This document shows positions 1 to 64,000 of a stretch of 64,000 nt of DNA, piece by piece. The notes beneath the pieces are model-generated. The model was not told where the DNA came from, ran no database searches, and worked only from the letters and a program-made list of their open reading frames with translations. The DNA is taken from NCBI GenBank assembly GCA_947624985.1, contig CANQMO010000005.1:1-64000 (forward strand), written 5' to 3'. Within the stretch, counting starts at the first letter, position 1. Every line of letters begins with the position of its first letter. The DNA comes from an uncultured Oscillospiraceae bacterium (GTDB lineage: Bacteria; Bacillota; Clostridia; Oscillospirales; Oscillospiraceae). The translations under genes were made by a program, and so were the position numbers.

Positions 1-82
1 CGGTGGCGGACAGCCTCACACCCACACGGTGGCCACCATGCCGCCGTACATCGTCGCCTACGTCTGGCGGCGGGTGGCGTAA
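1..82 (+). CDS. Phage tail collar/fibre protein, C-terminal end (partial)
   Basis: Only the last 26 codons lie in the window, ending in TAA at 80-82. The readable tail contains HTHTV followed by MPPYIVAYVWRR, which resembles the C-terminus of phage tail-collar or short tail-fibre proteins, where a His-rich stretch precedes a conserved 'MPPY' end. It sits just upstream of the tail-associated and lysis genes, the usual place for the last tail gene. The 5' part is outside the window, so length and domains cannot be judged. Confidence 0.6.
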   Translation, partial: GGGQPHTHTVATMPPYIVAYVWRRVA

Positions 83-100
83 TCGAGAAAGGAGTAAGTC

Positions 101-544
101 ATGGAAGATGTGAAGATCGTTGACCAGCAGGGCAACCCCCTGGACAACTATGACCCCGATCTGGGGTACCTGGAGACACATACCGAGATCATCCACCACC
201 CAGCAGTCGAGGCCGTGGCGGAAGTCTCACATTATGAGACGGAGCGGGAGTTCCCCGCAACAGGCGGGCGAACGGTGAAGCGGGTCACAGACGTGCCGGG
301 CGTGGAGGCCCGGGAGGCGTGGGACGAGACCGTCACCACGCAGGTCTACATACCCTACACCGCGGCGGAGCTCGCGGCCCGGGACCGCGAGCGGCGTATC
401 GCCGAGCTCAAGCGGAGCCTGGCAGACACGGACTACACGGTCATCAAGATCGCCGAGGGGGCGGCCACGGCAGAGGAGTACGCGGCGGTGATCGAGCAGC
501 GGCGCGCCTGGCGGGCGGAGATCAACCGTTTGGAGGCGCTTTGA
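101..544 (+). CDS. Phage tail-associated protein of unknown function
   Basis: 147 aa. It starts at an ATG 8 nt after an AAGGAG site, 18 bp after the collar gene. The first ~85 residues are acidic and look loosely folded. Residues ~90-147 form a charged helical segment (ELAARDRERRIAELKRSLADTD, shown here in part as a motif rich in Arg, Glu and Leu) of the kind often seen at the end of small Firmicutes phage tail proteins. Its position between collar and lysis genes suggests a tail-fibre accessory or chaperone role, but no recognised catalytic motif is visible. Confidence 0.6.
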   Translation: MEDVKIVDQQGNPLDNYDPDLGYLETHTEIIHHPAVEAVAEVSHYETEREFPATGGRTVKRVTDVPGVEAREAWDETVTTQVYIPYTAAELAARDRERRIAELKRSLADTDYTVIKIAEGAATAEEYAAVIEQRRAWRAEINRLEAL

Positions 545-861
545 TGTATTGGAAAGAGGTAATTTCCGCCGCCGCGCTCATCATCGTGGCCATCATTGAG
601 GCAAACGCGGCAAAGGACAGGAAAAAGGCTGACGAGGAAAGGAAGCTCATTTTGGAGCGTTCCGAGATACGGGCGAAGGAATCGCGCCTTTCCATGTCGC
701 TGATGCGGTCCACCTGTCAGCTTGGCCTTGAGACGACAAAGGCGTTGCGGGACGGATATACGAACGGCACGCTTAATGGTCGAATGGAGGAAGCAAACAA
801 GGCATTAAAAGACTACGACAATTTCCTTGAATCGGAAGCGGCGAATGCTGTTGCGAAATAA
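544..861 (+). CDS. Small phage membrane-anchored protein
   Basis: 105 aa. The ATG at 544 overlaps the TGA of the previous gene, with GGAG about 10 nt upstream, so the longer in-frame ORF beginning at 319 is not needed. Residues ~5-20 (VISAAALIIVAIIEA) form one hydrophobic segment, followed by a highly charged helical region. One N-terminal membrane helix plus a charged helix, directly before the holin, fits an auxiliary lysis protein or antiholin. That is inference from position only. Confidence 0.55.
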   Translation: MYWKEVISAAALIIVAIIEANAAKDRKKADEERKLILERSEIRAKESRLSMSLMRSTCQLGLETTKALRDGYTNGTLNGRMEEANKALKDYDNFLESEAANAVAK

Positions 862-923
862 ACTATAAACTTAGGTTTATTAACTATAAAAAATCTTTTA
901 TTAAACATAGGAGGTAAATGTAA

Positions 924-1178
924 ATGAAGATTCTTCTTCCGGACAAAGTGTATGATGTTCTGGTTGTGATCGCACAGTACATCATCCCGCCGTTGGGTAC
1001 ACTGTATGGTGCACTGTGCCAGATTTGGGGATTTCCCTACGGAGAGCAGATACTGGCTACCCTGTTGGCAGTAGACACTTTCCTGTGCGCGCTGCTTGGA
1101 ATCAGCAACAAGAACTGGAAGGCATCTAAGACACTCCCCGGCGCGGAGGTTCCTGAGGAGGTGGACGGAAATGAGTAA
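924..1178 (+). CDS. Phage holin, Dp-1-like family
   Basis: 84 aa with two hydrophobic helices (~10-30 and ~43-61) separated by a GFPYGEQI turn. The pattern YDVL-(I/V)-PPLGTLYGAL-IWGFPYGEQ-LLGIS is characteristic of the Dp-1-type putative holin family. The product would form membrane holes that release the endolysin to the wall. A GGAGGT ribosome site lies upstream. The last 8 nt overlap the endolysin start, so translation is probably coupled. The AT-rich gap at 862-923 contains a weak AATAAAC/GTTTATT inverted repeat. Confidence 0.85.
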   Translation: MKILLPDKVYDVLVVIAQYIIPPLGTLYGALCQIWGFPYGEQILATLLAVDTFLCALLGISNKNWKASKTLPGAEVPEEVDGNE

Positions 1179-1971
1179 ATGCACCGCTGCCCAGGCCGTC
1201 AATGCGTTTGACTACTACATGGGCTACTACGAGAAAGCTTCGTCCCTGTATGCCAGTTCCCGAGATAAAAGCGTGTTTTCGCTCAACAAGGGTTCGGCCA
1301 ACTATACTTATTTCGGCTATCTGTGCGGCGTGCAGGGCCAGCCGTCCTGCGCTGCCACGGTCTCTACGGCGATATATGACGCCTGCGGCGAGAACAAGGC
1401 GACCGCGAAGGAAGTCATGTGGGGTGTGTGGCCGTATGTGGCATGTAACCAGTTGTATGACGCTGCTCCCAGCAACATGAAGGGCAGACGCGGCGCATGG
1501 TCTCCCAAGCCCGGTGATGTGATCGTGTTCAGCGATAACGGCAGTACCCGGACCCATACCGGCATGGTATACGCTGTCGATGGGACATATGTTTATACTA
1601 TGGAGGGCAACAGCGCCAATATGTGCCGCAAGCGGTCCTATCCGCTGAGCAGCACGTACATCTATGGCTACGTCCGGCCCAACTACGCCGCAGCTTCTCC
1701 TGACGACCCGGACCTGCCCGGTGCGGACAACTACGGCCCGGTTGTGTACGCCGATATCGGCCTGCATGAGCTTTCCAAGGGATGCGCCGGACCGGAGGTC
1801 AAGACCATCCAGCGGATCATCTTCGCCCGGGGAATCAACCATGAGGCCGTGGATGGGGAGTTTGGCCCCAAGACAAAGGCTGGCGTCATCGAGCTTCAGA
1901 AGCAGCTTGGTTTGACGCAGGACGGAGTTGTCGGCAAAGATACATGGAAAAAGGTCCTGACCGCACTGTAA
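1171..1971 (+). CDS. Endolysin: CHAP amidase/peptidase with peptidoglycan-binding domain
   Basis: 266 aa from ATG 1171, which has GAGGAGGT about 7 nt upstream; the upstream in-frame extension to 1096 lies inside the holin gene and is rejected. Residues ~45-165 form a CHAP-type NlpC/P60-like domain, with candidate nucleophile Cys60 in QGQPSCAAT and general base His129 in STRTHTGMVY. Residues ~203-264 are a PG_binding_1 repeat (GAGPEVKTIQ, DGEFGPKTKAGV, DGVVGKDTW). It would cut host peptidoglycan at the end of the lytic cycle. It overlaps the holin gene by 8 nt. Confidence 0.92.
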   Translation: MSKCTAAQAVNAFDYYMGYYEKASSLYASSRDKSVFSLNKGSANYTYFGYLCGVQGQPSCAATVSTAIYDACGENKATAKEVMWGVWPYVACNQLYDAAPSNMKGRRGAWSPKPGDVIVFSDNGSTRTHTGMVYAVDGTYVYTMEGNSANMCRKRSYPLSSTYIYGYVRPNYAAASPDDPDLPGADNYGPVVYADIGLHELSKGCAGPEVKTIQRIIFARGINHEAVDGEFGPKTKAGVIELQKQLGLTQDGVVGKDTWKKVLTAL

Positions 1972-2033
1972 ATTGGCCCTTGCACATCGCCGTGAAGCGG
2001 TGTAAAATCTAAAGGAAAGGAGACGTGATTGGC

Positions 2034-2336
2034 GTGGAAGATAAAAATATGCCCTTGGCAAGCGAAATGTACAAGGACCTTCAAAAGCATGACCGGTTCA
2101 AGATGAAAGTCATTATTGGGCTTTTGATCGCTCTGCTTATTTCCATTTCCGGAAACATCGGGCAAAGCATATACCACGATTGGAAGTGGAGCCAATTTGA
2201 CACCGTAGTGGTGGACAGCGGAGAGGGCGGAAACGCCAATTACGTCGGCGGTGAGAACACCGGCGGTATCTATAATAATGGCGAGAGTGGTAGTGAGGAA
2301 GCGCAGAAAGGGCAAGTCCAAGGGAACGCGGATTAA
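2034..2336 (+). CDS. Small phage membrane protein after endolysin
   Basis: About 100 aa. Two in-frame GTG starts are possible. GTG 2034 is preferred because AGGAG at 2018-2022 is 11 nt away, while GTG 2025 is only 2 nt away. A charged N-terminus is followed by one membrane helix (VIIGLLIALLISISGNIG) and then an acidic Gly/Asn/Ser-rich tail that probably lies outside the membrane. Function is unknown. A place after the lysin fits a spanin-like or superinfection-type accessory, but no family is recognised. Confidence 0.55.
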   Translation: MEDKNMPLASEMYKDLQKHDRFKMKVIIGLLIALLISISGNIGQSIYHDWKWSQFDTVVVDSGEGGNANYVGGENTGGIYNNGESGSEEAQKGQVQGNAD

Positions 2337-2352
2337 AAGGAAGTGACCCGGC

Positions 2353-2556
2353 TTGAATATCAAGACCGAGTTCACCGAAGCCGAGTGTCAGCGCTTTCGA
2401 GACGAATGCAACTTCACGCCACAGGAACTTGCCGTGTTTGATCTGCGCGTGAAGGACAATTCGCTAGTACAGATACAGGACAAGCTCAATATGAGCGAAT
2501 CCACAGTTACGAGACGTATAAGGAATATCAAGAGGAAAATCGCAAAGGTAATTTGA
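2353..2556 (+). CDS. Small helix-turn-helix DNA-binding protein (sigma region 4/LuxR-like)
   Basis: 67 aa from TTG 2353, with AAAGGAAG upstream. The core FTPQELAVFDLRVKDNSLVQI followed by LNMSESTVTRRI reads as a classic helix-turn-helix resembling sigma-70 region 4 or LuxR C-terminal domains: 'T.QE..V..L' first helix, then a 'S.STV..R...I..K' recognition helix. It closes the lysis operon and is followed by a terminator, just before the post-lysis cassette, so it is a candidate local regulator of that cassette. The target is not known. Confidence 0.65.
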   Translation: MNIKTEFTEAECQRFRDECNFTPQELAVFDLRVKDNSLVQIQDKLNMSESTVTRRIRNIKRKIAKVI

Positions 2557-2572
2557 CGGTTTTCTGACGGAA

Positions 2573-2613
2573 AAGGGACGGAATCCTGACGGGTTCTGTC
2601 CCTTATTTTATTT
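2573..2613 (+). terminator. Rho-independent terminator after lysis operon
   Basis: GGGACGGAA (2575-2583) pairs with TTCTGTCCC (2594-2602) with one wobble/mismatch, and a T-rich tract (TTATTTTATTTT) follows. It would end the holin-endolysin-HTH transcript and separate it from the next cassette. Confidence 0.75.
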
Positions 2614-2628
2614 TACAATTTAATACAA

Positions 2629-2700
2629 GGAGGGAGCAACGGACTGCGGTACACGTCGCCGCAACGCCATGAGTCGGGTTTGTTCGCTCCCTCTATTTTT
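2629..2700 (+). ncRNA. Candidate small structured RNA or attenuator
   Basis: A closing stem GAGGGAGC/GCTCCCTC (~2630-2637 with 2686-2693) encloses two smaller pairings: GACT with AGTC, and GCGG with CCGC around 2642-2675. It is followed by TATTTTTAT. This is a nested fold in 65 nt between a terminator and the first cassette gene at 2723. It may be a second terminator with an elaborate loop, a leader attenuator or a small phage RNA. No known RNA family is recognised. Confidence 0.4.
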
Positions 2701-2722
2701 ATAAAGAAAGGACGTGTCAAAA

Positions 2723-2887
2723 ATGGACGCAGAGTTGCGATTGATCCGAATTGGATATCCGCTGTCAGAGGCGGTCGGTATTGTCCATCAGAAACGCAAG
2801 GACGGAGACCTGGAACAGTTCATCCGCGAGAAGGAACGTGAGTACGAAGAAGATTGCAGAAAATACGCAAGGGAGGTAATAGGGTAA
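2723..2887 (+). CDS. Small cassette protein of unknown function
   Basis: 54 aa, starting at ATG 2723 with GAAAGGA upstream. The protein is highly charged (DAELRLIRIGYPLSEAV then a Lys/Arg/Glu-rich helix). Its TAA overlaps the next ATG (TAATG at 2885-2889), so it is the first gene of a coupled set. No family is recognised. The N-terminal IRxGYPLSEAV and the acidic/basic helix could be an adaptor or scaffold, which is a guess. Confidence 0.6.
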   Translation: MDAELRLIRIGYPLSEAVGIVHQKRKDGDLEQFIREKEREYEEDCRKYAREVIG

Positions 2888-3381
2888 TGGCAAACTATCC
2901 GATGTATCAGCCTGGCATGTATGGTCAGCAGCCGATGTATAACCCCTACATGGCCCAGCCCATACCGCAGCAGCCCGTACAACAGCCGGTGCAGCCGCAG
3001 ACTACGAATCAAACGGCTCAGCCAGCGTTTGTGTGCCGCCCCGTTGCGTCTGTTGAAGAGGCTATGGCGGTGCCAACAGACTTCAACGGCAACGTGATCG
3101 TGATGACCGATCTGGGCCATAAGTACATCTACACAAAGGTACTGAATCCAGCAACGGGAAGTTCCGTCTTTGAAAAGTACAAGAAAGAGGACGACGGGCA
3201 GAGTCAGGAAGATACGAAAGCGCAAGATAAAACGCCCGCCGTGGACTACACTCCGCACTTCACGGCGCTGGAAGAGCGCTTGGACCAAATGAGCGACCGT
3301 GTGGAGGACCTATTTGACCGCATCGAGAGCCAGAAGAAGGCCGCTATGCGGGCCGAGAGAAAGGCCGGTAAAGAGGAATGA
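2887..3381 (+). CDS. Pro/Gln/Tyr/Met-rich cassette protein with conserved C-terminal domain
   Basis: 164 aa from ATG 2887, with GGGAGG upstream. Residues 1-45 are low complexity (MYQPGMYGQQ, PYMAQPIPQQ) with repeated Met-Tyr-Pro-Gln. Residues ~50-105 look folded and read FNGNVIVMTDLGHKYIYTKV with an LNPATGSS turn. The tail is charged and predicted coiled coil (ERLDQMSDRVEDLFDRI). This arrangement of disordered head, small beta domain and coiled coil suggests a structural or assembly protein. It overlaps its neighbours by TAATG and ATGA. Confidence 0.65.
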   Translation: MANYPMYQPGMYGQQPMYNPYMAQPIPQQPVQQPVQPQTTNQTAQPAFVCRPVASVEEAMAVPTDFNGNVIVMTDLGHKYIYTKVLNPATGSSVFEKYKKEDDGQSQEDTKAQDKTPAVDYTPHFTALEERLDQMSDRVEDLFDRIESQKKAAMRAERKAGKEE

Positions 3382-3698
3382 ATCAGATGATGGGTCAGAT
3401 GGGCCAGCAGATGGGCCAGATGATGAACGGCATGATGCAGAACATGGTCGGCGGAATGATGCAACAGGCCATGGAAAAGCTCATGCAACGCTTTGGAGGC
3501 GGAATGCAAATGAACGGGAATTATCAACAGATGACGTATCAGCTGTTGCAGAATCAGGAAGTTCAACAGAAAGCTGGTCCGTTTATTAACGGGAAAAGCC
3601 AAGAGCAGTTAAAAGAGACGTTTCGCAATCTGAGCAAAGAGCGAGGAATCGACGCTGACGAGTTTGCCAAGCAGATGGGTGTGACGCTTCCGAAATAA
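3378..3698 (+). CDS. Met/Gln/Gly-rich cassette protein
   Basis: 106 aa, with its ATG overlapping the previous stop (ATGA). The first ~50 residues are an extreme Met-Gln-Gly repeat (MGQMGQQMGQMMNGMMQN), followed by a short helical domain ending in KERGIDADEFAKQMGVTLPK. Composition like this points to an amphipathic or self-associating helix rather than an enzyme. Function is unknown; it is co-translated with the two upstream cassette genes. Confidence 0.6.
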   Translation: MNQMMGQMGQQMGQMMNGMMQNMVGGMMQQAMEKLMQRFGGGMQMNGNYQQMTYQLLQNQEVQQKAGPFINGKSQEQLKETFRNLSKERGIDADEFAKQMGVTLPK

Positions 3699-3700
3699 AA

Positions 3701-3838
3701 AACACCAGCTACGGCCCATTCAGGTGTTCACTGGTTCAATAAGAGTATAGCACAAACAACTGAATATGGCAACCTTTTCTCTTTTCGGTTCTGCCGGTCC
3801 TGATTAAAACGGCTTCCCAACGTACACGTCCGGGAAGC
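3701..3838 (+). promoter_or_regulatory. Intergenic hairpins between cassette sub-operons
   Basis: The 177-nt gap holds two inverted repeats: AACACC/GGTGTT (3701-3706 with 3723-3728) and GCTTCCC/GGGAAGC (3812-3818 with 3832-3838), the second about 20 nt before the AAAGGAG site of the next gene. Neither has a proper T-run. They may set mRNA stability or translation of the following gene. No convincing sigma-70 promoter was found. Confidence 0.35.
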
Positions 3839-3875
3839 GCGCGCCCGGTGTGAATTTTGAAAGGAGATTTTTTTC

Positions 3876-4712
3876 ATGGCTTACGAAACTCCCATTGTCT
3901 ACAACCTGGACGGCGGTTCCGGCGGCAACGGCGGTGGCTGTGGCAACAGTATGTGGGGCGGCGACGGCAGCTGGATCTTTGCCTTCCTGATCATCGCCCT
4001 CATCTTCGGCGACCGCTGGGGCAACAACGGCAACAACGGCGGCAACAACGGAGGTGGAAATGCTGTGCCGACTTACATTCCCTATCCCATGTCCAGCATC
4101 GGCGGGTTCAACGCCTCTGGCGCTTTGACGCGGGCCGACCTGTGTCAGGACATGAACTTCCAGGAGGTCAAGAACGGCGTGGCCGGTGTGAGCGACGCGG
4201 TGGCTCTGGGCTTCAGCAACCTGAACTCCACCATCTGCAACCAGCAATATGACACCGCCCAGATGGTCAACGGTCTGAACACTACTCTGCTTCAGGGCTT
4301 CAACGCGGCCAACGTCGTGGCGCTCCAGAACCAGAATTCGACCCAGGCACAGATCGCTCAGTCCTTCTGCAACGAGAAAGCGGCTTTGGCCGACCTGAAG
4401 TACACCATCGCCTCCGAGGACTGTGCGACCCGTAACATCATCCAGAACGGTTTCCGTGACAGCATCGATGCGACCAACGCAGGAACCCGGGCGATTCTGG
4501 ACTACCTGTGCCAGGAGAAGATCGCCGACCTTCAGAGCGAGAATCAGGGTCTGCGCTTGGCTGCTTCCCAGAGCGCCCAGAACCAGTACCTCATCTCCCA
4601 GCTTCGGCCTTGCCCCGTTCCTGCTTACATAACCTGCAACCCTTATACATCTTCCTATGGTATCGGGCTGACCGGTAACGGCTGCGGCTGCAACACTGGC
4701 TGTGGCTGCTAA
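3876..4712 (+). CDS. Gly/Asn-rich membrane-spanning cassette protein with Cys-rich tail
   Basis: 278 aa with GAAAGGAG about 11 nt before the ATG. The order is: a Gly-rich head (GGSGGNGGGCGN), one membrane helix at ~31-45 (WIFAFLIIALIFG), a Gly/Asn repeat (WGNNGNNGGNNGG), a helical region from ~85-235 with repeated Gln/Asn, and a tail GCGCNTGCGC. There is no signal peptide or lipobox, so it looks like an integral membrane protein with flexible flanks. No known family is recognised. It is probably a membrane or surface component of the cassette. Confidence 0.65.
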   Translation: MAYETPIVYNLDGGSGGNGGGCGNSMWGGDGSWIFAFLIIALIFGDRWGNNGNNGGNNGGGNAVPTYIPYPMSSIGGFNASGALTRADLCQDMNFQEVKNGVAGVSDAVALGFSNLNSTICNQQYDTAQMVNGLNTTLLQGFNAANVVALQNQNSTQAQIAQSFCNEKAALADLKYTIASEDCATRNIIQNGFRDSIDATNAGTRAILDYLCQEKIADLQSENQGLRLAASQSAQNQYLISQLRPCPVPAYITCNPYTSSYGIGLTGNGCGCNTGCGC

Positions 4713-4761
4713 CCAAGGTTAAACCAAGATTTAACCAAGGTTTTAACCAAGCGTAACCAAG
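4711..4761 (+). repeat. Five AACCAAG direct repeats, iteron-like
   Basis: AACCAAG begins at 4711, 4722, 4733, 4745 and 4755, giving spacings of 11, 11, 12 and 10 bp, about one DNA turn. All copies are on the same strand, and they start on the stop codon of the upstream gene. Such phased repeats usually bind a protein on one face of the helix, as a regulator array or replication iterons. Confidence 0.7.
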
Positions 4762-4787
4762 ACTTCCCCAGCAAGGGTGACTATTTC

Positions 4788-4811
4788 GGGGCGGGGCATA
4801 TACTCCGCCCC
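4788..4811 (+). promoter_or_regulatory. GC-rich hairpin before cassette gene 4832
   Basis: GGGGCGG (4788-4794) pairs with CCGCCCC (4805-4811) around a short AT loop, 10 nt before the AGGAGG site of the next gene. It has no T-run, so it is more likely an RNA-processing or translation-control element than a terminator. Confidence 0.4.
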
Positions 4812-4831
4812 TGATTATTAGGAGGACTACT

Positions 4832-5050
4832 ATGAAAGAAAAAATCCGCGCCAAGATGGAAGCGCATGTAAAGTCTATTATCGAAAAGCCGATCATCACC
4901 GACCAGGAGTACATGCTGATCGCCGGGTATCTTTCCAAGCTTGAGTTTGAGGCTACCCAGGCCGAATCCAAGAAGCAGATGGAGGAACAGCAGAAGCAGT
5001 TCCGGGACAAGCTCGTTGATGTGCTTGGAGGTGCGAACTATGGCCTGTAA
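4832..5050 (+). CDS. Small helical cassette protein of unknown function
   Basis: 72 aa, with AGGAGG 8 nt before the ATG. It is nearly all charged amphipathic helix (KEKIRAKMEAHVKSIIEK, then ESKKQMEEQQKQFRDKLVDV). It could act as a coiled-coil scaffold. The stop overlaps the next gene by 11 nt. No family is recognised. Confidence 0.6.
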   Translation: MKEKIRAKMEAHVKSIIEKPIITDQEYMLIAGYLSKLEFEATQAESKKQMEEQQKQFRDKLVDVLGGANYGL

Positions 5051-5426
5051 ACCCGTTTGCCAGCTTTGCCCCCGCCTTGTCATCAGCACGGCGGTCAACT
5101 TTGACGGCACAAACGTAATCATTGGCCTTCCCGCCGGGAGTTATCAGAACGGCTGTAAGTATTGCATCGTGATCGCGCAGGCTATCCCGACCGCTGCGAC
5201 CGTCAACGCACCTGTAGTATTTTCCATCGGTACCGGCACAGAACGCTATCCCCTGACCACTTCCTGCTGCGCCCAGGTGACCGCTTGCGGCATCCGCACC
5301 CGTACCCGGTACAGCACTGTCGTCTCCACCAGCGCAACTGGAGGCACGTTTAAGATGATCGGTAAACCATGCTGCATGCCGAACAATGACTTGACCGCCA
5401 TCGACGGCACGGCTCCGACGGCGTAA
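5040..5426 (+). CDS. Cys-rich beta-structured cassette protein
   Basis: 128 aa from ATG 5040, overlapping the previous gene by 11 nt; the longer in-frame ORF to 4941 is rejected. It starts MACKPVCQLCPR and carries Cys residues throughout (CKYC, SCCAQVTACG, KPCCMP). The rest is rich in Val/Thr/Ser/Ile alternations typical of beta strands (FDGTNVIIGLPAGSY, VFSIGTGTERYPL). It is predicted to be a compact beta-sandwich stabilised by metal or disulfides, like a decoration or surface protein. This is inference from composition. Confidence 0.6.
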   Translation: MACKPVCQLCPRLVISTAVNFDGTNVIIGLPAGSYQNGCKYCIVIAQAIPTAATVNAPVVFSIGTGTERYPLTTSCCAQVTACGIRTRTRYSTVVSTSATGGTFKMIGKPCCMPNNDLTAIDGTAPTA

Positions 5427-5438
5427 GGAGGTTACACT

Positions 5439-6314
5439 ATGGGTAGAAAACTTCTTATCATGCCGCCTTATCATCCTGTGGAGTATGAAGGCGATATGGG
5501 CCGTGAGATCGAGCGCCGCTCCGAGATGTACCGTGACGCGGAAATGCGCACGGGAAGGCGTGATGACTATCGGCGCACTGAACCGAGAATGGGCGGTCGT
5601 GACGACTATCGTCGCGAAGATACGCGCATGGGCGGACGCGACGAGGACTATATGCGCATGGGTGGTACCAGGTACTATCCTGACGAGTTACGCGGCCCGT
5701 ACATGGGAGGCTATGAGCCTGAGATGCGCCGCCGCCGTGACAGCCGTGGCAGGTACACTTCGGCCCGTATGGGCGGATACGATGAGCCTTGGATGGGCGA
5801 GGACGACGACATGGAGATGCGCTATCCGAAGCGTGTGTACTTCCCGCAGGCGATGCACAAGATCGGTTTCTCCGTTGACGGCGAGATGGAGCGGATTCCC
5901 GACGAGGTACAAACGGACTACCGCACCATGGCCGGTTACGAGAACATGGACGAGATGGCGACCAGAAAGGGGAAGATGAACATGAGCGGACGCGCTTCTG
6001 GCGATGGCGTCATGCCGTTCAACAAAGAAATGGCTATGGAGTGGACCAGCCAGATGGAGAACGCAGACGGCACGAAAGGTCCGCACTGGACGATGGACCA
6101 GGTAAAAACCGTTATGGCACAGCACAAGATACAGTGTGACCCGTATGAGTTTTATGCGGCCCTTAACATGGTCTATTCGGACTATGGTGCCGTAGCCAAA
6201 AAGATGAACGTCAACACCATGGACTTCTATGTCTGCATGGCCAAAGCGTTCCTGGACGACCCGGACGCTGGCGATGAAAAACTGGCCCGGTACTACGAGT
6301 ACGTCGTGAAGTAA
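5439..6314 (+). CDS. Arg/Met/Gly-repeat cassette protein with helical C-terminal domain
   Basis: 291 aa with AAGGAGG before the ATG. Residues ~25-125 carry irregular repeats of the form RMGGRDDYRR/MGGRDEDYMR/MGGYDEP, an RGG-like basic low-complexity region that could bind nucleic acid or self-associate. Residues ~185-291 form a folded alpha-helical domain (GPHWTMDQVKTVMAQHKI, DPYEFYAALNMVYSDYG, NTMDFYVCMAKAFLDD). Similar C-terminal domains exist in hypothetical proteins of gut Clostridia as far as I recall, with no function known to me. It is the last large gene of the cassette. Confidence 0.65.
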   Translation: MGRKLLIMPPYHPVEYEGDMGREIERRSEMYRDAEMRTGRRDDYRRTEPRMGGRDDYRREDTRMGGRDEDYMRMGGTRYYPDELRGPYMGGYEPEMRRRRDSRGRYTSARMGGYDEPWMGEDDDMEMRYPKRVYFPQAMHKIGFSVDGEMERIPDEVQTDYRTMAGYENMDEMATRKGKMNMSGRASGDGVMPFNKEMAMEWTSQMENADGTKGPHWTMDQVKTVMAQHKIQCDPYEFYAALNMVYSDYGAVAKKMNVNTMDFYVCMAKAFLDDPDAGDEKLARYYEYVVK

Positions 6315-6320
6315 AATCAA

Positions 6321-6350
6321 GCCGGGGCGAGCAATCGTCCCGGCATTTTG
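6321..6350 (+). terminator. Terminator after gene 5439-6314
   Basis: GCCGGG (6321-6326) pairs with CCCGGC (6339-6344) around a 12-nt loop, followed by ATTTTG. The short T-run makes it a modest terminator for the cassette transcript. Confidence 0.6.
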
Positions 6351-6404
6351 TAAAGTGTACTTATAATAATTACCGTCAAAAATGAAAGTTTGAGGCAAAT
6401 CACT

Positions 6405-6626
6405 TTGAATTATCGCAATCAACTGGATGCTCTGGACATCCTGAACGTGCTTGCGTTCTGGCTCGGCCTTGAAAACCTCCGCGAGAACCGTGAACAGTCT
6501 GCACACAACGACGTGAACGCCGCCAATGAGAAACAGGCCGCATTGTTGCTGGACGAGATATCGGATCAGTTCGAGGAAATCAAGGCGATGCTGGCAAGAG
6601 TGATTGAACTGCTGGAGGAAAAATAG
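6405..6626 (+). CDS. Small conserved helical protein at prophage end
   Basis: 73 aa from TTG 6405, preferred over the upstream TTG 6390 because GAGG at 6392-6395 is 9 nt away. It begins MNYRNQLDALDILNVLAFWLGLENL and ends in a coiled-coil helix (DQFEEIKAMLARVIELLEEK). I recall similar short proteins with an 'MNY...LD.LN..SF.LG..N' start in Clostridia mobile elements, function unknown. It is the last gene before the putative attachment region. Confidence 0.6.
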   Translation: MNYRNQLDALDILNVLAFWLGLENLRENREQSAHNDVNAANEKQAALLLDEISDQFEEIKAMLARVIELLEEK

Positions 6627-6764
6627 GTCGCACCTCAAGTCGCACCTTAAACCGATATAAAATGTACTAAAACGCTATTTTCTGCCTTTTCTACTCTCTG
6701 TTTTTTGGCCGACAAAAAGCCCTGCAATCCTTGAAAACACTGGAGTTGCAGGACTTTGCTGTTC
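6627..6764. other. Candidate prophage attachment end next to tRNA-Pro
   Basis: The gap between the last phage gene and tRNA-Pro holds two direct copies of GTCGCACCT (6627-6635 and 6639-6647), of the kind that serve as integrase arm sites. It also holds CCTGCAA/TTGCAGG (6721-6727 with 6746-6752); on the minus strand this is followed by GCTTTTTG, which reads as a Rho-independent terminator for the tRNA transcript. The tRNA 3' end faces the phage genes, as expected for integration into a tRNA 3' end. No integrase is visible in the window. Confidence 0.45.
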
Positions 6765-6840
6765 TGGTCGGAGTGAGGTGACTTGAACACCCGACCTCCT
6801 GGTCCCGAACCAGGCGCGCTACCAACTGCGCTACACCCCG
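6765..6840 (-). tRNA. tRNA-Pro (CGG)
   Basis: On the minus strand, acceptor arm CGGGGTG pairs with CACTCCG, followed by discriminator A and an encoded CCA (6765-6767). The anticodon loop TTCGGGA gives CGG. D-arm and T-arm (GGTTCAAGTC-type) are intact. Length is 76 nt. Confidence 0.95.
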
Positions 6841-6862
6841 ATACATTGCTCCCCCATTGGGG

Positions 6863-6959
6863 CCCCACGAGAACGCTGTTCTCGTGGGGAGAAGGAGGAA
6901 GTTTTTTGACCGATGGAGAGGACGCGCTTGCGCGGCCGCGACATCCTCAAAAAACTTCC
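6863..6959. repeat. Double inverted repeat between tRNA-Pro and tRNA-Gly
   Basis: Two structures lie in the 123-nt spacer. CCCCACGAGAAC (6863-6874) and GTTCTCGTGGGG (6878-6889) form a perfect 12-bp stem with a 3-nt loop. GGAAGTTTTTTGA (6897-6909) and TCAAAAAACTTCC (6947-6959) form a perfect 13-bp stem around a GC-rich centre and could terminate in both directions. A terminator inside a tRNA pair is unusual. The first hairpin plus AGAAGGAGG resembles the element at 15014-15056. Confidence 0.6.
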
Positions 6960-6963
6960 GACG

Positions 6964-7037
6964 TGGAGCAGGTGAAGGGAATCGAACCCTCGTATTCAGC
7001 TTGGGAAGCTGATGTTCTGCCATTGAACTACACCTGC
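6964..7037 (-). tRNA. tRNA-Gly (CCC)
   Basis: On the minus strand, acceptor GCAGGTG pairs with CACCTGC, followed by T and an encoded CCA (6964-6966). The anticodon loop TTCCCAA gives CCC. The T-arm GGTTCGATTCC is intact. Length is 74 nt. It would be transcribed before tRNA-Pro. Confidence 0.95.
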
Positions 7038-7122
7038 AAGGCTCTAAGATTATAGCACCCGTCCGGACATATTGCAAGCATAAAATTCTCCGCCGCTCAT
7101 AGCTTGTACGGGAGGGGTTCGC

Positions 7123-7299
7123 ATGACATTTCACCGGCTCATGATCGCGGCGGCGCTGTTTCTGGCGGCGGTCTGCCTGCGGATATATCTGCCGGAGGCG
7201 GCGCAGGCGGCGCTGCCTGCCGTGCAGGAGTTGATCGACGAGGACAGCTTCGCGGTGCCGCTGCCGCGGGAGGCGCTGGATTGGCTGGACTGGCGCTGA
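7123..7299 (+). CDS. Small membrane or secreted protein upstream of M50 protease
   Basis: 58 aa from ATG 7123, with GGGAGGGG 8 nt upstream. A hydrophobic N-terminal helix (LMIAAALFLAAVCLRIYL) is followed by a short extracytoplasmic tail ending LPREALDWLDW. It overlaps the next gene by 19 nt. The place just before a SpoIVFB-like protease recalls the SpoIVFA-SpoIVFB pair, but this protein is much shorter than SpoIVFA and has no LytM domain. It may be a reduced partner. Confidence 0.55.
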   Translation: MTFHRLMIAAALFLAAVCLRIYLPEAAQAALPAVQELIDEDSFAVPLPREALDWLDWR

Positions 7300-7841
7300 C
7301 GGTAAGCCCGGGGTTCGTGCTGCTGGCGGCCTGCCTGTACTTTGTGGGCGGCGCCGGCGCGCTGGCGGCCTTCGGAGCGGCGGCGCTGGTCCATGAGCTG
7401 GGACATCTCACGGCGATGTTTTTGGTCGGGGCCTCGGTACGCGGCATACGGATCACGGCCTGCGGGCCGGTGATCGACTACGGCGGCGTGTCCAGCCGCC
7501 GGGAGGAGATGGGCATTCTGGCTGCCGGCCCGCTGGCCGGCATTTTTTTCGCGGTTCTGTGCTTTATCACGGACATACCGTTCCTCTGCTACACCGGGGC
7601 CATCGCGCTGCTGGCGGCCATGTTCAATCTGCTGCCGGTGCTGCCCATGGACGGGGGACGGCTGGCCCAGTATACGCTGGAGACGGTCATGCCCCGGCGG
7701 GCGGCGGCGGTCATCCTGCGGATAACGGGCACGCTCTGCGCCCTGGGCGTACTGGCCACGGGGATATATATCCGCTCCGTCGCGGCGGCGGCGATCGGGC
7801 TCTGGATGGGGGCGCTGGCCAATTTCCCGGAGTTGCGGTAG
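7281..7841 (+). CDS. Site-2 protease, M50 family (SpoIVFB-like)
   Basis: 186 aa from TTG 7281, with GGGAGG at 7268-7273; the longer ORF from 7104 overlaps the small upstream gene in another frame. It is an integral membrane zinc protease: HELGH (His38, Glu39, His42) lies in the second hydrophobic helix, and the third ligand motif is PMDGGR with Asp124. A CxPxxDYGG-type strand and ILAAGPLAGI complete the M50 core. It most resembles the SpoIVFB branch, which activates pro-sigma-K in the mother cell, but it lacks a CBS domain and could have another substrate. Confidence 0.8.
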   Translation: MAGLALTVSPGFVLLAACLYFVGGAGALAAFGAAALVHELGHLTAMFLVGASVRGIRITACGPVIDYGGVSSRREEMGILAAGPLAGIFFAVLCFITDIPFLCYTGAIALLAAMFNLLPVLPMDGGRLAQYTLETVMPRRAAAVILRITGTLCALGVLATGIYIRSVAAAAIGLWMGALANFPELR

Positions 7842-7881
7842 GTGTTCGGCCTTTTTTTGCGCCGGACCGCCTACCGTCCGC

Positions 7882-7910
7882 TTGCGCCGGACCGCAAGTC
7901 ATGATACAAT
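7882..7910 (+). promoter_or_regulatory. Sigma-A promoter for the radical SAM operon
   Basis: TTGCGC (7882-7887), 17-bp spacer, TACAAT (7905-7910). The start ATG at 7918 is only 7 nt beyond the -10, so transcription would begin at or next to the start codon, giving a nearly leaderless mRNA. A direct repeat GCGCCGGACCGC (7859-7870, 7885-7896) overlaps the -35. Confidence 0.6.
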
Positions 7911-7917
7911 ACCGCCT

Positions 7918-9762
7918 ATGGAAATAAACGAGAAGATCGACGCCCTGCTCCGGCAGGTACAGCGTCCCGCCCGGTATGTGGGCGGCGAGTATAACCAGGT
8001 GGTGAAGGACAAGGCGGACGTGGACGTGCGCGTGGCGTTCTGCTTTCCCGACACCTATGAGATCGGCATGTCCAATCTGGGGATGAAGATCCTCTACGGC
8101 GTGATGAACGACATGCCCGGCGTCTGGTGCGAGCGGGCGTTCGCCCCCTGGGGGGATATGGCCCTGGCCATGCGCCGGGAGGGGATACCGCTGTGGGCGC
8201 TGGAGAGCGGCGACCCGCTCAGCGACTTTGACGTGATCGCCGTGTCCATCGGCTATGAGATGGCCTATACCACCGTGCTGGACATGCTGGATATGGGCGG
8301 CATCCCCCTGCGGGCCGCGGACCGGCCGGGACTGAAGCCTCTGGTGATGGCCGGCGGCGGGTGCATGTGCAACATCGAGCCCATGGCGGCGTTTTTCGAC
8401 CTGTGCTTTCTGGGCGAGGGCGAGGACATGGACCGGGAGGTGCTGGAACTCTATCAGAAGGCCAAGACCGAGGGCTGGGACAAGCCCCGGTTCCTCCGGG
8501 CGGCGGCCCAGATACAGGGCGTATACGTCCCCAGCCTTTACGACGTGTCCTATAACGCCGACGGCACCGTGGCGTCCGTCACGGCGAAGGACGGCGCGCC
8601 CGAGAAGGTCCGCAAGCGCATAGTGGAGGACTTTGACGGCTGTTACTATCCCACAAAGCCGGTGGTGCCCTCCACGGAGGTGGTCCACGACCGGGTGAGC
8701 CTGGAGGTGTTCCGGGGGTGTATCCGGGGCTGCCGGTTCTGTCAGGCGGGCCACACCAACCGCCCCGTCCGCTCCCGGAGTGCGCAGACGCTTCTGCGTC
8801 TGGGGCGCGAGACGCTGGAGAACACCGGCTATCAGGAGCTGAACCTGTCCAGCCTCAGCACCAGCGATTACCGGGACCTGGGTCCCCTGTGCGACGGGCT
8901 TCTGGACTACTGCCGTCCCCGGGGCGTCAGCCTGAGTCTGCCGTCTCTGCGGGCGGACAACTTCTCCATGGACATCATGCAGCGGGTCCAGCAGGTGCGC
9001 AAGAGCGGGCTCACCTTCGCGCCGGAGGCCGGGACCCAGCGGCTGCGGGACGTGATAAACAAGAACGTCTCGGAGGAGGACCTGCTCAATTCCTGCCGTA
9101 TCGCCTTCGAGGGCGGGTGGAACAACGTGAAGCTCTATTTCATGCTGGGCCTACCCACGGAGACGGACGAGGACGTGCTTGGCATCGCGGAGCTCGCCAA
9201 AAAGGTGTTCTGGACCTGGAAGCAGCACGCGGCTAACAAGAGCCGGGGCGTGCGTATCACGGTGAGCACCTCGGAATTCATCCCCAAGCCCCACACGCCC
9301 TTCCAGTGGGAGGCCCAGGTGAGCCGGGAGGAGTATATGCGCCGGGTGTCCCTTCTGACGGACGCGCTGGCCAGGGCCAAGAGCGTCACCTATAACTGGC
9401 ACGACGCGCAAATGAGCCTGGTGGAGGCGGCGCTGGCCAGGGGAGACCGCCGGGTGGGAGATGTGATCGAGCGGGTCTGGCGGGCCGGGGGCCGGCTGGA
9501 GAGCTGGAGTGAGTACTTTGACCTGGACCGCTGGCTGGAGGCCTTTCCCGCCTGCGGGCTGGACATCGATTTTTACGCCACCCGGGAGCGCCCTGTGGAG
9601 GAATTGCAGCCCTGGGAACACATGGACTGCGCCGTGAGCCGCCGCCATCTGGAGCGGGAGCGGCGCCGGGCCTACGAGGGCGTGCTCACGCCGGACTGCC
9701 GGGCGGGCTGCGCCGGGTGCGGCGCGGCAAGCCTTCTGAAGGAGGGCGTGTGCCGTGGATAA
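7918..9762 (+). CDS. B12-binding-domain radical SAM protein (TIGR03960 type)
   Basis: 614 aa. The N-terminal ~200 residues are a cobalamin-binding-like Rossmann region (AFCFPDTYEIGMSNLGMKIL, VMAGGGCMCN). The radical SAM core starts near residue 265 with the cluster motif CIRGCRFC (CxxxCxxC). This family is always paired with a DUF2344 partner, which follows here with an 8-nt overlap. The reaction is not established. It may modify RNA or a cofactor, since related proteins sit near ribosomal genes. Start ATG 7918 is chosen because the promoter leaves no room upstream. Confidence 0.88.
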   Translation: MEINEKIDALLRQVQRPARYVGGEYNQVVKDKADVDVRVAFCFPDTYEIGMSNLGMKILYGVMNDMPGVWCERAFAPWGDMALAMRREGIPLWALESGDPLSDFDVIAVSIGYEMAYTTVLDMLDMGGIPLRAADRPGLKPLVMAGGGCMCNIEPMAAFFDLCFLGEGEDMDREVLELYQKAKTEGWDKPRFLRAAAQIQGVYVPSLYDVSYNADGTVASVTAKDGAPEKVRKRIVEDFDGCYYPTKPVVPSTEVVHDRVSLEVFRGCIRGCRFCQAGHTNRPVRSRSAQTLLRLGRETLENTGYQELNLSSLSTSDYRDLGPLCDGLLDYCRPRGVSLSLPSLRADNFSMDIMQRVQQVRKSGLTFAPEAGTQRLRDVINKNVSEEDLLNSCRIAFEGGWNNVKLYFMLGLPTETDEDVLGIAELAKKVFWTWKQHAANKSRGVRITVSTSEFIPKPHTPFQWEAQVSREEYMRRVSLLTDALARAKSVTYNWHDAQMSLVEAALARGDRRVGDVIERVWRAGGRLESWSEYFDLDRWLEAFPACGLDIDFYATRERPVEELQPWEHMDCAVSRRHLERERRRAYEGVLTPDCRAGCAGCGAASLLKEGVCRG

Positions 9763-10387
9763 GCTGCGACTGAGATTTTCAAAGACCGGGCGGGCGGTGT
9801 ATATCTCCCACCTGGACCTGATGCGGACCATGCAGCGGGCATTTGCCCGGGCGGGCGTGGCCCTGCGATACAGCGAGGGCTTCAACCCCCACGCGAAGAT
9901 ATCCATCATCCTGCCCCTTGGCGTGGGCACGGCCAGCCTCTGCGAATACATGGACTTCGCCCTGGCGGAGGACCGGGACCCGGGGTCGCTGCCGGAGGTC
10001 CTCGATCCCTATCTGCCCGAGGGGATCAGGGCTCTGGAGGCGTATGAGGCCCCCTGCAAAGGGTCGGAGCTCCGCTGGCTGCGGCTGGAAGGGGTCATGC
10101 GGGCGGGACGGGACGCGGCCTTTTACACGGACTTTTTCACCCGGCCGTCCATCCCGGTGGAGCACCGGGCCAAACGGGGCGTGCGCACCGACGACATCGC
10201 CCCGGCCATTCAGGCGGTACAGTTCGACGATATCCCGGACGGGGTGGCCGCGAAGCTCATCCTCCACGCCCAGGAGCCCACCGTGAGCCCGGAGCTGATG
10301 ATGGCCGCTCTGGGGCCGGACGCGCCGGCCTATTTCCGCTTCACCCGTCTGGAGGCGTTCAAAGAGGATATGACGCCCTTCCGGTGA
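9755..10387 (+). CDS. Radical SAM-associated DUF2344 protein (TIGR03936 type)
   Basis: 210 aa from GTG 9755, with GGAGGG upstream, overlapping the radical SAM gene by 8 nt. The start KLRLRFSKTGRAVYISHLDL and the segment LRYSEGFNPHAKISI are hallmarks of the TIGR03936/DUF2344 family. In some Clostridia it is fused to the radical SAM protein or to ribonuclease G. It probably positions the substrate for its partner. Its function is not known. Confidence 0.88.
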   Translation: MDKLRLRFSKTGRAVYISHLDLMRTMQRAFARAGVALRYSEGFNPHAKISIILPLGVGTASLCEYMDFALAEDRDPGSLPEVLDPYLPEGIRALEAYEAPCKGSELRWLRLEGVMRAGRDAAFYTDFFTRPSIPVEHRAKRGVRTDDIAPAIQAVQFDDIPDGVAAKLILHAQEPTVSPELMMAALGPDAPAYFRFTRLEAFKEDMTPFR

Positions 10388-10411
10388 CGGCGGAAAATTT
10401 TGCAAAAATGC

Positions 10412-10440
10412 TTGCATAATCGGAAAAACTATGATATGAT
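10412..10440 (+). promoter_or_regulatory. Sigma-A promoter for rplS
   Basis: TTGCAT (10412-10417), exactly 17 bp, TATGAT (10435-10440). Transcription would start near 10447, about 85 nt before the rplS ATG. Confidence 0.75.
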
Positions 10441-10446
10441 ACCCGA

Positions 10447-10531
10447 GCATGTTAATGCGTCTAATAAGGCGGTCCGCTGCCGGATGAGAGGGATTCCCGG
10501 TAAGAACGTCTGTCAAAGGAAGGTTATTGCC
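10447..10531 (+). promoter_or_regulatory. rplS 5' leader, possible L19 autoregulatory leader
   Basis: An 85-nt leader precedes rplS. It contains GGCGGTCC/GGATG-type pairings and CCGG..CCGG complementarity around 10470-10505. Firmicutes L19 mRNAs carry a ribosomal-protein leader (the L19 leader family) through which L19 represses itself. The location fits, but I cannot confirm the consensus by eye. Confidence 0.35.
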
Positions 10532-10873
10532 ATGGATCTCATCAATACGCTGACCCAGCAGTACATGAAGCCGGAGCTGCCGGAGATGAACGTGGGCGAC
10601 ACGGTCCGCGTCACCGTCCGGATCAAGGAGGGCAACCGGGAGCGCAACCAGGCGTTCGAGGGCACCCTGATCGCCAAAAAGCACGGCGGTATCAACGAGA
10701 CCATCACCGTACGCCGTATCTCCTACGGCGTGGGCTGCGAGAAGGTCTTCCCGGTCCATTCGCCCACCATCGTGAGCGTGGACACCGTCCGCAAGGGCAA
10801 GGTCCGGCGGGCGAAGCTGTATTACCTGCGCGACCGCGTGGGCAAGGCCGCCAAGGTCCGGGAGAAGCTGTAA
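10532..10873 (+). CDS. rplS: 50S ribosomal protein L19
   Basis: 113 aa from ATG 10532, with AAAGGAAGG upstream; an in-frame ORF to 10400 is only the leader read through. The sequence [20 protein letters not shown] and [12 protein letters not shown] match L19, which sits at the 30S-50S interface. The C-terminal [18 protein letters not shown] is the usual signature. It is transcribed alone from its own promoter and ended by a strong terminator, not in the usual rimM-trmD-rplS operon. Confidence 0.97.
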
Positions 10874-10882
10874 AGCGTGCGC

Positions 10883-10926
10883 AAACGCAACAAAAAAGAG
10901 GCGAAAGCCTCTTTTTTGTTGCGTTT
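10883..10926. terminator. Strong terminator after rplS
   Basis: AAACGCAACAAAAAAGAGGC and its exact complement form a 20-bp stem around a GAAA tetraloop, with A and T runs inside the stem so that it can work in both directions. Confidence 0.92.
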
Positions 10927-10948
10927 AGGGGCAAAACTGTTGTATAAT
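10919..10948 (+). promoter_or_regulatory. Promoter for signal peptidase operon
   Basis: TTGCGT (10919-10924), 18 bp, TATAAT (10943-10948). The -35 lies inside the 3' arm of the rplS terminator. It would drive lepB-rbgA-rnhB-yraN-thrC. Confidence 0.6.
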
Positions 10949-11035
10949 AAGTTGTTTGGAGAACAGGAAAATATTTCATGGGCGCCGGCGATCCCCGGCG
11001 CCGAAGGATACACGCGAGCAAGGAGGCAAACGTAA

Positions 11036-11740
11036 ATGCCGAGAAAGGGAAGACATACCGCGCAGACGGTGGCCATGGAGGGCCCCGTGGAGGAGCCTGT
11101 CCGGGCGGAGCAGGCCGAGGAGGACGAACAGCCTGAAAATCCCTATAAGGACGCCTACGAGTGGATACACTGCATCATCGTCGCGATCATCGCCTGCGTG
11201 CTGGTGTTCGTGCTGCTGGCCCGGGTCATCACTGTCCGGGGGGAGTCCATGCTGCCCACGCTGGAGGAGAATGACCGGATCGTCATCACCCGTCTGGCGG
11301 GGGATTATGAATATGGCGACATCGTGGTGCTGAAAAAAGATGAGTTCCGCAACGAGCCCATCGTCAAGCGGGTCATCGGCACCGCCGGTCAGACCGTGGA
11401 GATCGACTTCACCGAGGGCGTGGTGTCCGTAGACGGCCAGAGGCTGAACGAGCCCTATGTCCGGGAAAAGACCTATGACCGCTATCACATCATGGACCCG
11501 GAGTACTACGAGGTATACGGCATCGACCCCAAGGAGGACGTAGGAGAGGACTGGGTGCGCGTCACCGTGCCGGAGGGGTGCATATTCGTCATGGGCGACA
11601 ACCGCAACAACTCCAGCGACAGCCGTGTGTCCACCATTAACTTCGTGGACCTGCGGGACGTGATGGGAAAGGCGGTGTTCCGCCTCTATCCGTTCCATAA
11701 ACTGGGCGCCCTTTACGGCGCGGGAAGCGGCAATGGCTGA
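11036..11740 (+). CDS. lepB: Signal peptidase I
   Basis: 234 aa. A charged 44-residue cytoplasmic head is followed by one membrane helix (~45-63) and the S26 catalytic domain outside. Catalytic Ser71 is in RGESMLPTL and Lys111 in EPIVKRVIG. GDNRNNSSDSR is the conserved box E. It removes signal peptides from exported proteins; the SPase I-type binding proteins in this window would be substrates. AGGAGG lies 11 nt before the ATG. It overlaps rbgA by 8 nt. Confidence 0.95.
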   Translation: MPRKGRHTAQTVAMEGPVEEPVRAEQAEEDEQPENPYKDAYEWIHCIIVAIIACVLVFVLLARVITVRGESMLPTLEENDRIVITRLAGDYEYGDIVVLKKDEFRNEPIVKRVIGTAGQTVEIDFTEGVVSVDGQRLNEPYVREKTYDRYHIMDPEYYEVYGIDPKEDVGEDWVRVTVPEGCIFVMGDNRNNSSDSRVSTINFVDLRDVMGKAVFRLYPFHKLGALYGAGSGNG

Positions 11741-12557
11741 CGTGCAGTGGTTCCCCGGCCACATGAAAAAGGCCGAGCGGATGATGACCGACAGTCTGAA
11801 GCTGGTGGACGCGGTGTGCGAGGTGGTGGACGCCCGTATCCCCGCCGCCAGCCGGAACCCGGATCTGGACCGGATCGTCGCCGGACGCAAGCCCCGGCTG
11901 CTCATCCTCAACCGGGCGGATCAGGCGGACCCCGGCGTGACGGCCCTCTGGCGGGCGTACTACAGGGAAAACGGCGTGCCCTTTTTAGAGTGCGACGCCA
12001 GATCCGGCCGGGGCGTGAAGGACCTGCCCCGGGCCCTGCGGGCGCTACGGGACAGGCAGGGGCCCATGCGGGCCATGGTGGCGGGCGTGCCCAACGTGGG
12101 CAAGTCCACCTTTATCAATAAGGTCAGCGGACGCAAGACCGCCGCAGCCTCCGACAGACCCGGCGTCACCCGGGGCAAGCAGTGGATCGCCGTGGACGCG
12201 CAGCTGGAGCTGCTGGATACCCCGGGTATCCTCTGGCCCCGGTTCGACGACCCGGTCACCGGCGACAGGCTTGCCTTCACCGGCGCGGTGAAGGCCGAGG
12301 TGCTGGACAGCGAGGACCTGGCGGCAAAGCTGCTCGTGACGCTGCGCGCGGATTACCCCGGGGCCCTGGCGGAGCGGTATAAGTTCGACCCGGACCCGGA
12401 CGCCCAGGGCTGGGAGCTATTGGAGACCTGCGCCAGGAAGCGCGGCTTTCTCATGGCGGGCGGGGCCGTAGATACAGAGCGGATGGCGGCGGTGCTGCTG
12501 GACGAATTTCGCGGCGGTAAGCTGGGGAGGATCAGTCTTGAAAGACCGCCCCGATAA
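11733..12557 (+). CDS. rbgA: Ribosome biogenesis GTPase RbgA (YlqF)
   Basis: 274 aa. The GTPase is circularly permuted, as in the YlqF/YawG family: the G4 motif NRAD (60-63) comes before the P-loop GVPNVGKST (118-126) and the G3 DTPG (162-165). The start VQWFPGHMKKAERMM is typical. RbgA helps late 50S subunit maturation. It overlaps lepB by 8 nt and rnhB by 20 nt, so the five genes are tightly packed. Confidence 0.95.
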   Translation: MADVQWFPGHMKKAERMMTDSLKLVDAVCEVVDARIPAASRNPDLDRIVAGRKPRLLILNRADQADPGVTALWRAYYRENGVPFLECDARSGRGVKDLPRALRALRDRQGPMRAMVAGVPNVGKSTFINKVSGRKTAAASDRPGVTRGKQWIAVDAQLELLDTPGILWPRFDDPVTGDRLAFTGAVKAEVLDSEDLAAKLLVTLRADYPGALAERYKFDPDPDAQGWELLETCARKRGFLMAGGAVDTERMAAVLLDEFRGGKLGRISLERPPR

Positions 12558-13170
12558 AATGGCCGTCGATCTGTGGCAGACGGAACGGGCCCTTCACCGG
12601 GAGGGGCTGGAGCTGGTGTGCGGCGTGGACGAGGCCGGACGGGGACCGCTGGCCGGGCCGGTGTGCGCCGCGGCGGTGATCCTGCCCGAGGACTGCTGTC
12701 TGCCGGGCCTCAACGACTCGAAAAAGCTGACGGAGAAAAGGCGGGAGGCGCTTTTCCCGCTCATCCGGGAGCGGGCGGTCGCCTGGGGTATCGCCTTCGC
12801 CACGGTGGAGGAGATCGAACGGCTGAACATCCTGGCCGCGTCGCTGCTGGCCATGGACCGGGCCATCGGACAGCTTTCGCCCGCTCCGGCCTTGGCCCTC
12901 GTTGACGGCAACACGGTCAGAGGCATATCCGTGCCCGCCCGCGGCGTGGTGGGCGGCGACGGGAAATGCGCCTGTATCGCGGCGGCGTCGGTCCTGGCCA
13001 AGGTGACCCGGGACCGGCTCATGGGGGAGCTGGCGCGGCAGTACCCCCAGTACGGTTTTGAAAGGCACAAGGGCTACGGCACGGCGGCTCACTACGCGGC
13101 CATCGAAAAGTACGGCCCCTCGCCGGTGCACCGGATGTCGTTTTTAAAGAAATTCTATGCCAAACGATAA
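12538..13170 (+). CDS. rnhB: Ribonuclease HII
   Basis: 210 aa from TTG 12538, with GGGGAGG 7 nt upstream; ATG 12559 is an alternative. The motif CGVDEAGRGPLAGPV carries catalytic Asp31 and Glu32, and LNDSKKLTEKRR and KGYGTAAH are standard RNase HII features. It cuts RNA in RNA-DNA hybrids and single ribonucleotides in DNA. The rbgA-rnhB order is common in Firmicutes. Confidence 0.95.
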   Translation: MKDRPDKMAVDLWQTERALHREGLELVCGVDEAGRGPLAGPVCAAAVILPEDCCLPGLNDSKKLTEKRREALFPLIRERAVAWGIAFATVEEIERLNILAASLLAMDRAIGQLSPAPALALVDGNTVRGISVPARGVVGGDGKCACIAAASVLAKVTRDRLMGELARQYPQYGFERHKGYGTAAHYAAIEKYGPSPVHRMSFLKKFYAKR

Positions 13171-13528
13171 GAGATCACTGGGCGCGTTCGGAGAGGACGC
13201 GGCCTGCCGGTATTTGAAGCGCCGGGGCTACCGTATCCTGGGGCGCAACTTCTCCTGCCGGTTCGGCGAGATCGACGTCATTGCCCGCCGGGGGCGGTAT
13301 GTGGCCTTTGTGGAGGTCAAGCTGCGGAAAAACGCCGACCATGGCGCGGCGGCGGAGTTCGTGACGGCGGCCAAGCAGCGGCGGGTGATCCTGACCGCGG
13401 AGCGGTGGCTCCAGCAAAACCCCACGGACCTGCAACCCCGATTCGACGTGATCGAAGTCTATGCCCCGGACGGTCTGGATACCAAAAGACCGGAGATACA
13501 CCACTTGGAGGATGCCTATTCGCTATGA
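13157..13528 (+). CDS. yraN: YraN/UPF0102 endonuclease-like protein
   Basis: 123 aa. GAFGEDAACRYLKRRGYRIL, then FGEIDVIARRG and FVEVKLRK, are the UPF0102 signature, with the restriction-endonuclease-fold D-ExK residues. It usually follows rnhB, as here, with a 14-nt overlap. Cellular role is unclear; a DNA or RNA nuclease function is likely from the fold. Confidence 0.93.
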   Translation: MPNDKRSLGAFGEDAACRYLKRRGYRILGRNFSCRFGEIDVIARRGRYVAFVEVKLRKNADHGAAAEFVTAAKQRRVILTAERWLQQNPTDLQPRFDVIEVYAPDGLDTKRPEIHHLEDAYSL

Positions 13529-15006
13529 AGTATGTCAGCACCAGAGAGGGAAAGACCCCCGTCACCGCCTCCCAGGCCATCATCCGGGGGATCGCGCCGG
13601 ACGGGGGGCTGTATGTACCGCAGACCATCCCCGCCGTGGACGGGGATCTTATACGCGCGCTGTGCGGCATGGATTACCCCGCCCGGGCAGCGGCGGTGCT
13701 GGGACTGTATCTGGAGGAGTTCTCCGCCGGGGAGCTGGAGGCCATCGCCAGGGAGTCCTACGGCGCCAACTTCGACGCCGCGTCTGTCGCGCCGCTGCAT
13801 GTGCTGGACGATGAGACGGCCTGCCTGGAGCTCTGGCACGGCCCCACCTGCGCTTTTAAGGACATGGCGCTGCAGATCATGCCGAGGCTTCTGACGGCCA
13901 GCCTTCGCAAAAACGGCGAGCGGCGCACGGTCAGCATCCTGGTGGCCACCAGCGGCGATACCGGTAAGGCGGCTCTGGAGGGATTCAGGGACGTGCCGGG
14001 CACCCGGATCATGGTGTTCTATCCCCGGGACGGGGTCAGCCAGGTGCAGAAGCTGCAAATGGCCACCCAGGAGGGCGGGAACGTGAACGTGGTGGCCGTG
14101 GACGGCAACTTTGACGACGCCCAGACCGGCGTGAAGAAAATATTCGCGGACCGACAGTTTGAAAAGACGCTGGACGGCAGGGGATACTTTCTCAGCTCCG
14201 CCAACTCCATCAACTGGGGACGGCTCGCGCCGCAGATCGCCTATTACTTCTCCGCCTACTGCGACATGGTGAACGCGGGACTTGTGCAGATGGGCGGGAC
14301 CGTGGACTTCTGCGTGCCCACCGGCAATTTCGGCAACATCCTTGCCGGGTGGTACGCCAAGCGGATGGGCCTGCCCGTGGGACGGCTGCTGTGCGCGTCC
14401 AACGACAACAATGTTCTGACGGACTTCATCGCCACGGGCGTTTATGATAAAAACCGGCCCTTCCATCTGACGAACTCGCCGTCCATGGACATTCTGGTTT
14501 CGTCCAATCTGGAGCGGCTGCTGTACTGTCTGACGGGAGACGCCGGGGCAGTCCGGGGCTTCATGGACGCTCTGAGCGGCGAGGGCCGCTACGACGTGGG
14601 CCCGGCTCTGGGGGACATGGTACGGGCGGAGTTCACCGGCGGCTTCTGCCGGGACGCGGACGCGAAAGCGGAGATCGGCAGGCTCTGGCGGGAGCGGGGG
14701 TATCTGGTGGATACCCACACCGCCGTGGCCAGCCGGGTCCTGCGGGACGCGCAGGAAAAAGAGGGCCTTCGCCGGCCCACCGTGGTCGTGTCCACCGCCA
14801 GCCCCTTCAAGTTCGGCGCCGCCGTGCTGGAGGCCCTGGGGGCCGTGACCAGCGAGACCGGTCCGGCGCTGGTGGACGAGCTGTCCGCCCTCACCGGCGT
14901 GGCTGCTCCGAAGCCCCTCGCCGGCCTCGGTGAAAAGTCCGTGCGCTTTACAAAATGGGTGGCCAAAGAGGATATGGAACAGGCCGTTTCGGAGTTTTTG
15001 GCTTGA
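13525..15006 (+). CDS. thrC: Threonine synthase
   Basis: 493 aa from ATG 13525, which overlaps the yraN stop (ATGA). PLP-binding Lys112 lies in HGPTCAFKDMALQI, ATSGDTGKAALEGF follows, and PTGNFGNILAG (~265) is the phosphate cup. It converts O-phosphohomoserine to threonine. It is the long (class II-like) form with an N-terminal RGIAPDGGLYVP segment. No other threonine gene is nearby, so it has been added to an unrelated operon. Confidence 0.95.
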   Translation: MKYVSTREGKTPVTASQAIIRGIAPDGGLYVPQTIPAVDGDLIRALCGMDYPARAAAVLGLYLEEFSAGELEAIARESYGANFDAASVAPLHVLDDETACLELWHGPTCAFKDMALQIMPRLLTASLRKNGERRTVSILVATSGDTGKAALEGFRDVPGTRIMVFYPRDGVSQVQKLQMATQEGGNVNVVAVDGNFDDAQTGVKKIFADRQFEKTLDGRGYFLSSANSINWGRLAPQIAYYFSAYCDMVNAGLVQMGGTVDFCVPTGNFGNILAGWYAKRMGLPVGRLLCASNDNNVLTDFIATGVYDKNRPFHLTNSPSMDILVSSNLERLLYCLTGDAGAVRGFMDALSGEGRYDVGPALGDMVRAEFTGGFCRDADAKAEIGRLWRERGYLVDTHTAVASRVLRDAQEKEGLRRPTVVVSTASPFKFGAAVLEALGAVTSETGPALVDELSALTGVAAPKPLAGLGEKSVRFTKWVAKEDMEQAVSEFLA

Positions 15007-15013
15007 TAGGGTC

Positions 15014-15056
15014 CCCATGAGAGCCCGGCGAAGCGGGTCTCATGGGCAGAAGGAGG
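15014..15056 (+). repeat. Hairpin after thrC, similar to element at 6863
   Basis: CCCATGAGA (15014-15022) pairs with TCTCATGGG (15038-15046), and CCCG/CGGG extends the stem with one bulged G. It is followed by CAGAAGGAGGG. The arms and the AGAAGGAGG tail resemble the 6863-6898 hairpin (CCCCACGAGA/TCTCGTGGGG). There is no T-run, so it is a weak terminator for thrC or a copy of a small repeat. The rest of the 148-nt gap shows nothing else clear. Confidence 0.45.
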
Positions 15057-15154
15057 GCGGCCCCACGAAAGCGCTCTGACGCTTGCCGCCGGAGCGATGG
15101 ATGTGGAGCCTGTCCCACGCTATGTATCGGGCGGCCCGGCGGCCGCCCATGAGG

Positions 15155-15349
15155 TCACACATACTGCCAGGTGTCCACAGGCGCGAAGGTGCCGCAGAAG
15201 GTATCCGCCTTCGTGGTGGCTTCCTCGCTCTTGACGTTGATGTGCGTAGCGGTGCACTGGTCGCCGATGGTGTGGTGCTTGCAGTTCTCCACAGTGCAGC
15301 ACACGCCGCTTATGCAGTCCCGGTCTCCGCAATTCTTTTTCTCATCCAT
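15155..15349 (-). CDS. DUF1540 small Cys-rich protein
   Basis: 64 aa on the minus strand from ATG at 15349, where GAGGTGA is 5 nt upstream; a further in-frame ATG at 15358 lies on the RBS. Cys7, 12, 17, 18, 23, 32 and 52 (CISGVCCTVENC) follow the DUF1540 pattern, thought to bind metal. Such proteins are common in spore-forming Clostridia. It lies alone, convergent with thrC and divergent from the phosphoesterase. Confidence 0.85.
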   Translation of the reverse strand: MDEKKNCGDRDCISGVCCTVENCKHHTIGDQCTATHINVKSEEATTKADTFCGTFAPVDTWQYV

Positions 15350-15398
15350 CGCTATCACCTCGCTGGATAGTATCTGCCTGCCGAAAGGGGTTTATTCG

Positions 15399-16088
15399 AT
15401 GTCACTTTATGCCATAGGCGATCTGCATTTGTCCCTGTCGGCGGATAAGCCCATGGATGTGTTCGGACCCAGGTGGAAGGATCATGTGGAGAAGCTGCGG
15501 GCCGGGTTCCGGGCCCTGACGGAGGAGGACGTGTGCGTGCTGTGCGGCGACAGCAGCTGGGCGATGGATCTGGACGGAGCGCTGGAGGACTTCCGGTTCA
15601 TCGACGCTCTGCCGGGCAGGAAGATCATCCTCAAGGGCAACCATGATTACTGGTGGACCTCCGGCGCCAAGATGAACGCTTTTTTTGAAAAAAATGGGAT
15701 CTCCACCGTCTCCATCCTCCACAATAACGCCTGGCCCTATGGGGACAGCGCCGCCATCTGCGGCACCAAGGGCTGGTTTTACGAGCAGAGCCGCGGCACG
15801 GAGCACGACAAAAAGCTCATCGCCCGGGAGATACTGCGTCTGGAGGCGTCGCTGAAAGCGGCGGGGGAGCGGGATAAGTATGTCTTTCTCCATTATCCGC
15901 CCAAATACGGCGGTTATGCATGCCGGGAGATACTGGATCTGTTCCGCTCGTATGACGTAAAGACCTGTTGCAGCGGCCATCTGCACGCGGACAGCCTGCG
16001 CATGGCCTTCAACGGCTGGTATGAGAATACCCGGCATATCTGCGTCTCCGCCGACGCCGTCGATTTTAGGCCTTGTAAAATCCTATAA
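15399..16088 (+). CDS. Calcineurin-like metallophosphoesterase
   Basis: 229 aa from ATG 15399; the upstream in-frame ORF overlaps the DUF1540 gene. Metal ligands read in order: GDLHLS (Asp8, His10), GDSSWA, GNHDYWW, HYPP and SGHLHAD. It hydrolyses a phosphoester whose identity cannot be told from sequence. It shares a short divergent promoter region with DUF1540. Confidence 0.88.
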   Translation: MSLYAIGDLHLSLSADKPMDVFGPRWKDHVEKLRAGFRALTEEDVCVLCGDSSWAMDLDGALEDFRFIDALPGRKIILKGNHDYWWTSGAKMNAFFEKNGISTVSILHNNAWPYGDSAAICGTKGWFYEQSRGTEHDKKLIAREILRLEASLKAAGERDKYVFLHYPPKYGGYACREILDLFRSYDVKTCCSGHLHADSLRMAFNGWYENTRHICVSADAVDFRPCKIL

Positions 16089-16101
16089 TATTTGGTAAAA
16101 T
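16073..16101 (+). promoter_or_regulatory. Promoter for tig-clpP-clpX-lon operon
   Basis: TTGTAA (16073-16078), 17 bp, TAAAAT (16096-16101). The -35 lies in the end of the phosphoesterase gene. No CtsR-type heptad or HrcA CIRCE repeat is visible around it. Confidence 0.6.
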
Positions 16102-16172
16102 AAATTCCTATGTCGTTTTCAGATCAATTTGTTAAGAGCATTTCCCCGTAATATTGGAAGGAGAAGTCACCC

Positions 16173-17726
16173 ATGATCGTAAAGAACGTAGAAAAGAAGG
16201 AAAAGAGCACGGTCGCTTTCGACGTGCTGTGCGACGCCGCGGAGTTTGAGAAGGCCGTGAACGGGGCCTACCTCAAAAACAGGAGCAAGATCTTTGTTCA
16301 GGGCTTCCGCAAGGGCAAGGCCCCCCGCATGGTCATCGAGGGCATGTACGGCAAGGACGTGTTCTATGACGACGCCGCGGACGATCTCGCGCCCGTCGCT
16401 TTCGCTTTCGCCGTGGAGCAGGAGAGCCTGCGCACGGTGGGCAACCCCGCCGTCAAGGCTGTGGACGTGTCCGACGACAGGGAGCTGACCCTCTCCTTTG
16501 TGACGGCTGTGTGGCCGGAGGTAAAGCTGGGCGCTTACAAGGGCCTGGAGGCCCCCAAGGCCAAGGTGGACGTGACCGACGAGCAGGTGGATGCGGAGGT
16601 CGATAAGATCCGCCGGCGCAACAGCCGTATCGTCACCGTGGAGCGGCCCGCCAAGCTGGAGGATACCGCGGTCATCGACTACGAGGGCAGCGTGGACGGC
16701 GTTCCCTTCGACGGCGGCAAGGCCGAGGGGCAGAATCTGGTCCTGGGCTCCGGCACGTTCATCCCCGGCTTCGAGGATCAGGTGGTGGGCATGTCCGCCG
16801 GCCAGGAGAAGGACGTGAACGTGACCTTCCCTGAGGATTACCATGAGAAGTCTCTGGCGGGCAAAGCCGCCGTGTTCCATGTCCGGTGCAACGAGGTCAA
16901 GGAGAACCAGCTGCCCGATCTGGACGACGAGTTTGCCAAGGACGTGTCCGAGTTCGACACGCTGGCCGAGTATAAGGCTTCTATCCGCGAGCGGCTGGAG
17001 AAGTCCGCCCAGGAGGAGGCCGACAGCGCTTATCAGTCCGCGCTGATCGAGAAGGCCGGTGATGACATCGAGGCCGATATCCCCGACGCCATGGTGGAAG
17101 AGCAGATGGACAACATGATGCGGGAGTATGACCAGAACCTGCAAATGAACGGCCTGAATCTGGAGCTCTATCTGAAATATCTGGGCCAGGACGCCAAGGC
17201 ATTCCGGGAGCAGTGCCGCCCCACGGCGGAGCGCCGGGTCAAGACCGATCTCCTGCTGGACAAGATCGTGGAGGTGGAGAAGATCGAGGCCTCCGACGAG
17301 GAGATCGAGGCGGAGTATGATAAGCTGGCCGGCCAGTACAACATGACCGCCGATCAGGTGAAAAACGCCCTCTCCCAGGACGTGATCGCCGGGGACGTGA
17401 AGACCCGCAAGGCCGCCCAGATCATCTTCGACAGCGGCGTGCCCACCGCGCCCGAGGAGGAACCCAAGGCCAAAGCGAAGAAGCCCGCCGCCAAGAAGCC
17501 GGCGGCCAAGAAGACCACGGCCAAAAAGACCGGGACCGAAGAGGCTCCCGCAGAGGAGAAGAAGCCCGCCGCCAAGAAGCCCGCCGCGAAAAAGCCGGCG
17601 GCCAAAAAGACCGGGACTGAAGAGGCCCCTGCGGAGGAGAAGCCTGCGGCCAAGAAGGCCACCGCCAAAAAGCCCGCCGCCGGGAGGACCGCAAAGAGCC
17701 CGAAGGACGAGTCCAAGGCGGAATAA
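16173..17726 (+). CDS. tig: Trigger factor with histone-like Lys/Ala/Pro tail
   Basis: 517 aa, long for trigger factor (usually ~430). The N-terminal ribosome-binding domain holds FRKGKAPRMVIE, the PPIase domain (~165-245) DYEGSVDGVPFDGG, and the helical chaperone domain follows. From ~428 to the end it carries a repetitive Lys/Ala/Pro tail made of KKPAAKK and TGTEEAPAEEK units, like histone H1 C-termini. The tail may bind RNA, DNA or ribosomes. It heads the classic tig-clpP-clpX-lon protein-quality operon. Confidence 0.95.
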   Translation: MIVKNVEKKEKSTVAFDVLCDAAEFEKAVNGAYLKNRSKIFVQGFRKGKAPRMVIEGMYGKDVFYDDAADDLAPVAFAFAVEQESLRTVGNPAVKAVDVSDDRELTLSFVTAVWPEVKLGAYKGLEAPKAKVDVTDEQVDAEVDKIRRRNSRIVTVERPAKLEDTAVIDYEGSVDGVPFDGGKAEGQNLVLGSGTFIPGFEDQVVGMSAGQEKDVNVTFPEDYHEKSLAGKAAVFHVRCNEVKENQLPDLDDEFAKDVSEFDTLAEYKASIRERLEKSAQEEADSAYQSALIEKAGDDIEADIPDAMVEEQMDNMMREYDQNLQMNGLNLELYLKYLGQDAKAFREQCRPTAERRVKTDLLLDKIVEVEKIEASDEEIEAEYDKLAGQYNMTADQVKNALSQDVIAGDVKTRKAAQIIFDSGVPTAPEEEPKAKAKKPAAKKPAAKKTTAKKTGTEEAPAEEKKPAAKKPAAKKPAAKKTGTEEAPAEEKPAAKKATAKKPAAGRTAKSPKDESKAE

Positions 17727-17776
17727 GCGGGGAAGATTTTGGATAGGCTTTCAGTGCCTGGAAAGGAGTGCAGAGC

Positions 17777-18358
17777 ATGAGTTTGGTACCGTATGTTGTG
17801 GAACAGACCTCACGGGGTGAGCGGTCTTATGACATTTTCTCCCGGCTTTTGAACGACCGCATCATCATGCTGTCGGAGGAAGTGAACGACACCACCGCCT
17901 CTCTGGTCGTGGCCCAGATGCTCTATCTGGAGGGCCAGGATCCGGACAAGGACATCCAGTTTTACATCAACAGCCCCGGCGGCAGCGTCACGGCGGGCAT
18001 GGCCATCTATGACACCATGCAGTACATCAAGTGCGACGTGTCCACCATCTGCGTGGGTCTGGCCGCCAGCATGGGTGCGTTCCTGCTCAGCAGCGGCGCC
18101 AAGGGCAAGCGTATCGCCCTGCCCAACGCCGAGATCATGATCCACCAGCCTTCCGCCGGCACCCAGGGCCAGGTCACGGACATGACCATCCACATCAAGC
18201 GCATGCAGGTCATCAAGGAGCGGCTCAACCATATCCTCGCGGACAACACCGGCAAGGACTATGAGCAGATCGTGGCCGACTGCGAGCGGGACAACTTCAT
18301 GACCGCCGAGGAGGCCAAGGCATACGGCCTCATCGATAAGATCATCACAAAGAGGTAA
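17777..18358 (+). CDS. clpP: ATP-dependent Clp protease proteolytic subunit
   Basis: 193 aa from ATG 17777, with AAAGGAG 9 nt upstream; GTG 17768 overlaps that site. Catalytic Ser98 ([11 protein letters not shown]) and His123 (MIHQPSAG) are present, and the Asp lies in the C-terminal third. [10 protein letters not shown] forms the oxyanion strand. It assembles a 14-mer with ClpX, encoded 5 bp downstream. Confidence 0.97.
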
Positions 18359-18363
18359 GACCC

Positions 18364-19647
18364 ATGCCCAGAGAAGGCGACAGAAAAACGCTCCGATGCA
18401 GCTTCTGCGGCAAGAGCCAGGCCCAGGTACAGCGGCTCATCGCCGGCAACGACGCTTATATTTGCGACGAGTGCGTACATCTCTGCCTGAGCATTCTGGG
18501 GGACGAGTTTGAGGACGATTACCCGGAATTCACCCGGGAGGGGGAGACCGCCGAGAAACTCATGGACCCCAAGGACGTGCCGTCCCCCCGCCGGATCAAA
18601 GCGGCGCTGGACGAGTATGTCATCGGCCAGGACCGGGCCAAGATATCCCTGGCCGTGGCGGTGTACAACCACTACAAGCGTATCCTCCACAGGGAACAGA
18701 GCGATGTGGACCTGCAAAAGTCCAATATCCTGCTGGTGGGTCCCACCGGCAGCGGCAAGACTCTGTTCGCCCAGACCCTGGCCCGGCTTTTGAACGTGCC
18801 CTTCGCCATCGCGGACGCCACCACCCTGACCGAGGCGGGCTATGTGGGCGAGGACGTGGAGAATATCCTCCTGCGGCTTTTGCAGGCGGCGGATTTCGAC
18901 GTGGAGCGGGCCCAGCAGGGTATCATCTACATTGACGAGATCGACAAGATCTCCCGCAAGAGCGAGAACACCTCCATCACCCGGGACGTGTCCGGCGAGG
19001 GGGTGCAGCAGGCCCTTCTGAAGATACTGGAGGGGACCGTCGCCGCCGTCCCGCCCCAGGGCGGGCGCAAGCACCCGCACCAGGAGTTCATCCACATCGA
19101 CACCTCCAACATCCTGTTCATCTGCGGCGGCGCCTTCGACGGTCTGGAGAAGATCATCGAAAACCGTATGGACCGCAGGAGCCTGGGCTTTGGCGCGGAG
19201 ATAGCGTCCCGGCGGGAGAAGGACGTGGGGGAGATCCTGAGCCATGTCCAGTCCCACGACCTGCTGAAGTTTGGCATCATCCCGGAGCTCATTGGCCGTC
19301 TGCCGGTGATCACCACGCTGGACAGCCTGGACAGGGCGGACCTTATCCGTATCCTGACGGAGCCGAAAAACGCCCTGGTGAAGCAGTACCAGGCCATGCT
19401 GGGCTACGACGACGTGAAGCTGGAGTTCGATCCCAGGGCGCTGGAGGCGGTCGCCGACGAGGCCATTGAGATGGACATCGGCGCCCGGGGCCTGCGCAGT
19501 ATCATGGAGCGGGTCATGACGGCCGTCATGTTCGAGGTCCCCTCGGACCACACCATCGAGACGGTCATCATCACCCCCGACAGTGTGAAAAACGGCTCGC
19601 GCCCTGTGATATACAGAAGGCGAAAGGCCGATCTGGACGCGTCATAA
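18364..19647 (+). CDS. clpX: Clp protease ATPase subunit ClpX
   Basis: 427 aa. An N-terminal zinc-binding domain (Cys12, 15, 34, 37: CSFCGK and CDECVHLC) is followed by an AAA+ domain with GPTGSGKT near 125-132, Walker [10 protein letters not shown] and the RGLRSIME sensor-2 region. The ClpP-docking loop reads LGFG where IGF is usual. It unfolds proteins for ClpP. Confidence 0.97.
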
Positions 19648-19654
19648 AATAACC

Positions 19655-19677
19655 GGGCCGCACACCATGTGCGGCCC
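19655..19677 (+). terminator. Hairpin between clpX and lon
   Basis: GGGCCGCACA and TGTGCGGCCC form a perfect 10-bp stem with a 3-nt loop. No T-run follows, and the GAGG ribosome site of lon starts 4 nt later. It may attenuate, stabilise or process the clpX-lon transcript rather than end it. Confidence 0.5.
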
Positions 19678-19692
19678 ATTGAGGTCATAGGT

Positions 19693-22056
19693 ATGGATAC
19701 TGAAGCTACAACCGTTTCCCGTTATCAGATCTACCCGGTGGTCACCATGCGGGCCATTTCCGTATTTCCGGGCATGCGGCTCATATTCGATGTCGACCGG
19801 CCCGAGGCTATGGCCGCGGTGAACGCGGCGCTGGAGGCGGACCAGACCCTGTATCTGATTGCCCAGCGGGATGCCTCCGCCGAATCGGTCTCCACGCTGG
19901 ACGGCCTTTTCAGGATCGGCACGGTCTGCCGTATCCACCAGGTGCTGCGGGTGCCCGACGAGGAGGGCGCCAAGGTGATGGTGGAGGGCCTGCACCGGGG
20001 GTATCTGGCGAAGATCACCGGCACGAAGCCCTATCTCACCGCCCAGGTGGAGCCGGTGGAGAGCGAGACGAATCCCCGCACGGCGGTGAAGGCCGAGGCC
20101 CTGATCCGCCAGTGCTACGGGCTTCTGGAGAAATATGCCCAGGCATCCGGTCTGGACCTGGAGGATATCCTGCGGGACATTTTGGACAGCGGCGACGCCG
20201 GCTATGTGGCCGATTACGTCACCCAGAACATCTACATGCGCCACGAGCAGAAGCAGCTGGTGCTGGAGGAACTGCGCCCCATGCGGCGTCTGGCCCTGGT
20301 GAACCGGCTCATCCGCTGGGAGCTGGATATTCTGGATATGGAACAGTCCATCCATGAGGAAGCCGCCAAGCGGATGAAGCAGATGCAGCGGGAGATGTTC
20401 CTGCGGGAGCAGCTTCGCACCATCCAGGCCGAACTGGGCGAGGAAGAGGGCTACGGAGAAGATACGGAGGAGTACCGTGCCGCCGTGGCCCGGGCCGATC
20501 TGCCGAAAGAGGTGGAGGCCAAGCTCTACAAGGAGATCGGGCGCCTTGCCAAGCAGCCTTTCGGCAGCGCGGAATCCGCGGTGCTGCGCACCTACCTGGA
20601 TATCTGTCTGGAGATACCCTGGAAGACGGAAACGGAGGATGTTCTGGACGCGGCGGCGGTGCGCAGGGCGCTGGACAACGACCATTATGGTCTTGAGAAG
20701 ATCAAGGACCGGGTGGTGGAGTATGTGTCCGTGCGCAAGCTGGCCCCGGAGCAGAAGGGCTCCATACTGTGCCTGCTGGGCCCTCCGGGCACCGGCAAGA
20801 CCAGTATCGCCCTGTCCGTGGCCCGGGCCATGGGCCGGAAGCTGTGCCGTATCTCCCTGGGCGGTGTCCACGACGAGGCGGAGATACGGGGCCACCGCAA
20901 GACCTATGTGGGGGCCATGCCGGGCCGGATCATGGCCGGTATCCAGCAGGCGGGCAGCCGCAATCCGGTCATGGTGCTGGACGAGATAGACAAGCTGGGC
21001 TCGGACTACCGGGGCGACCCCTCCGCGGCGCTGCTGGAGGCCCTTGACCCGGAGCAGAACAGCCAGTTCCGGGACCATTTCCTGGAGCTGCCCTTCGACC
21101 TGTCCGACGTGTTTTTCATCACCACCGCCAACTCCGCCGACACCATCCCGCCGGCGCTGCTGGACCGGATGGAGGTAGTGGAATTTCCCAGCTATACGGA
21201 CGAGGAGAAGCTGGCCATCGCCCGGGACCATCTGCTGCCCAAGCAGCGGAAAAAGCACGGGCTCAACGGCAACCAGCTGCGTATCAACGACGGGGCCATG
21301 CGGGAGATCATCTCCCGCTATACACGGGAGTCCGGCGTGCGCCGGCTGGAGCAGCAGCTGGCCGCCATATGCCGCAAGACGGCGGCGGGTATCGTGGCGG
21401 GCGAATTCAAGTGCCGCTACCTGCGGGCCGGCGGTCTGGAGGACGTGCTGGGTCCGGCCAAGTACCGGGACGCCCGTTCCGCCGGAACGGCGGAGGTGGG
21501 CCTGGTGCGGGGCCTTGCCTGGACCAGCGTGGGCGGCGAGATACTGGACGCCGAGGTGGGCGTCATGGAGGGCTCCGGCAAGCTGGAGCTCACCGGCAAT
21601 CTGGGCGACGTGATGAAGGAGTCCGCCCGGGCCGCCCTGACCTATATCCGGGCCCACGCCGGGGAACTGGGGGTAGAGCCGGAGTTTTACAAGAACAGGG
21701 ACATCCACATCCACTTCCCGGAGGGGGCCGTGCCCAAGGACGGGCCCTCGGCGGGCGTGACCATCTGCACGGGGCTCGTGTCCGCTCTGTCGGGCGTGCC
21801 CGTGCGGCAGGACGTGGCCATGACCGGGGAGATCACGCTGCTGGGGCGGGTGCTGCCCATCGGGGGCCTGAGGGAAAAGACCATGGCGGCTCTTCGGGCC
21901 GGGGTGCACACGGTCATCATCCCGGCGGAGAACGAGCCGGATCTGGCGGACATAGACCCCGCCGTCCGTTCGGCGCTGAACTTTATCACCGCCAGCCGGG
22001 TGGAGACGGTGCTGGACGCCGCTCTGTGCCGGGAGGACAGGACCCATGCGGTTTGA
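19693..22056 (+). CDS. lon: Lon protease (endopeptidase La)
   Basis: 787 aa from ATG 19693, with GAGG 8 nt upstream; GTG 19669 lies inside a hairpin and is rejected. It has an N-terminal LonN substrate domain, an AAA+ module with GPPGTGKTS near residue 362 and [10 protein letters not shown], and the S16 protease domain with the catalytic dyad Ser686 (KDGPSAG) and Lys729 (GGLREKT). It degrades misfolded and regulatory proteins. It overlaps engB by 11 nt. Confidence 0.97.
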
Positions 22057-22627
22057 GCCGGCGCGATTCGTGAAGTCCGCCGGGAGAAAGGCGGACTTTA
22101 TCCGGGACGAAAGGCCCTGTGTGGTGTTCGCGGGCAAATCCAACGTGGGCAAGAGCTCCGTCATCAACTGTCTGCTGGGGCGGAAGGATCTGGCCCGGGT
22201 GGGCTCCGTCCCCGGCAAGACCACCAATATCAACTACTTTCTCGTGGCGGACCGGGTCTGGTTCGTCGACCTGCCCGGCTACGGCTATGCCAGAGTCTCC
22301 CAGGCGGAGCGGGACCGGTGGGGCGCGCTCATGGAGGACTTTTTCGCCGAGGGGGAGCGTATCACCCTGGGCGTGCAGATCGTGGACGGACGGCACAGCC
22401 CCACGGCGCTGGACGTCCAAATGAGCCGGCTCTTTGACCGCTGCGGCTGTGAGCGCGTCGTGGTGGCCAACAAGTGGGATAAGCTGAAAAAGTCCGAGAT
22501 GGAGCCCAATCTGGCTCTGATCCGTCAGACGCTGGAGCTGGGAGAGAACGTGCCGCTGTTGCCGTTTTCGGCGGAGAAGCGGACCGGGCGCGAGATATTG
22601 CTGGGGGCGATCGACGCCCGGGTGTGA
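22046..22627 (+). CDS. engB: Ribosome biogenesis GTP-binding protein EngB (YsxC/YihA)
   Basis: 193 aa. P-loop GKSNVGKSS (30-38), [11 protein letters not shown] for G3, and [11 protein letters not shown] for G4. It aids 50S subunit assembly. lon-engB (ysxC) adjacency is conserved in Firmicutes and supports the call. Confidence 0.95.
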
Positions 22628-22630
22628 GAT

Positions 22631-23335
22631 ATGGGCTTTGGGAACATACTGCGCAATCTGGACTGGTCGGTGCTGACGGATATCCTCATGTCCGTGCTGC
22701 CGGCCCTGGTGTGTATCACCCTCCACGAGCTGAGCCACGGGGCGGTGGCCTATGCGCTGGGGGACGACACGGCGAAAAACGCCGGGCGGCTCACCCTCAA
22801 CCCCATCCGACACATCGACCCCTGGGGCCTGGTGATGATGGTGCTGTTCCGCTTCGGCTGGGCCAAGCCCGTGCCGGTGAACATGTACAAATTCAAAAAG
22901 CCAAAGATGGGCATGGCCGTTACCGCGCTGGCGGGGCCTTTGTCCAACCTGGTCATCGCGGCGGTGTTTCTGCTCCTGTACGGCGTCCTGTATGGCATAT
23001 ACGCGGCGCGGTGGGTTGCGGTGACCACCAGCCGCTGGCTCCCGGCGGTGGGTGTGGCGCTGGAGATGGCGCAGACCACCGCGTATCTGTCGCTCTCGCT
23101 GGCTGTGTTCAATCTTCTGCCTATCTCGCCTCTGGACGGGTCCAAGGTGCTGTTCGCCTTTCTCAGCGACAGCGCCTATGACAGGCTCATGCGCTACGAG
23201 CGCTATGGCATGATCCTTCTCATGCTGCTGGTGGTGTCCGGGTCTCTGTCCGGGGTGCTGGGCAGCGTGACCGGATGGGCGTACGACAGGTTGTCTTTCA
23301 TCGCCGAGTTTGGTTTTGGGCTGGTATACCGCTGA
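22631..23335 (+). CDS. Site-2 protease family protein (M50, YwhC-like)
   Basis: 234 aa, membrane protein with about five hydrophobic helices. The zinc motif HELSH (His32, Glu33, His36) and the third-ligand motif ISPLDGSK (~173) are intact, with TLNPIRHIDPWG as the family signature of YwhC/YwmF-type M50B peptidases. It is an intramembrane protease of unknown substrate. It starts 3 nt after engB and is followed directly by scpA, a common order in Clostridia. Confidence 0.88.
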   Translation: MGFGNILRNLDWSVLTDILMSVLPALVCITLHELSHGAVAYALGDDTAKNAGRLTLNPIRHIDPWGLVMMVLFRFGWAKPVPVNMYKFKKPKMGMAVTALAGPLSNLVIAAVFLLLYGVLYGIYAARWVAVTTSRWLPAVGVALEMAQTTAYLSLSLAVFNLLPISPLDGSKVLFAFLSDSAYDRLMRYERYGMILLMLLVVSGSLSGVLGSVTGWAYDRLSFIAEFGFGLVYR

Positions 23336-23336
23336 T

Positions 23337-24119
23337 ATGGAAAATCCTACCTTTCATCTGGAGGGAGTCATCAAAACGAAAGAGGAGATGCAGGACTTTG
23401 AAGGCCCGCTGACCCTTATATTGATGCTCCTTTCAAAAAACAAAATAGAGATCCGGGACATCAGGATCGCGGAGATACTGGACCAGTATCTGGAGTGGCT
23501 CGCCCGTATGCAGCAAATGGACCTGGAGGTGGCCAGCGAGTTCGTGCAGATGGCCTCCCATCTGGTGTACATCAAGACGAAGACGCTGCTGGCCGGTACG
23601 GAGGAGGTCTCGGAGCTGGAGCTTCTCATGACCAGCCTGGAGCAGCTTCAGAGCCGGGACGCCTTTGCGGCGGTGAAGGAGAACATCCCCGCGCTGAGCA
23701 CGGCGCTGGAGGCCGGCGCGCTTTTGTGTTCCACCCCCGGCGAGCCCATGGAAAGGTACGGCCAGTACGATTACCGCCACGAGCCCTGGGAGCTTCTGGC
23801 GGCTCTGGCGCGCACGATGCAAAAGGGCGTGCCCGCCAAAGAGGAGGCGGCGGCCGTCCCCATCCCCCGGCCCATCGTCTACAGCGTACAGGACAAGAGC
23901 CGGCAGCTGATCGGCCTTCTGCGGAAGAAAAAGCACGCCACCCTTCGGTCCCTGTACGCCATGGCGGACAGCCGCTCGGAGGTGGTCGCCACGTTTCTGT
24001 CGCTGCTGACCATGTGTTCCATGGGCAGCGTGACCATCGACCGGGAGGATGGGGAGTATACCGTCCGGTTCACCGGCGGCGATACGGAGGCCATTTTGGA
24101 GAGCATAGATTATGGATAA
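23337..24119 (+). CDS. scpA: Segregation and condensation protein A
   Basis: 260 aa from ATG 23337. The N-terminal DFEGPLTLILMLL and the kleisin helix 'EIRDIRIAEILDQYLE' are the ScpA hallmarks, and a C-terminal winged-helix segment follows. It bridges the SMC heads in the condensin complex for chromosome segregation. The first 27 nt of a longer ORF lie inside the previous gene. It overlaps scpB by 8 nt. Confidence 0.94.
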   Translation: MENPTFHLEGVIKTKEEMQDFEGPLTLILMLLSKNKIEIRDIRIAEILDQYLEWLARMQQMDLEVASEFVQMASHLVYIKTKTLLAGTEEVSELELLMTSLEQLQSRDAFAAVKENIPALSTALEAGALLCSTPGEPMERYGQYDYRHEPWELLAALARTMQKGVPAKEEAAAVPIPRPIVYSVQDKSRQLIGLLRKKKHATLRSLYAMADSRSEVVATFLSLLTMCSMGSVTIDREDGEYTVRFTGGDTEAILESIDYG

Positions 24120-24753
24120 GATAGAACTGAAAAGCGCCATCGAAGCCATCCTGTTCGCCTCCGGCGAGCCCGTGCGGGCCGAGCGTATCGCGGTGGTCAC
24201 CGCCTCCGACACCGAGGCGGTGCTGGAGGCGGGCCTGGCCCTGGCGGAGGAGTATGAGGCCGGGAAGCGGGGCATTCGCCTTGTGCGGCTGAACGACTCT
24301 TTGCAGCTGCACAGCGCCCCGGAGCACGCCGCGGCCATCACCCGGGCGCTGGAGCAGCGCCGGGCCCCCAGGCTCTCGCCCGCGTCGCTGGAGGTGCTGG
24401 CCATCGTGGCCTATTTCCAGCCGGTGACCAGGGCCTACATCGAGCAAATGCGGGGCGTGGACAGCTCCTACACCGTGGGCGTGCTGGCGGAGCGGGGCCT
24501 GATCGAGCCATGCGGCCATCTGGAGGCCGTGGGCCGGCCCACGCTCTACAGGACCACGGACCTGTTCCTGCGGACCATGGGCGTGTCCAGTCTGGAGGAG
24601 CTACCGCCTCTGCCGGCCATATCCGGCAGCGACGCCGCCCGGCAGCTGCAGCAGAAGGTAGAGGCCCTGCGCGCGGCGGAGGAATCCGTACGGGAGGCTG
24701 AGGAAGAAGGCGCTGAACTTTCCGATGAAACGGAGCGTGTCACGGAGCGTTGA
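24112..24753 (+). CDS. scpB: Segregation and condensation protein B
   Basis: 213 aa. IEAILFASGEPVRAERIA and the second winged helix (LSPASLEVLAIVAYFQPVTR, then GLIEPCGHLEAVGRPTLYRT) match ScpB. Dimers bind ScpA and SMC. The C-terminal ~40 residues are acidic and probably disordered. It overlaps scpA by 8 nt. Confidence 0.94.
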   Translation: MDKIELKSAIEAILFASGEPVRAERIAVVTASDTEAVLEAGLALAEEYEAGKRGIRLVRLNDSLQLHSAPEHAAAITRALEQRRAPRLSPASLEVLAIVAYFQPVTRAYIEQMRGVDSSYTVGVLAERGLIEPCGHLEAVGRPTLYRTTDLFLRTMGVSSLEELPPLPAISGSDAARQLQQKVEALRAAEESVREAEEEGAELSDETERVTER

Positions 24754-25307
24754 CTGTCTTGTCCATCCTTTTGACCGTCATTCTGGCGGCGGCTTTGCTG
24801 CCGCTGCTGCCCCTGCGGCTGAACGCCGCCTATCAAGACGGCGTTTTCACCCTGTCCGGCCGGGCGGGCCCCCTGCCGGTGGAGATCTTTCCCCGGCGGA
24901 GAGCGGGGAAGAGGCGGCGGAAGAGGGGCGGGAGCAAGAGCGTGAAAAAGCTGGCCCGCCTGCCGCTGCCGGTGCTGCGGATACTGGCCGAGAGCGGGTC
25001 CGACGGGCTGGGACGGCTTCTGAGCCGCGCCCGGGTGAGCGGGCTCCGGCTGCGCTACACGGCGGCGGGCCCGGACCCCTACAGAGCGGTCATGAACTAC
25101 GCCAGAGCCGGCATAGCCATGGAGGGGCTCGCGGCGGCGATAGATGGGGCGGACCTGCGCGCGGCGGTCGATCTGGAGGGCGGACCGTCCTCTTTTTCCG
25201 GGCGGATCGGCGTAACGGTGCGGCTGGGAACGGTCTTGGCCGCGTTTTTTTGTTTTGGGATCGGCTTTTTGCGGAGATACTACCAGTATAAACGCGAAAA
25301 GGAATGA
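24750..25307 (+). CDS. DUF2953 membrane protein
   Basis: 185 aa from TTG 24750, overlapping the scpB stop. An N-terminal hydrophobic helix (LSILLTVILAAALLPLLPL) is followed by a basic segment (RRRAGKRRRKRGGSK) and a C-terminal helix (~160-176). DUF2953 proteins typically sit before the GerW/YtfJ sporulation gene, as here, so a sporulation link is likely. No enzymatic motif is visible. Confidence 0.75.
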   Translation: MTVLSILLTVILAAALLPLLPLRLNAAYQDGVFTLSGRAGPLPVEIFPRRRAGKRRRKRGGSKSVKKLARLPLPVLRILAESGSDGLGRLLSRARVSGLRLRYTAAGPDPYRAVMNYARAGIAMEGLAAAIDGADLRAAVDLEGGPSSFSGRIGVTVRLGTVLAAFFCFGIGFLRRYYQYKREKE

Positions 25308-25313
25308 TCGTAT

Positions 25314-25706
25314 ATGGCAAATCAAGCGGTAGGCGACCTGATGGAGGGGGCCATGGACAAGATCCGCTCCATGGTCGATCCCAATGCCGTCGTCGGCTCG
25401 CCCATCACCACGCTGGACGGGACCACCCTCATACCCATCTCCCGGCTGACCTTCGGCTTTGCCTCCGGGGGCAGCGACAAGACAGCCTCGTCCGCCAAGC
25501 CCGGTATCTGGGGCGGCGGCGGCGCGGCGGTGAAGGTGGAGCCGGTGGGCTTTCTGCTGAGCAAGGACGGCGGGGCCCGGATGCTGGCCATCCAGCCGCC
25601 GGCCTTCACGGCGATGGACCGGCTCATCGACATGGCGCCGGACCTGCTGGAGAAGCTTGAGAGCTACTACGCAAAGTACGCAAAAAAGGACGCCGCGCAA
25701 GGCTAA
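25314..25706 (+). CDS. gerW: Spore germination/sporulation protein GerW (YtfJ)
   Basis: 130 aa. VGSPITTLDGTTLIPISRLTFGF (given here as the family core) and GGGGAAVKVEPVGFLL are the GerW/YtfJ family pattern. In Bacillus subtilis the protein is made in the forespore and helps germination. Its presence supports a spore-forming host. It lies 7 nt after DUF2953 and before the D,D-carboxypeptidase gene. Confidence 0.92.
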   Translation: MANQAVGDLMEGAMDKIRSMVDPNAVVGSPITTLDGTTLIPISRLTFGFASGGSDKTASSAKPGIWGGGGAAVKVEPVGFLLSKDGGARMLAIQPPAFTAMDRLIDMAPDLLEKLESYYAKYAKKDAAQG

Positions 25707-25723
25707 AATCGGCATAACCGGCA

Positions 25724-25757
25724 ATAATAAGCACTGCTGAAAGGCGGTGCTTATTAT
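25724..25757 (+). promoter_or_regulatory. Hairpin covering the carboxypeptidase start codon
   Basis: ATAATAAGCAC (25724-25734) and GTGCTTATTAT (25747-25757) form a perfect 11-bp stem. The loop holds AAAGG, the ribosome binding site, and the 3' arm ends within the ATG at 25756. Base pairing would limit start-codon access, so translation may be controlled here. Confidence 0.6.
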
Positions 25758-26847
25758 GAGAGTATTGACGGCGGCCATGCTGGCCGCGATATTGCTGCTG
25801 TCGTTTCCCGTCGACGCGGGCGCGGCGGACGTGCCCGCGCCGGAGATCTCCGCCCGGGCGGCGCTGGTGATGGAGGCGGAGAGCGGCCAGGCGCTCTATG
25901 AGCGGAATGCCGACGAACCCATGCTCATCGCCAGTACCACCAAGATCATGACGGCCCTGGTGGTGCTGGAACACTGCGACCTGGACGCGACAGTGACGGT
26001 GGACGCGGCCTGGACGGGCATTGAGGGCTCCAGTATGTATCTGAAGCCCGGCCAGACGCTGACGATCCGGGATCTGCTGTATGGCCTGATGCTGGCCTCC
26101 GGCAACGACGCGGCGGTGGCGCTGGCCTGTACGGCGGCGGGCTCGGTGGAGGCGTTCGCCGGGCTGATGAACGAGAAGGCCCAGGCGCTGGGGTGCGTCA
26201 ACACCCACTTTGCCAACGCCAACGGCCTCGACGACCCGGCTCATTTTTCCAGCGCCCGGGACCTGGCGCTGATCACCCGGGAAGCGCTCAACTACGATGC
26301 GTTTCGCCAGATCGTCTCCACCACCTCCAGGACCATCGGCGCCAATACCTTCGTCAACCACAACCGACTGCTGCGGGAGTGCGAGGGGGTATTCGGCGTC
26401 AAGACCGGCTACACCATGGCGGCGGGGCGTGCGCTGGTGACGGCCTGCGAACGCAATGGCCTCACCCTGCTGTGCGTGACCCTCTCCGCGCCGGACGACT
26501 GGGATGACCACAAGTCCCTCTACGACTGGGCTTACAGCCTGTATTCCAGAGACGATGTGCTGGCGGGGGTGAGCTGGTCCGTGCCGGTGATCGGCGGCGT
26601 GGCGGAGACGGTGGCCGTGGCGCCGGAGAGCGGGCTGTCCGTTTTCCACAGGGGCGATGAGGAGATAACCATCGAATATCACCTGCCCGCCTTCGTCTAC
26701 GCGGACGTGCGGGCGGGGCAGCGGGCCGGCGAGGCGGTGGCCTATGTCACCGGCGCGGAGGCGGGCCGGGCGGCCCTCGTGTATATGCAGGACGTGGCCC
26801 AGGCGCAGCCGGAGAAGCCCACTTTCTGGGAACGGGTGTTTTCATAA
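25756..26847 (+). CDS. D-alanyl-D-alanine carboxypeptidase (DacF/PBP5-like)
   Basis: 363 aa from ATG 25756; the in-frame GTG 25747 lies on the hairpin arm. A signal peptide (1-23, cut after AGA) leads to an S11 peptidase domain with Ser60-Thr-Thr-Lys63, Ser115-Gly-Asn117 and Lys217-Thr-Gly219. A C-terminal PBP5_C beta domain follows (~270-345). It trims terminal D-Ala from peptidoglycan. Next to gerW it is probably sporulation-linked, like dacF or dacB. Confidence 0.93.
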   Translation: MRVLTAAMLAAILLLSFPVDAGAADVPAPEISARAALVMEAESGQALYERNADEPMLIASTTKIMTALVVLEHCDLDATVTVDAAWTGIEGSSMYLKPGQTLTIRDLLYGLMLASGNDAAVALACTAAGSVEAFAGLMNEKAQALGCVNTHFANANGLDDPAHFSSARDLALITREALNYDAFRQIVSTTSRTIGANTFVNHNRLLRECEGVFGVKTGYTMAAGRALVTACERNGLTLLCVTLSAPDDWDDHKSLYDWAYSLYSRDDVLAGVSWSVPVIGGVAETVAVAPESGLSVFHRGDEEITIEYHLPAFVYADVRAGQRAGEAVAYVTGAEAGRAALVYMQDVAQAQPEKPTFWERVFS

Positions 26848-26892
26848 GGAACAGCTGACGGGCCTTGCGGAAGGGAGCGGAGATACCCTCAG

Positions 26893-27603
26893 ATGAGACA
26901 GAGACTGCAAAAACTGATCTCCGGCGCCGGGATGGCCTCGCGCCGGGCGGCGGAGGAGATCATCAAAGCCGGGCGGGTGACGGTAAACGGCATGACGGCG
27001 CGCCTCGGGGACAGCGCGGACCCGGATACGGACGACGTGCGTCTGGACGGCCAGAGCCTGCGCCAGCCCCGCCGCCGGCGGTACATAGTTTTGAATAAGC
27101 CCCGGGGATATGTGACCACCATGAAGGACGACCGGGGCCGGCCCGCCGTGGCGGAGCTGGTGGCGGACGCGGGCGGGAGGCTCTATCCCGTGGGACGGCT
27201 GGACAAGGACTCCGAAGGGCTTTTGATCCTCACCGACGACGGAGACGCGGCCAACGCCCTCATGCACCCGTCCCACCAGGTGGACAAGGTCTACACCGTG
27301 TTTGTCCGGGGCGGGGACATCCCGGGCGCCATTGCCGGCCTGCGGAGCATGGATTCGCTGGAAGGGGAGCCTATCGCCCGGCCGAACGTGTCCCTCATCG
27401 AGAGGAAGGGAGAGGCCGCGGAATTGCAGATCGTTATCCACGAGGGGAAGAACCGTCAGATCCGGCGTATGTGCGCCGCATGCGGGCTGCAGGTCACCCG
27501 CCTGATCCGTATCGCCGAGGGGCCGGTCACCCTGGGCTCTCTGCCGGTGGGCAAGTGGCGGTTTATGACGGCGGATGAAATTTCCTATATACAAAAGTGC
27601 TAA
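26893..27603 (+). CDS. rluB: Pseudouridine synthase, RsuA/RluB family
   Basis: 236 aa. An N-terminal S4 RNA-binding domain (1-60, RLQKLISGAGMASRRAAEE) and the catalytic domain with VGRLDKDSEGLL, where Asp104 is the nucleophile. EGKNRQIRRMCAACG is the C-terminal signature. It converts uridine to pseudouridine in rRNA, most likely 23S. The name rluB is by best fit, and RluB cannot be separated from RsuA with certainty. Confidence 0.88.
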   Translation: MRQRLQKLISGAGMASRRAAEEIIKAGRVTVNGMTARLGDSADPDTDDVRLDGQSLRQPRRRRYIVLNKPRGYVTTMKDDRGRPAVAELVADAGGRLYPVGRLDKDSEGLLILTDDGDAANALMHPSHQVDKVYTVFVRGGDIPGAIAGLRSMDSLEGEPIARPNVSLIERKGEAAELQIVIHEGKNRQIRRMCAACGLQVTRLIRIAEGPVTLGSLPVGKWRFMTADEISYIQKC

Positions 27604-27633
27604 AATCGGGCATTTAAAAGGCTAAAATCTGCC

Positions 27634-27698
27634 TTTCATGCAAGACAAATAAAAATTTGCATGAAATACTTGCAATTATTCATAATTGCAAGTATTAT
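27634..27698 (+). promoter_or_regulatory. Promoter with two palindromic operators upstream of rpiR-type gene
   Basis: TTTCATGCAA (27634-27643) and TTGCATGAAA (27657-27666) form a 10-bp inverted repeat. ATACTTGCAATTAT (27666-27679) and ATAATTGCAAGTAT (27682-27695) form a perfect 14-bp palindrome. The second covers a promoter TTGCAA (27670-27675), 17 bp, TATTAT (27693-27698). Both share the half-site TTGCA, suggesting one regulator, probably the RpiR protein encoded downstream. Confidence 0.7.
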
Positions 27699-27739
27699 TG
27701 TTGACGTCAATTCCTTTGGGCGGAAACGGAGAGACATAG

Positions 27740-28603
27740 ATGGAAAAAGATATACTGACCCTGATCAATTCCGGGGACAGGCGGCTCAGCAAGGGCCAGC
27801 GTCAGATCGCCCGGTTCATCACGGAGAACTATGATAAGGCGGCCTTTATGACCGCGGGGAAGCTGGGCAGGACCGTGGGCGTGAGCGAGTCCACGGTGGT
27901 GCGCTTCGCGACGGAGCTGGGCTTTGACGGCTACCCCGGCATGCGCCGGGCCATGCAGGAGATGGTGCGCAGCCGCCTCACCAGCGTGCAGCGTATCGCC
28001 GTGGCCAAGGACATGCTGGACGGGGCGGACGTGCTCAAATCCGTCATGACCTCCGACGTGGAGAAATTGCAGGCCACGCTGGAGGAGATGGACCGGGATG
28101 CCTTTGCCCAGGCGGTGGACGCCATCGACGGGGCGAAACATCTTTACATCGTGGGCATGCGCTCGTCCGCGTCTCTGGCCAGCTTTATGGGTTTTTACAT
28201 GAATTTGCTGGTGGAGAACGTGCGCCTGATCCACAACACCACCGCCAACGAGGTCTATGAGCAGATCATGCACATCGGCCCCGGGGACGTGTATGTGGGG
28301 ATAAGCTATCCCCGGTATTCGGCCAGCTCCCTGAAGGCCATGGAATTTGCCAAGCGCCAGGGCGCCTCGGTCATCGCCCTGACCGACAACGAGAATTCCC
28401 CCTTTGCCCGGCTGGCGGACATCAGGCTTTACGCCAAGAGCGACATGGTGTCGTTTTTGGACTCTCTGGTGGCGCCCATGAGCCTTATCAACGCCCTGAT
28501 CGTATCCGTGGCGGCCCGGCGGCGGGATACGCTGGACGAGACGTTCGGGTATCTGGAAAAGCTCTGGAGCGAGTACGGGATCTTTACCGGCGTTGAAAGC
28601 TGA
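27740..28603 (+). CDS. MurR/RpiR family transcriptional regulator
   Basis: 287 aa. An N-terminal RpiR helix-turn-helix (~1-77, KLGRTVGVSESTVVRFATEL) is followed by a C-terminal SIS sugar-phosphate-binding domain (~125-255, GMRSSASLASFMGFY and GVGISYPRYS-type). It is expected to sense a sugar phosphate. Strong inverted repeats over its own promoter suggest autoregulation. No sugar operon is directly attached, so its other targets are elsewhere. Confidence 0.92.
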   Translation: MEKDILTLINSGDRRLSKGQRQIARFITENYDKAAFMTAGKLGRTVGVSESTVVRFATELGFDGYPGMRRAMQEMVRSRLTSVQRIAVAKDMLDGADVLKSVMTSDVEKLQATLEEMDRDAFAQAVDAIDGAKHLYIVGMRSSASLASFMGFYMNLLVENVRLIHNTTANEVYEQIMHIGPGDVYVGISYPRYSASSLKAMEFAKRQGASVIALTDNENSPFARLADIRLYAKSDMVSFLDSLVAPMSLINALIVSVAARRRDTLDETFGYLEKLWSEYGIFTGVES

Positions 28604-29837
28604 CGTTTTGATTGTCGGCGGCGGCGCCGCCGGGATGATGGCCGCCATGACGGCGGCGGAGCGGGGGCTGGACGTGGCGGTGCTGGAGCCCAACGAGCGG
28701 TATGGGCGAAAGGTGCGTATCACCGGCAAGGGCCGTTGCAATCTGACGAACGACTGCGACGTGCGCACGGTGCTGGCAAACGTTCCCACCAATCCGAAGT
28801 TTCTCTACAGCTGCCTTACGGCGTTCCCGCCGGAGGCGGTCAAGCGCTGCTTTGAGGATCTGGGCGTGACGCTGAAAACGGAGCGGGGCGGCCGGGTCTT
28901 TCCCCGGTCGGACGACGCCAACGATGTGGCGGACGCCCTGGCCCGGCGGCTGAAGGAGCTTGGCGTGCGCCATGTGCGCGGCCGGGCACGGGGACTGGCC
29001 TTCGACGGGGACGGCGCGGTGCGGGCCGTTTTGTCGGACAGGGGCGAGATCGCCTGCGGCGGCGCGGTGCTGTGTACGGGCGGACTGTCCTATCCCGCCA
29101 CCGGCTCCACCGGGGACGGCTACGGTCTGGCCGCGTCGGCAGGGCACGATATCATACCGCCCCGGGCGTCTCTTGTGCCGTTGGTCAGCCCGGCGGGGTA
29201 CTGCGCGGCTCTGGCGGGCTTTGCCCCGCGCAACGTGGACCTGACGGTGCTGGAGGACGGCAGAGCCATCTGCACGGAGCGGGGGGAGATGCTCTTTGCC
29301 CACTTCGGCGTGACCGGCCCGCTGGTCCTGTCCGCCAGCGCCCATATGCGCCGGTGGGGGGAGAGGACCTATGCCCTGGCCATCGACTTTAAGCCCGCGC
29401 TGGACGAACGGAAGCTGGACGAGCGTATCCTGCGGGATTTTGAGAAGTACCGCAACCGGGACCTTGCCAACGCCCTTATGGATCTGGTCCCCCGGTCCAT
29501 GATCCCCGTGCTGGTGGAGCTGACCGGGATACCGGGCCGGACGAAGGTGCACGATGTGACCCGGCAGCAGAGAAAAGAGCTGGGAGCGCTTTTGAAGGCG
29601 TTTCCCGTGCCCCTGTCCGGGCCCCGTCCGGTGGCGGAGGCCATCGTCACCGGCGGCGGGGTGGACGTGCGGCAGGTGGACCCCCGGACCATGGGCTCCC
29701 GACTGGCGCCGGGGCTGTTTTTTGCCGGGGAGGTGCTGGACGTGGACGGCTACACCGGCGGGTTCAACTTACAGATAGCCTGGGCCACCGGACGCTGCGC
29801 CGGTATGGCCGTTGGAAAGGATAAACGACATGACTGA
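28593..29837 (+). CDS. BaiN/HI0933-type flavoprotein oxidoreductase
   Basis: 414 aa from TTG 28593, overlapping the regulator by 11 nt. The N-terminal FAD motif GGGAAGMMAAMTAAERG (GxGxxG) and KVRITGKGRCNLTND identify the HI0933/YhiN/BaiN family. The end reads FFAGEVLDVDGYTGGFNLQ. Some members reduce bile-acid intermediates, but most have no assigned substrate. It overlaps cmk by 8 nt. Confidence 0.88.
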   Translation: MKADVLIVGGGAAGMMAAMTAAERGLDVAVLEPNERYGRKVRITGKGRCNLTNDCDVRTVLANVPTNPKFLYSCLTAFPPEAVKRCFEDLGVTLKTERGGRVFPRSDDANDVADALARRLKELGVRHVRGRARGLAFDGDGAVRAVLSDRGEIACGGAVLCTGGLSYPATGSTGDGYGLAASAGHDIIPPRASLVPLVSPAGYCAALAGFAPRNVDLTVLEDGRAICTERGEMLFAHFGVTGPLVLSASAHMRRWGERTYALAIDFKPALDERKLDERILRDFEKYRNRDLANALMDLVPRSMIPVLVELTGIPGRTKVHDVTRQQRKELGALLKAFPVPLSGPRPVAEAIVTGGGVDVRQVDPRTMGSRLAPGLFFAGEVLDVDGYTGGFNLQIAWATGRCAGMAVGKDKRHD

Positions 29838-30519
29838 CAGGAGATTTTCCGTAGCGATCGACGGCCCCTCCGGAGCGGGGAAGAGCACCATCGCCCGGGC
29901 GGTGGCGGCCCGTTTCGGCTTTATCTATGTGGACACCGGCGCCATCTACCGCACGGTGGGGCTGGCGGCCCGCCGGGCGGGCGCGGACCCGTACAGCGCC
30001 CGGGCCGTGGAGCCGCTCCTGCCGGGACTGTCCATCCGCTTTGACTATGGCGCGGACGGGACGCAGCGGATGTACCTGAATGGGGAGGACGTGTCCCGGG
30101 CCATCCGCACGCCGGAGATATCCATGTACGCCTCCGCCGTGTCCGCCATCCCCGCCGTGCGGGCCTACCTGATGGATATGCAGCGGGACGCGGCGGGAAG
30201 GAGCAGCGTGGTCATGGACGGCAGGGACATCGGCACGGTGGTCCTGCCGCAAGCGGATCTGAAGATATTCCTCACCGCGTCGGCCGAGGCGCGGGCCGGG
30301 CGCCGTCTGGCGGAACTGAAGGCAAAGGGCGACCCCAGCACCTTTGACGAGGTGCTGGCGGATATGGTCAGACGGGACGAGCAGGACACCACCCGGGCCG
30401 CCGCGCCGCTGAGAGCGGCGGCGGACGCGGTGGCGGTGGACACGTCGGACATGACGCTGGACGAGAGCGTAGAGCGTGTATGCGCCCTGGTGCGGGAGCG
30501 GATGGAGGCGGTCCGATGA
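29830..30519 (+). CDS. cmk: Cytidylate kinase
   Basis: 229 aa from ATG 29830, with GAAAGGAT upstream. P-loop DGPSGAGKST (12-20), YVDTGAIYRTVG and MDGRDIGTVVLP are the CMP kinase signature. It phosphorylates CMP and dCMP. The cmk-ispH-rpsA order is conserved in Clostridia. It overlaps the fusion gene by 4 nt. Confidence 0.96.
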   Translation: MTDRRFSVAIDGPSGAGKSTIARAVAARFGFIYVDTGAIYRTVGLAARRAGADPYSARAVEPLLPGLSIRFDYGADGTQRMYLNGEDVSRAIRTPEISMYASAVSAIPAVRAYLMDMQRDAAGRSSVVMDGRDIGTVVLPQADLKIFLTASAEARAGRRLAELKAKGDPSTFDEVLADMVRRDEQDTTRAAAPLRAAADAVAVDTSDMTLDESVERVCALVRERMEAVR

Positions 30520-32768
30520 ATGTGCGCGTGGCGGCCAGCGCCGGGTTCTGCTTCGGCGTGGACCGGGCGGTGAACATGACGGAGGACATGCTGGCCGGAG
30601 AGGGGCCATGCTGGTGCCTCGGCGAGCTCATCCACAACCGTGACGTGGTGGAGAGGCTGGCTGCCAGGGGACTGCGCACGGCGGACAGGGCGGAGGACGT
30701 CCCCGCCGGCGCCGCCGTCGTCATCCGCTCCCACGGCGTATCCCGGGCAGAGAGGCGGACGCTGGAGGCGAAGGGCTGCCGGATCGTGGACGCCACCTGT
30801 CCCAAGGTCGCCCGTATCCATAAGATCGTGGAGCGGGCCAGCGGCCAGGGCCGGCAGGTGGTGGTCTTTGGCGAACCGGAGCACCCCGAGGTACAGGGGA
30901 TATGCGGCTGGTGCGACGGCGCCGTGGTGGTGCGGGACATGGACGGATTCCTCCGCTGGGCGGAGAAAGCGTCCCTTTCGACAGATTCCCCGCTCACCGT
31001 GGTTTTCCAGACCACTTCCAATCGGGAAAATAGTGAACAAAGTATAAATTCGTTAAAAAAACTGTATACAAACGCTGAATTATTTGATACAATATGTAAC
31101 GCTACGAGTATTAGGCAAACTGAGGCGCGATCCCTTGCCGCAGCGTGCGACGCCATGGTGGTAGTCGGCGGACGGCACAGCGCGAACAGCATCCATCTGG
31201 CGGAGATCTGTGCACAGAGCGGCAGGCCCGTATCGTTCGTTGAAAATGCGGACGAGCTTGCCGTGGGTGGCCTGACCGGGTGTGCGTCCGTGGGTGTGAC
31301 GGCCGGAGCCTCAACGCCATCGTGGATAATTAAGGAGGTAGTAAGCAAAATGAACGAGCCTGAGATCATCAAAGAAGAGTCTGTGGCGGAGCAGACCGCT
31401 CCCGTGGAGGAGGCTCCTGCGGCGGCGGAGGCCCCTGTGCAGGAGGCCCCCGCAGTGGAAGAGGCCCCTGCGGCGGAGGAGACCCCTGCGGCGGAGGAGG
31501 CCGCTCCTGTGGAGGAGGCTCCTGTGGCGGAGGAAGCGCCCGCGGCGGAGGAAGCGCCCGCCGAGCCTGCGGAGAAGTCCTTCGACCAGATGCTGGAGGA
31601 TTCCATCCGCACCATCCACAATGGCGATACCGTTACGGGCCGCGTGGCGGCTATCGGTTCCACCGAGATCACCATCGATCTGCCCACCAAGCACTCCGGG
31701 TACATATCCGTATCCGAGTTTACCAATGATCAGCCCGGCGTGGACATCAACGAGATGGTGAAGATCGGCGATGAGATCACGGCTTCCGTTGTGCGTGTCA
31801 ACGATGTGGAAGGCACGGTCCAGCTTTCCAAGCGCCGTCTGGACGCGGCCAAGAGTTGGACCGATGTGGAGGCCGCCTATGAGGACGGCACCGTGCTGGA
31901 GGGCAAGGTGTCCGAGGAGAACAAGGGCGGCGTGGTCATCAATATCAAAGGGATCCGGGTGTTCATCCCCGCCTCCCAGACCGGCCTTGGCCGGGATGAG
32001 CCCATGAGCGAGCTGGTGGGCAAGACCGTCCGTTTCCGTATCACCGAGGTGAACCGGGCCCGCAAGCGCGTTGTGGGTTCCATCCGCAGCGTCACCGCCC
32101 GGGAGCGCCGGGAGAAGGCCGAGAAGGTCTGGGCCGAGATCGAAAACGGCAAGGTCTATCAGGGCGTCGTCAAGAGCATGACCTCCTACGGCGCGTTCGT
32201 GGACATCGGCGGTGTGGACGGCATGGTCCATGTGTCCGAGATCAGCTGGGACCGTATCCGCAAGCCGGAGGACGTGCTGAGCGTCGGCCAGGAAGTGGAA
32301 GTGCATGTCATCAGCTTCGATCCTGAGAAGAAAAAGATCTCCCTGGGCTACCGCAAGGCGGAGGATAACCCCTGGCTGAAGTTCACCGGCGCCTACAAGA
32401 CCGGCGATGTGGCTACCGTGAAGGTGGTCAAGCTCATGCCCTTCGGCGCTTTCGCCGAGGTCCTGCCCGGGGTGGACGGTCTCATCCATATCTCCCAGAT
32501 CGCCAATCGCCGTATCGGCAAGCCCGACGAGGTGCTGAGCGTGGGCCAGGAGGTGGAGGCCAAGATCACCGCCATCGACGAGGAGAAGCAGAAGATCAGC
32601 CTGAGCATTCGCGCTCTCATCGAGCCGGAGCCCGTCGCCCGCCCCAAGGCGCAGGCGCGCCGGGACGAGGAGCCCGAGGCCGACGCGCTGGTCTATGAGG
32701 TCTCCGCCACCGGCGAGGCCACCGGCATCGCCCCCGAGGCGGACGAGGCCGCTGAGACAGAGGAATAA
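30516..32768 (+). CDS. ispH-rpsA: Fused IspH (HMBPP reductase) and ribosomal protein S1
   Basis: 750 aa from ATG 30516. Residues 1-278 are IspH/LytB, the last enzyme of the MEP isoprenoid pathway, with the [4Fe-4S] ligands Cys12, Cys95 and Cys194. Residues 279-750 are S1: an acidic Ala/Pro/Glu linker, then four S1 RNA-binding domains starting near 369, 456, 545 and 629 (for example GVVKSMTSYGAFVDI). The fusion is known in Clostridia. A ribosome site and ATG at the junction (31332-31352) could also make S1 alone. Confidence 0.95.
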   Translation: MNVRVAASAGFCFGVDRAVNMTEDMLAGEGPCWCLGELIHNRDVVERLAARGLRTADRAEDVPAGAAVVIRSHGVSRAERRTLEAKGCRIVDATCPKVARIHKIVERASGQGRQVVVFGEPEHPEVQGICGWCDGAVVVRDMDGFLRWAEKASLSTDSPLTVVFQTTSNRENSEQSINSLKKLYTNAELFDTICNATSIRQTEARSLAAACDAMVVVGGRHSANSIHLAEICAQSGRPVSFVENADELAVGGLTGCASVGVTAGASTPSWIIKEVVSKMNEPEIIKEESVAEQTAPVEEAPAAAEAPVQEAPAVEEAPAAEETPAAEEAAPVEEAPVAEEAPAAEEAPAEPAEKSFDQMLEDSIRTIHNGDTVTGRVAAIGSTEITIDLPTKHSGYISVSEFTNDQPGVDINEMVKIGDEITASVVRVNDVEGTVQLSKRRLDAAKSWTDVEAAYEDGTVLEGKVSEENKGGVVINIKGIRVFIPASQTGLGRDEPMSELVGKTVRFRITEVNRARKRVVGSIRSVTARERREKAEKVWAEIENGKVYQGVVKSMTSYGAFVDIGGVDGMVHVSEISWDRIRKPEDVLSVGQEVEVHVISFDPEKKKISLGYRKAEDNPWLKFTGAYKTGDVATVKVVKLMPFGAFAEVLPGVDGLIHISQIANRRIGKPDEVLSVGQEVEAKITAIDEEKQKISLSIRALIEPEPVARPKAQARRDEEPEADALVYEVSATGEATGIAPEADEAAETEE
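31065..31352 (+). promoter_or_regulatory. Internal promoter and ribosome binding site for separate S1
   Basis: TATACA (31065-31070), 17 bp, TACAAT (31088-31093) lies in a conspicuously AT-rich part of the ispH half. Further down, AAGGAGG (31332-31338) is 11 nt before ATG 31350, the first Met of the S1 half. The two together could give S1 without IspH. Confidence 0.5.
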
Positions 32769-32779
32769 GACAAGGCTAC

Positions 32780-32814
32780 AAAAAAGTGACCGGAGCTTTC
32801 CGGTCACTTTTTTT
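32780..32814. terminator. Bidirectional terminator between ispH-rpsA and recG
   Basis: GTGACCGGA (32786-32794) pairs with TCCGGTCAC (32799-32807), flanked by A6 and T8, so it works for both converging genes. Confidence 0.92.
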
Positions 32815-32821
32815 ATGGGCT

Positions 32822-34879
32822 TTAATTAAATGTATCCGCGTGTAGGTCGAACAGCCGCTCAATGCGTTCTTTCAGCGCCCGGTTCTCCGGCCTGTCCAGC
32901 GCCGGGTCCGACCCCAGCAGCGCCAGTGCCTCCGTCTGGGCCTGCTTCAGGACCCGGGTGTCGCCGGACAGGTCCGCCACATGCATTTCCGGCAGACCGT
33001 GCTGCCGGGAGCCGAAAAAGTCGCCGGGGCCCCGGAGCCGCAGGTCCTCCTCCGATATTTTGAAACCGTCGCCGGTCTTTGTCATGATCTCCAGCCGCGC
33101 CCGGGCCTCGGGCGTGTCCGCGTCGGAGAACAGCACGCAGTAGCTCTTGTGCCGGCCCCGGCCCACCCGGCCCCGGAGCTGGTGCAATTGGCTCAGGCCG
33201 AACCGGTCCGCGTTCTCCACGATCATCAGCGCCGCGTTGGGCACGTCTACGCCCACCTCGATCACGGTGGTGGATACCAGAATGTCATACTCTCCCGCTG
33301 CGAAGGCGCTCATGACGGCGTCTTTTTCCTTTGCTTTCATGCGCCCGTGGACGCACCCCACCCGCAGATCGGGAAAGACCTGGCTTTGCAGCGTTTTTGC
33401 GTAGCGCTCCGCGCTCTTCACGCCGGGGGGCAGTTCTTCGTTTTCCTCCACCATGGGACAGACGATGAACACCTGCCGCCCCTCGCCCACCAGACGGCGC
33501 ACGAAGCGCCAGATACGCTCCCGCATATCCTCGCCCAGGGCGAAGGTGTCCACCTTCTGCCGCCCTGGGGGCAGCTCGTCCAGCACGGACACGTCCAGAT
33601 CCCCGTAGATGATCAGCGCCAGGGTCCGGGGGATGGGGGTGGCGGACATGACCAGCACATGGGGCCTCGTCCCCTTGCCGGTCAGGGCGCTGCGCTGCTC
33701 CACGCCGAAGCGGTGCTGTTCGTCCGTGATTACCAGCCCCAGATCGGAGAAGGCGACGCCCGCGCTCAGAAGGGCGTGGGTGCCCACCGCCACGTCCGCC
33801 AGACCGGAAAGAAGCAGCTCGTTCACGTTCCGTCTCTCCGCCGCCTTCATGGAGCCGGTCAGCTTCACCACCCGGATACCGTGGGGCGCGAGAAGCTGGG
33901 TCAGATTGGTATAGTGCTGGTCGGCCAGTATCTCCGTAGGGGCCATGAACGCGGCCTGTAGCCTGTTTTTCGCGCATTGCCAGAGCAGCGCCGCGGCCAC
34001 CAGCGTCTTGCCGCTGCCCACATCGCCCTGCACCAGCCGGTTCATGGGCACGCCGGAGGCCATATCCGCCAGGGCCTCGTTCACGGCCCGGACCTGGGCC
34101 GCCGTGGGCCGGTAGGGGAGGCTGGACCAGAATCCCTCCATGGGATATACCGTGAGACGCCGCCCTTCAAAGGCGGCGCGTTTTTTGCGCATGACGCCCA
34201 TGGCGGCGGCCAGCACGAAAAGCTCCTCGAACACCAATCGCCGGCGGGCCTGCTCCAGAGCCTGCTCATCCCGGGGGAAGTGGATGTTCTCGTAGGCATA
34301 CCGGGCCTGGGCCAGCCGCAGCCGGTCCCGGACGGCGGCGGGGAGCGCGTCCGGCACCTGTCCGCCGCAGTCCGCCAGCGCCTGGGCGACGGCCCCGGAC
34401 ACCACCTTTTGGGTGAGGCCGGAGCGGAGGCGGTAGACGGGCAGGATACGGCCCGTGACCGTGCCCTGCCGGTCGGCCCGCTCAAAGATGGGATTGGTCA
34501 TAGTCCGGCGGCGGCCCGTGGCGCTGACCCGGCCGTAAAAAACGTATGTTTCGCCGGTGACGAAGCTGTTTTTCAGATACGTCTGGTTGAAGAAGGTGAT
34601 GTACAGCGAGCCGGTCTCGTCCACGGCCCGCAGGCGCAAAAGCTCCATCCCCCGGCGGACGGTATACGCCGTGGGCGGCTCGGCCACCATGCCCTTTACA
34701 CAGACCGGGGTCTCCAGCGGCGCCTGACCGATGGCATAAAAATGCCGCCGGTCCTCGTACGCCCGGGGGAAAAAGCTCAACAGATCCCCCAGCGTGCGCA
34801 CGCCCAGCTTTTCAAAGGCTTTGGCCCGGGTCTCGCCCACGCCCTTCAAATATCGGATGCTGTCGTTCACGTCTGCCAT
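32822..34879 (-). CDS. recG: ATP-dependent DNA helicase RecG
   Basis: 685 aa on the minus strand. An N-terminal wedge/OB domain is followed by two helicase domains with GDVGSGKT, the DEQH box (ITDEQHRFG), SATPIPRTLAL and RGRVGRG. LRGPGDFFGSRQHG near the end is the RecG-specific hook. It remodels stalled forks and Holliday junctions. Its start is close to pepF, giving a divergent promoter region. Confidence 0.96.
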   Translation of the reverse strand: MADVNDSIRYLKGVGETRAKAFEKLGVRTLGDLLSFFPRAYEDRRHFYAIGQAPLETPVCVKGMVAEPPTAYTVRRGMELLRLRAVDETGSLYITFFNQTYLKNSFVTGETYVFYGRVSATGRRRTMTNPIFERADRQGTVTGRILPVYRLRSGLTQKVVSGAVAQALADCGGQVPDALPAAVRDRLRLAQARYAYENIHFPRDEQALEQARRRLVFEELFVLAAAMGVMRKKRAAFEGRRLTVYPMEGFWSSLPYRPTAAQVRAVNEALADMASGVPMNRLVQGDVGSGKTLVAAALLWQCAKNRLQAAFMAPTEILADQHYTNLTQLLAPHGIRVVKLTGSMKAAERRNVNELLLSGLADVAVGTHALLSAGVAFSDLGLVITDEQHRFGVEQRSALTGKGTRPHVLVMSATPIPRTLALIIYGDLDVSVLDELPPGRQKVDTFALGEDMRERIWRFVRRLVGEGRQVFIVCPMVEENEELPPGVKSAERYAKTLQSQVFPDLRVGCVHGRMKAKEKDAVMSAFAAGEYDILVSTTVIEVGVDVPNAALMIVENADRFGLSQLHQLRGRVGRGRHKSYCVLFSDADTPEARARLEIMTKTGDGFKISEEDLRLRGPGDFFGSRQHGLPEMHVADLSGDTRVLKQAQTEALALLGSDPALDRPENRALKERIERLFDLHADTFN

Positions 34880-34931
34880 AGCCTGATTTTATCACGGTCT
34901 GGTGAAAAATACAAATCGTTCCGTGCGGCAC

Positions 34932-34960
34932 TTGCGGCGGGGCGGGCGGTATGATAAAAT
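34932..34960 (+). promoter_or_regulatory. Promoter for pepF
   Basis: TTGCGG (34932-34937), 17 bp, TAAAAT (34955-34960). An AAAGGAGGAG site follows at 34998-35007 before GTG 35013. Confidence 0.55.
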
Positions 34961-35012
34961 CACGTTATCTGAAAACCGGCGGACGCCGCTTTATATCAAA
35001 GGAGGAGACACT

Positions 35013-36716
35013 GTGAAGTTTTCCGAGATGCCTTACGAACGCCCCGATCCGGAGCAGGTGAAAGCCGCGCTGGCCGCCCTTACGCGGCGGCTGAAGGACG
35101 CCCCGGATCACGAGACCGCCAAAGGGGTATTTCTGGAGAAGGAGAAGCAGATGAAGCACATCTCCACCCTCTCCAATCTGGCCTATATCCGCCACTCCAT
35201 CGACACCCGGGACACGTTTTATGACGGGGAGATGAAGTTTTGGAACGGGTTGCTGCCGGAGCTTGAGGAGTACCGGCAGAACTGGACGATGGCCATGCTC
35301 CAAAGCCCGTTCCGCGCGGATCTCGCGGCGGAGTACGGCGAGCTCATGTTCCTCAACGCGGAGATCGCGCTGAAAGCCTTTTCCCCCGCCATCATCCCGG
35401 AAATGCAAAAGGAGAACGATGTGACCCAGGAGTATGAAAAGCTCCTGGCCTCCGCCCGTATCCCCTTCGAGGGCGGCGTGTACACCCTCAGCCAGCTGAC
35501 CCCCTTCAAGACCGCCCCGGACGACGGGCGCCGTCTGGCCGCCTGGAAGGCGGAGGGACAGTGGTACCGGGACAACCAGCAGAAGCTGGACGACTACTAT
35601 GACCAGCTCGTGAAGCTGCGTGACGCCATGGGCAGAAAGATGGGCTATGACAGCTATACCACCCTGGGCTACTACCGCATGGGCCGCAACTGCTACGGCA
35701 GGGAGGACGTGGAGCGCTTCCGCGCCGCGGTGGTGAAGTATCTGGTGCCGGTGGCGGACGGGATCTACCGGCGGCAGGCGGAGCGGCTGGGCAAGAGCTA
35801 TCCGCTGAGCTTCGCGGACGCGGCGCTGGAGTTTCGCTCCGGCAACCCCCGGCCCCAGGGCACGCCGGACGATATCCTGGCCATGGGCAAAAAGTTTTAT
35901 GAGGAGCTGAGCCCGGAGACCGGCGTGTTTTTCGACACCATGCTGGACATGGAGCTTCTGGACGTGCTGTCCACCGAGGGCAAGGAGGCCGGCGGCTACT
36001 GCACCAGCCTGGACGATTACGGCGTGCCCTTTATCTTCGCCAACTTCAACGGCACCCAGGGGGACGTGGAGGTGGTCACCCACGAGGCCGGTCACGCCTT
36101 CGCCGCCTGGACCAACCGGGACCGGGTGCCCGCCGAGTACATCTGGCCGGGCATGGAGGCGTGCGAGGTCCACTCCATGAGCATGGAGTTCATGGCCTGG
36201 CCCTGGGCGGAGGGCTTCTTCGGCTCGGACGCGCGGAAATTCCGGTACAGCCACCTGGCCGCGGCGCTGACCTTTATCCCTTACGGCACCATGGTTGACC
36301 ACTTCCAGCACGAGGTGTACGACCACCCGGAGATGACCCCGGCGGAGCGCCACGGTGTTTGGAAACGGCTGCTGGGCGTGTATATGCCCTGGATGAAGCT
36401 GGATGGGGAGATACCCTTCTACAGCGACGGCGAGGGCTGGCAGCGCCAGCACCACATCTACTCCAGCCCGTTCTATTACATCGACTACTGTCTGGCCCAG
36501 ACCGTTTCCCTCCAGTTCTGGGCCCTGTTGCAGGACGACCGGGCCAACGCCTGGGAGCGCTACATGGCCTATACCCGCCAGGGCGGCAGCCGCGTGTTCA
36601 CGGAGCTTCTCAAAAACGCCGGTCTGGAGAGCCCCTTTGAAGAGGACTGCCTGCGGAGCGTATGCGAGAAGGCCAGCGCCTGGCTGGACGGCTGCGACCT
36701 GACCGGTATCGTCTGA
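35013..36716 (+). CDS. pepF: Oligoendopeptidase F (M3 family)
   Basis: 567 aa from GTG 35013, with a strong AGGAGG 6 nt upstream; the in-frame ORF from 34902 runs through the promoter. The zinc motif VVTHEAGHAFAAW carries His357, Glu358 and His361. There is no signal peptide, so it acts in the cytoplasm on short peptides. It sits next to the oligopeptide importer that would supply its substrates. Confidence 0.92.
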   Translation: MKFSEMPYERPDPEQVKAALAALTRRLKDAPDHETAKGVFLEKEKQMKHISTLSNLAYIRHSIDTRDTFYDGEMKFWNGLLPELEEYRQNWTMAMLQSPFRADLAAEYGELMFLNAEIALKAFSPAIIPEMQKENDVTQEYEKLLASARIPFEGGVYTLSQLTPFKTAPDDGRRLAAWKAEGQWYRDNQQKLDDYYDQLVKLRDAMGRKMGYDSYTTLGYYRMGRNCYGREDVERFRAAVVKYLVPVADGIYRRQAERLGKSYPLSFADAALEFRSGNPRPQGTPDDILAMGKKFYEELSPETGVFFDTMLDMELLDVLSTEGKEAGGYCTSLDDYGVPFIFANFNGTQGDVEVVTHEAGHAFAAWTNRDRVPAEYIWPGMEACEVHSMSMEFMAWPWAEGFFGSDARKFRYSHLAAALTFIPYGTMVDHFQHEVYDHPEMTPAERHGVWKRLLGVYMPWMKLDGEIPFYSDGEGWQRQHHIYSSPFYYIDYCLAQTVSLQFWALLQDDRANAWERYMAYTRQGGSRVFTELLKNAGLESPFEEDCLRSVCEKASAWLDGCDLTGIV

Positions 36717-36838
36717 CGGTCACGGCCAATCCCAGTCCGCCGGTTCGTCAATGTAATGAACGCCGCCGCCGGCGCGGGGAGATTCTTTGGAGAAAATGAC
36801 AGATTCGACGGGAATGATCGTAAAAAACCGCGCTTTGC

Positions 36839-36867
36839 TTGACATTATTATTGTAACGTATTAAAAT
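36839..36867 (+). promoter_or_regulatory. Consensus promoter for the oligopeptide importer
   Basis: TTGACA (36839-36844), exactly 17 bp, TAAAAT (36862-36867), in AT-rich DNA. Transcription would begin near 36874, leaving about 175 nt of leader. The part of the gap before it (36717-36838) shows no gene. Confidence 0.8.
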
Positions 36868-36912
36868 AATGGTGTAGTGCCACCGGCATTTTCATACATA
36901 TTGTGAAAGAAT

Positions 36913-37015
36913 GTCCGCGCACCGTGGACACTCAAGGGGGCTAGCCCCCTTTGTACTTGTATCGGAGATACAAGTAATGACCTTTTGAACAGCGGGGCGG
37001 AAGGCCCCGGTTCAA
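36913..37015 (+). promoter_or_regulatory. Four-hairpin structured leader of oppA-like mRNA
   Basis: In order: GTCC/GGAC (36913-36929), AAGGGGG/CCCCCTT with a CTAG loop (36934-36951), TACTTGTAT/ATACAAGTA with a 5-nt loop (36954-36976), and TTGAA..GGGGC/GCCCC..TTCAA (36985-37015). The ATG is 36 nt later. No known riboswitch class is recognised. The structures may control transcript stability or sense a ligand. Confidence 0.5.
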
Positions 37016-37050
37016 TAGATTGCGTTTAATATGACGAAGGAGGTCAAACA

Positions 37051-39222
37051 ATGAAAAACGCAAGGAAACTCTTGGCGCTCGTTATAGCCGTTGTCATGTG
37101 CGTGGCTCTGGCGGCGCCCGCGTTCGCGTATGAGGGCCCCGATTGGGAGGCCATCGACGCGATGGATCACGACGAGGCTTCCGAGACCATCTATGACGTG
37201 GTCCTGGGCGAGTTCGGCGAAGCTTACGCCGCCGCCAAGGAGGAGACCGGCGCCACCCGTATGGCCATGATGGCTCTTGCCGAGGCCAAGCTGGTCGAGT
37301 CCGGCGCTTTCCTGCCCATCTACACCCAGGGCGGAAACTACGCCATGAGCCGTGTGGTGCCCCGTTCCAACGCCGCCACCACCCTGTGGGGCCTGGATGA
37401 ATACCGCTATCACACGCTGCTGGTCACCAATGAGATCATCACGGCTGAGGACCGCACCAACCTGCTGGCCCTGTGGAACGAGGCGGAGAGCGCCGACGAG
37501 TACCACGAAGAGGCCGAGCTGTACCTCACCGGCAAGGGCTACACCTTCTCCGACACTTATGTTGAGTCCAGCCCCTACAATGTGAACATCTGGGATACCA
37601 TCGCCACGAGCTACACCTCCGACTCCATGTTCGTCTCCGGCACCTACGACAACCTGCTGGAGTACGACTGCAAGGGCGTGCAGCAGCCGGGTCTGGCGGA
37701 GAGCTATGAGGTCTCCGACGACGGCACCGTCTACACCTTCCACATCCGTCAGGGCGTGAAGTGGGTCGATCAGCAGGGCAGCGAGATCGGCGAGGTCACC
37801 GCTGACGACTGGGTAGCCTCCATGGAGCACCTGCTGGACAACGCCGACGCTCTGGGCTATCTGCTGACCAACACCGACGGCTGCGGCCTGAAGGGCTTCA
37901 CCGACTACCTGAACGGCGATATCACCGACTTCAACGAGGTCGGCGTGAAGGCTGTGGATGACTACACCCTGGAGTACACTCTGGAGGCTCCCTTTGCCCC
38001 CTTCGTCACCATGCTGGGCTATGCCTGCTTCGCTCCCATGAACCGTGACTTCTATCGCTCTCAGGGCGGCACCTTCTCCTGCGAGGGCGAGGAGTACACC
38101 CCCGGCGATTACGGCAAGACCCCTGCCAACATCGCTTACTGCGGCCCCTATCTGATCACCAACTACACCGCGCAGAACACCACCAAGTATGAGGCCAACC
38201 CCACTTACTGGAACGCCGAGGCCGTTACGACCCCCAACCTGGTCTACAGCTACAACGACGGTTCCGACGTTCTGCGCTCCTACAATGAGGCCAAGGAAGG
38301 CACCATCTCCGGCGCCGGTATCAACTCCTCCGCTCTGGAGCTGATGAAGACCGACACCGCCACTTCCGTGGACGGCACCGAGGGCACTTACTTTGACCTG
38401 TACGCCTATGTCTCCCCCGGCACCGGCACCACCTACTGCGGCTGGTGGAACGTCAACCGCGGCACCTGGGCCAACTTCGACAACCCCGACGTGGGCGTCT
38501 CCCCCAAGACCGAGGACGACATCGCCCGCTACCGCGAGGCCATCGTCAACCAGCACTTCCGTCTGGCTCTGTGCGAGGCCATCGACCGCGGCTCCTACAA
38601 CGCCCAGAGCGTGGGCGACGAGCTGAAGTATGCTCGTCTGCGCAACTCTTACACCCCCGGCACCTTCGGCTTCCTGGCCGAGGAGGTCACTGTTGACATC
38701 AACGGCGAGTCCGTCACCTTCCCCGCCGGCACTTCCTTCGGCGAGATCGAGCAGGCTCAGATCGACGCCGACGGCGTGGCTCTGAAGGTCTGGGATCCCG
38801 AGGGCGACAGCGGCGCCGGCTCCGGCGACGGCTTCGACGGCTGGTACAGCCCGGAGAACGCCATGGCCGAGCTTGATCAGGCCATCGCCGATCTGGCCGA
38901 GGTCGGTGTGGAGGTCTCCCCGGAGAACCCCATCTACGTCGACTATCCTTACGGCTCCTACAACGAGACCTCCACGAAGATGGCCAACTCCCTGAAGCAG
39001 AGCGTGGAGGAGGCCCTGGAGGGCAACGTCATCATCAACCTGATCGCCTTCGATAAGGACACCGACGAGGAGAGCGCCACCTACCGCTTCAGCGACGGTA
39101 CCGAGGCCAACTTCGACCTGTCCACCGGCTCCGGCTGGGGCCCCGACTACGGCGATGCGCAGTCCTATCTGGACACCATTCAGATGTACGGCTACATGTG
39201 CAAGAACCTGGGCCTGTTCTGA
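37051..39222 (+). CDS. Oligopeptide ABC transporter binding protein, apparently circularly permuted
   Basis: 723 aa with GAAGGAGG 8 nt before the ATG. Residues 1-26 are a signal peptide cut at AFA-YE by SPase I; there is no lipobox Cys. Residues ~45-150 resemble the normal C-terminal end of SBP_bac_5 proteins (AEAKLVESGAFLPIYTQGG, SRVVPRSN). Residues ~175-720 then run from the normal start (YDNLLEYDCKGVQQPGLAES) to GWGPDYGDAQSYLDT, where the chain ends. So the order looks permuted. It should bind peptides outside the membrane and feed the OppBCDF complex encoded next. Confidence 0.88.
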   Translation: MKNARKLLALVIAVVMCVALAAPAFAYEGPDWEAIDAMDHDEASETIYDVVLGEFGEAYAAAKEETGATRMAMMALAEAKLVESGAFLPIYTQGGNYAMSRVVPRSNAATTLWGLDEYRYHTLLVTNEIITAEDRTNLLALWNEAESADEYHEEAELYLTGKGYTFSDTYVESSPYNVNIWDTIATSYTSDSMFVSGTYDNLLEYDCKGVQQPGLAESYEVSDDGTVYTFHIRQGVKWVDQQGSEIGEVTADDWVASMEHLLDNADALGYLLTNTDGCGLKGFTDYLNGDITDFNEVGVKAVDDYTLEYTLEAPFAPFVTMLGYACFAPMNRDFYRSQGGTFSCEGEEYTPGDYGKTPANIAYCGPYLITNYTAQNTTKYEANPTYWNAEAVTTPNLVYSYNDGSDVLRSYNEAKEGTISGAGINSSALELMKTDTATSVDGTEGTYFDLYAYVSPGTGTTYCGWWNVNRGTWANFDNPDVGVSPKTEDDIARYREAIVNQHFRLALCEAIDRGSYNAQSVGDELKYARLRNSYTPGTFGFLAEEVTVDINGESVTFPAGTSFGEIEQAQIDADGVALKVWDPEGDSGAGSGDGFDGWYSPENAMAELDQAIADLAEVGVEVSPENPIYVDYPYGSYNETSTKMANSLKQSVEEALEGNVIINLIAFDKDTDEESATYRFSDGTEANFDLSTGSGWGPDYGDAQSYLDTIQMYGYMCKNLGLF

Positions 39223-39259
39223 TGGGTATCTGACCCAACGCATAATAGACTTATAACGG

Positions 39260-39289
39260 CAAGGGGGTGGGGGATTCCCCACCCCCTTG
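39260..39289 (+). terminator. Strong hairpin between binding protein and permease
   Basis: CAAGGGGGTGGGG (39260-39272) pairs perfectly with CCCCACCCCCTTG (39277-39289) around a GATT loop. No T-run follows. It probably protects the upstream mRNA or lets some transcription through, so more binding protein than permease is made. Confidence 0.6.
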
Positions 39290-39321
39290 TGCCAATCACA
39301 AAGCTGAGCGAGGTCGGAAAG

Positions 39322-40914
39322 ATGGGAAAATACTTACTCAAGCGCCTTTTACACGGTCTGTTCTCCGTCATCTGCGTGGTACTGATCGTGATGGTGCTGA
39401 TCTATTCGCTTCTGGACAGAAGCAAAATATTTGCCGGCGACCCGAACTATAACCATACCGCCAGCAATAACCGGGTCACTTACGAGCAGACCCGGTATGA
39501 CGATTTCGGCTATCTGGACTATGTGCCTTACGCCGACTACATAAACAAGCTGGCCGCCAGCGGCCAGATCGACGAAGCCACCCGTGCCGAGGCGGTGAAG
39601 CTCGGCAAGACGGCGGACAAGGATTCGGAGATCACCGCCGAGTATGTGGCCAAATTCACGGAGGAGTACCAGGCGAAGGGCTACACCGTGCAGCGGCTGG
39701 ACGCGGATACCAAGCGCAACGGCCAGCTTCGCGACGGCGGCCAGCAGGTCCTGTTTGCCTCCAAGGATATCCCCCTTGTCAAGAGGGCGATCAGTTACTT
39801 CACCGATATGTTCTTCATCGACAACATCCACTATGTCCCCGATACTGTGGACATAGGGGAGAGGGGTATCAAATTTACCCTGTATGACCCGGTCCATAAT
39901 CCGGAGGGCGCCGCCAAAAAAGTGTTCTCTCCGGCTATCATAGGAAACGGCACCATGCACAAGTACCTGCTGTACTTTGACGGGCGGTTTCCGTACATAC
40001 ATCAGAACATGCTGACCCTGCATCTGGGCGAGAGCTACACGGTCAACCGGGGGGTGGACGTGTTCACCACCATGACCGAGACCCAGGGCTCCTATGTGCT
40101 GGACACCATCACCTATCCCACCGGCGTGACGGCGGACCGCGCGGACGATCTGCACTCCGCCACCTATGTGCAGGGCTCCCGGGAGGCCACGGCGTCCAAC
40201 GCCCAGTGGTTCACCGACGACTATACCAACGTGCTGACCCACAAGGCCGGCATGTCCAAGCTCGGCTACTCCTTTGTGATTGGTATCATCTCCGTCATCA
40301 TGGCCTATGTTCTGGGCCTGCCCATCGGCCTGGCCATGGCTCTGCGGAAGGATAAGCTGCTGGATAAGCTGGGCACCATCTATATCATGTTCATCATCGC
40401 CGTACCCAGTCTGGCGTACATCTTCCTGTTCAAGGCACTGGGCGGACTTGCCGGGCTGCCGACGCTGTTCGACATGGACTCCGCCGGCAAGCTCATGTAT
40501 GTGCTGCCCATCGTCTCTCTGGCGCTGCCCTCCATCGCCAACCTGATGAAGTGGATGCGCCGGTACATGATCGACCAGATGAACTCCGATTATGTGAAGT
40601 TCGCCCGGTCCGGCGGCCTCTCCGAGGGGGAGATATTCACCAAGCATATCTGGAAAAACGCCCTCATCCCCATCGTCCACGGCATTCCCGGCAGCGTGAT
40701 CTTCGCCATGACGGGCGCCATCATCACCGAGCGCGTGTATGTGGTCCCCGGCGCCGGTAACCTGCTGACCCAGGCCATCAACCGGTATGACAACGGCGTC
40801 ATCGTAGGCGTCACGCTCTTCTACGCGGTGCTGAGCGTGGTCTCGCTGATCCTTGGCGACCTGCTTATGGCGACAGTTGACCCGAGAATTTCCTTCTCCA
40901 CGAAAGAGAGGTGA
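39322..40914 (+). CDS. oppB: Oligopeptide ABC permease OppB with large extracytoplasmic insertion
   Basis: 530 aa from ATG 39322, with GAGGTCGGAAAG upstream; OppB is usually ~310 aa. The first helix is at ~8-30. Residues ~33-305 have no membrane helix and would lie outside. Then come the remaining helices of the BPD_transp_1 domain (from ~310), with the EAA-like loop SGGLSEGEIFTKHIWKNALIP. The enlarged outer region could contact the permuted binding protein. It overlaps oppC-type starts by a few bases. Confidence 0.9.
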   Translation: MGKYLLKRLLHGLFSVICVVLIVMVLIYSLLDRSKIFAGDPNYNHTASNNRVTYEQTRYDDFGYLDYVPYADYINKLAASGQIDEATRAEAVKLGKTADKDSEITAEYVAKFTEEYQAKGYTVQRLDADTKRNGQLRDGGQQVLFASKDIPLVKRAISYFTDMFFIDNIHYVPDTVDIGERGIKFTLYDPVHNPEGAAKKVFSPAIIGNGTMHKYLLYFDGRFPYIHQNMLTLHLGESYTVNRGVDVFTTMTETQGSYVLDTITYPTGVTADRADDLHSATYVQGSREATASNAQWFTDDYTNVLTHKAGMSKLGYSFVIGIISVIMAYVLGLPIGLAMALRKDKLLDKLGTIYIMFIIAVPSLAYIFLFKALGGLAGLPTLFDMDSAGKLMYVLPIVSLALPSIANLMKWMRRYMIDQMNSDYVKFARSGGLSEGEIFTKHIWKNALIPIVHGIPGSVIFAMTGAIITERVYVVPGAGNLLTQAINRYDNGVIVGVTLFYAVLSVVSLILGDLLMATVDPRISFSTKER

Positions 40915-40919
40915 CAGGC

Positions 40920-41894
40920 GTGGATATGATCGATCTGAAAGAGTTTGGCTATACCGACGAGGAGCTTTTCTCCCATGTGGACCACAGCGAGACGGAGTCT
41001 GAAAAGATCACCGCGCCCCGGTATTCATACTGGAAGAGCGTGTTCCGGGTGTTCTTCCGCAATAAGCTGAACATCATCATCCTTTCACTGCTGGTGTTCA
41101 TGATCCTGTTCGCGTATATCTACCCGGCCATCATTCATTACGACCCCTTCGCCAATCTGCGCGACGCCAACGCGAAGCACCTGACGCCGGCGGCGGCTAT
41201 GAGCTACTTCAGCCCCAGTATCCACTGGATCCTGGGCGCCGGCGCTTCCGGCGAGCCCACCTTTGACGCCATCTGGAACGGCTCGCGTATCTCCATCTCC
41301 CTGGCCCTCATCTGCGGCGCTATCAACATGACCGTGGGCGTCATCATCGGCGCCATATGGGGCTTTTCCAAGCGGGTGGACGCCATCATGATGGAGGTGT
41401 ACAACATCATCGGCAACGTGCCCATGATCCTCATCATCTCCGTGATGGCCATGCTTTTCGCGCCCACCTTCTGGACCATGGTGTTCGCCCTGACGGTGGT
41501 GGGCTGGATCGGTATCGCGTTCTTCATCCGAACGCAGGTGGTCATCATCCGGGACAGGGAATACAACCTGGCTTCCCGGTGCCTGGGCACCTCCACCGTC
41601 AAGATCGCCATGAAGAACATCCTGCCCTTCATGACCTCCGTCATCGTGACCATGCTGGCCACGGAGATACCCTCGTACATATCCTATGAGGTGTTCCTCA
41701 GCTACATCGGACTGGGCATGAGCGACATGAGCCTGGGCCGGCTGATCTACTCCGCCGAGCCCGCCATGGTGACCCCCGGCTGGCAGCTTGAGTTCTGGAG
41801 CCCGGTGGCCATCGCCTCCATCATCACCGTGGTGCTGTATGTGGTGGGCCAGAACCTGGGCGACGCGTCCGATCCCCGGACGCACATGGAATAA
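40920..41894 (+). CDS. oppC: Oligopeptide ABC permease OppC
   Basis: 324 aa. GTG 40920 is preferred because AGAGAGG is 6 nt upstream; GTG 40911 overlaps that site and ATG 40926 is further off. A ~50-residue cytoplasmic head, then a helix (~50-70), then the BPD_transp_1 domain with SRCLGTSTVKIAMKNILP as the EAA loop. It pairs with OppB to form the channel. Confidence 0.92.
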   Translation: MDMIDLKEFGYTDEELFSHVDHSETESEKITAPRYSYWKSVFRVFFRNKLNIIILSLLVFMILFAYIYPAIIHYDPFANLRDANAKHLTPAAAMSYFSPSIHWILGAGASGEPTFDAIWNGSRISISLALICGAINMTVGVIIGAIWGFSKRVDAIMMEVYNIIGNVPMILIISVMAMLFAPTFWTMVFALTVVGWIGIAFFIRTQVVIIRDREYNLASRCLGTSTVKIAMKNILPFMTSVIVTMLATEIPSYISYEVFLSYIGLGMSDMSLGRLIYSAEPAMVTPGWQLEFWSPVAIASIITVVLYVVGQNLGDASDPRTHME

Positions 41895-41906
41895 GGAGGG
41901 CGTACC

Positions 41907-43658
41907 ATGGAGGAGAAGAAAAAGGTACTGCTGTCCATCCAGGATCTGACGGTGAAATTCCGCGTCCGCGGCCGTATCCTGACGGCCATCCGGGACGTGA
42001 GCCTCGATATCTACGAAAACGAGTCCATTGCCATCGTGGGCGAATCCGGCTCCGGCAAGAGCGTGCTCACAAAGACCTTTGCCGGCATGACCGACTCCAA
42101 CGGCTTTATCGACAAGGGCAAGATCATCTTTGACGACCCGGAGCTGGCGGAGACATATGTGAAGCTGACCTCCGGCGCCCGCAGCCAGATGAAAAACACG
42201 CTGTCCAGGCTGAATGCCATGAGCCGCTATGAGTTCGGCGCGGAGACCTATAAGAAGATACTGGCGCTGGAGGCGGAGAAGAAGCGCCGCTACACCATCT
42301 CCGAGGACGAGAGGGCGGCCATTGAGAAGCAACTGCGGGACCTGAAATTCACCCGCACCAATCTCTTCAACGAGAAACAGACCTACGACCCCAAAAAGGA
42401 GAAGGAAAAGATCCGCGCCGCCGAGCTGAAGCTCAAGGAATATGACGCGCAGATCAAATCTCTGGAGGGGAAGGAGGCCGCCGAGGAGAAAAAGCGCCGG
42501 GAGGAGGCCTCCCGGGATACCGCCTTCAACGACCGTTACTCCAAGGATATGGCCGCTCTGAAGGCGCAGTATGAAAAGCAGATCGCCGGCCAGATCAGCG
42601 ACGAGACCCGCCGGCGCAACGAGATCCTTGCCAAGGAGATCCGTCTGTCCGTGGGCCGGTACAACGTGATCAAGCGTATCCAGCTTACCCGAAAGCTGCT
42701 GGCGGCGCTGGAAAAGGCCATGAAGATGGGCGTTGATCTGGACGACGACGAGCAGCGCAACGCCGTGTTCGACACGGTGGTGTTCCGTGTCCGGTATCTG
42801 GACGAGACAGCCGACAGCCTCCACGGCACCTGTGTGCTGAATCTGGCGAACGTGAAGTATTCCAAGGACTGGACCCAGGTCCGCGGCCGCCGCATCGCCA
42901 CGGTGTTCCAGGACCCCATGACCAGTCTGAACCCCATCATCACCATCGGCAAGCAGATCACCTCCGTCATCATCAAGCACCAGGGCTGCTCGGAGGTGGA
43001 GGCGCGCAGCCGCGCTCTGGAGCTTATGCACAAGGTGGGCATACCCCACGCGGAGGCCCGCTTCGACGACTATCCCTTCCAGTACTCCGGCGGTATGCGC
43101 CAGCGTATCGTCATCGCCATCGCCCTGAGCTGCCAGCCTAAGATCCTCATCTGCGACGAGCCCACCACGGCGCTGGACGTGACCATCCAGGCCCAGATCC
43201 TGAAGCTCATCAAGGACCTGCAGAAGGAATTCAACTTCACCACGGTGTTCATCACCCACGACCTGGGCGTGGTGGCCAATATCGCGGACCGGGTGGCCGT
43301 GCTGTACGCCGGACAGATCGTGGAGCTCGGCACGGTGGAGGAGGTCTTTTATGATCCCCGCCACCCGTATACCTGGGCGCTGCTGTCCAGCCTGCCCCAG
43401 CTTGCCGAGCGCAACACCACGCTCTACTCCATCACCGGCACGCCCCCCAGTCTGTATAACGCCATCGTGGGCGACGCCTTTGCCCCCCGCAACCCCTATT
43501 GCATGAAGATCGATACCCTCAAAGAGCCGCCTATGTTCCAGGTGAGCGAGACCCACTTTGCCAAGACCTGGCTCCTGGACCCGCGGGCGCCCAAGATCGA
43601 GAAGCCGGAGATCATCCGCGATATCCACGGCAAGCTCATGAAGGCATTCAACATTTAA
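41907..43658 (+). CDS. oppD: Oligopeptide ABC ATPase OppD with ~235-residue insertion
   Basis: 583 aa with AAGGAGG upstream; OppD is usually ~330-350 aa. Walker A GESGSGKS is at 45-52, but the Q-loop [11 protein letters not shown] comes only at Gln335, about 290 residues later instead of ~55. The insert (~78-325) is rich in Lys, Glu, Arg and Ala (for example [17 protein letters not shown]) and is probably a long coiled-coil hairpin. The signature YSGGMRQR (~393), Walker B ILICDEPT and the OppD C-terminal zone are intact. Confidence 0.92.
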
Positions 43659-43671
43659 GGGGGGCGGAGAC

Positions 43672-44985
43672 ATGGCAAAAGTACAGAAAACGAAAGCAGG
43701 CCGCCGCTCCAATTTCCCGGAGCACGGGCCTGTCGCGGAAAACGGCAGGGAGATACTCCTGTCGCTGAAAAATGTGGATATAACCTTCGGCAAGGGCGAA
43801 AGCGCCGTCCGCGCCGTGCAGGACGCGTCCTTCGACATCTACAAGGGCGAGACCTTTTCTCTGGTGGGCGAATCCGGCTCCGGCAAGACCACCATCGGCA
43901 GAGCCGTGATCCGGGTCAACCCCCTTGCCGCGGGCGAGATCGACTACAAGGGCGTGCGCATTTCCGGCAAGATCTCCCATTCCATGGACCGGGAGGTCAT
44001 CCGCAATGTGCAGATGGTGTTCCAGGACCCCGCCGCGTCCTTGAACGAGCGCGCCACGGTGGATTACATCATCTCCGAGGGCCTTTACAACTTCGGCCTT
44101 TTTGAGAACGAGGCGGACCGGGTCCGCAAGGTGGAGAACATGATCCGCGAGGTAGGACTGCTTCCCGAGCACCTGACCCGCTATCCCCATGAGTTCTCCG
44201 GCGGCCAGCGCCAGCGTATCGGCATCGCCCGGGCCATGGTCATGGAACCGGAGCTCGTGGTGGCGGATGAGCCCATCTCCGCGCTGGACGTCTCCATCCG
44301 GGCCCAGGTGCTGAACCTGATGAAAAAATTCCAGCGGGAGAACGATGTCACCTACCTTTTCATCGCCCACGACCTGTCCGTGGTCCGGTTCATCTCGGAC
44401 CGTATCGGCGTTATCTACAAGGGCCGTATCGTGGAGGTGGCGGACGCGGAGGAGCTTTTCGACTTCCCGCTGCACCCCTACACCCACTCGCTCATCTCTG
44501 CGATCCCCATTCCCGATCCCCAGCTGGAGAAGAACAAGGTCCAGTATGTGTACGACCCGTCCCGGCACGATTACAGCGAGGATAAGCCGGAGTTCGTGTG
44601 TATCGGCCACGACCACTGGGTCTACGGCAATAAGAAGGAGATCGAGGAGTATAAGGCCATCCGCGAGGCCGGTGTGCCCGTCAAGCCCATCACCATCGGC
44701 GACCCGGAGACGGCCGCGCAGGAGCAGGCCGCCGCTATCGACGCGGCGGAGGCCGCGGCGGAAGCGGAGTTTTTGAAGGCGCCGCCCCACGATACGGGGA
44801 GCATATGGTATACGCTCCTTTCGTTCCTGCTGCCCATTCCCGGATTCATCGCCGGGTGGCTGTTCCGGCGCAAAAGGTACATGCGCAACTACAAAGCCTG
44901 CAAAAAGGGCGCCATCATCGGCATCGTCACCCTTGCCGTCATCCTTGGCATTTTTGCCCTGCTGCTGATCGCCGCGGTGATCTGA
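43672..44985 (+). CDS. oppF: Oligopeptide ABC ATPase OppF with membrane tail
   Basis: 437 aa. The NBD is complete: Walker [11 protein letters not shown]-loop [11 protein letters not shown], signature EFSGGQRQR, Walker [12 protein letters not shown], and IAHDLSVV. After ~320 it departs from the family: a linker, then two hydrophobic helices (~385-404 and ~415-436) separated by a basic loop ([15 protein letters not shown]). An OppF that anchors itself in the membrane is unusual. The next gene starts right after its stop. Confidence 0.92.
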
Positions 44986-46236
44986 TTGGGACGTAAAGCA
45001 CGAAAAGGAAGCGAACCGCACCTGCCGCCTGTGCAGAAGGTCGAGCTGCCGGCCACCGCCCACTCCGGGCGGAGGCTGGCAGCGGCGGTCATTCTGCTGG
45101 TGGTGGGTGTTGTTGCGCTCGCATATGCGTTCACGGGCCTTTTCGCGGCCAAAAAAGGCTGGCAGGAGATTGAGGCGGACACGAAGAACGGGGAGATCGG
45201 CTGCGGAGGCGATTTCGTGCTGCTGTATGAGCTTGGCGCCTCCGGCGAGAGCGTCTCGGCGGAAAAGCGCGGCCTGACGGCGGTATACACCGATGCCACC
45301 GTGCAGGCTGCCAGGCTTTTTGACAGCGCTCTTTCCTATGAGGGCGTCCATAATATTTGGTATATCAACCGGCACCCCAACGAGGCGGTCGATGTGGATC
45401 CGGCGCTGTATCAGGCGCTGGAGCAGGTGGCCGCCTCCGGGGACCGGTCCCTGTACCTGGGGCCGGTGTACGAGATATACAACGGCCTTTTCTCCTGTGC
45501 CGACGACGCCCAGACCGCGGATTTCGACCCCCGGCAGAACGCGTCTTTGAGAGAGTATTTCGCCCGCTGCGCCGCCTATGGCGCGGACCCGTCGTCAGTC
45601 GATCTGGAGCTTTTGGGAGACGGGAAGGTGAAGCTCGTCGTTTCGGAGGAATATCTGGCCTTCGCCAGGGAGCAGGAGATAGAGCGGTTCATCGATCTTT
45701 ACTGGATGAAGAACGCCTTCATCGCCGACTATTTGGCGCAGACGCTGATCGAAAACGGCTATACCCGGGGCGCCCTCTCCAGCTACGACGGATTCATGTG
45801 CAATCTCGGGGGCGGGGAGGAGAGCTTCGCCATCGACGTTTATGACCGGGCCGTGCCAGCCGGGAGCATGACGTATGCCGGACAGATGAGCCTTGTGTAT
45901 CTGCGCGGCTATCCGGGCAACGGCATGGACGGGCGGCGGTTTTACGAGATGGCGGACAATACGGTCCTGTCGGCGTACCTTGACCCGGCGGACGGCCTTT
46001 GCAAGACCGCCTGGGACGACCTGCTGGCCTATGCCCGGGGCGGAAGCTGCGGCCGGACCGTTCTGGCGCTGGCGCCGCTGTTCGTGGCGGAGCGGCCGGA
46101 TACGGGCGGTCTTGAAGCGCTGGCCCGGGAGGGGATATTCACCGTCCGCTGCGAAAACGGCCAGGTGCGCTGCACTGACCCCGACCTGCCTGTCACGGCG
46201 GAAGAGGGGTATACCGCCGTTTTCAGCGGCGAATGA
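44986..46236 (+). CDS. Membrane-anchored ApbE-like protein at end of opp operon
   Basis: 416 aa from TTG 44986, one base after the oppF stop. One N-terminal membrane helix (~32-52, AAAVILLVVGVVALAYAF) is followed by an outer domain. The segments VDPALYQALEQVA, LGPVYEIYNGLF, FIADYLAQTLIENGYTRGAL and MCNLGG line up loosely with ApbE (FAD:protein FMN transferase), but the usual catalytic DxxxxGKG-type residues are not clear. It may be a degenerate ApbE fold used for binding. Called as unknown with ApbE resemblance. Confidence 0.55.
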   Translation: MGRKARKGSEPHLPPVQKVELPATAHSGRRLAAAVILLVVGVVALAYAFTGLFAAKKGWQEIEADTKNGEIGCGGDFVLLYELGASGESVSAEKRGLTAVYTDATVQAARLFDSALSYEGVHNIWYINRHPNEAVDVDPALYQALEQVAASGDRSLYLGPVYEIYNGLFSCADDAQTADFDPRQNASLREYFARCAAYGADPSSVDLELLGDGKVKLVVSEEYLAFAREQEIERFIDLYWMKNAFIADYLAQTLIENGYTRGALSSYDGFMCNLGGGEESFAIDVYDRAVPAGSMTYAGQMSLVYLRGYPGNGMDGRRFYEMADNTVLSAYLDPADGLCKTAWDDLLAYARGGSCGRTVLALAPLFVAERPDTGGLEALAREGIFTVRCENGQVRCTDPDLPVTAEEGYTAVFSGE

Positions 46237-46247
46237 CCGGGTCGACC

Positions 46248-46276
46248 ATACGGAGCCGCCAAAAGCGGCTCCGTAT
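46248..46276 (+). terminator. Hairpin terminator at end of opp operon
   Basis: ATACGGAGCCGC and GCGGCTCCGTAT (46248-46259 with 46265-46276) form a perfect 12-bp stem. T-run is absent, so strength is uncertain. Confidence 0.6.
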
Positions 46277-46335
46277 CGCGTATTGGACAAAAGTTATAAA
46301 CAGGTAAAAAATACATCAATCTATTTTGTCGCATA

Positions 46336-46364
46336 TTGACATTCGTTAAAGATGGAATTATAAT
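46336..46364 (+). promoter_or_regulatory. Full-consensus sigma-A promoter for second importer
   Basis: TTGACA (46336-46341), exactly 17 bp, TATAAT (46359-46364). Both boxes match consensus fully, so this operon is potentially very highly expressed unless repressed. Confidence 0.9.
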
Positions 46365-46428
46365 ATTCCAAGATATGGCGCTGGGTTGAAAGCGCCGGTC
46401 AAAACATACGACATAAGGAGGATTTCCC

Positions 46429-47535
46429 ATGAAAAAGTATCTTGCGCTTCTCCTTGCTCTGACGATGATCTTCGCGCTGGCCATCCCCGCGATGGCCGAC
46501 GAGGAAGAAGTCGTTTTCGACGAGGACCTGGTCGCCGCCGCCCAGGAGGAGGGCGAGCTGGTGGTCTACGGCTCCTGCGAGGAGCCCTATCTGGCCGCTG
46601 CCGCCGAGCACTTCCAGGAGCTGTTCGGCATCGATGTGCAGTATCAGCGCCTGTCCACCGGCGAGGTCCAGGCCAAGATCGAGGAAGAGGACGGCAACCC
46701 CTCCGCCGACGTGTGGTTCGGCGGCACCACCGACCCATACAACGTCGTGGCTGCCGAGGGCCTGCTGGAGCCCTATGAGGCCGTCAACGCCTCCCATCTG
46801 CTTGGCGATCAGTACAAGCATGCCGACGGCATGTGGTACGGTATCTACAAGGGCATTCTGGGCTTCATGGTCAATGTGGACGAGCTGGAGCGCATGGAGC
46901 TGCCCGTGCCCGAGGACTGGGCCGACCTGACCGACCCCCAGTATGAGGGCCTGATCTGGCTTTCCAACTACAACACCGCCGGCACCGCCAAGCTGGTCAT
47001 CAACACCATGATCCAGAAGTACGGCCACGACGAGGGCATCCAGTACCTGGTGGACCTGGACAAGAACATCGAGGTCTACACCAAGTCCGGCTCCGGCCCG
47101 TCCAAGAACGTGGGCACCGGTGAGTGCGTCATCGGCATCGGCTTCCTGCATGACGGCATCACCCAGATCATCGACAACGGCTATGAGAATGTCCAGCTGG
47201 TGATCCCCTCCAGCGGCACCTCCTTTGAGATCGGCGCCACCGCCATCTTCAAGGGCGCGGCCCACCCCAACGCCGCCAAGCTGTGGATCGAGTATGCTCT
47301 GAGCCCCGAGTGCGTCAACCTGGCCAAGGACAACGGCTCCTATCAGTTCCTGGTCATCGACAACGCCGAGCAGCCCGAGCAGGCCGCTGAGTTCGGCCTG
47401 GACCCCGAGAACGTCATGGACTATGACTTCGAGGACGCCACCAACAACATCGAGACCTATGTGGAGGAGGTCATGACGGCTCTGGCCAGCGCCGGCGCCG
47501 ATACGGAGGATACCGGCCGGTTCCAGACCGAGTGA
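46429..47535 (+). CDS. ABC transporter binding protein, iron/aminoethylphosphonate type
   Basis: 368 aa with AAGGAGG upstream. Signal peptide 1-23 (cut after AMA), no lipobox. The rest is a periplasmic-type binding fold: GELVVYGSCEEPYLAAAAEHF, then DVWFGGTTDPY and LIWLSNYNTAG, as in the FbpA/SBP_bac_6 family. The ligand could be ferric iron, a phosphonate or a similar small solute, and cannot be fixed by eye. It is followed by a double-domain permease and an ATPase. Confidence 0.88.
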   Translation: MKKYLALLLALTMIFALAIPAMADEEEVVFDEDLVAAAQEEGELVVYGSCEEPYLAAAAEHFQELFGIDVQYQRLSTGEVQAKIEEEDGNPSADVWFGGTTDPYNVVAAEGLLEPYEAVNASHLLGDQYKHADGMWYGIYKGILGFMVNVDELERMELPVPEDWADLTDPQYEGLIWLSNYNTAGTAKLVINTMIQKYGHDEGIQYLVDLDKNIEVYTKSGSGPSKNVGTGECVIGIGFLHDGITQIIDNGYENVQLVIPSSGTSFEIGATAIFKGAAHPNAAKLWIEYALSPECVNLAKDNGSYQFLVIDNAEQPEQAAEFGLDPENVMDYDFEDATNNIETYVEEVMTALASAGADTEDTGRFQTE

Positions 47536-47569
47536 TCGCTCCTGTACAGACGAATAACGGACCGAACGG

Positions 47570-47595
47570 CGGGGGATGGCATACGCCATCCCCCG
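47570..47595 (+). terminator. Hairpin between binding protein and permease
   Basis: CGGGGGATGGC and GCCATCCCCCG form a perfect 11-bp stem with an ATAC loop, followed by only TTT. It probably sets the ratio of binding protein to permease. Confidence 0.6.
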
Positions 47596-47639
47596 TTTCC
47601 AATGCATATCGACAGTATTAAGAGAGAGGAGGGGTTTCC

Positions 47640-49352
47640 ATGGCAAGAAGTCAGAGCGCGGCGCTGGACCGGAAAAAACTGATGGCCGATCCCGTCATGG
47701 TGGGGACCATCGTGGTCCTTATCACGTTTCTGACCCTGTTCATCCTGTACCCCCTGGCGATCCTTCTTGTGGACAGCTTTTATGGAGACGGCGGCCCGAC
47801 GCTGGACATCTTCAAACGGGTCATGGCCATGCCCACGTTCCGCAAGGCCATCACAAATACCCTGAAGGTGGGCTTTCTGGTGGGCATTTTGTCCGCCGCC
47901 GTGGGCCTGCTGTTCGCCTATGTGGAGGTGTACGTCAAGGTCGGCAGGGGCGTGGGCGGCCTTTTCAAGGTTGTGTCCATGCTGCCGGTGGTGTCGCCGC
48001 CCTTCGTGCTGAGCCTTTCCATGATCATGCTGTTCGGCAAGGCGGGCCTGATCACCCGGTTTTTGCTGCATATATACGACAACAGCGTGTACGGCTTCTG
48101 GGGTATCGTCATCGTGCAGACGCTGACCTTCTTCCCGGTGTGCTACATGATGCTCAAGGGCCTTTTGAAGAACATAGACCCCTCATTGGAGGAGGCGGCC
48201 CGGGACATGGGCGCGGGGCGGATGAAGGTGTTCACCAGCGTGACGATGCCGCTGCTGCTGCCGGGCCTGGGCAACGCGTTCCTTGTGACGTTCATCGAGT
48301 CCATCGCCGATTTTGCCAACCCCATGATCATCGGCGGCTCCTATGACACCCTGGCCACCACCATCTATCTGCAGATCACCGGCGCCTACGACAAGCAGGG
48401 CGCGGCGGCCATGGCCGTGGTGCTGCTGACCATCACGCTTCTGATGTTCGCGGTGCAGAAGTACTATCTGGAGGCCAAGACGGCGGCCACTCTGACCGGC
48501 AAGGCGTCCCGGGGACGTATGCTCATCGAGGACAAGAGCGTGACCCGTCCGCTGACGCTGCTGTGCTCGCTGGCGGCGGCCTTCGTCATCCTCATGTATC
48601 TGTGCGTGCCCATCGGCGCGCTGTTCCCCACCTGGGGCTATAAGTTCACGCCGCTCACCTTCAAGTGGTTCCAGCAGGTGTTCACCCGGTACAAGGGCTT
48701 CAAGGCGTTCCGGGACTCCTTCGTGCTGAGCCTCATCTCGGCGCCCATCACGGCGCTGCTCAGCATGATCATCTCCTATCTGGTGGTCAAGCGGAAGTTC
48801 AAAGGCAAGGGCTTCATCGAAGCGGTGAGCATGCTGGCCATGGCCGTGCCCGGCACGGTGCTGGGCGTGGGATATATCCGCGGCTTCTCCGGCGGCATTT
48901 TCCACACAGGCATTTTGCAGGGCATTTACGGCAGCGCGGCCATCCTTATCATCGTGTTCGTGGTCCGGTCCCTGCCTACCGGCACCCGCAGCGGTATCTC
49001 CGCTCTGCGGCAGATCGACAAGTCCATCGAGGAGTCGGCTTACGACATGGGCGCGGACAGCTTCAAGGTGTTCATGACCGTGACGCTGCCGCTCATCAAG
49101 GACTCCTTCCTCAGCGGACTTGTGACGGCCTTCGTCCGCAGTATCACCGCCATCTCCGCCATCATCCTGCTGGTGACGCCGCAATTCCTGCTCATCACCG
49201 TGCAGATCAACGAGTTCGCGGAGAAGGGCTCTTACTCCATCGCCTGCGCCTTTGCCACTATCCTGATACTCATCACCTACGGCGCGGTGCTGCTGATGAA
49301 TCTGTTCATCCGCTTCTTCGGCACAAGCAGAAAGATAAAGGAGGATATGTGA
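47640..49352 (+). CDS. ABC permease with two fused BPD domains (FbpB-like)
   Basis: 570 aa with GAGAGGAGG upstream. About twelve hydrophobic helices in two halves, each with an EAA loop: EEAARDMGAGRMKVFTSVTMP in the first half (~185) and EESAYDMGADSFKVFMTVTLP in the second (~465). A one-chain permease is typical of ferric iron and 2-aminoethylphosphonate importers. It ends next to the ATPase gene. Confidence 0.92.
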   Translation: MARSQSAALDRKKLMADPVMVGTIVVLITFLTLFILYPLAILLVDSFYGDGGPTLDIFKRVMAMPTFRKAITNTLKVGFLVGILSAAVGLLFAYVEVYVKVGRGVGGLFKVVSMLPVVSPPFVLSLSMIMLFGKAGLITRFLLHIYDNSVYGFWGIVIVQTLTFFPVCYMMLKGLLKNIDPSLEEAARDMGAGRMKVFTSVTMPLLLPGLGNAFLVTFIESIADFANPMIIGGSYDTLATTIYLQITGAYDKQGAAAMAVVLLTITLLMFAVQKYYLEAKTAATLTGKASRGRMLIEDKSVTRPLTLLCSLAAAFVILMYLCVPIGALFPTWGYKFTPLTFKWFQQVFTRYKGFKAFRDSFVLSLISAPITALLSMIISYLVVKRKFKGKGFIEAVSMLAMAVPGTVLGVGYIRGFSGGIFHTGILQGIYGSAAILIIVFVVRSLPTGTRSGISALRQIDKSIEESAYDMGADSFKVFMTVTLPLIKDSFLSGLVTAFVRSITAISAIILLVTPQFLLITVQINEFAEKGSYSIACAFATILILITYGAVLLMNLFIRFFGTSRKIKEDM

Positions 49353-49353
49353 G

Positions 49354-50430
49354 ATGTCTAAGATGAAAAAGGGCGTCAAGCTGGACCATATTTCCAAGAT
49401 CTATCAGGACCCGAAAACCGGCAAGGATTTCTACGCGGTGAAGGACGTCACGCTGGATATCGAACCGGGCTCCTTCGTCACGCTGCTGGGCCCCTCCGGC
49501 TGCGGCAAGACCACCACGCTGCGCATGATCGCCGGCTTTGAAAGCCCCGACGAGGGGGAGATCTACCTGGGCGACCAGGCCATCAACGCCCTGACCCCCA
49601 ATAAGCGGGACACCGCCATGGTGTTCCAGAGCTACGCGCTGCTGCCGCACTACAACGTGTTCGACAACGTGGCCTACGGCCTGAAGCTACGGAAGGTGCC
49701 CAAGGAGGAGATCCGGGACCGGGTCATGCACATTTTGGACCTGGTGGAGCTGAATGGCATGGGGGGGCGGATGACAAACCAGCTTTCCGGCGGCCAGCAG
49801 CAGCGAGTGGCCCTGGCCCGGGCGCTGGTGATCGAGCCCAGCGTGCTGCTTTTCGACGAGCCGCTGTCCAATCTGGACGCCAAGCTGCGCGTGTCCATGC
49901 GCACGGAGATACGCCGTATCCAGCAGGAGGTGGGTATCACCGCCATCTATGTGACCCATGACCAGAGCGAGGCCATGGCCCTCAGCGACAACATCATCAT
50001 CATGAACCAGGGCGTCATCGCCCAGATGGGCACGCCCCGGCAGATCTACTACCAGCCAAACAGCGAGTTCGTGGCCGACTTCATCGGCGAGGCCAACTTC
50101 CTGAAGGGCGCCATGACCGGCATGGAGGGCGGACACGCCATCCTGGAGATCGAGGGCAGCAAGACCCCCGTCCAGCCCAAGGAGGGCATGACAGCGGGGG
50201 AGACCTATACGGCGGTGCTGCGGCCCGAGTCCGCCCAGCTGGCGGAGAGCGGCGGTCTGCCCTGCAAGGTGGTCCTCAGCTGCTTCATGGGCTCTTATCA
50301 GAACTACCATGTGATGGTAGGCGACACGCTGGTGAAGCTGACGGACTACAACCCCAGAAACAAGCGCGTATACGACGTGGGGGAGACCTGCTCGCTGGTG
50401 TTCGATCCGGCGTATGTGCACATTCTTTAA
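49354..50430 (+). CDS. ABC transporter ATP-binding protein (FbpC/PotA-like)
   Basis: 358 aa, 1 nt after the permease stop. Walker A GPSGCGKTT, Q-loop MVFQSYALLPH, signature LSGGQQQR, Walker B VLLFDEPLSNLD, and YVTHDQSEA are all present. The C-terminal ~110 residues are a TOBE regulatory domain. It energises the FbpB-like permease. Confidence 0.94.
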   Translation: MSKMKKGVKLDHISKIYQDPKTGKDFYAVKDVTLDIEPGSFVTLLGPSGCGKTTTLRMIAGFESPDEGEIYLGDQAINALTPNKRDTAMVFQSYALLPHYNVFDNVAYGLKLRKVPKEEIRDRVMHILDLVELNGMGGRMTNQLSGGQQQRVALARALVIEPSVLLFDEPLSNLDAKLRVSMRTEIRRIQQEVGITAIYVTHDQSEAMALSDNIIIMNQGVIAQMGTPRQIYYQPNSEFVADFIGEANFLKGAMTGMEGGHAILEIEGSKTPVQPKEGMTAGETYTAVLRPESAQLAESGGLPCKVVLSCFMGSYQNYHVMVGDTLVKLTDYNPRNKRVYDVGETCSLVFDPAYVHIL

Positions 50431-50439
50431 AAAAAGTGT

Positions 50440-50461
50440 GGAGCCGCCGAAAGGCGGCTCC
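50440..50461. terminator. Terminator between importer and GH20 gene
   Basis: GGAGCCGCC and GGCGGCTCC form a perfect stem with a GAAA tetraloop, preceded by A6. It lies between converging genes and resembles the 46248 hairpin. Confidence 0.75.
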
Positions 50462-50483
50462 CATTATATTTGCGGGGACTTTG

Positions 50484-52367
50484 TCACCAGTCCAGGGCCC
50501 CGGCGGTGGTGATCTCGGCCATGACGTTCGTGAAGCGGATGGAGCCGTCCGGCCGCCGGCGGAAGATGAGCGAGGGCTCGGATAGCTCTGGGATATCGTC
50601 CAGACGGCCTTCGGCAAACGCGCGCATTTTTTCCTCCGCCGTGGAGAGCCGGGCTGCCACGGCGCCCAGCCGCCCGTCGATCACCTCAAAGCCATGGGGA
50701 CGGTCGGTGCTCTCCCAAAGCTGCCGCCAGATGAGCCGCAGGGCCTCCACGGCCCCGATGGCCGCGGGCAGTCCCTCCGCCAGGGCGGCGGCCCGCTCCC
50801 GGTCACCGCGCCGCACCGCGTCCGCGGCGCCCTCGTGCCAGGCGCATTTGAGGCTCAGGGCGTGGGCCAGCGCCGCGTAAAAATCGAACAGCAGCCGGTA
50901 GTCTTGGTTTTCCCGTGCATATCTCGCGTAGAGGGTGACAAGACCGGCATAATGCTCCGCCAGAGGCAGGCCCGCCGTATCCGCCTGGAAAAGCTCCAAC
51001 AGCGGGTCCTGGTACAGCATGAATTTGCAGATGTTCACCGGCTCTCCGGGGTCCACGGGCATGCCGGGCAGCGCGTTCAGAAGGCTCAGATCGAAAAATG
51101 CCTTCACATCCGCGCCGCAGCAGCGCCGGAACCGGGCGGTAAGAGCCGACTCGTCATAGACGCCCGTGTACGTCATCTCCCCATATAGCTGCATGCCCGG
51201 CAGCGCGGTCAGCAGATTCGTCTCCGCGCCGTCGTCGCCCCAGCAGGCGGCGATCACGGTGTCTACGCCGGCCTTGCCGCAGGCGGAGAGCGCGGCCACG
51301 GTATTGGGGACGGTGAGCTGATAGGCCGGCGCAGGCCCCGCCCAGGTCCAGATACCGCCCGCGAAGGCGGTGGGCACGCCGAAGGCGGCGTGCTTTTTCA
51401 GCACATGGGCGTACTCCTCCTCTTTGGCGTGGTAGTAATCCCAATAGACCAGCGTCACCCGGGGATCCACCGCCGCGACAGCGGCCTGGGAGGGCATTTC
51501 ATCCCCCTGGTAACCGCCTCCGGCCCGGCCACCGCCGTCCAGATGGAAATACATGTCGCTCCACATCATGGGCCGCAAGCCGTACTTGTCCGTGATGTCC
51601 AGCACCCGGCTCAGGTGACGGCCGATGATGGCGCGGGGGTCCTCGTACCCGAAGCGGGTCAGATGTTCGCCCAGACCGAAGCCATACGCCTCGTCCATGC
51701 CGATGTGGATACGCCGGGAGCGGAAGGGGGCGGAGGCGGCGCGGATCATCTGGTCGATAAACGTGTAGGTCTCGTCCAGATCCGCCAGCAGCACCTCGGG
51801 GTTGTCCTGCATATGGCTCAGCGCTGGCCAGTGGAGCGCCCGTTTCAGATGACCCAGCGTCTGTATGCAGGGACACAGTTCTATCCCCAGCATAAAGCCG
51901 TAGTCGTCCAGCGCCTTCAGTTCATCGAAGGTGTAACGTCCCCGCCTGTAGCCGAAATAGGGCTGCTCCGGCACGGTGTAGGTGTCCTCGGTGTAGAGCA
52001 TGGCCAGATTCAGGCCCATCAGCGCCATCTTCCGCAGGAAGAAGCGCACCGTCTCCGGCCTCAGCACCCCGTTGCGGGAGCAGTCGAACATGACGCCCGC
52101 CGTTCTGAACCGGGGCGTCTCGCTGATGGAGCAGGCCGCCAGCGGCTGGGGGATGAGGCTCAGCGCCCGATACAGCTGCACCGGCTCCGCCCAGGTGATG
52201 TGCACAGACTTGCCGTCGCTGTCCACAGCCAGACAGCCGCCTCTGGCGCAGACGATCTCCAGCCCCTTCTCCGAGGGGACGCAGCCCAGGTCCGGCGCCA
52301 GCGCGTCCAGCGCCTGCCGCCACTGGTCCGGAAGCTGGCCTGTCAGGTGGATGGGTCTGTAGTTCAT
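50484..52367 (-). CDS. Beta-N-acetylhexosaminidase, GH20 family
   Basis: 627 aa on the minus strand from ATG at 52367, overlapping the ABC-F stop (ATGA). A short N-terminal domain leads to a TIM barrel: RFRTAGVMFDCSRN, LGIELCPCIQTLGHL and HIGMDEAYGFG, where Asp225-Glu226 is the GH20 catalytic pair. There is no signal peptide, so it acts inside the cell on imported GlcNAc or GalNAc oligosaccharides. Similar to cytoplasmic GH20C-type enzymes. It fits the glycan-use genes at 60-64 kb. Confidence 0.88.
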   Translation of the reverse strand: MNYRPIHLTGQLPDQWRQALDALAPDLGCVPSEKGLEIVCARGGCLAVDSDGKSVHITWAEPVQLYRALSLIPQPLAACSISETPRFRTAGVMFDCSRNGVLRPETVRFFLRKMALMGLNLAMLYTEDTYTVPEQPYFGYRRGRYTFDELKALDDYGFMLGIELCPCIQTLGHLKRALHWPALSHMQDNPEVLLADLDETYTFIDQMIRAASAPFRSRRIHIGMDEAYGFGLGEHLTRFGYEDPRAIIGRHLSRVLDITDKYGLRPMMWSDMYFHLDGGGRAGGGYQGDEMPSQAAVAAVDPRVTLVYWDYYHAKEEEYAHVLKKHAAFGVPTAFAGGIWTWAGPAPAYQLTVPNTVAALSACGKAGVDTVIAACWGDDGAETNLLTALPGMQLYGEMTYTGVYDESALTARFRRCCGADVKAFFDLSLLNALPGMPVDPGEPVNICKFMLYQDPLLELFQADTAGLPLAEHYAGLVTLYARYARENQDYRLLFDFYAALAHALSLKCAWHEGAADAVRRGDRERAAALAEGLPAAIGAVEALRLIWRQLWESTDRPHGFEVIDGRLGAVAARLSTAEEKMRAFAEGRLDDIPELSEPSLIFRRRPDGSIRFTNVMAEITTAGALDW

Positions 52368-53977
52368 GTCTCGTCTACCTCGTTCCTGTCCCGGCCCATC
52401 ATGTGCATATACTCGTCGTAGGTGCACGTTCTGTCGATACAGCCGTCCTCGGTAAGCTCTATGATCCGGTTTGCCACGGTCTGGGTCAGCTGGTGGTCGT
52501 GGCTGTAGAAAATGATATTGTAGGGGAACGCCTCCATGCCACTGTTGAGCGCCGCGATGCTCTCCAGGTCCAGGTGGTTCGTCGGCTGGTCGAACATGAG
52601 CACATTGGCCCCCGCCAGCATGGTCTTGGAGATCATGCAGCGCATTTTTTCGCCGCCGGACAGGACGCTCACCTTCTTGTAAACGTCGTCCCCGGAGAAG
52701 AGCATGCGCCCCAGAAACGTGCGCAGATAGCTCTCCCGCTTGTCCGTGGAGAACTGGCGCATCCAGTCCATCAGATCCAGGTCGCAGCCGTCGAAATAAC
52801 TGTTGAAGTCGTGGGGGAAGTACGCCTGGGTGGTGGACACGCCCCACTTTATCTCGCCCTCGTCCGGCTCAAGCTCCCCGGCCAGCAGCTGGAAAAGACA
52901 GGTGATGGCGTTTTCATTGGCGCCGATAAGAGCGATCTTGTCCTCCCTGCCCATGATGAAGGAGACGTTGTTCACCAGCTTCACGCCGTCCACGGTCTTG
53001 GACACGTTGGTGACGAAGAGCCGGTCTTTGCCCGGTTCCCGCTCGGCCTTGAAGCCCACCCAGGGATAGCGCCGGGAGGAGGCGGGCATTTGCTCCACGG
53101 TGATCTTGTCCAGCAGCTTCCGGCGGCTGGTGGCCTGGCGGGACTTGGACTTGTTGGCGGAGAAGCGGGCGATGAAGCTTTGCAGCTCGGCGATCTTCTG
53201 CTCCGCCTTTTTGTTCTGGTCCCTGACGAGTTTTTGCATGAGCTGGCTGGACTCATACCAGAAGTCGTAGTTGCCCACATACATGCGTATCTTGCCATAG
53301 TCGATGTCCACGATGTGGGTGCAGATGTTGTTGAGAAAGTACCGGTCATGGCTCACCACCAGCACGGTCCCCTCATAGTCCATGAGGAAGTCCTCCAGCC
53401 AGACGGTGGAGGCCAGGTCCAGGTTATTGGTGGGCTCGTCCAGCAGGATGATGTCCGGGTGGCCGAAAAGGGCCTGGGCCAGCAGGACCTTCACCTTCTG
53501 ACGGCCCTCAAGCTCGCTCATCTGTCTGGTGTACAGGGCAACAGGGAGGCCCAGACCCTGCAGGAGCCGGGCTGCGTCGGACTCCGCCTCCCAGCCGCCG
53601 AGCTCGGCGTATTCCTCCTCAAGCTCCGCGGCGCGGATACCGTCCTCGTCGGAGAAGTCCGGCTTTTCATAGATGGCGTCCTTCTCCCTGCCGCAGTCAT
53701 ACAGCCGCCGGTTGCCCATGATGACCGTCTCCAGCACGCCATAGGCGTCGAACATGTTCTGATCCTGGCGTAAAACGCTCATACGGCATTTTGGGTCGAT
53801 GTACACATGCCCTTTGGTGGGCTCCTCCGCGCCGGACAGTATCTTCAAAAACGTGGACTTGCCCGCGCCGTTGGCGCCGATGATGCCGTAGCAGTTACCG
53901 GCGGTGAATTGCAGGTCCACACCGGAAAACAGCACCTGGCTGCCGTATTGCAAAGAGAGGTCCTCAACAGTGATCAT
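52364..53977 (-). CDS. ABC-F family ATPase with degenerate second domain
   Basis: 537 aa on the minus strand, AGGAGG 8 nt before the ATG. The first ATPase domain is good: GANGAGKST, LLDEPTNNLD. Its signature is altered (ELEGRQKVK). The second domain has GANENAITC where GxNxxGKTT is expected, so the Walker A Lys is lost, and FDQPTNHLD, with Gln for the catalytic Glu. The linker is short. ABC-F proteins act on the ribosome. This one belongs to the YkpA/YbiT group but may hydrolyse ATP at one site only. Confidence 0.9.
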   Translation of the reverse strand: MITVEDLSLQYGSQVLFSGVDLQFTAGNCYGIIGANGAGKSTFLKILSGAEEPTKGHVYIDPKCRMSVLRQDQNMFDAYGVLETVIMGNRRLYDCGREKDAIYEKPDFSDEDGIRAAELEEEYAELGGWEAESDAARLLQGLGLPVALYTRQMSELEGRQKVKVLLAQALFGHPDIILLDEPTNNLDLASTVWLEDFLMDYEGTVLVVSHDRYFLNNICTHIVDIDYGKIRMYVGNYDFWYESSQLMQKLVRDQNKKAEQKIAELQSFIARFSANKSKSRQATSRRKLLDKITVEQMPASSRRYPWVGFKAEREPGKDRLFVTNVSKTVDGVKLVNNVSFIMGREDKIALIGANENAITCLFQLLAGELEPDEGEIKWGVSTTQAYFPHDFNSYFDGCDLDLMDWMRQFSTDKRESYLRTFLGRMLFSGDDVYKKVSVLSGGEKMRCMISKTMLAGANVLMFDQPTNHLDLESIAALNSGMEAFPYNIIFYSHDHQLTQTVANRIIELTEDGCIDRTCTYDEYMHMMGRDRNEVDET

Positions 53978-54068
53978 GGGTCAGCCTCCTGAAAAACTGG
54001 GGTGAGACAATCATACCATACAATTCCGCAACTTCCTAGTCCCGGGCGAAAATTTTGCCGGTTTGGAA

Positions 54069-54097
54069 TTGACAGAGAGTGCATTGTGTGATAATAT
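54069..54097 (+). promoter_or_regulatory. Promoter for tRNA-Ser pair
   Basis: TTGACA (54069-54074), 17 bp, TAATAT (54092-54097), 13 nt before tRNA-Ser(UGA). Confidence 0.75.
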
Positions 54098-54109
54098 GTT
54101 CGGGCATGC

Positions 54110-54198
54110 GGAGAGATGTCCGAGTGGTTTATGGAGCTGGTCTTGAAAACCAGTGACTCCGCAAGGGGCCGGGGGTTCGAATCCCTCTCTCTCCGCCA
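54110..54198 (+). tRNA. tRNA-Ser (TGA)
   Basis: Acceptor GGAGAGA pairs with TCTCTCC, discriminator G and encoded CCA. The anticodon loop CTTGAAA gives TGA. A long variable arm (GTGACTCCGCAAGGGGCC region) marks a class II tRNA. Length is 89 nt. Confidence 0.95.
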
Positions 54199-54247
54199 AT
54201 TATACCGGCTCACGGGAGCGGCCCGCCACAATAGATCGATTCGGCTT

Positions 54248-54339
54248 GGAGAAGTACCCAAGTGGCCGAAGGGGCTCCCCTGCTAAGGGAGTAGTGCGTG
54301 ATGAGCGCAGCGCGGGTTCAAATCCCGCCTTCTCCGCCA
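54248..54339 (+). tRNA. tRNA-Ser (GCT)
   Basis: Acceptor GGAGAAG pairs with CTTCTCC, discriminator G and encoded CCA. Anticodon loop CTGCTAA gives GCT. Long variable arm. Length is 92 nt; it follows tRNA-Ser(TGA) by 49 nt. Confidence 0.95.
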
Positions 54340-54376
54340 AGGCGTCGGAGCAAAGTCCGCTTTGCTCCGACGCCTT
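54339..54376 (+). terminator. Terminator of tRNA-Ser transcript
   Basis: AAGGCGTCGGAGCAAAG (54339-54355) pairs perfectly with CTTTGCTCCGACGCCTT (54360-54376) around TCCG, followed by TATCTTTT. The first A is the last base of the tRNA CCA. Confidence 0.85.
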
Positions 54377-54482
54377 TATCTTTTGGGGATAAAGGCGTCA
54401 TCCGCCCGCTCCCTCCCTTGCTCCTCCTTTTCCCACCGCAAACGCTTCGCTGGTTTGCGTTGGGAGCCCTTGGAAAAGCAGT

Positions 54483-54508
54483 GCCCCGGCGACGAATTTC
54501 GCCGGGGC
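54483..54508 (-). terminator. Terminator of the ABC exporter operon
   Basis: GCCCCGGCGA and TCGCCGGGGC form a perfect 10-bp stem just past the minus-strand permease stop; on the minus strand it is followed by ACTGCTTTTTCC. A second inverted repeat (CGCAAAC/GTTTGCG) lies near 54437-54460, and the rest of the gap shows no gene. Confidence 0.65.
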
Positions 54509-54517
54509 GTTTGCATT

Positions 54518-55312
54518 TTAGCGAATATCCTTTGTCGTATACCGCCAATAAGCGGCGGCGACGGATACGGCGGCGAGGAGCGCCCCCGGTATCAGCAGGG
54601 TGGGGTCCAGCTTTCCGTCCGCAACGATGTCCGCGCCCTCGCAGTAGGCGAAGGGCGTGATGTACTTGAGGGCCTTGAACGTCCCGGTCCGGTCTGCTAT
54701 GTTGGCGATCAGATTCAGAAAATACATCGCGGCTGCCAGACCGATACCGAGTCCGGCGCCGCCCCGGTGCAGAAAGGCGGATATGCCGAAGCAGACGCAG
54801 GAAAGCTCCACCTGGAGCAGATAGTTCGCTGTGTGTATCAGGAGCATTTCCTTCCAGGGGATGGTCTCGCCAATCAGCTTCACCGACACCAGCGCAGCGC
54901 CCAGAATGATGACGTCCATGGCGGTGACCTGTATCAGGACCGCCGCCAGTTTTTCACTGACGATACGCGCTCTGGAAAGGGGGTGGGTCAGCAGCAGCTC
55001 CGCCGTGTGGTCCCGCTCCTCTTTTGCGAGGGCAGAAACGCCGGTCAGCGAGGCGAAAAACGCGCCGCCCAGCCCTAAGACGTTTCCGCACTCGACGGCG
55101 TAAAACCCGATCAGCGTCCCGATGTTCAGCCTGTCCATCCCAAAGGCGGCGGTGAAGCTGCCCATCAACGAGAACACCTTGCTCACCGCCTCCATTTGTC
55201 CCTTCATCTGCGGGAACATGAGCAGGCAGATGGCGAGCAGAAAGGCGATGGCGGCCGTCCAGAGAGCAAAAGCGGTACGGCCCTGCCGCAGGTCATGGCG
55301 GACGATGGTCAT
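54518..55312 (-). CDS. ABC-2 type transporter permease
   Basis: 264 aa on the minus strand with about six hydrophobic helices. The start MTIVRHDLRQGRTAFALW and the segment AKEERDHTAELLLTHPLSR match ABC-2 membrane proteins (YhaP/NatB-like). With the ATPase upstream (4-nt overlap) it makes an exporter. The substrate is unknown; such pairs export drugs, peptides or lipids. Confidence 0.85.
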   Translation of the reverse strand: MTIVRHDLRQGRTAFALWTAAIAFLLAICLLMFPQMKGQMEAVSKVFSLMGSFTAAFGMDRLNIGTLIGFYAVECGNVLGLGGAFFASLTGVSALAKEERDHTAELLLTHPLSRARIVSEKLAAVLIQVTAMDVIILGAALVSVKLIGETIPWKEMLLIHTANYLLQVELSCVCFGISAFLHRGGAGLGIGLAAAMYFLNLIANIADRTGTFKALKYITPFAYCEGADIVADGKLDPTLLIPGALLAAVSVAAAYWRYTTKDIR

Positions 55313-56190
55313 GGTTTCCCGTCTCCCTTCCCGTAATAGTGCAGGAACACATCCTCCAGCGCCGGTTCGGAGATGGTCACGTCCCGGACGTCCCCGCCCG
55401 CCAGGGCGGTCAGCAGCTCCCGCATGTCGCCGCTGTACAGAAAATCCAGGCCCGCCGACGTGGTCTGCAGATCGCGCACGCCGCTGAGCGCGTCAAGCTC
55501 AACGCGGCCCAAGACGCTGACGCGTCTGGCCCCGGTGCGGGCAAGGTCCTGCATGCTCCCGCTGGCGATGACGGACCCATCCCGGATGATGGCGGCGTGG
55601 GCGCAGTTTTGCTGGACCTCGGAGAGGATGTGGCTGGAGAGGAATATGGTCGCGCCCCGGTCGCTGCGCTCCCGGAGGAGCGCGAAAAATTCCCGCTGTA
55701 TCAGCGGGTCAAGGCCGCTGGTGGGCTCGTCCAGGATGAGCAGGTCCGGCTCGTGCTGCAAAGCGCAAACGATCGCCGCCTTTTTCCGGCCGCCGAGGGA
55801 CAGCTCGTCTGCCTTTCTTCCGGCATCCAGACGCAGCCGCTCGCATAGCTGCCCGGCCACAGCACCGCAATCCTTTCTACGCAGATCGGCGGACAGCTTC
55901 AGGATATCCTTTACCCGCATGCCCGGCCAGAACGCCGTCTCCGACGGCAGATAGCCGACTCGCTTCAGGACCTTTTCCCGGTCTTTCGTGACGTCCAGAC
56001 CGAATATCTCCCCCTGGCCGGAGCTTGGGCGGATGAGCCCCAAAAGCGTGCGGATGAAGGTGGACTTGCCCGCGCCGTTGGGACCGATGAAGCCAAAAAA
56101 GTCGCCCTGTCCGACGGCAAGGTCGATATGCTCAACGCCCCGGGTCCTGCCATAATACTTCGTCAGGCCGCTGGTCCTTATGGCGTCCAT
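55309..56190 (-). CDS. ABC exporter ATP-binding protein
   Basis: 293 aa on the minus strand from ATG at 56190, with GGAG 7 nt upstream; a longer ORF to 56274 overlaps the TetR gene. Walker A GPNGAGKST, Walker B LLILDEPTSGLDP, and SSHILSEVQ are present. The signature reads LSLGGRKK, slightly off LSGGQ. It is expected to power the ABC-2 permease. Confidence 0.92.
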   Translation of the reverse strand: MDAIRTSGLTKYYGRTRGVEHIDLAVGQGDFFGFIGPNGAGKSTFIRTLLGLIRPSSGQGEIFGLDVTKDREKVLKRVGYLPSETAFWPGMRVKDILKLSADLRRKDCGAVAGQLCERLRLDAGRKADELSLGGRKKAAIVCALQHEPDLLILDEPTSGLDPLIQREFFALLRERSDRGATIFLSSHILSEVQQNCAHAAIIRDGSVIASGSMQDLARTGARRVSVLGRVELDALSGVRDLQTTSAGLDFLYSGDMRELLTALAGGDVRDVTISEPALEDVFLHYYGKGDGKP

Positions 56191-56194
56191 TCGC

Positions 56195-56806
56195 TCACTC
56201 CTTTCGCAGATAGACGCTTTTCCAAAAAACCATGAGGCGGGTGAAGTCCTGTTCCATACGCTCCACGTCCACATCTCCCCGCTGCACCATCTCCCACAGG
56301 TATCCCTCCGATGCCCAGTACATCTCCCGGTACATCATGGTCACATCCAGTCCGGGGATGAACTGCTCCGGGTCCAGATTCAGCCGGGTCCTGTCCGCTT
56401 TGAGGTTGAAGTACCGGTGATAGCTCTCCTGGATGGCGGCGCTGATCTCGGGGTCTTTTTCATAGAAGGCCCGTATCGTGAAATTTGCCATGTCGGGGTA
56501 TTGGCGGATAAGCTCCATCTTGGCCCGCATCCCGCGCTCCATGCTCACGAAAAGCTCCTCCTGCGTATAGCAGCCGTATCGGGTCAGGACCTCGATGGTC
56601 ATCCGGGCGCAATTGTCCCACAAATACAGATACAGGTCCTTTTTGTTCTGAAAATAGTGGAACAGCAGGCTCTTGCTGATACCAGCTTCCGCCGCGATCT
56701 CGCTCATGGGGCTGTTTTTGTAGGAATTTTGGGAGAACACGCGGTAGCCCGCGTTGATGATGGTCTGCCGTTTCTGCTCCGGCAGGGAAAAGAATTTCTC
56801 GTTCAT
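56195..56806 (-). CDS. TetR family transcriptional regulator
   Basis: 203 aa on the minus strand. An N-terminal helix-turn-helix (~10-55: QTIINAGYRVFSQN, AEAGISKSLLFHYFQNKKDL) and a variable ligand-binding domain. GGAGGT is 5 nt upstream. It leads the exporter operon and has a perfect palindrome just before its start, so it likely represses itself and the exporter and is released by an exported compound. Confidence 0.92.
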   Translation of the reverse strand: MNEKFFSLPEQKRQTIINAGYRVFSQNSYKNSPMSEIAAEAGISKSLLFHYFQNKKDLYLYLWDNCARMTIEVLTRYGCYTQEELFVSMERGMRAKMELIRQYPDMANFTIRAFYEKDPEISAAIQESYHRYFNLKADRTRLNLDPEQFIPGLDVTMMYREMYWASEGYLWEMVQRGDVDVERMEQDFTRLMVFWKSVYLRKE

Positions 56807-56818
56807 GACATACCTCCG

Positions 56819-56857
56819 TTGACCGGCCGGTCAAACGTATCATATATCCGTTGACCG
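56819..56857 (-). promoter_or_regulatory. TetR operator
   Basis: TTGACCGGCCGGTCAA (56819-56834) is a perfect 16-bp palindrome, typical of TetR sites. A half-site TTGACCG is repeated at 56851-56857. It lies 13 nt before the TetR start and between divergent genes. Confidence 0.75.
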
Positions 56858-56898
56858 CTTTTGAGAAGACCCACTATCGAACCTTTGTCCGCAAACGC

Positions 56899-56927
56899 TT
56901 GTAAAGACGGAGACAGTTTGTTATACT
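56899..56927 (+). promoter_or_regulatory. Promoter for GH13 gene
   Basis: TTGTAA (56899-56904), 17 bp, TATACT (56922-56927), 32 nt before ATG 56960. It points away from the TetR operon. Confidence 0.6.
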
Positions 56928-56959
56928 GGTCTGGGATCATCTGGAAAAGGAGCATATCC

Positions 56960-58861
56960 ATGGATAACTGGCTGGAGAGCGTATACAGCGACGGGACGGC
57001 GATGTTCGTCAGCGCGCCGTCGCCAAAGCCGCGGCAGACGGTCACGGTGCGTATCCGCATGTACGCGGACGCGCCGGTGCGGCATGTGTTTTTGCGCTGG
57101 CTGCGCAACGGTCTGGAGCAGGTCGCGGAGATGGCCCCCGCCGGGGAAAGGGCCGGGCTCGCCTATTATGCGGCGGACATGCCCGTGACGGAGAGCCGGA
57201 TGCAGTACCACTTCTACCTGGCCTGCGACGACGTGATATACTACTACACCCAGCGGGGGATCACCACCTATCTGCCGGACCACACCTATGACTTCAGGCT
57301 GCTGACGGACTATGTGCAGCCGGCGTGGGTGAAGGAGGCGGTGTTCTATCAGATATTCCCGGAGCGGTTCTGCAACGGGGACCCCGCCAATGACGTGCGC
57401 CCGGGGGAGTACAGTCAGGACGGCCACCCGGCCATCCGCATGAAAAGCTGGAACGACACGCCTTTGGACTACCAGCAGGGCTTTTGCCTGGACTTTTTCG
57501 GGGGCGATCTGGAGGGGATCCGGCAGAAGATACCGTATCTGAAAGAGCTCGGCGTCACGGCGCTGTACATAAACCCCATCTTCCGGGCCCCGTCCGTCCA
57601 CAAGTACGACTGTGTGGACTATTTCCATGTGGACCCCCACTTCGGCGGAGACGAGGCGCTGGAGGCGCTGTCCGCGGCGCTGCACGAAAACGGCATGAAG
57701 CTCATCCTGGACATCTCCATCAATCATACCGGTGCAAACCACCGCTGGTTCAACCGGGACGGGATGTTCTTCGATATCTCCGAGGGGGCCTATCACGACC
57801 CGGCGGCCAAAGAGCGGGGCTATTACTTCTTCGGCGAGGGGAACGCCTACCACGCCTGGTACGGCAACGAGAATCTGCCGACGCTTAACTATACCTCCCA
57901 GGCCCTGCGGGACGAGATATACAGCGGGCGGGATTCGGTGCTGAAAAAGTGGCTGAAGCCCCCCTACAACATCGACGGCTGGCGGTTCGACGTGGCGGAC
58001 ACCTTTGCCCGCAACGACGATATACAGCTCGCCCAGGAGCTCTGGCCGGAGATCAGAAAGAGCATTCGGGAGGAGGCACCGCAGGCGTACATCCTGGCGG
58101 AGGACTGGGGCGACTGCGCCGGATATCTGCAAGGCGATGGGTGGGACTCGCCCATGAATTACTTCGGCTGCGGGCGGCCTATCCGCCAGTTTTTCGGCCA
58201 GCCGGACCTGTTTATGAGCCGGAACCCCGTCCTGCGGGACGTGCCCTACCGGATGACGGCGGAGGACTTGGAAAACCGGGTCATGCAACATCTCGCCAAG
58301 CTGCCCTGGGTCATGTGGGAGAACCAGTTCAATCTCTTTGACAGCCATGACGCCAGCCGCCTGCACAACGACCCCGCCATATCGCCTATGGCCTGGCGCG
58401 GAGCGGTGTACTTCCAGTTCATCCTGACCGGCGCCGCCAGTATCTACTACGGCGACGAGGCCGCCATCGACGGCACGCTGGGCTCCAACGAGGGCTGCCG
58501 CTATCCTATGCCGTGGGACAGCGATTTCAAAAACGGCGCGCAGTACCGGGTCTATCACACTATGGCCCGCCTGAAGCGGGACCACCGGGCCCTGTCTCAC
58601 GGGGGGATGAAGTTCCTGTACGCCCGGGGCCGCGTGGCCGCCGTCGCCCGCTTTACGGCGGATGATGCTTTCGTGGCGGTGCTGTCCGCCGGGGAGAAGG
58701 CGGAGCGCATACGTCTCCCGCTGGGCGCCATTGGCGCGGCGGGGCTCCCGAACACAGATGTGCTGGGGGAGACGCTGGACTGGCGGCCTCTGGACGAGCA
58801 CAGCGTGGAGCTGGCCGTCCCGGCGGGGACCTGTTATTTCATCGAATGTGAGATGAAGTGA
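56960..58861 (+). CDS. GH13 glycosidase (neopullulanase/cyclomaltodextrinase-like)
   Basis: 633 aa from ATG 56960, with AAAAGGAG upstream; an in-frame ORF from 56861 runs through the promoter. An N-terminal CBM34-like beta domain (~1-120) is followed by the catalytic barrel: AVFYQIFPERFCNG, catalytic Asp344 (GWRFDVAD), Glu381 (ILAEDWGD) and Asp464 (FDSHDAS). There is no signal peptide. It cuts alpha-1,4 glucans or cyclodextrins in the cytoplasm. Confidence 0.93.
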   Translation: MDNWLESVYSDGTAMFVSAPSPKPRQTVTVRIRMYADAPVRHVFLRWLRNGLEQVAEMAPAGERAGLAYYAADMPVTESRMQYHFYLACDDVIYYYTQRGITTYLPDHTYDFRLLTDYVQPAWVKEAVFYQIFPERFCNGDPANDVRPGEYSQDGHPAIRMKSWNDTPLDYQQGFCLDFFGGDLEGIRQKIPYLKELGVTALYINPIFRAPSVHKYDCVDYFHVDPHFGGDEALEALSAALHENGMKLILDISINHTGANHRWFNRDGMFFDISEGAYHDPAAKERGYYFFGEGNAYHAWYGNENLPTLNYTSQALRDEIYSGRDSVLKKWLKPPYNIDGWRFDVADTFARNDDIQLAQELWPEIRKSIREEAPQAYILAEDWGDCAGYLQGDGWDSPMNYFGCGRPIRQFFGQPDLFMSRNPVLRDVPYRMTAEDLENRVMQHLAKLPWVMWENQFNLFDSHDASRLHNDPAISPMAWRGAVYFQFILTGAASIYYGDEAAIDGTLGSNEGCRYPMPWDSDFKNGAQYRVYHTMARLKRDHRALSHGGMKFLYARGRVAAVARFTADDAFVAVLSAGEKAERIRLPLGAIGAAGLPNTDVLGETLDWRPLDEHSVELAVPAGTCYFIECEMK

Positions 58862-58872
58862 ATATAAAAACG

Positions 58873-58900
58873 CGCCCCGGCGGTCGATCCCGCCGGGGCG
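58873..58900. terminator. Terminator between GH13 and S51 genes
   Basis: CGCCCCGGCGG and CCGCCGGGGCG form an 11-bp perfect stem with a 6-nt loop, preceded by A5. It lies between converging genes. Confidence 0.75.
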
Positions 58901-58904
58901 AATA

Positions 58905-59639
58905 TCATGTTTTGGCTCGATCCTCCAGCGAAAGCTCGTCGCCGTCCTCGGATAGCCGCTCCATCTGGCCGTCGGCGATGACGTACGCCTCGCCGTAGAG
59001 CGTCTGCCGACCATCGTCGGAGAGGATATAGCTGCCGTCGGGCAGAACGAAAAACACATTTCCGTTGCTGTCGGGGATGGCGATGTCGTCGAACAGGTCC
59101 AGCCCGTCCAGCGTTTCGCCGGAGAGGGTGTTGTAGTGAGGGATGATGTTCACCTCCGTCAAGCCCAGACCGGGGAGGAAGCGCTCATAATCCGGGTCCA
59201 CGGCCTCGCCCTCCAGCTCCGGATGGGCATAAACGGTGTCCGCGCTGTTCATGCTGCCGGCGCTGATGCCCATGAGCACGCCGTCAAAGCGGCGCAGCAG
59301 CTGGCGCAGGCCGATGGACTGGAAAAAGGCGTTCTGGGTGGGCACATGGCCGCCGGCGAGGATGATGAACTGGGCGCTTTGGATAAGCGCCGCCGCGTCT
59401 TCGGCGTTCCGGCCGTCCAGTACCTCAAATTCGGTAAAGGCAAAGCCTGCCCTCTCCATGGCCTCAGCTGTACCGGCCGCGTAAAGGTCTGTCTTTTCCC
59501 AGTCATCCGGGTCGGAACAGACATACAGTGCCCGGCAGGGGTAGGGCACGGCCAGGTGCAGCCGGTGGATGAAGCCGTTGGCCGGGTTCAGATTCAGCGT
59601 ATCGGGGACCATAGTAGAGCTGGTGAAAAAGCAGATCAT
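58905..59639 (-). CDS. Peptidase S51 (dipeptidase E-like)
   Basis: 244 aa on the minus strand, ATG at 59639 with GAGG upstream. GVLMGISAGSMN carries the nucleophile Ser126, and IILAGGHVPTQN is the family strand. S51 peptidases cut Asp-containing dipeptides in the cytoplasm. It lies close to the AraC gene and may share a transcript. Confidence 0.86.
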   Translation of the reverse strand: MICFFTSSTMVPDTLNLNPANGFIHRLHLAVPYPCRALYVCSDPDDWEKTDLYAAGTAEAMERAGFAFTEFEVLDGRNAEDAAALIQSAQFIILAGGHVPTQNAFFQSIGLRQLLRRFDGVLMGISAGSMNSADTVYAHPELEGEAVDPDYERFLPGLGLTEVNIIPHYNTLSGETLDGLDLFDDIAIPDSNGNVFFVLPDGSYILSDDGRQTLYGEAYVIADGQMERLSEDGDELSLEDRAKT

Positions 59640-59652
59640 AGGAACTTATACC

Positions 59653-60495
59653 TCATTTTCTTGGTTCGCTCCGCTGGCGCTGGCGGTATTCCTTGGGACT
59701 GACGCCCTCGACCCGGCGAAAGCATTGGGAGAAGTAGCTCAGGGAGGAGAAGCCCAGCACCTGGGCGATGTGGGACAGGGAGTGGTCCGTCTCCGCCAGG
59801 AGGAACCGGCTCTCCTCAATGCGCCGGCCGGTCATATAGCGAATGGGCGAGACGCCGTACTCCCGCTGGAAGGCGTGGCTGAGATAGTATTTGTTCAGGT
59901 GCGCTATCTCCGCCAGCTGATCCAGCGTGATGTTCTCTTTGAAGTGGTCGTCGATATACCGCTTCACAAGGTTGCACTCCCGGCTGCCCTTTGCCGCCCG
60001 GGTCACAGGCAAAAGGCCCATCTCCCGGTTGCGGAGCAGAAGCTGAAGAATGATATGCAAAAGGTCCTGACAAATGGCCGTGTGCCCGCTCTGGGGCGTG
60101 GACGCCTCCGCTATCAGCATATCCAGACAGACGGACACCTGCCGCTGCTGGGAAAAGCCGTGCATGACCGTGTAGCCCAGCGCGCCGGAAAGGGTCTCCA
60201 GACCGGCCACGCCCAGGACGATGTATTCCATGGGGTCCTTCGTCTGGCTCACCTCCGTGTGGGGGACGCCGGCGTTCACCACGATGAGATCGCCGGCGGC
60301 GACGGGCACGGAGGCGTCCTGCATCCGCAGACAGCCTTGCCCGCCCGTCACGAAGAAGAGCTCCGCGCAGTCGTGGATGTGCGGGGCGGAGGCCCACTCG
60401 GCGCTGTACTGGGCGCTGGTGACATACAGGAGCCGCGCCCCAGCTAGCCGTGAAGCGCGATCGTCCTGGGTCATCACATACTGATGTGTGCTCAC
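59653..60495 (-). CDS. AraC family transcriptional regulator
   Basis: 280 aa on the minus strand. GTG at 60495 is chosen because AGGAGGT (60502-60508) touches ATG 60501 with no spacer but is 6 nt from the GTG. An N-terminal cupin (~25-110, HDCAELFFVTGGQGCLRM) and two C-terminal helix-turn-helices (ITLDQLAEIAHLNKYYLSH, LSHIAQVLGFSSLSYFSQ). It lies divergent from the sugar importer and GH112 genes, so it probably activates them in response to a sugar. Confidence 0.9.
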   Translation of the reverse strand: MSTHQYVMTQDDRASRLAGARLLYVTSAQYSAEWASAPHIHDCAELFFVTGGQGCLRMQDASVPVAAGDLIVVNAGVPHTEVSQTKDPMEYIVLGVAGLETLSGALGYTVMHGFSQQRQVSVCLDMLIAEASTPQSGHTAICQDLLHIILQLLLRNREMGLLPVTRAAKGSRECNLVKRYIDDHFKENITLDQLAEIAHLNKYYLSHAFQREYGVSPIRYMTGRRIEESRFLLAETDHSLSHIAQVLGFSSLSYFSQCFRRVEGVSPKEYRQRQRSEPRK

Positions 60496-60796
60496 TGCCA
60501 TACCTCCTGTCCGCCCGGCGTCTCTGATTACATTATAGCTTTTTTTCGCCCGGCACGCAAGATTCGACAGGCGGTGGCAGAAAACAGCCGGCGCGATATG
60601 TGCGTTGCAAATTATAGTAATTTAACGAAATGCTGTAATTTGAGGGCACCCCAATGGGTTAAATTATATAAAAATAACAATAAACATAAAAAGAAGCGCA
60701 ATAATATTGTGGTTTTCCCGGCTGAAAACTATATACTTAAACTTACAGAAGCCACAGGAACATAAGCACATGAAAATTTTAAAGGAGGAAATATCC
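60496..60796. promoter_or_regulatory. Divergent regulatory region, AraC and sugar importer
   Basis: A 300-nt AT-rich gap. The best promoter for the importer is TTGTGG (60707-60712), 17 bp, TATATA (60730-60735), about 60 nt before ATG 60797, with AAAGGAGG at 60781-60788. No clear AraC direct repeat or catabolite site could be picked by eye. No gene is present. Confidence 0.5.
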
Positions 60797-62014
60797 ATGA
60801 AGAAGCTTCTCAGCATGATCCTGGCTGTGGTCATGGTCCTGTCTCTGGGCGCCTTTGCCCTGGCGGACGACGCTGCCGAGATCACCTTCTGGTCCATGTG
60901 GAACGAGGGCGAGCCCCAGGCCAATGTTATCGCCGAGGCCGCCGAAGCCTATGAGGCCGAGACCGGCGTTCATGTGAACATCGAGTGGAAGGGCCGCGAC
61001 CTGAACACCCTGATCACCGCCGCCCTTGAGGCGAAGGAAGACCTCGACCTGTTCGAGGACGACTTCAACCGCATTGGCCAGGTCGACGCTCCCTACACCT
61101 ATGACCTGACTGAGATGGCCGAGGCCGCCGGCTACGCCGACCACAGCTATCCCGTGTTCAACGACTTCTCCGTTAAGTGGGCCGGCTACCTGAACAGCAT
61201 TGTGGAGCAGCCCAACGTGGGCGGCGTGTTCTATGACAAGGACGCTTTCGAGGCCGCCGGCATCGAGGCCGAGCCCGCCACCTGGGAGGAATTCCTGGAT
61301 GCCTGCCAGAAGCTGACCGACGCGGGGATCGCGCCCTTGGCGCAGGACGGCGCGTACACCAACTTCTCCTTCTACTACCAGCTGGTCCGCCATCTGGGCG
61401 AGGAGGGCATCGCCGAGCTGCGTGAGAACGGCGGCTGGGCTGAGAGCGAGGGCGCTGTCGCCGCCGCTCAGGAGATCATCGACCTGGTCAACGCCGGCTA
61501 TCTGGCCGAGGGCGCGCCCGACGAGTATCCTGCCAGCCAGAACAAGATCGGTCTGGGCCTGGCCGCGATGGTCGTCTGCGCCGACTATGTGACCGCCGAG
61601 GTCGACGCCAACACCGGCACCGAGGTCAACTGGGGCCTGTTCAACTATCCCGCCGTTGACGGCGGCGCGGCGCCCACGGCCGCTTACATGGGCGCCAACT
61701 CCCTGGCTATCCCCGCTTACAGCGAGCACGCCCAGGAGGCCTTTGACTTTGCCATCTTCCTGACCACCGGCGAGTGGGGTCAGAAGCTGGCTGACGACTG
61801 CCACCAGATCCCTGCCGACCCCACCAACGAGTGCACTTCTCTGCCCGGGGCTGTGGAGACCCTGCTGGCTGCCGACGCGCCCATGACCTGGTGCGGCGAG
61901 CTGAACACCCATCCCGCATGGCAGACCATGAAGGACATGTTCACGGAGCTGTTCGAGGGCAAGTATGAAACTGGCGCTGACTTCTGCGCCGCCATGGACG
62001 CGCTGTACGAGTAA
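60797..62014 (+). CDS. Sugar ABC transporter substrate-binding protein
   Basis: 405 aa from ATG 60797; the longer ORF from 60707 runs through the promoter. Signal peptide 1-23 (cut after ALA), no lipobox Cys. The fold is SBP_bac_1: ITFWSMWNEGEPQ, GRDLNTLITAALEAKEDLDL, FYDKDAFEAAGIEAEPATWEEF. It is followed by two permeases and GH112, so galacto-N-biose or lacto-N-biose is the most likely ligand. Confidence 0.92.
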   Translation: MKKLLSMILAVVMVLSLGAFALADDAAEITFWSMWNEGEPQANVIAEAAEAYEAETGVHVNIEWKGRDLNTLITAALEAKEDLDLFEDDFNRIGQVDAPYTYDLTEMAEAAGYADHSYPVFNDFSVKWAGYLNSIVEQPNVGGVFYDKDAFEAAGIEAEPATWEEFLDACQKLTDAGIAPLAQDGAYTNFSFYYQLVRHLGEEGIAELRENGGWAESEGAVAAAQEIIDLVNAGYLAEGAPDEYPASQNKIGLGLAAMVVCADYVTAEVDANTGTEVNWGLFNYPAVDGGAAPTAAYMGANSLAIPAYSEHAQEAFDFAIFLTTGEWGQKLADDCHQIPADPTNECTSLPGAVETLLAADAPMTWCGELNTHPAWQTMKDMFTELFEGKYETGADFCAAMDALYE

Positions 62015-62027
62015 TTCCTAACTGCGG

Positions 62028-62057
62028 CAGGCGGCACTTCGGTGCCGCCTGTTTTTT
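62028..62057 (+). terminator. Terminator/attenuator between binding protein and permease
   Basis: CAGGCGGCAC and GTGCCGCCTG form a perfect 10-bp stem with a TTCG tetraloop, followed by T6. It is a strong terminator inside the operon, so the permease genes need read-through or are expressed less. Confidence 0.88.
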
Positions 62058-62081
62058 AATAGCGAGAGAGGGGGGACCTTC

Positions 62082-62975
62082 ATGAAGAAAAACAAGACAT
62101 TGATCTTCCTGTTCATGGCGCCTACGGTAATATGTCTGCTGCTGATGTATGTCTATCCCGTGGTCCGGACGGTGATCATGAGCTTCTTCCGTGTGGAGAG
62201 CCTGACAGCCAGCACCGGCGACTGGTCCTTTAACGGTCTGGCGAATTACTTCAAGATCATGCACAACGCCGGCTTCATCACGTCCATGAAGAACTTCCTG
62301 GCCATCTGGATAGTGGGCGGCGTGTTCACCCTGGCTCTGTCGCTGCTGATGGCAGTGATCCTGACTAGCGGCATCCGTTTTCAGGGCTTCTTCCGGGCGG
62401 CCATATATCTACCCAATATCGTTTCAGCCGTGGCTCTGGCCACCATGTGGGTGCAGTACATATTCAACTTCGATTACGGCCTGCTCAACCAGCTCGTCAC
62501 CTTCCTCGGCTTTGAAAAGGTGCGCTGGCTCAGTACGGACGCCAAGCTCTGGTCCATGATCGCCGCATTCATCTATGGCAGCATCGGCTACTATATGCTC
62601 ATCTATATCAGCGGCATCGAGGGCATCCCCACGGATCTTTACGAGGCCGCCACCATCGACGGCGCCAGCAAGGGCAAGCAGTTTTTCAGCATCACATTGC
62701 CTCTTTTGAAGGGCATCGTCAAGACCACCATCACCTTCTGGACCATCAACGCCGCCACTTTCTATCTGTGGTCCAAGCTGTTCAGCCCGGTCCAGACGGA
62801 GGGCTCCACCATCGTGCCGGTGGTGTACCTCTATGACACCGTGTTCGGCGGCAAGGGCGTCATTGAGCGCGACGCGGGCGCCGGCGCGGCGGTGGGCGTG
62901 GTGCTGACGCTCATCATCATCGCCGTGTATCTGATTACCGACAAGCTGCTGAAGAGCAGCGATCTGGAATACTGA
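62082..62975 (+). CDS. Sugar ABC permease (UgpA/LacF type)
   Basis: 297 aa with six hydrophobic helices and the EAA loop YEAATIDGASKGKQFFSITLP (~190). It opens MKKNKTLIFLFMAPTVICLL. GAGAGGGGGG is upstream. It pairs with the next permease. No ATPase is encoded here, so a shared MsiK-type ATPase elsewhere must energise it. Confidence 0.93.
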   Translation: MKKNKTLIFLFMAPTVICLLLMYVYPVVRTVIMSFFRVESLTASTGDWSFNGLANYFKIMHNAGFITSMKNFLAIWIVGGVFTLALSLLMAVILTSGIRFQGFFRAAIYLPNIVSAVALATMWVQYIFNFDYGLLNQLVTFLGFEKVRWLSTDAKLWSMIAAFIYGSIGYYMLIYISGIEGIPTDLYEAATIDGASKGKQFFSITLPLLKGIVKTTITFWTINAATFYLWSKLFSPVQTEGSTIVPVVYLYDTVFGGKGVIERDAGAGAAVGVVLTLIIIAVYLITDKLLKSSDLEY

Positions 62976-62990
62976 CAGGAGGGGGAAGCG

Positions 62991-63848
62991 ATGGAAAAGA
63001 CAAAGAGCAGGATCAATTGGAAACGTGAGCTGAAGATGCTTCCCGGCTACCTGGTGGTGATCATATATGTGGCGTTCATGGTCATCATGCTGGGCTGGAT
63101 CTTTGGGGCCAGCCTGTCCACCTCCCGGGAGATATTCACCGGAAAGGTGCTGGAATTCAAGAGCGGCTTTCACTGGGAGAACTACGTCACCGCCTGGGAC
63201 AGCCAGAACGTGTCCGTGTTCTTCGGAAACTCGCTGCTGTATTCCGTTGTCTCCTGCGCGGGTGTGCTGCTGATCTCGGCGCCGGCGGCCTATGTGCTGA
63301 GCCGGTGGAAGTTTCGGGGCAGCCGGACCATCCGTATCGCACTGGTCATCTGCATGAGCGTGCCGGCCATCATGATCATCATGCCGCTGTACTCTCTGGC
63401 GGTGAAGTGGGGCATCAAGGGACGCATACTCCTTATCGCACTGTATATATTCATGCGCGTGCCATACACCGCCATCTATATGCTGGACTTCTTCGCCACC
63501 CTGAGCCACGACTACGAGGAGGCTGCGGCCATCGACGGCTGCTCGGCCAACAGAACATTCTGGGTCATCATGCTGCCGCTGATCCAGCCGGCCATCATCA
63601 CGGTGACCATCTTCAACTTCCTCAGCGTCTGGAACGAGTTCTTTATGGCCCTGATCTTCACCAGCTCCAACAGTATGACCCCTGTGGGCGTGGGGCTTTT
63701 GCAGATCGTCAATTCCATGAAATACTCCGGCAACTACGGCGGACTGTTCGCGGCGGTGATCATCGTGTTCCTGCCCACGTTCCTGCTGTACCTGTTCATG
63801 AGCCGGCGTATCATCTCCGGCGTCACCGCCGGCGGCGTGAAGGGCTGA
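62991..63848 (+). CDS. Sugar ABC permease (UgpE/LacG type)
   Basis: 285 aa with six hydrophobic helices and the EAA loop YEEAAAIDGCSANRTFWVIMLP (~180). CAGGAGGGGG lies upstream. It is the second half of the importer channel and is 31 nt before the GH112 gene. Confidence 0.93.
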   Translation: MEKTKSRINWKRELKMLPGYLVVIIYVAFMVIMLGWIFGASLSTSREIFTGKVLEFKSGFHWENYVTAWDSQNVSVFFGNSLLYSVVSCAGVLLISAPAAYVLSRWKFRGSRTIRIALVICMSVPAIMIIMPLYSLAVKWGIKGRILLIALYIFMRVPYTAIYMLDFFATLSHDYEEAAAIDGCSANRTFWVIMLPLIQPAIITVTIFNFLSVWNEFFMALIFTSSNSMTPVGVGLLQIVNSMKYSGNYGGLFAAVIIVFLPTFLLYLFMSRRIISGVTAGGVKG

Positions 63849-63879
63849 CGTGGACTTACATACCAGAGGAAACATATCC

Positions 63880-64000
63880 ATGACGAACAAAAAAGGACGC
63901 GTGACCATTCCAACCGACGAGGACGTGGTCCGGCGCACCCTGGAGATCATGGAGCGCTGGGGCGCGGATGCCGTCCGGGACTGCGACGGCACGGATTTTC
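63880..64000 (+). CDS. GH112 1,3-beta-galactosyl-N-acetylhexosamine phosphorylase, N-terminus (partial)
   Basis: 40 codons from ATG 63880, cut by the window end. AGAGGA is 11 nt upstream. The start KKGRVTIPTDEDVVRRTLEI, then MERWGADAVRDCDGTDF, matches the N-terminus of GH112 phosphorylases, which split galacto-N-biose or lacto-N-biose into galactose 1-phosphate and HexNAc in the cytoplasm; some members act on galactosyl-rhamnose instead. Operon placement after a sugar importer fits. Confidence 0.8.
   Translation, partial: MTNKKGRVTIPTDEDVVRRTLEIMERWGADAVRDCDGTDF

Follow-up and report, generated by a model that had tools for sequence, protein, structure and literature searches.

A block of small genes downstream of prophage lysis genes

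What do the small genes that follow the lysis genes of this prophage encode, and do they belong together? The window (the whole stretch of DNA that was analysed, 64,000 nt from an uncultured Oscillospiraceae bacterium) carries eight open reading frames (ORFs), termed P1 to P8, all on the + strand and all located after a holin, an endolysin and an HTH gene, as a sequence-only reading had correctly described. The features of this region are as follows.

924..1178, + strand: holin (Phage_holin_Dp1, PF16938, E 5.6e-20), a neighbour outside the block
1171..1971, + strand: endolysin with CHAP (PF05257, E 5.4e-8) and peptidoglycan-binding (PF01471, E 2.1e-13) domains, a neighbour
2353-2556: HTH gene (GerE), preceding P1
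2573..2604, + strand: candidate terminator-like hairpin before P1, a 14-pair stem with a T-rich tail (consensus scan only)
2723..2887, + strand: P1, ORF of 54 aa, optional
2887..3381, + strand: P2, 164 aa, core (phrog_21718, E 2.2e-5)
3378..3698, + strand: P3, ORF of 106 aa, Met/Gln/Gly-rich, core
3876..4712, + strand: P4, 278 aa, constant member of the core (phrog_16490, E 1.5e-22)
4788..4811, + strand: candidate terminator-like hairpin between P4 and P5 (consensus scan only)
4832..5050, + strand: P5, ORF of 72 aa, optional
5040..5426, + strand: P6, 128 aa, slot gene, core; beta protein by AF2 model
5439..6314, + strand: P7, 291 aa, core (DUF7841, PF25223, E 8.7e-32 at residues 184-287)
6321..6344, + strand: candidate terminator-like hairpin after P7, a 10-pair stem with 8 G-C pairs (consensus scan)
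about 6405..6626, + strand: P8, optional, about 73 aa with a TTG start; the hairpin lies between it and P7
6765..6840, - strand: tRNA-Pro near the prophage end (ARAGORN and Rfam), which may have a role in attachment

The sequence-only reading gave a tightly packed block whose genes overlap by 1-11 nt, but only three of the seven junctions overlap (P1/P2 by 1 nt, P2/P3 by 4 nt and P5/P6 by 11 nt). The others are gaps of 177 nt (P3-P4), 119 nt (P4-P5), 12 nt (P6-P7) and about 75-90 nt (P7-P8), and hairpins divide the block. Between positions 2000 and 6900 there are eight terminator-like sites, compared with a mean of 5.4 (sd 2.7) in shuffled sequences, and the hairpins are therefore candidates only. 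Morons have their own promoter and terminator; candidate hairpins flank P1-P7 on both sides, and promoter-like sites in the block are at chance level (3 found and 3.5 expected). The hairpins inside the block also suit separately expressed prophage genes, a point against the multi-gene device proposed below.

Five of the genes form a conserved, ordered core

Gene order across related loci, the check proposed with the sequence-only reading, identifies a co-conserved unit. Loci were chosen for encoding P6, P4, P7 or P6T (a second type of protein found in the P6 position), and short contigs were scored as misses. Among 232 sequences (231 loci and the window), the numbers of related ORFs were 191 for P2, 90 for P3, 230 for P4, 101 for P6 and 55 for P7, the P3 count being uncertain because of low complexity. 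Of the 204 loci (window included) whose P4 is distinct, 175 contain at least three core families, and in 171 of these 175 the families keep a single order on one strand. A threshold of E<1e-5 was used for the 232-sequence, papain-like ORF and order counts, and E<1e-3 for looser counts of P5 and P8. In the later counts loci with identical P4 were merged and near-identical ones kept apart, and the order count leaves out L001, which duplicates the window.

The conserved core is P2-P3-P4-P6-P7, and P1, P5 and P8 are optional, so that the proposed eight-gene cassette holds as a unit but shrinks to five genes. P1 has a single weak relative, located just upstream of P2 in locus L096 (E 6e-4), and no family above cut-off in family profile searches. 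Apart from the window and its duplicate, P5 occurs in seven loci, three of them nearly identical, and always lies between P4 and P6. At E<1e-3, P8 is found in seven further loci, where it follows P4, P6 or P7; at E<1e-5 it is found in only one further locus, L092. No nucleic-acid-binding or enzyme domain was found in the window genes by family profile searches, which agrees with the earlier statement that no enzyme is present. That statement does not extend to the relatives, as 57 of 153 loci carry directly before P2 an ORF (P0) with residues that we take to be papain-like; the window has no P0.

The prophage-end location is true of the window, but relatives also reside in head modules: in L004 and L006 the block is flanked by portal or minor head genes on one side and by the gene for the major capsid protein on the other. 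In the Crassvirales genome cr115_1 it follows a holin and a LysB-like gene. Genes near the block were surveyed in two scans, with figures from the 25 commonest families. In the first, 88 of 249 and 84 of 321 genes were selected after 12 duplicate or unsuitable loci had been omitted; in the second, 52 of 122 and 58 of 189 were selected, and one was added. Among these commonest families, those upstream that carry a name are led by endolysins and amidases in one scan, and both are also frequent in the second; downstream, the named neighbours include integrases or recombinases (overlapping families, each with 11 of 84 genes; 8 of 59 in the second scan).

Similar proteins had been placed in gut Clostridia. 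The titles of the 46 genome loci agree with this, and the genome of Anaerotruncus colihominis DSM 17241 (locus L067) has all five core genes, P2-P3-P4-P6-P7, but the block also occurs beyond phages of Clostridia, in Crassvirales and in a Bacteroides uniformis phage, C3_41T2LP, and P4 occurs in viruses assigned to Methanomassiliicoccales archaea. Crassvirales carry a module P7-P4-P6c whose P7 and P4 are homologous to those of the window (lowest tblastn E values 5e-16 for P7 and 8e-10 for P4) and whose genes adjoin in cr115_1 and cr10_1. In the archaeal viruses P4 is present and no slot gene or P7 was found, which counts against the device proposed below.

Constant and exchangeable parts of the block

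The compositions given in the sequence-only reading are right. P2 is Pro/Gln/Tyr-rich, with the Tyr/Pro/Gln-rich part at its N-terminus followed by a small conserved domain and, as judged by eye, a probable C-terminal coiled coil (alignment A10). P3 is Met/Gln/Gly-rich, P4 is Gly/Asn-rich with a hydrophobic segment, and P6 is Cys-rich, with a model that is almost entirely beta. Low-complexity stretches were noted by eye in four of the five core proteins.

P4 is the constant member. Its residues 16-278 match positions 20-281 of 286 of phrog_16490 (E 1.5e-22), a family for which no curated cut-off exists. A Gly-flanked hydrophobic segment (residues 29-45) is followed by a long Gln/Asn-rich part and a Cys-rich C-terminus. 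The segment is present in 176 of 186 distinct long P4 homologues; a CCC triplet, which the window copy lacks, is likewise found in 176 of 186. The segment could simply be a membrane helix, a point against the proposed device, and in 29 of 203 P4 ORFs a Lys or Arg lies within the 12 residues that precede an N-terminal hydrophobic stretch. The net charge of the 15 residues before it is 0, -1 or -2 in 176 of 176 proteins and that after it is -1, 0 or +1, a poor fit to the positive-inside rule.

Next after P4 comes a slot for alternative small beta proteins: P6, P6T or, in Crassvirales, P6c. As a point against the device proposed below, among 190 P4 loci the slot gene lies more than 300 nt from P4 in 25 and none was recognized in five. 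P6 and P6T occur together in one locus only. Profile comparison detects no similarity that would make P6 and P6T one family (hhalign Prob 1.4%), and P6 against P6c gives a Prob of 0.9%; the slot idea thus rests on position and general fold. The AF2 model of P6 (pLDDT 77.7, pTM 0.69) has eight strands, and its Foldseek match in the PDB is weak (E 0.18). Against BFVD the model resembles some tail-fibre proteins, in output that gives no aligned ranges. One of the 22 strong matches is named tail fibre, and the top matches are other uncharacterized small phage proteins. Comparison with named fibres gives a large rmsd (9.6 A for Epa13 and 6.7 A for a collagen-like one). The same search returned crAss-like proteins at E 6.0e-4, 6.3e-4 and 1.5e-2, and a 294-aa crAss-like protein is matched by the models of both P6 and the DUF7841 part of P7. 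The evidence for the P6 fold is modest, which also counts against the device proposed below. The P6T-type slot gene of Dulem virus 35 (L006) aligns with positions 13-127 of 128 of BclA_C (PF18573, E 4.4e-7), with a score of 30.3 that is under the curated cut-off of 38. None of eight other slot genes matched BclA_C (1/9 positive), which also weighs against the device, and neither did the window P6.

P7 matches DUF7841 with 110.2 bits, compared with a curated cut-off of 25.2, and an ORF of phage C3_41T2LP is also above that cut-off. In the model its RG-rich N-terminus is mostly of low confidence to about residue 190, and the helical C-terminus reaches pLDDT of about 87-98 from residue 191, as anticipated by its description as an RGG-like protein with a folded C-terminus. 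Windows rich in RGYDS are a repeated feature of the gene that follows the slot (130 of 183, compared with 33 of 1868 background + strand ORFs, real genes or not). A narrower motif of the type RDSxGRY, picked after the sequences had been viewed, occurs in 68 of 209 and in 52 of 4081 background ORFs from both strands, real or not.

An accessory adhesion device as the preferred explanation

We favour, with somewhat less than even confidence, the explanation that P2-P3-P4-P6-P7 is a transferable phage module for making an accessory adhesion device, in which P4 would be the stalk or anchor and the slot protein an exchangeable tip. Six observations underlie this proposal: the core genes are co-conserved, their order is fixed, slot proteins are exchanged, the P6 model resembles some fibre proteins, one crAss-like protein is matched by both P6 and P7, and the block adjoins lysis or head genes. 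The P6 model looks like some proteins annotated as tail fibre, in keeping with the earlier idea that the products are parts of a surface structure.

The device would be assembled late in infection and would most likely be located on the virion. P4 would be its constant scaffold, anchored or bundled by the Gly-flanked hydrophobic segment, with a long helical part as the stalk and a Cys-rich tail that may couple to the tip. The slot gene would supply a small, swappable beta tip domain, which we presume to be trimeric and which would bind the target; this would be P6 in the window and, elsewhere, the BclA C-terminal-like P6T or P6c. P7 and its replacements, with their RG/Tyr-rich stretch and helical parts, would act with the tip, perhaps as an assembly factor or connector, and P2 and P3 would be late helpers.

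The hydrophobic segment of P4 also suits a set of genes of the moron type, expressed from the prophage, in which P4 as a membrane protein would display or organize the slot protein at the host envelope and so change adhesion or exclude other phages. Integrases or recombinases downstream mark a usual moron position, and candidate hairpins bound the window copy. We nevertheless consider this unlikely: the flanking charges of the P4 segment are atypical, promoter-like sites do not exceed chance, secretion signals are mostly missing from the slot, P2, P3 and P7 proteins by a crude test, and the block is also found in Crassvirales and head modules. An accessory lysis module, with P4 as a membrane-active partner of holin or endolysin and the other genes regulating P4, would account for the endolysins and amidases upstream and for the arrangement in cr115_1. 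It has very little probability given the placement in L004 and L006 and the fact that slot proteins are closer to fibre or BclA_C domains than to lysis proteins.

The low-complexity parts of P2 (Tyr/Pro/Gln), P3 (Met/Gln), P4 (Gly/Asn) and P7 (RG) raise the prospect of an intracellular compartment or scaffold that organizes late assembly or lysis. The long low-confidence part of P7 and the recurrence of RGYDS-rich windows and RDSxGRY-type motifs after the slot are in keeping with such a condensate. However, this reading leaves an exchangeable slot with fibre- or BclA_C-like proteins unexplained and finds no nucleic-acid-binding or enzyme domain among the window genes, and we judge it improbable.

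Relationship to known systems

The proposed device differs from the C-terminal receptor-binding tips of phage tail fibres in that P6, a protein of 128 aa in its own right, has no fibre shaft. Its first near-invariant Cys is at residue 7 and its first strand at residue 12. The proposed stalk is likewise a separate gene, and the tip type varies while P4 is constant. The BclA C-terminal domain forms the trimeric tip on a filament protein of the spore surface; the L006 slot gene is similar to it at a score below cut-off, and the window P6 is not of this type.

T4 Hoc and the Ig-like adhesins of gut phages are accessory modular surface proteins, also present in crAss-like phages, and are chains of Ig-like domains (PMC10385173, PMC13370021), in contrast to the several separate small genes of this block. 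The window genes gave no match to Ig-like families in family profile searches. Collagen-like fibre proteins of EHEC prophages are prophage-borne and combine a trimeric coiled coil with a C-terminal trimerization domain (PMC3368898). They unite stalk and tip in one polypeptide, whereas here the two would be encoded by separate genes and trimerization is presumed.

Parts of the block said to lack an assigned function are in some cases already catalogued as families without one (DUF7841, of which P7 and the C3_41T2LP ORF are members, phrog_16490 and phrog_21718). In the records examined, labels otherwise read hypothetical, DUF, or names of doubtful value, for example 'spike protein/glycoprotein' or 'RNA polymerase sigma factor/ubiquitin-like'. 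In the literature covered, which excludes preprints and most subscription papers, we found no description of the block and no mention of DUF7841 or phage C3_41T2LP; passages of PMC8008677, retrieved for conserved modules, do not concern the block.

A bolder form of the proposal, which we regard as rather unlikely, is that the block encodes a previously undescribed multi-gene attachment organelle, with a central gene common to viruses of two domains of life. It would combine a constant P4 stalk, a one-gene slot for interchangeable tips and a matching partner with RG/Tyr-rich and helical parts, and many carriers would add a papain-like enzyme dedicated to trimming or cross-linking it. Such an organelle would move between virus lineages that are unrelated and between sites in the genome (in the head module, downstream of lysis genes, beside integrases), possibly as an adaptation to the animal gut. 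As the ordered block is present in many Clostridia phages, and partly in Crassvirales and a Bacteroides phage, with P4 in archaeal viruses, it is likely to be generally useful. If it does encode an adhesion device with a swappable tip, it would offer a way to study the attachment of gut phages to cells or mucus.

Layout of the block in the window

The window opens contig C5 of the genome under study, and its first bases already lie within phage genes. Four ORFs precede the block, coding for a holin, an endolysin, a small protein with a hydrophobic stretch, and an HTH protein; a tRNA gene follows it:

up to 6626, + strand: eight ORFs, P1–P8 (ORF map of the window)
6765–6840: tRNA-Pro (tRNA search of the window)

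The tRNA-Pro gene probably marks the end of the prophage; GC content is 0.49–0.59 ahead of it versus about 0.65 beyond. The sequence-only reading had described a cassette of eight small genes behind the lysis module, and the ORFs found in the window bear out this account of its content. Its description of tight packing, with overlaps of 1–11 nt, is only partly right, because overlaps (1, 4 and 11 nt) occur at three junctions, gaps of 177, 119, 12 and about 75–90 nt separate the genes at the rest, and hairpins lie inside the block. Hairpins with T-rich tails are found at three sites: ahead of P1, in the P4/P5 gap and behind P7. The gap between the HTH gene and P1 (window 2605–2722) carries a strong hairpin; folded from the native sequence alone, this region reaches −31.5 kcal/mol, and it had no Rfam match at the gathering threshold.

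Some parts of the block are already catalogued, as unnamed families. P7 matches DUF7841 (E 8.7e-32), P4 matches phrog_16490 (E 1.5e-22) and P2 matches phrog_21718 (E 2.2e-5), all three being families without assigned function. P1, P3, P5, P6 and P8 gave nothing over a curated cut-off or below E 0.009 in Pfam, PHROGs or NCBIfam. The window's own genome holds one copy of DUF7841, and one other genome of the same genus also carries P2-P3-P4-P6-P7.

Conservation of gene content and order

Searches with P6 yielded 39 loci in viral contigs and, via one peptide pattern, 46 in a collection of one genome per species. Judged by genome titles, the carriers are nearly all Clostridia (e.g. Oscillospiraceae, Ruminococcus, Lachnospiraceae); a few are unexpected bins, among them Phocaeicola and Mycoplasmataceae. 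Iterative profiles gave the consensus order P2-P3-P4-(P5/P8)-P6-P7, and further searches brought the final mapping set to 231 loci plus the window. Among the 204 loci with distinct P4 (window counted in), 175 hold at least three of the families. The check proposed by the earlier reading, that relatives should share the gene order, came out in its favour, as 171 of these 175 have the genes in the same sequence, all on one strand. Three of the remaining four belong to Crassvirales (L002, L003 and L186), where P7 lies ahead of P4; the fourth, L063, has an extra remnant of P6T, another beta-type protein, on the opposite strand. The search for slot genes, those directly after P4, does not use P4, so its P4 counts are independent: P4 is present in 81 of the 85 P6-found loci (74 distinct P4 sets) and in 78 of the 80 P6T-found loci (76 distinct P4 sets).

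Alternative proteins behind P4

The slot gene starts no more than 300 nt past P4 in 160 of the 190 P4 loci with enough sequence, lies farther away in 25 and was not recognised in 5. The median gap is 77 nt for P6 (85 pairs), 31 nt for P6T (98) and 17 nt for P6c, the Crassvirales type (5). P6T fills the slot in Dulem viruses 33, 35 and 39 and in Butyrivibrio virus Ceridwen, and has at least 499 confirmed stretches in viral contigs, of which the best 80 were fetched as loci. Profile comparison of P6 with P6T gave no detectable similarity, and the two occur together in one locus only. The Dulem virus 35 slot protein matches the BclA C-terminal domain along its length (E 4.4e-7, short of the cut-off), a domain to which eight further slot genes gave no match. 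This arrangement, with P4 constant and the small beta protein behind it varying, is what a carrier of interchangeable tips would be expected to show.

The gene after the slot also varies. DUF7841 is found with P6 at 45 of 85 loci and with P6T at none of 80, and where it is missing other genes occupy its place. At least 70% R/G/Y/D/S within some 30-residue window was seen in 130 of 183 distinct post-slot genes (P7 included), versus 33 of 1868 other + strand ORFs; a narrower RDSxGRY-type motif, picked after the sequences had been viewed, occurs in 68 of 209 versus 52 of 4081. Three relatives have other proteins behind P6 (L054:15408–15713, L047:13179–14186 and L093:10408–10992), none with a Pfam match at cut-off; one is rubrerythrin-like at E 0.0034, below the cut-off. 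ORFs L007:10052–10915 and L081:10474–11121, which follow the slot or P6 gene at the P7 position, resemble HNH-type homing endonucleases by eye.

An additional ORF, P0 (phrog_3754, about 125 aa), lies directly ahead of P2 (median gap 0 nt) in 57 of 153 loci, counting those that have P2 and no less than 700 nt of sequence before it; in the window, P1 takes its place.

L105:4058–4432: P0 of a relative locus, about 125 aa, directly before P2

In ten aligned copies an Asp-Cys pair, a His and an Asp are invariant and follow one another as in papain-like enzymes; Asp-Cys falls within the first 40 residues in 81 of 92 distinct matches. Because Pfam, NCBIfam and PDB held no informative match, we infer the papain-like label from this residue order; P0 seems to be an optional enzyme component.

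P4 and the block in other viruses

Of the 186 distinct P4 homologues longer than 180 aa, a hydrophobic segment is present in 176, a CCC triplet (which the window's P4 is without) likewise in 176, and at least two Cys within the last 15 residues in 180. The 15 residues ahead of the segment carry a net charge of 0, −1 or −2 in 176 of 176, a pattern unusual for a membrane anchor, although Lys or Arg occurs no more than 12 residues ahead of an N-terminal hydrophobic stretch in 29 of 203 P4 ORFs. P4 of the Bacteroides phage C3_41T2LP aligns with that of archaeal vir335 (30% over 250 columns, E 2e-26) and with P4 of one Clostridia phage (E 1e-11); the archaeal records, with hosts as given per record, are themselves labelled phrog_16490. 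Plasmid collections gave two P4 matches only, NZ_OY725797.1 (Parabacteroides distasonis; a very small record, 2307 bp) and NZ_AP023416.1 (Vescimonas fastidiosa).

In Crassvirales cr115_1 and cr10_1, P7, P4 and P6c come after a holin gene and a second gene that is LysB-like or hypothetical; in C3_41T2LP, P4 is succeeded by P6c and then by one coiled-coil, one RG-rich and one DUF7841 protein (E 5.3e-16). Beside P4, the profiles recognised neither a slot gene nor P7 in Dulem virus 40 or in the two viruses of archaea. In cr115_1 (L002), TAG codons interrupt the reading frames of some block genes, which stay open only when TAG is translated as Gln; such recoding is known in some Crassvirales.

The block is often among late genes, with no single fixed place. 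Upstream, endolysins and amidases were the commonest PHROG families in a scan of selected genes (largest 11/88), and a second scan ranked the unnamed phrog_3754 first (8/52) and an endolysin family next (6/52). Downstream, integrase and recombinase families reached 11/84 each, overlapping; for the P6T loci the leader was a DNA helicase family (9/59), ahead of integrase (8), major head protein (4) and scaffold (3). In L004 and L006 (the latter Dulem virus 35) the block lies between portal/minor capsid genes and the major capsid gene. Two relatives have repeat pairs beside reverse transcriptases (L003:3152–3246 with 3423–3517; L104:6401–6522 with 6675–6796), with the intragenic copies located in one large gene and one tail gene, outside the block; in L003 most mismatches fall where one copy has A, a pattern typical of diversity-generating retroelements.

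Proposed function

The least strained account, held tentatively at a little under an even chance, is that the block encodes an accessory adhesion device. P4 would be the stalk or anchor, the slot protein the tip, P7 or its replacement a partner, and P2 and P3 helpers. A system on the surface of the lysogen is the foremost rival, though unlikely: secretion signals were rare among the putative tip proteins in a crude test, which favours their being set free by lysis, and with it a virion location, rather than exposure on living lysogens. That the products instead build an intracellular condensate or scaffold seems somewhat less likely still, and a role as a lysis accessory distinctly improbable.

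Our literature queries returned no description of the block, and the literature searched held no mention of DUF7841. Ig-like adhesins of gut phages have been reported (PMC13370021); their architecture differs from that of this block. The bold alternative would be a categorically new organelle; we place the block instead among phage adhesion devices.
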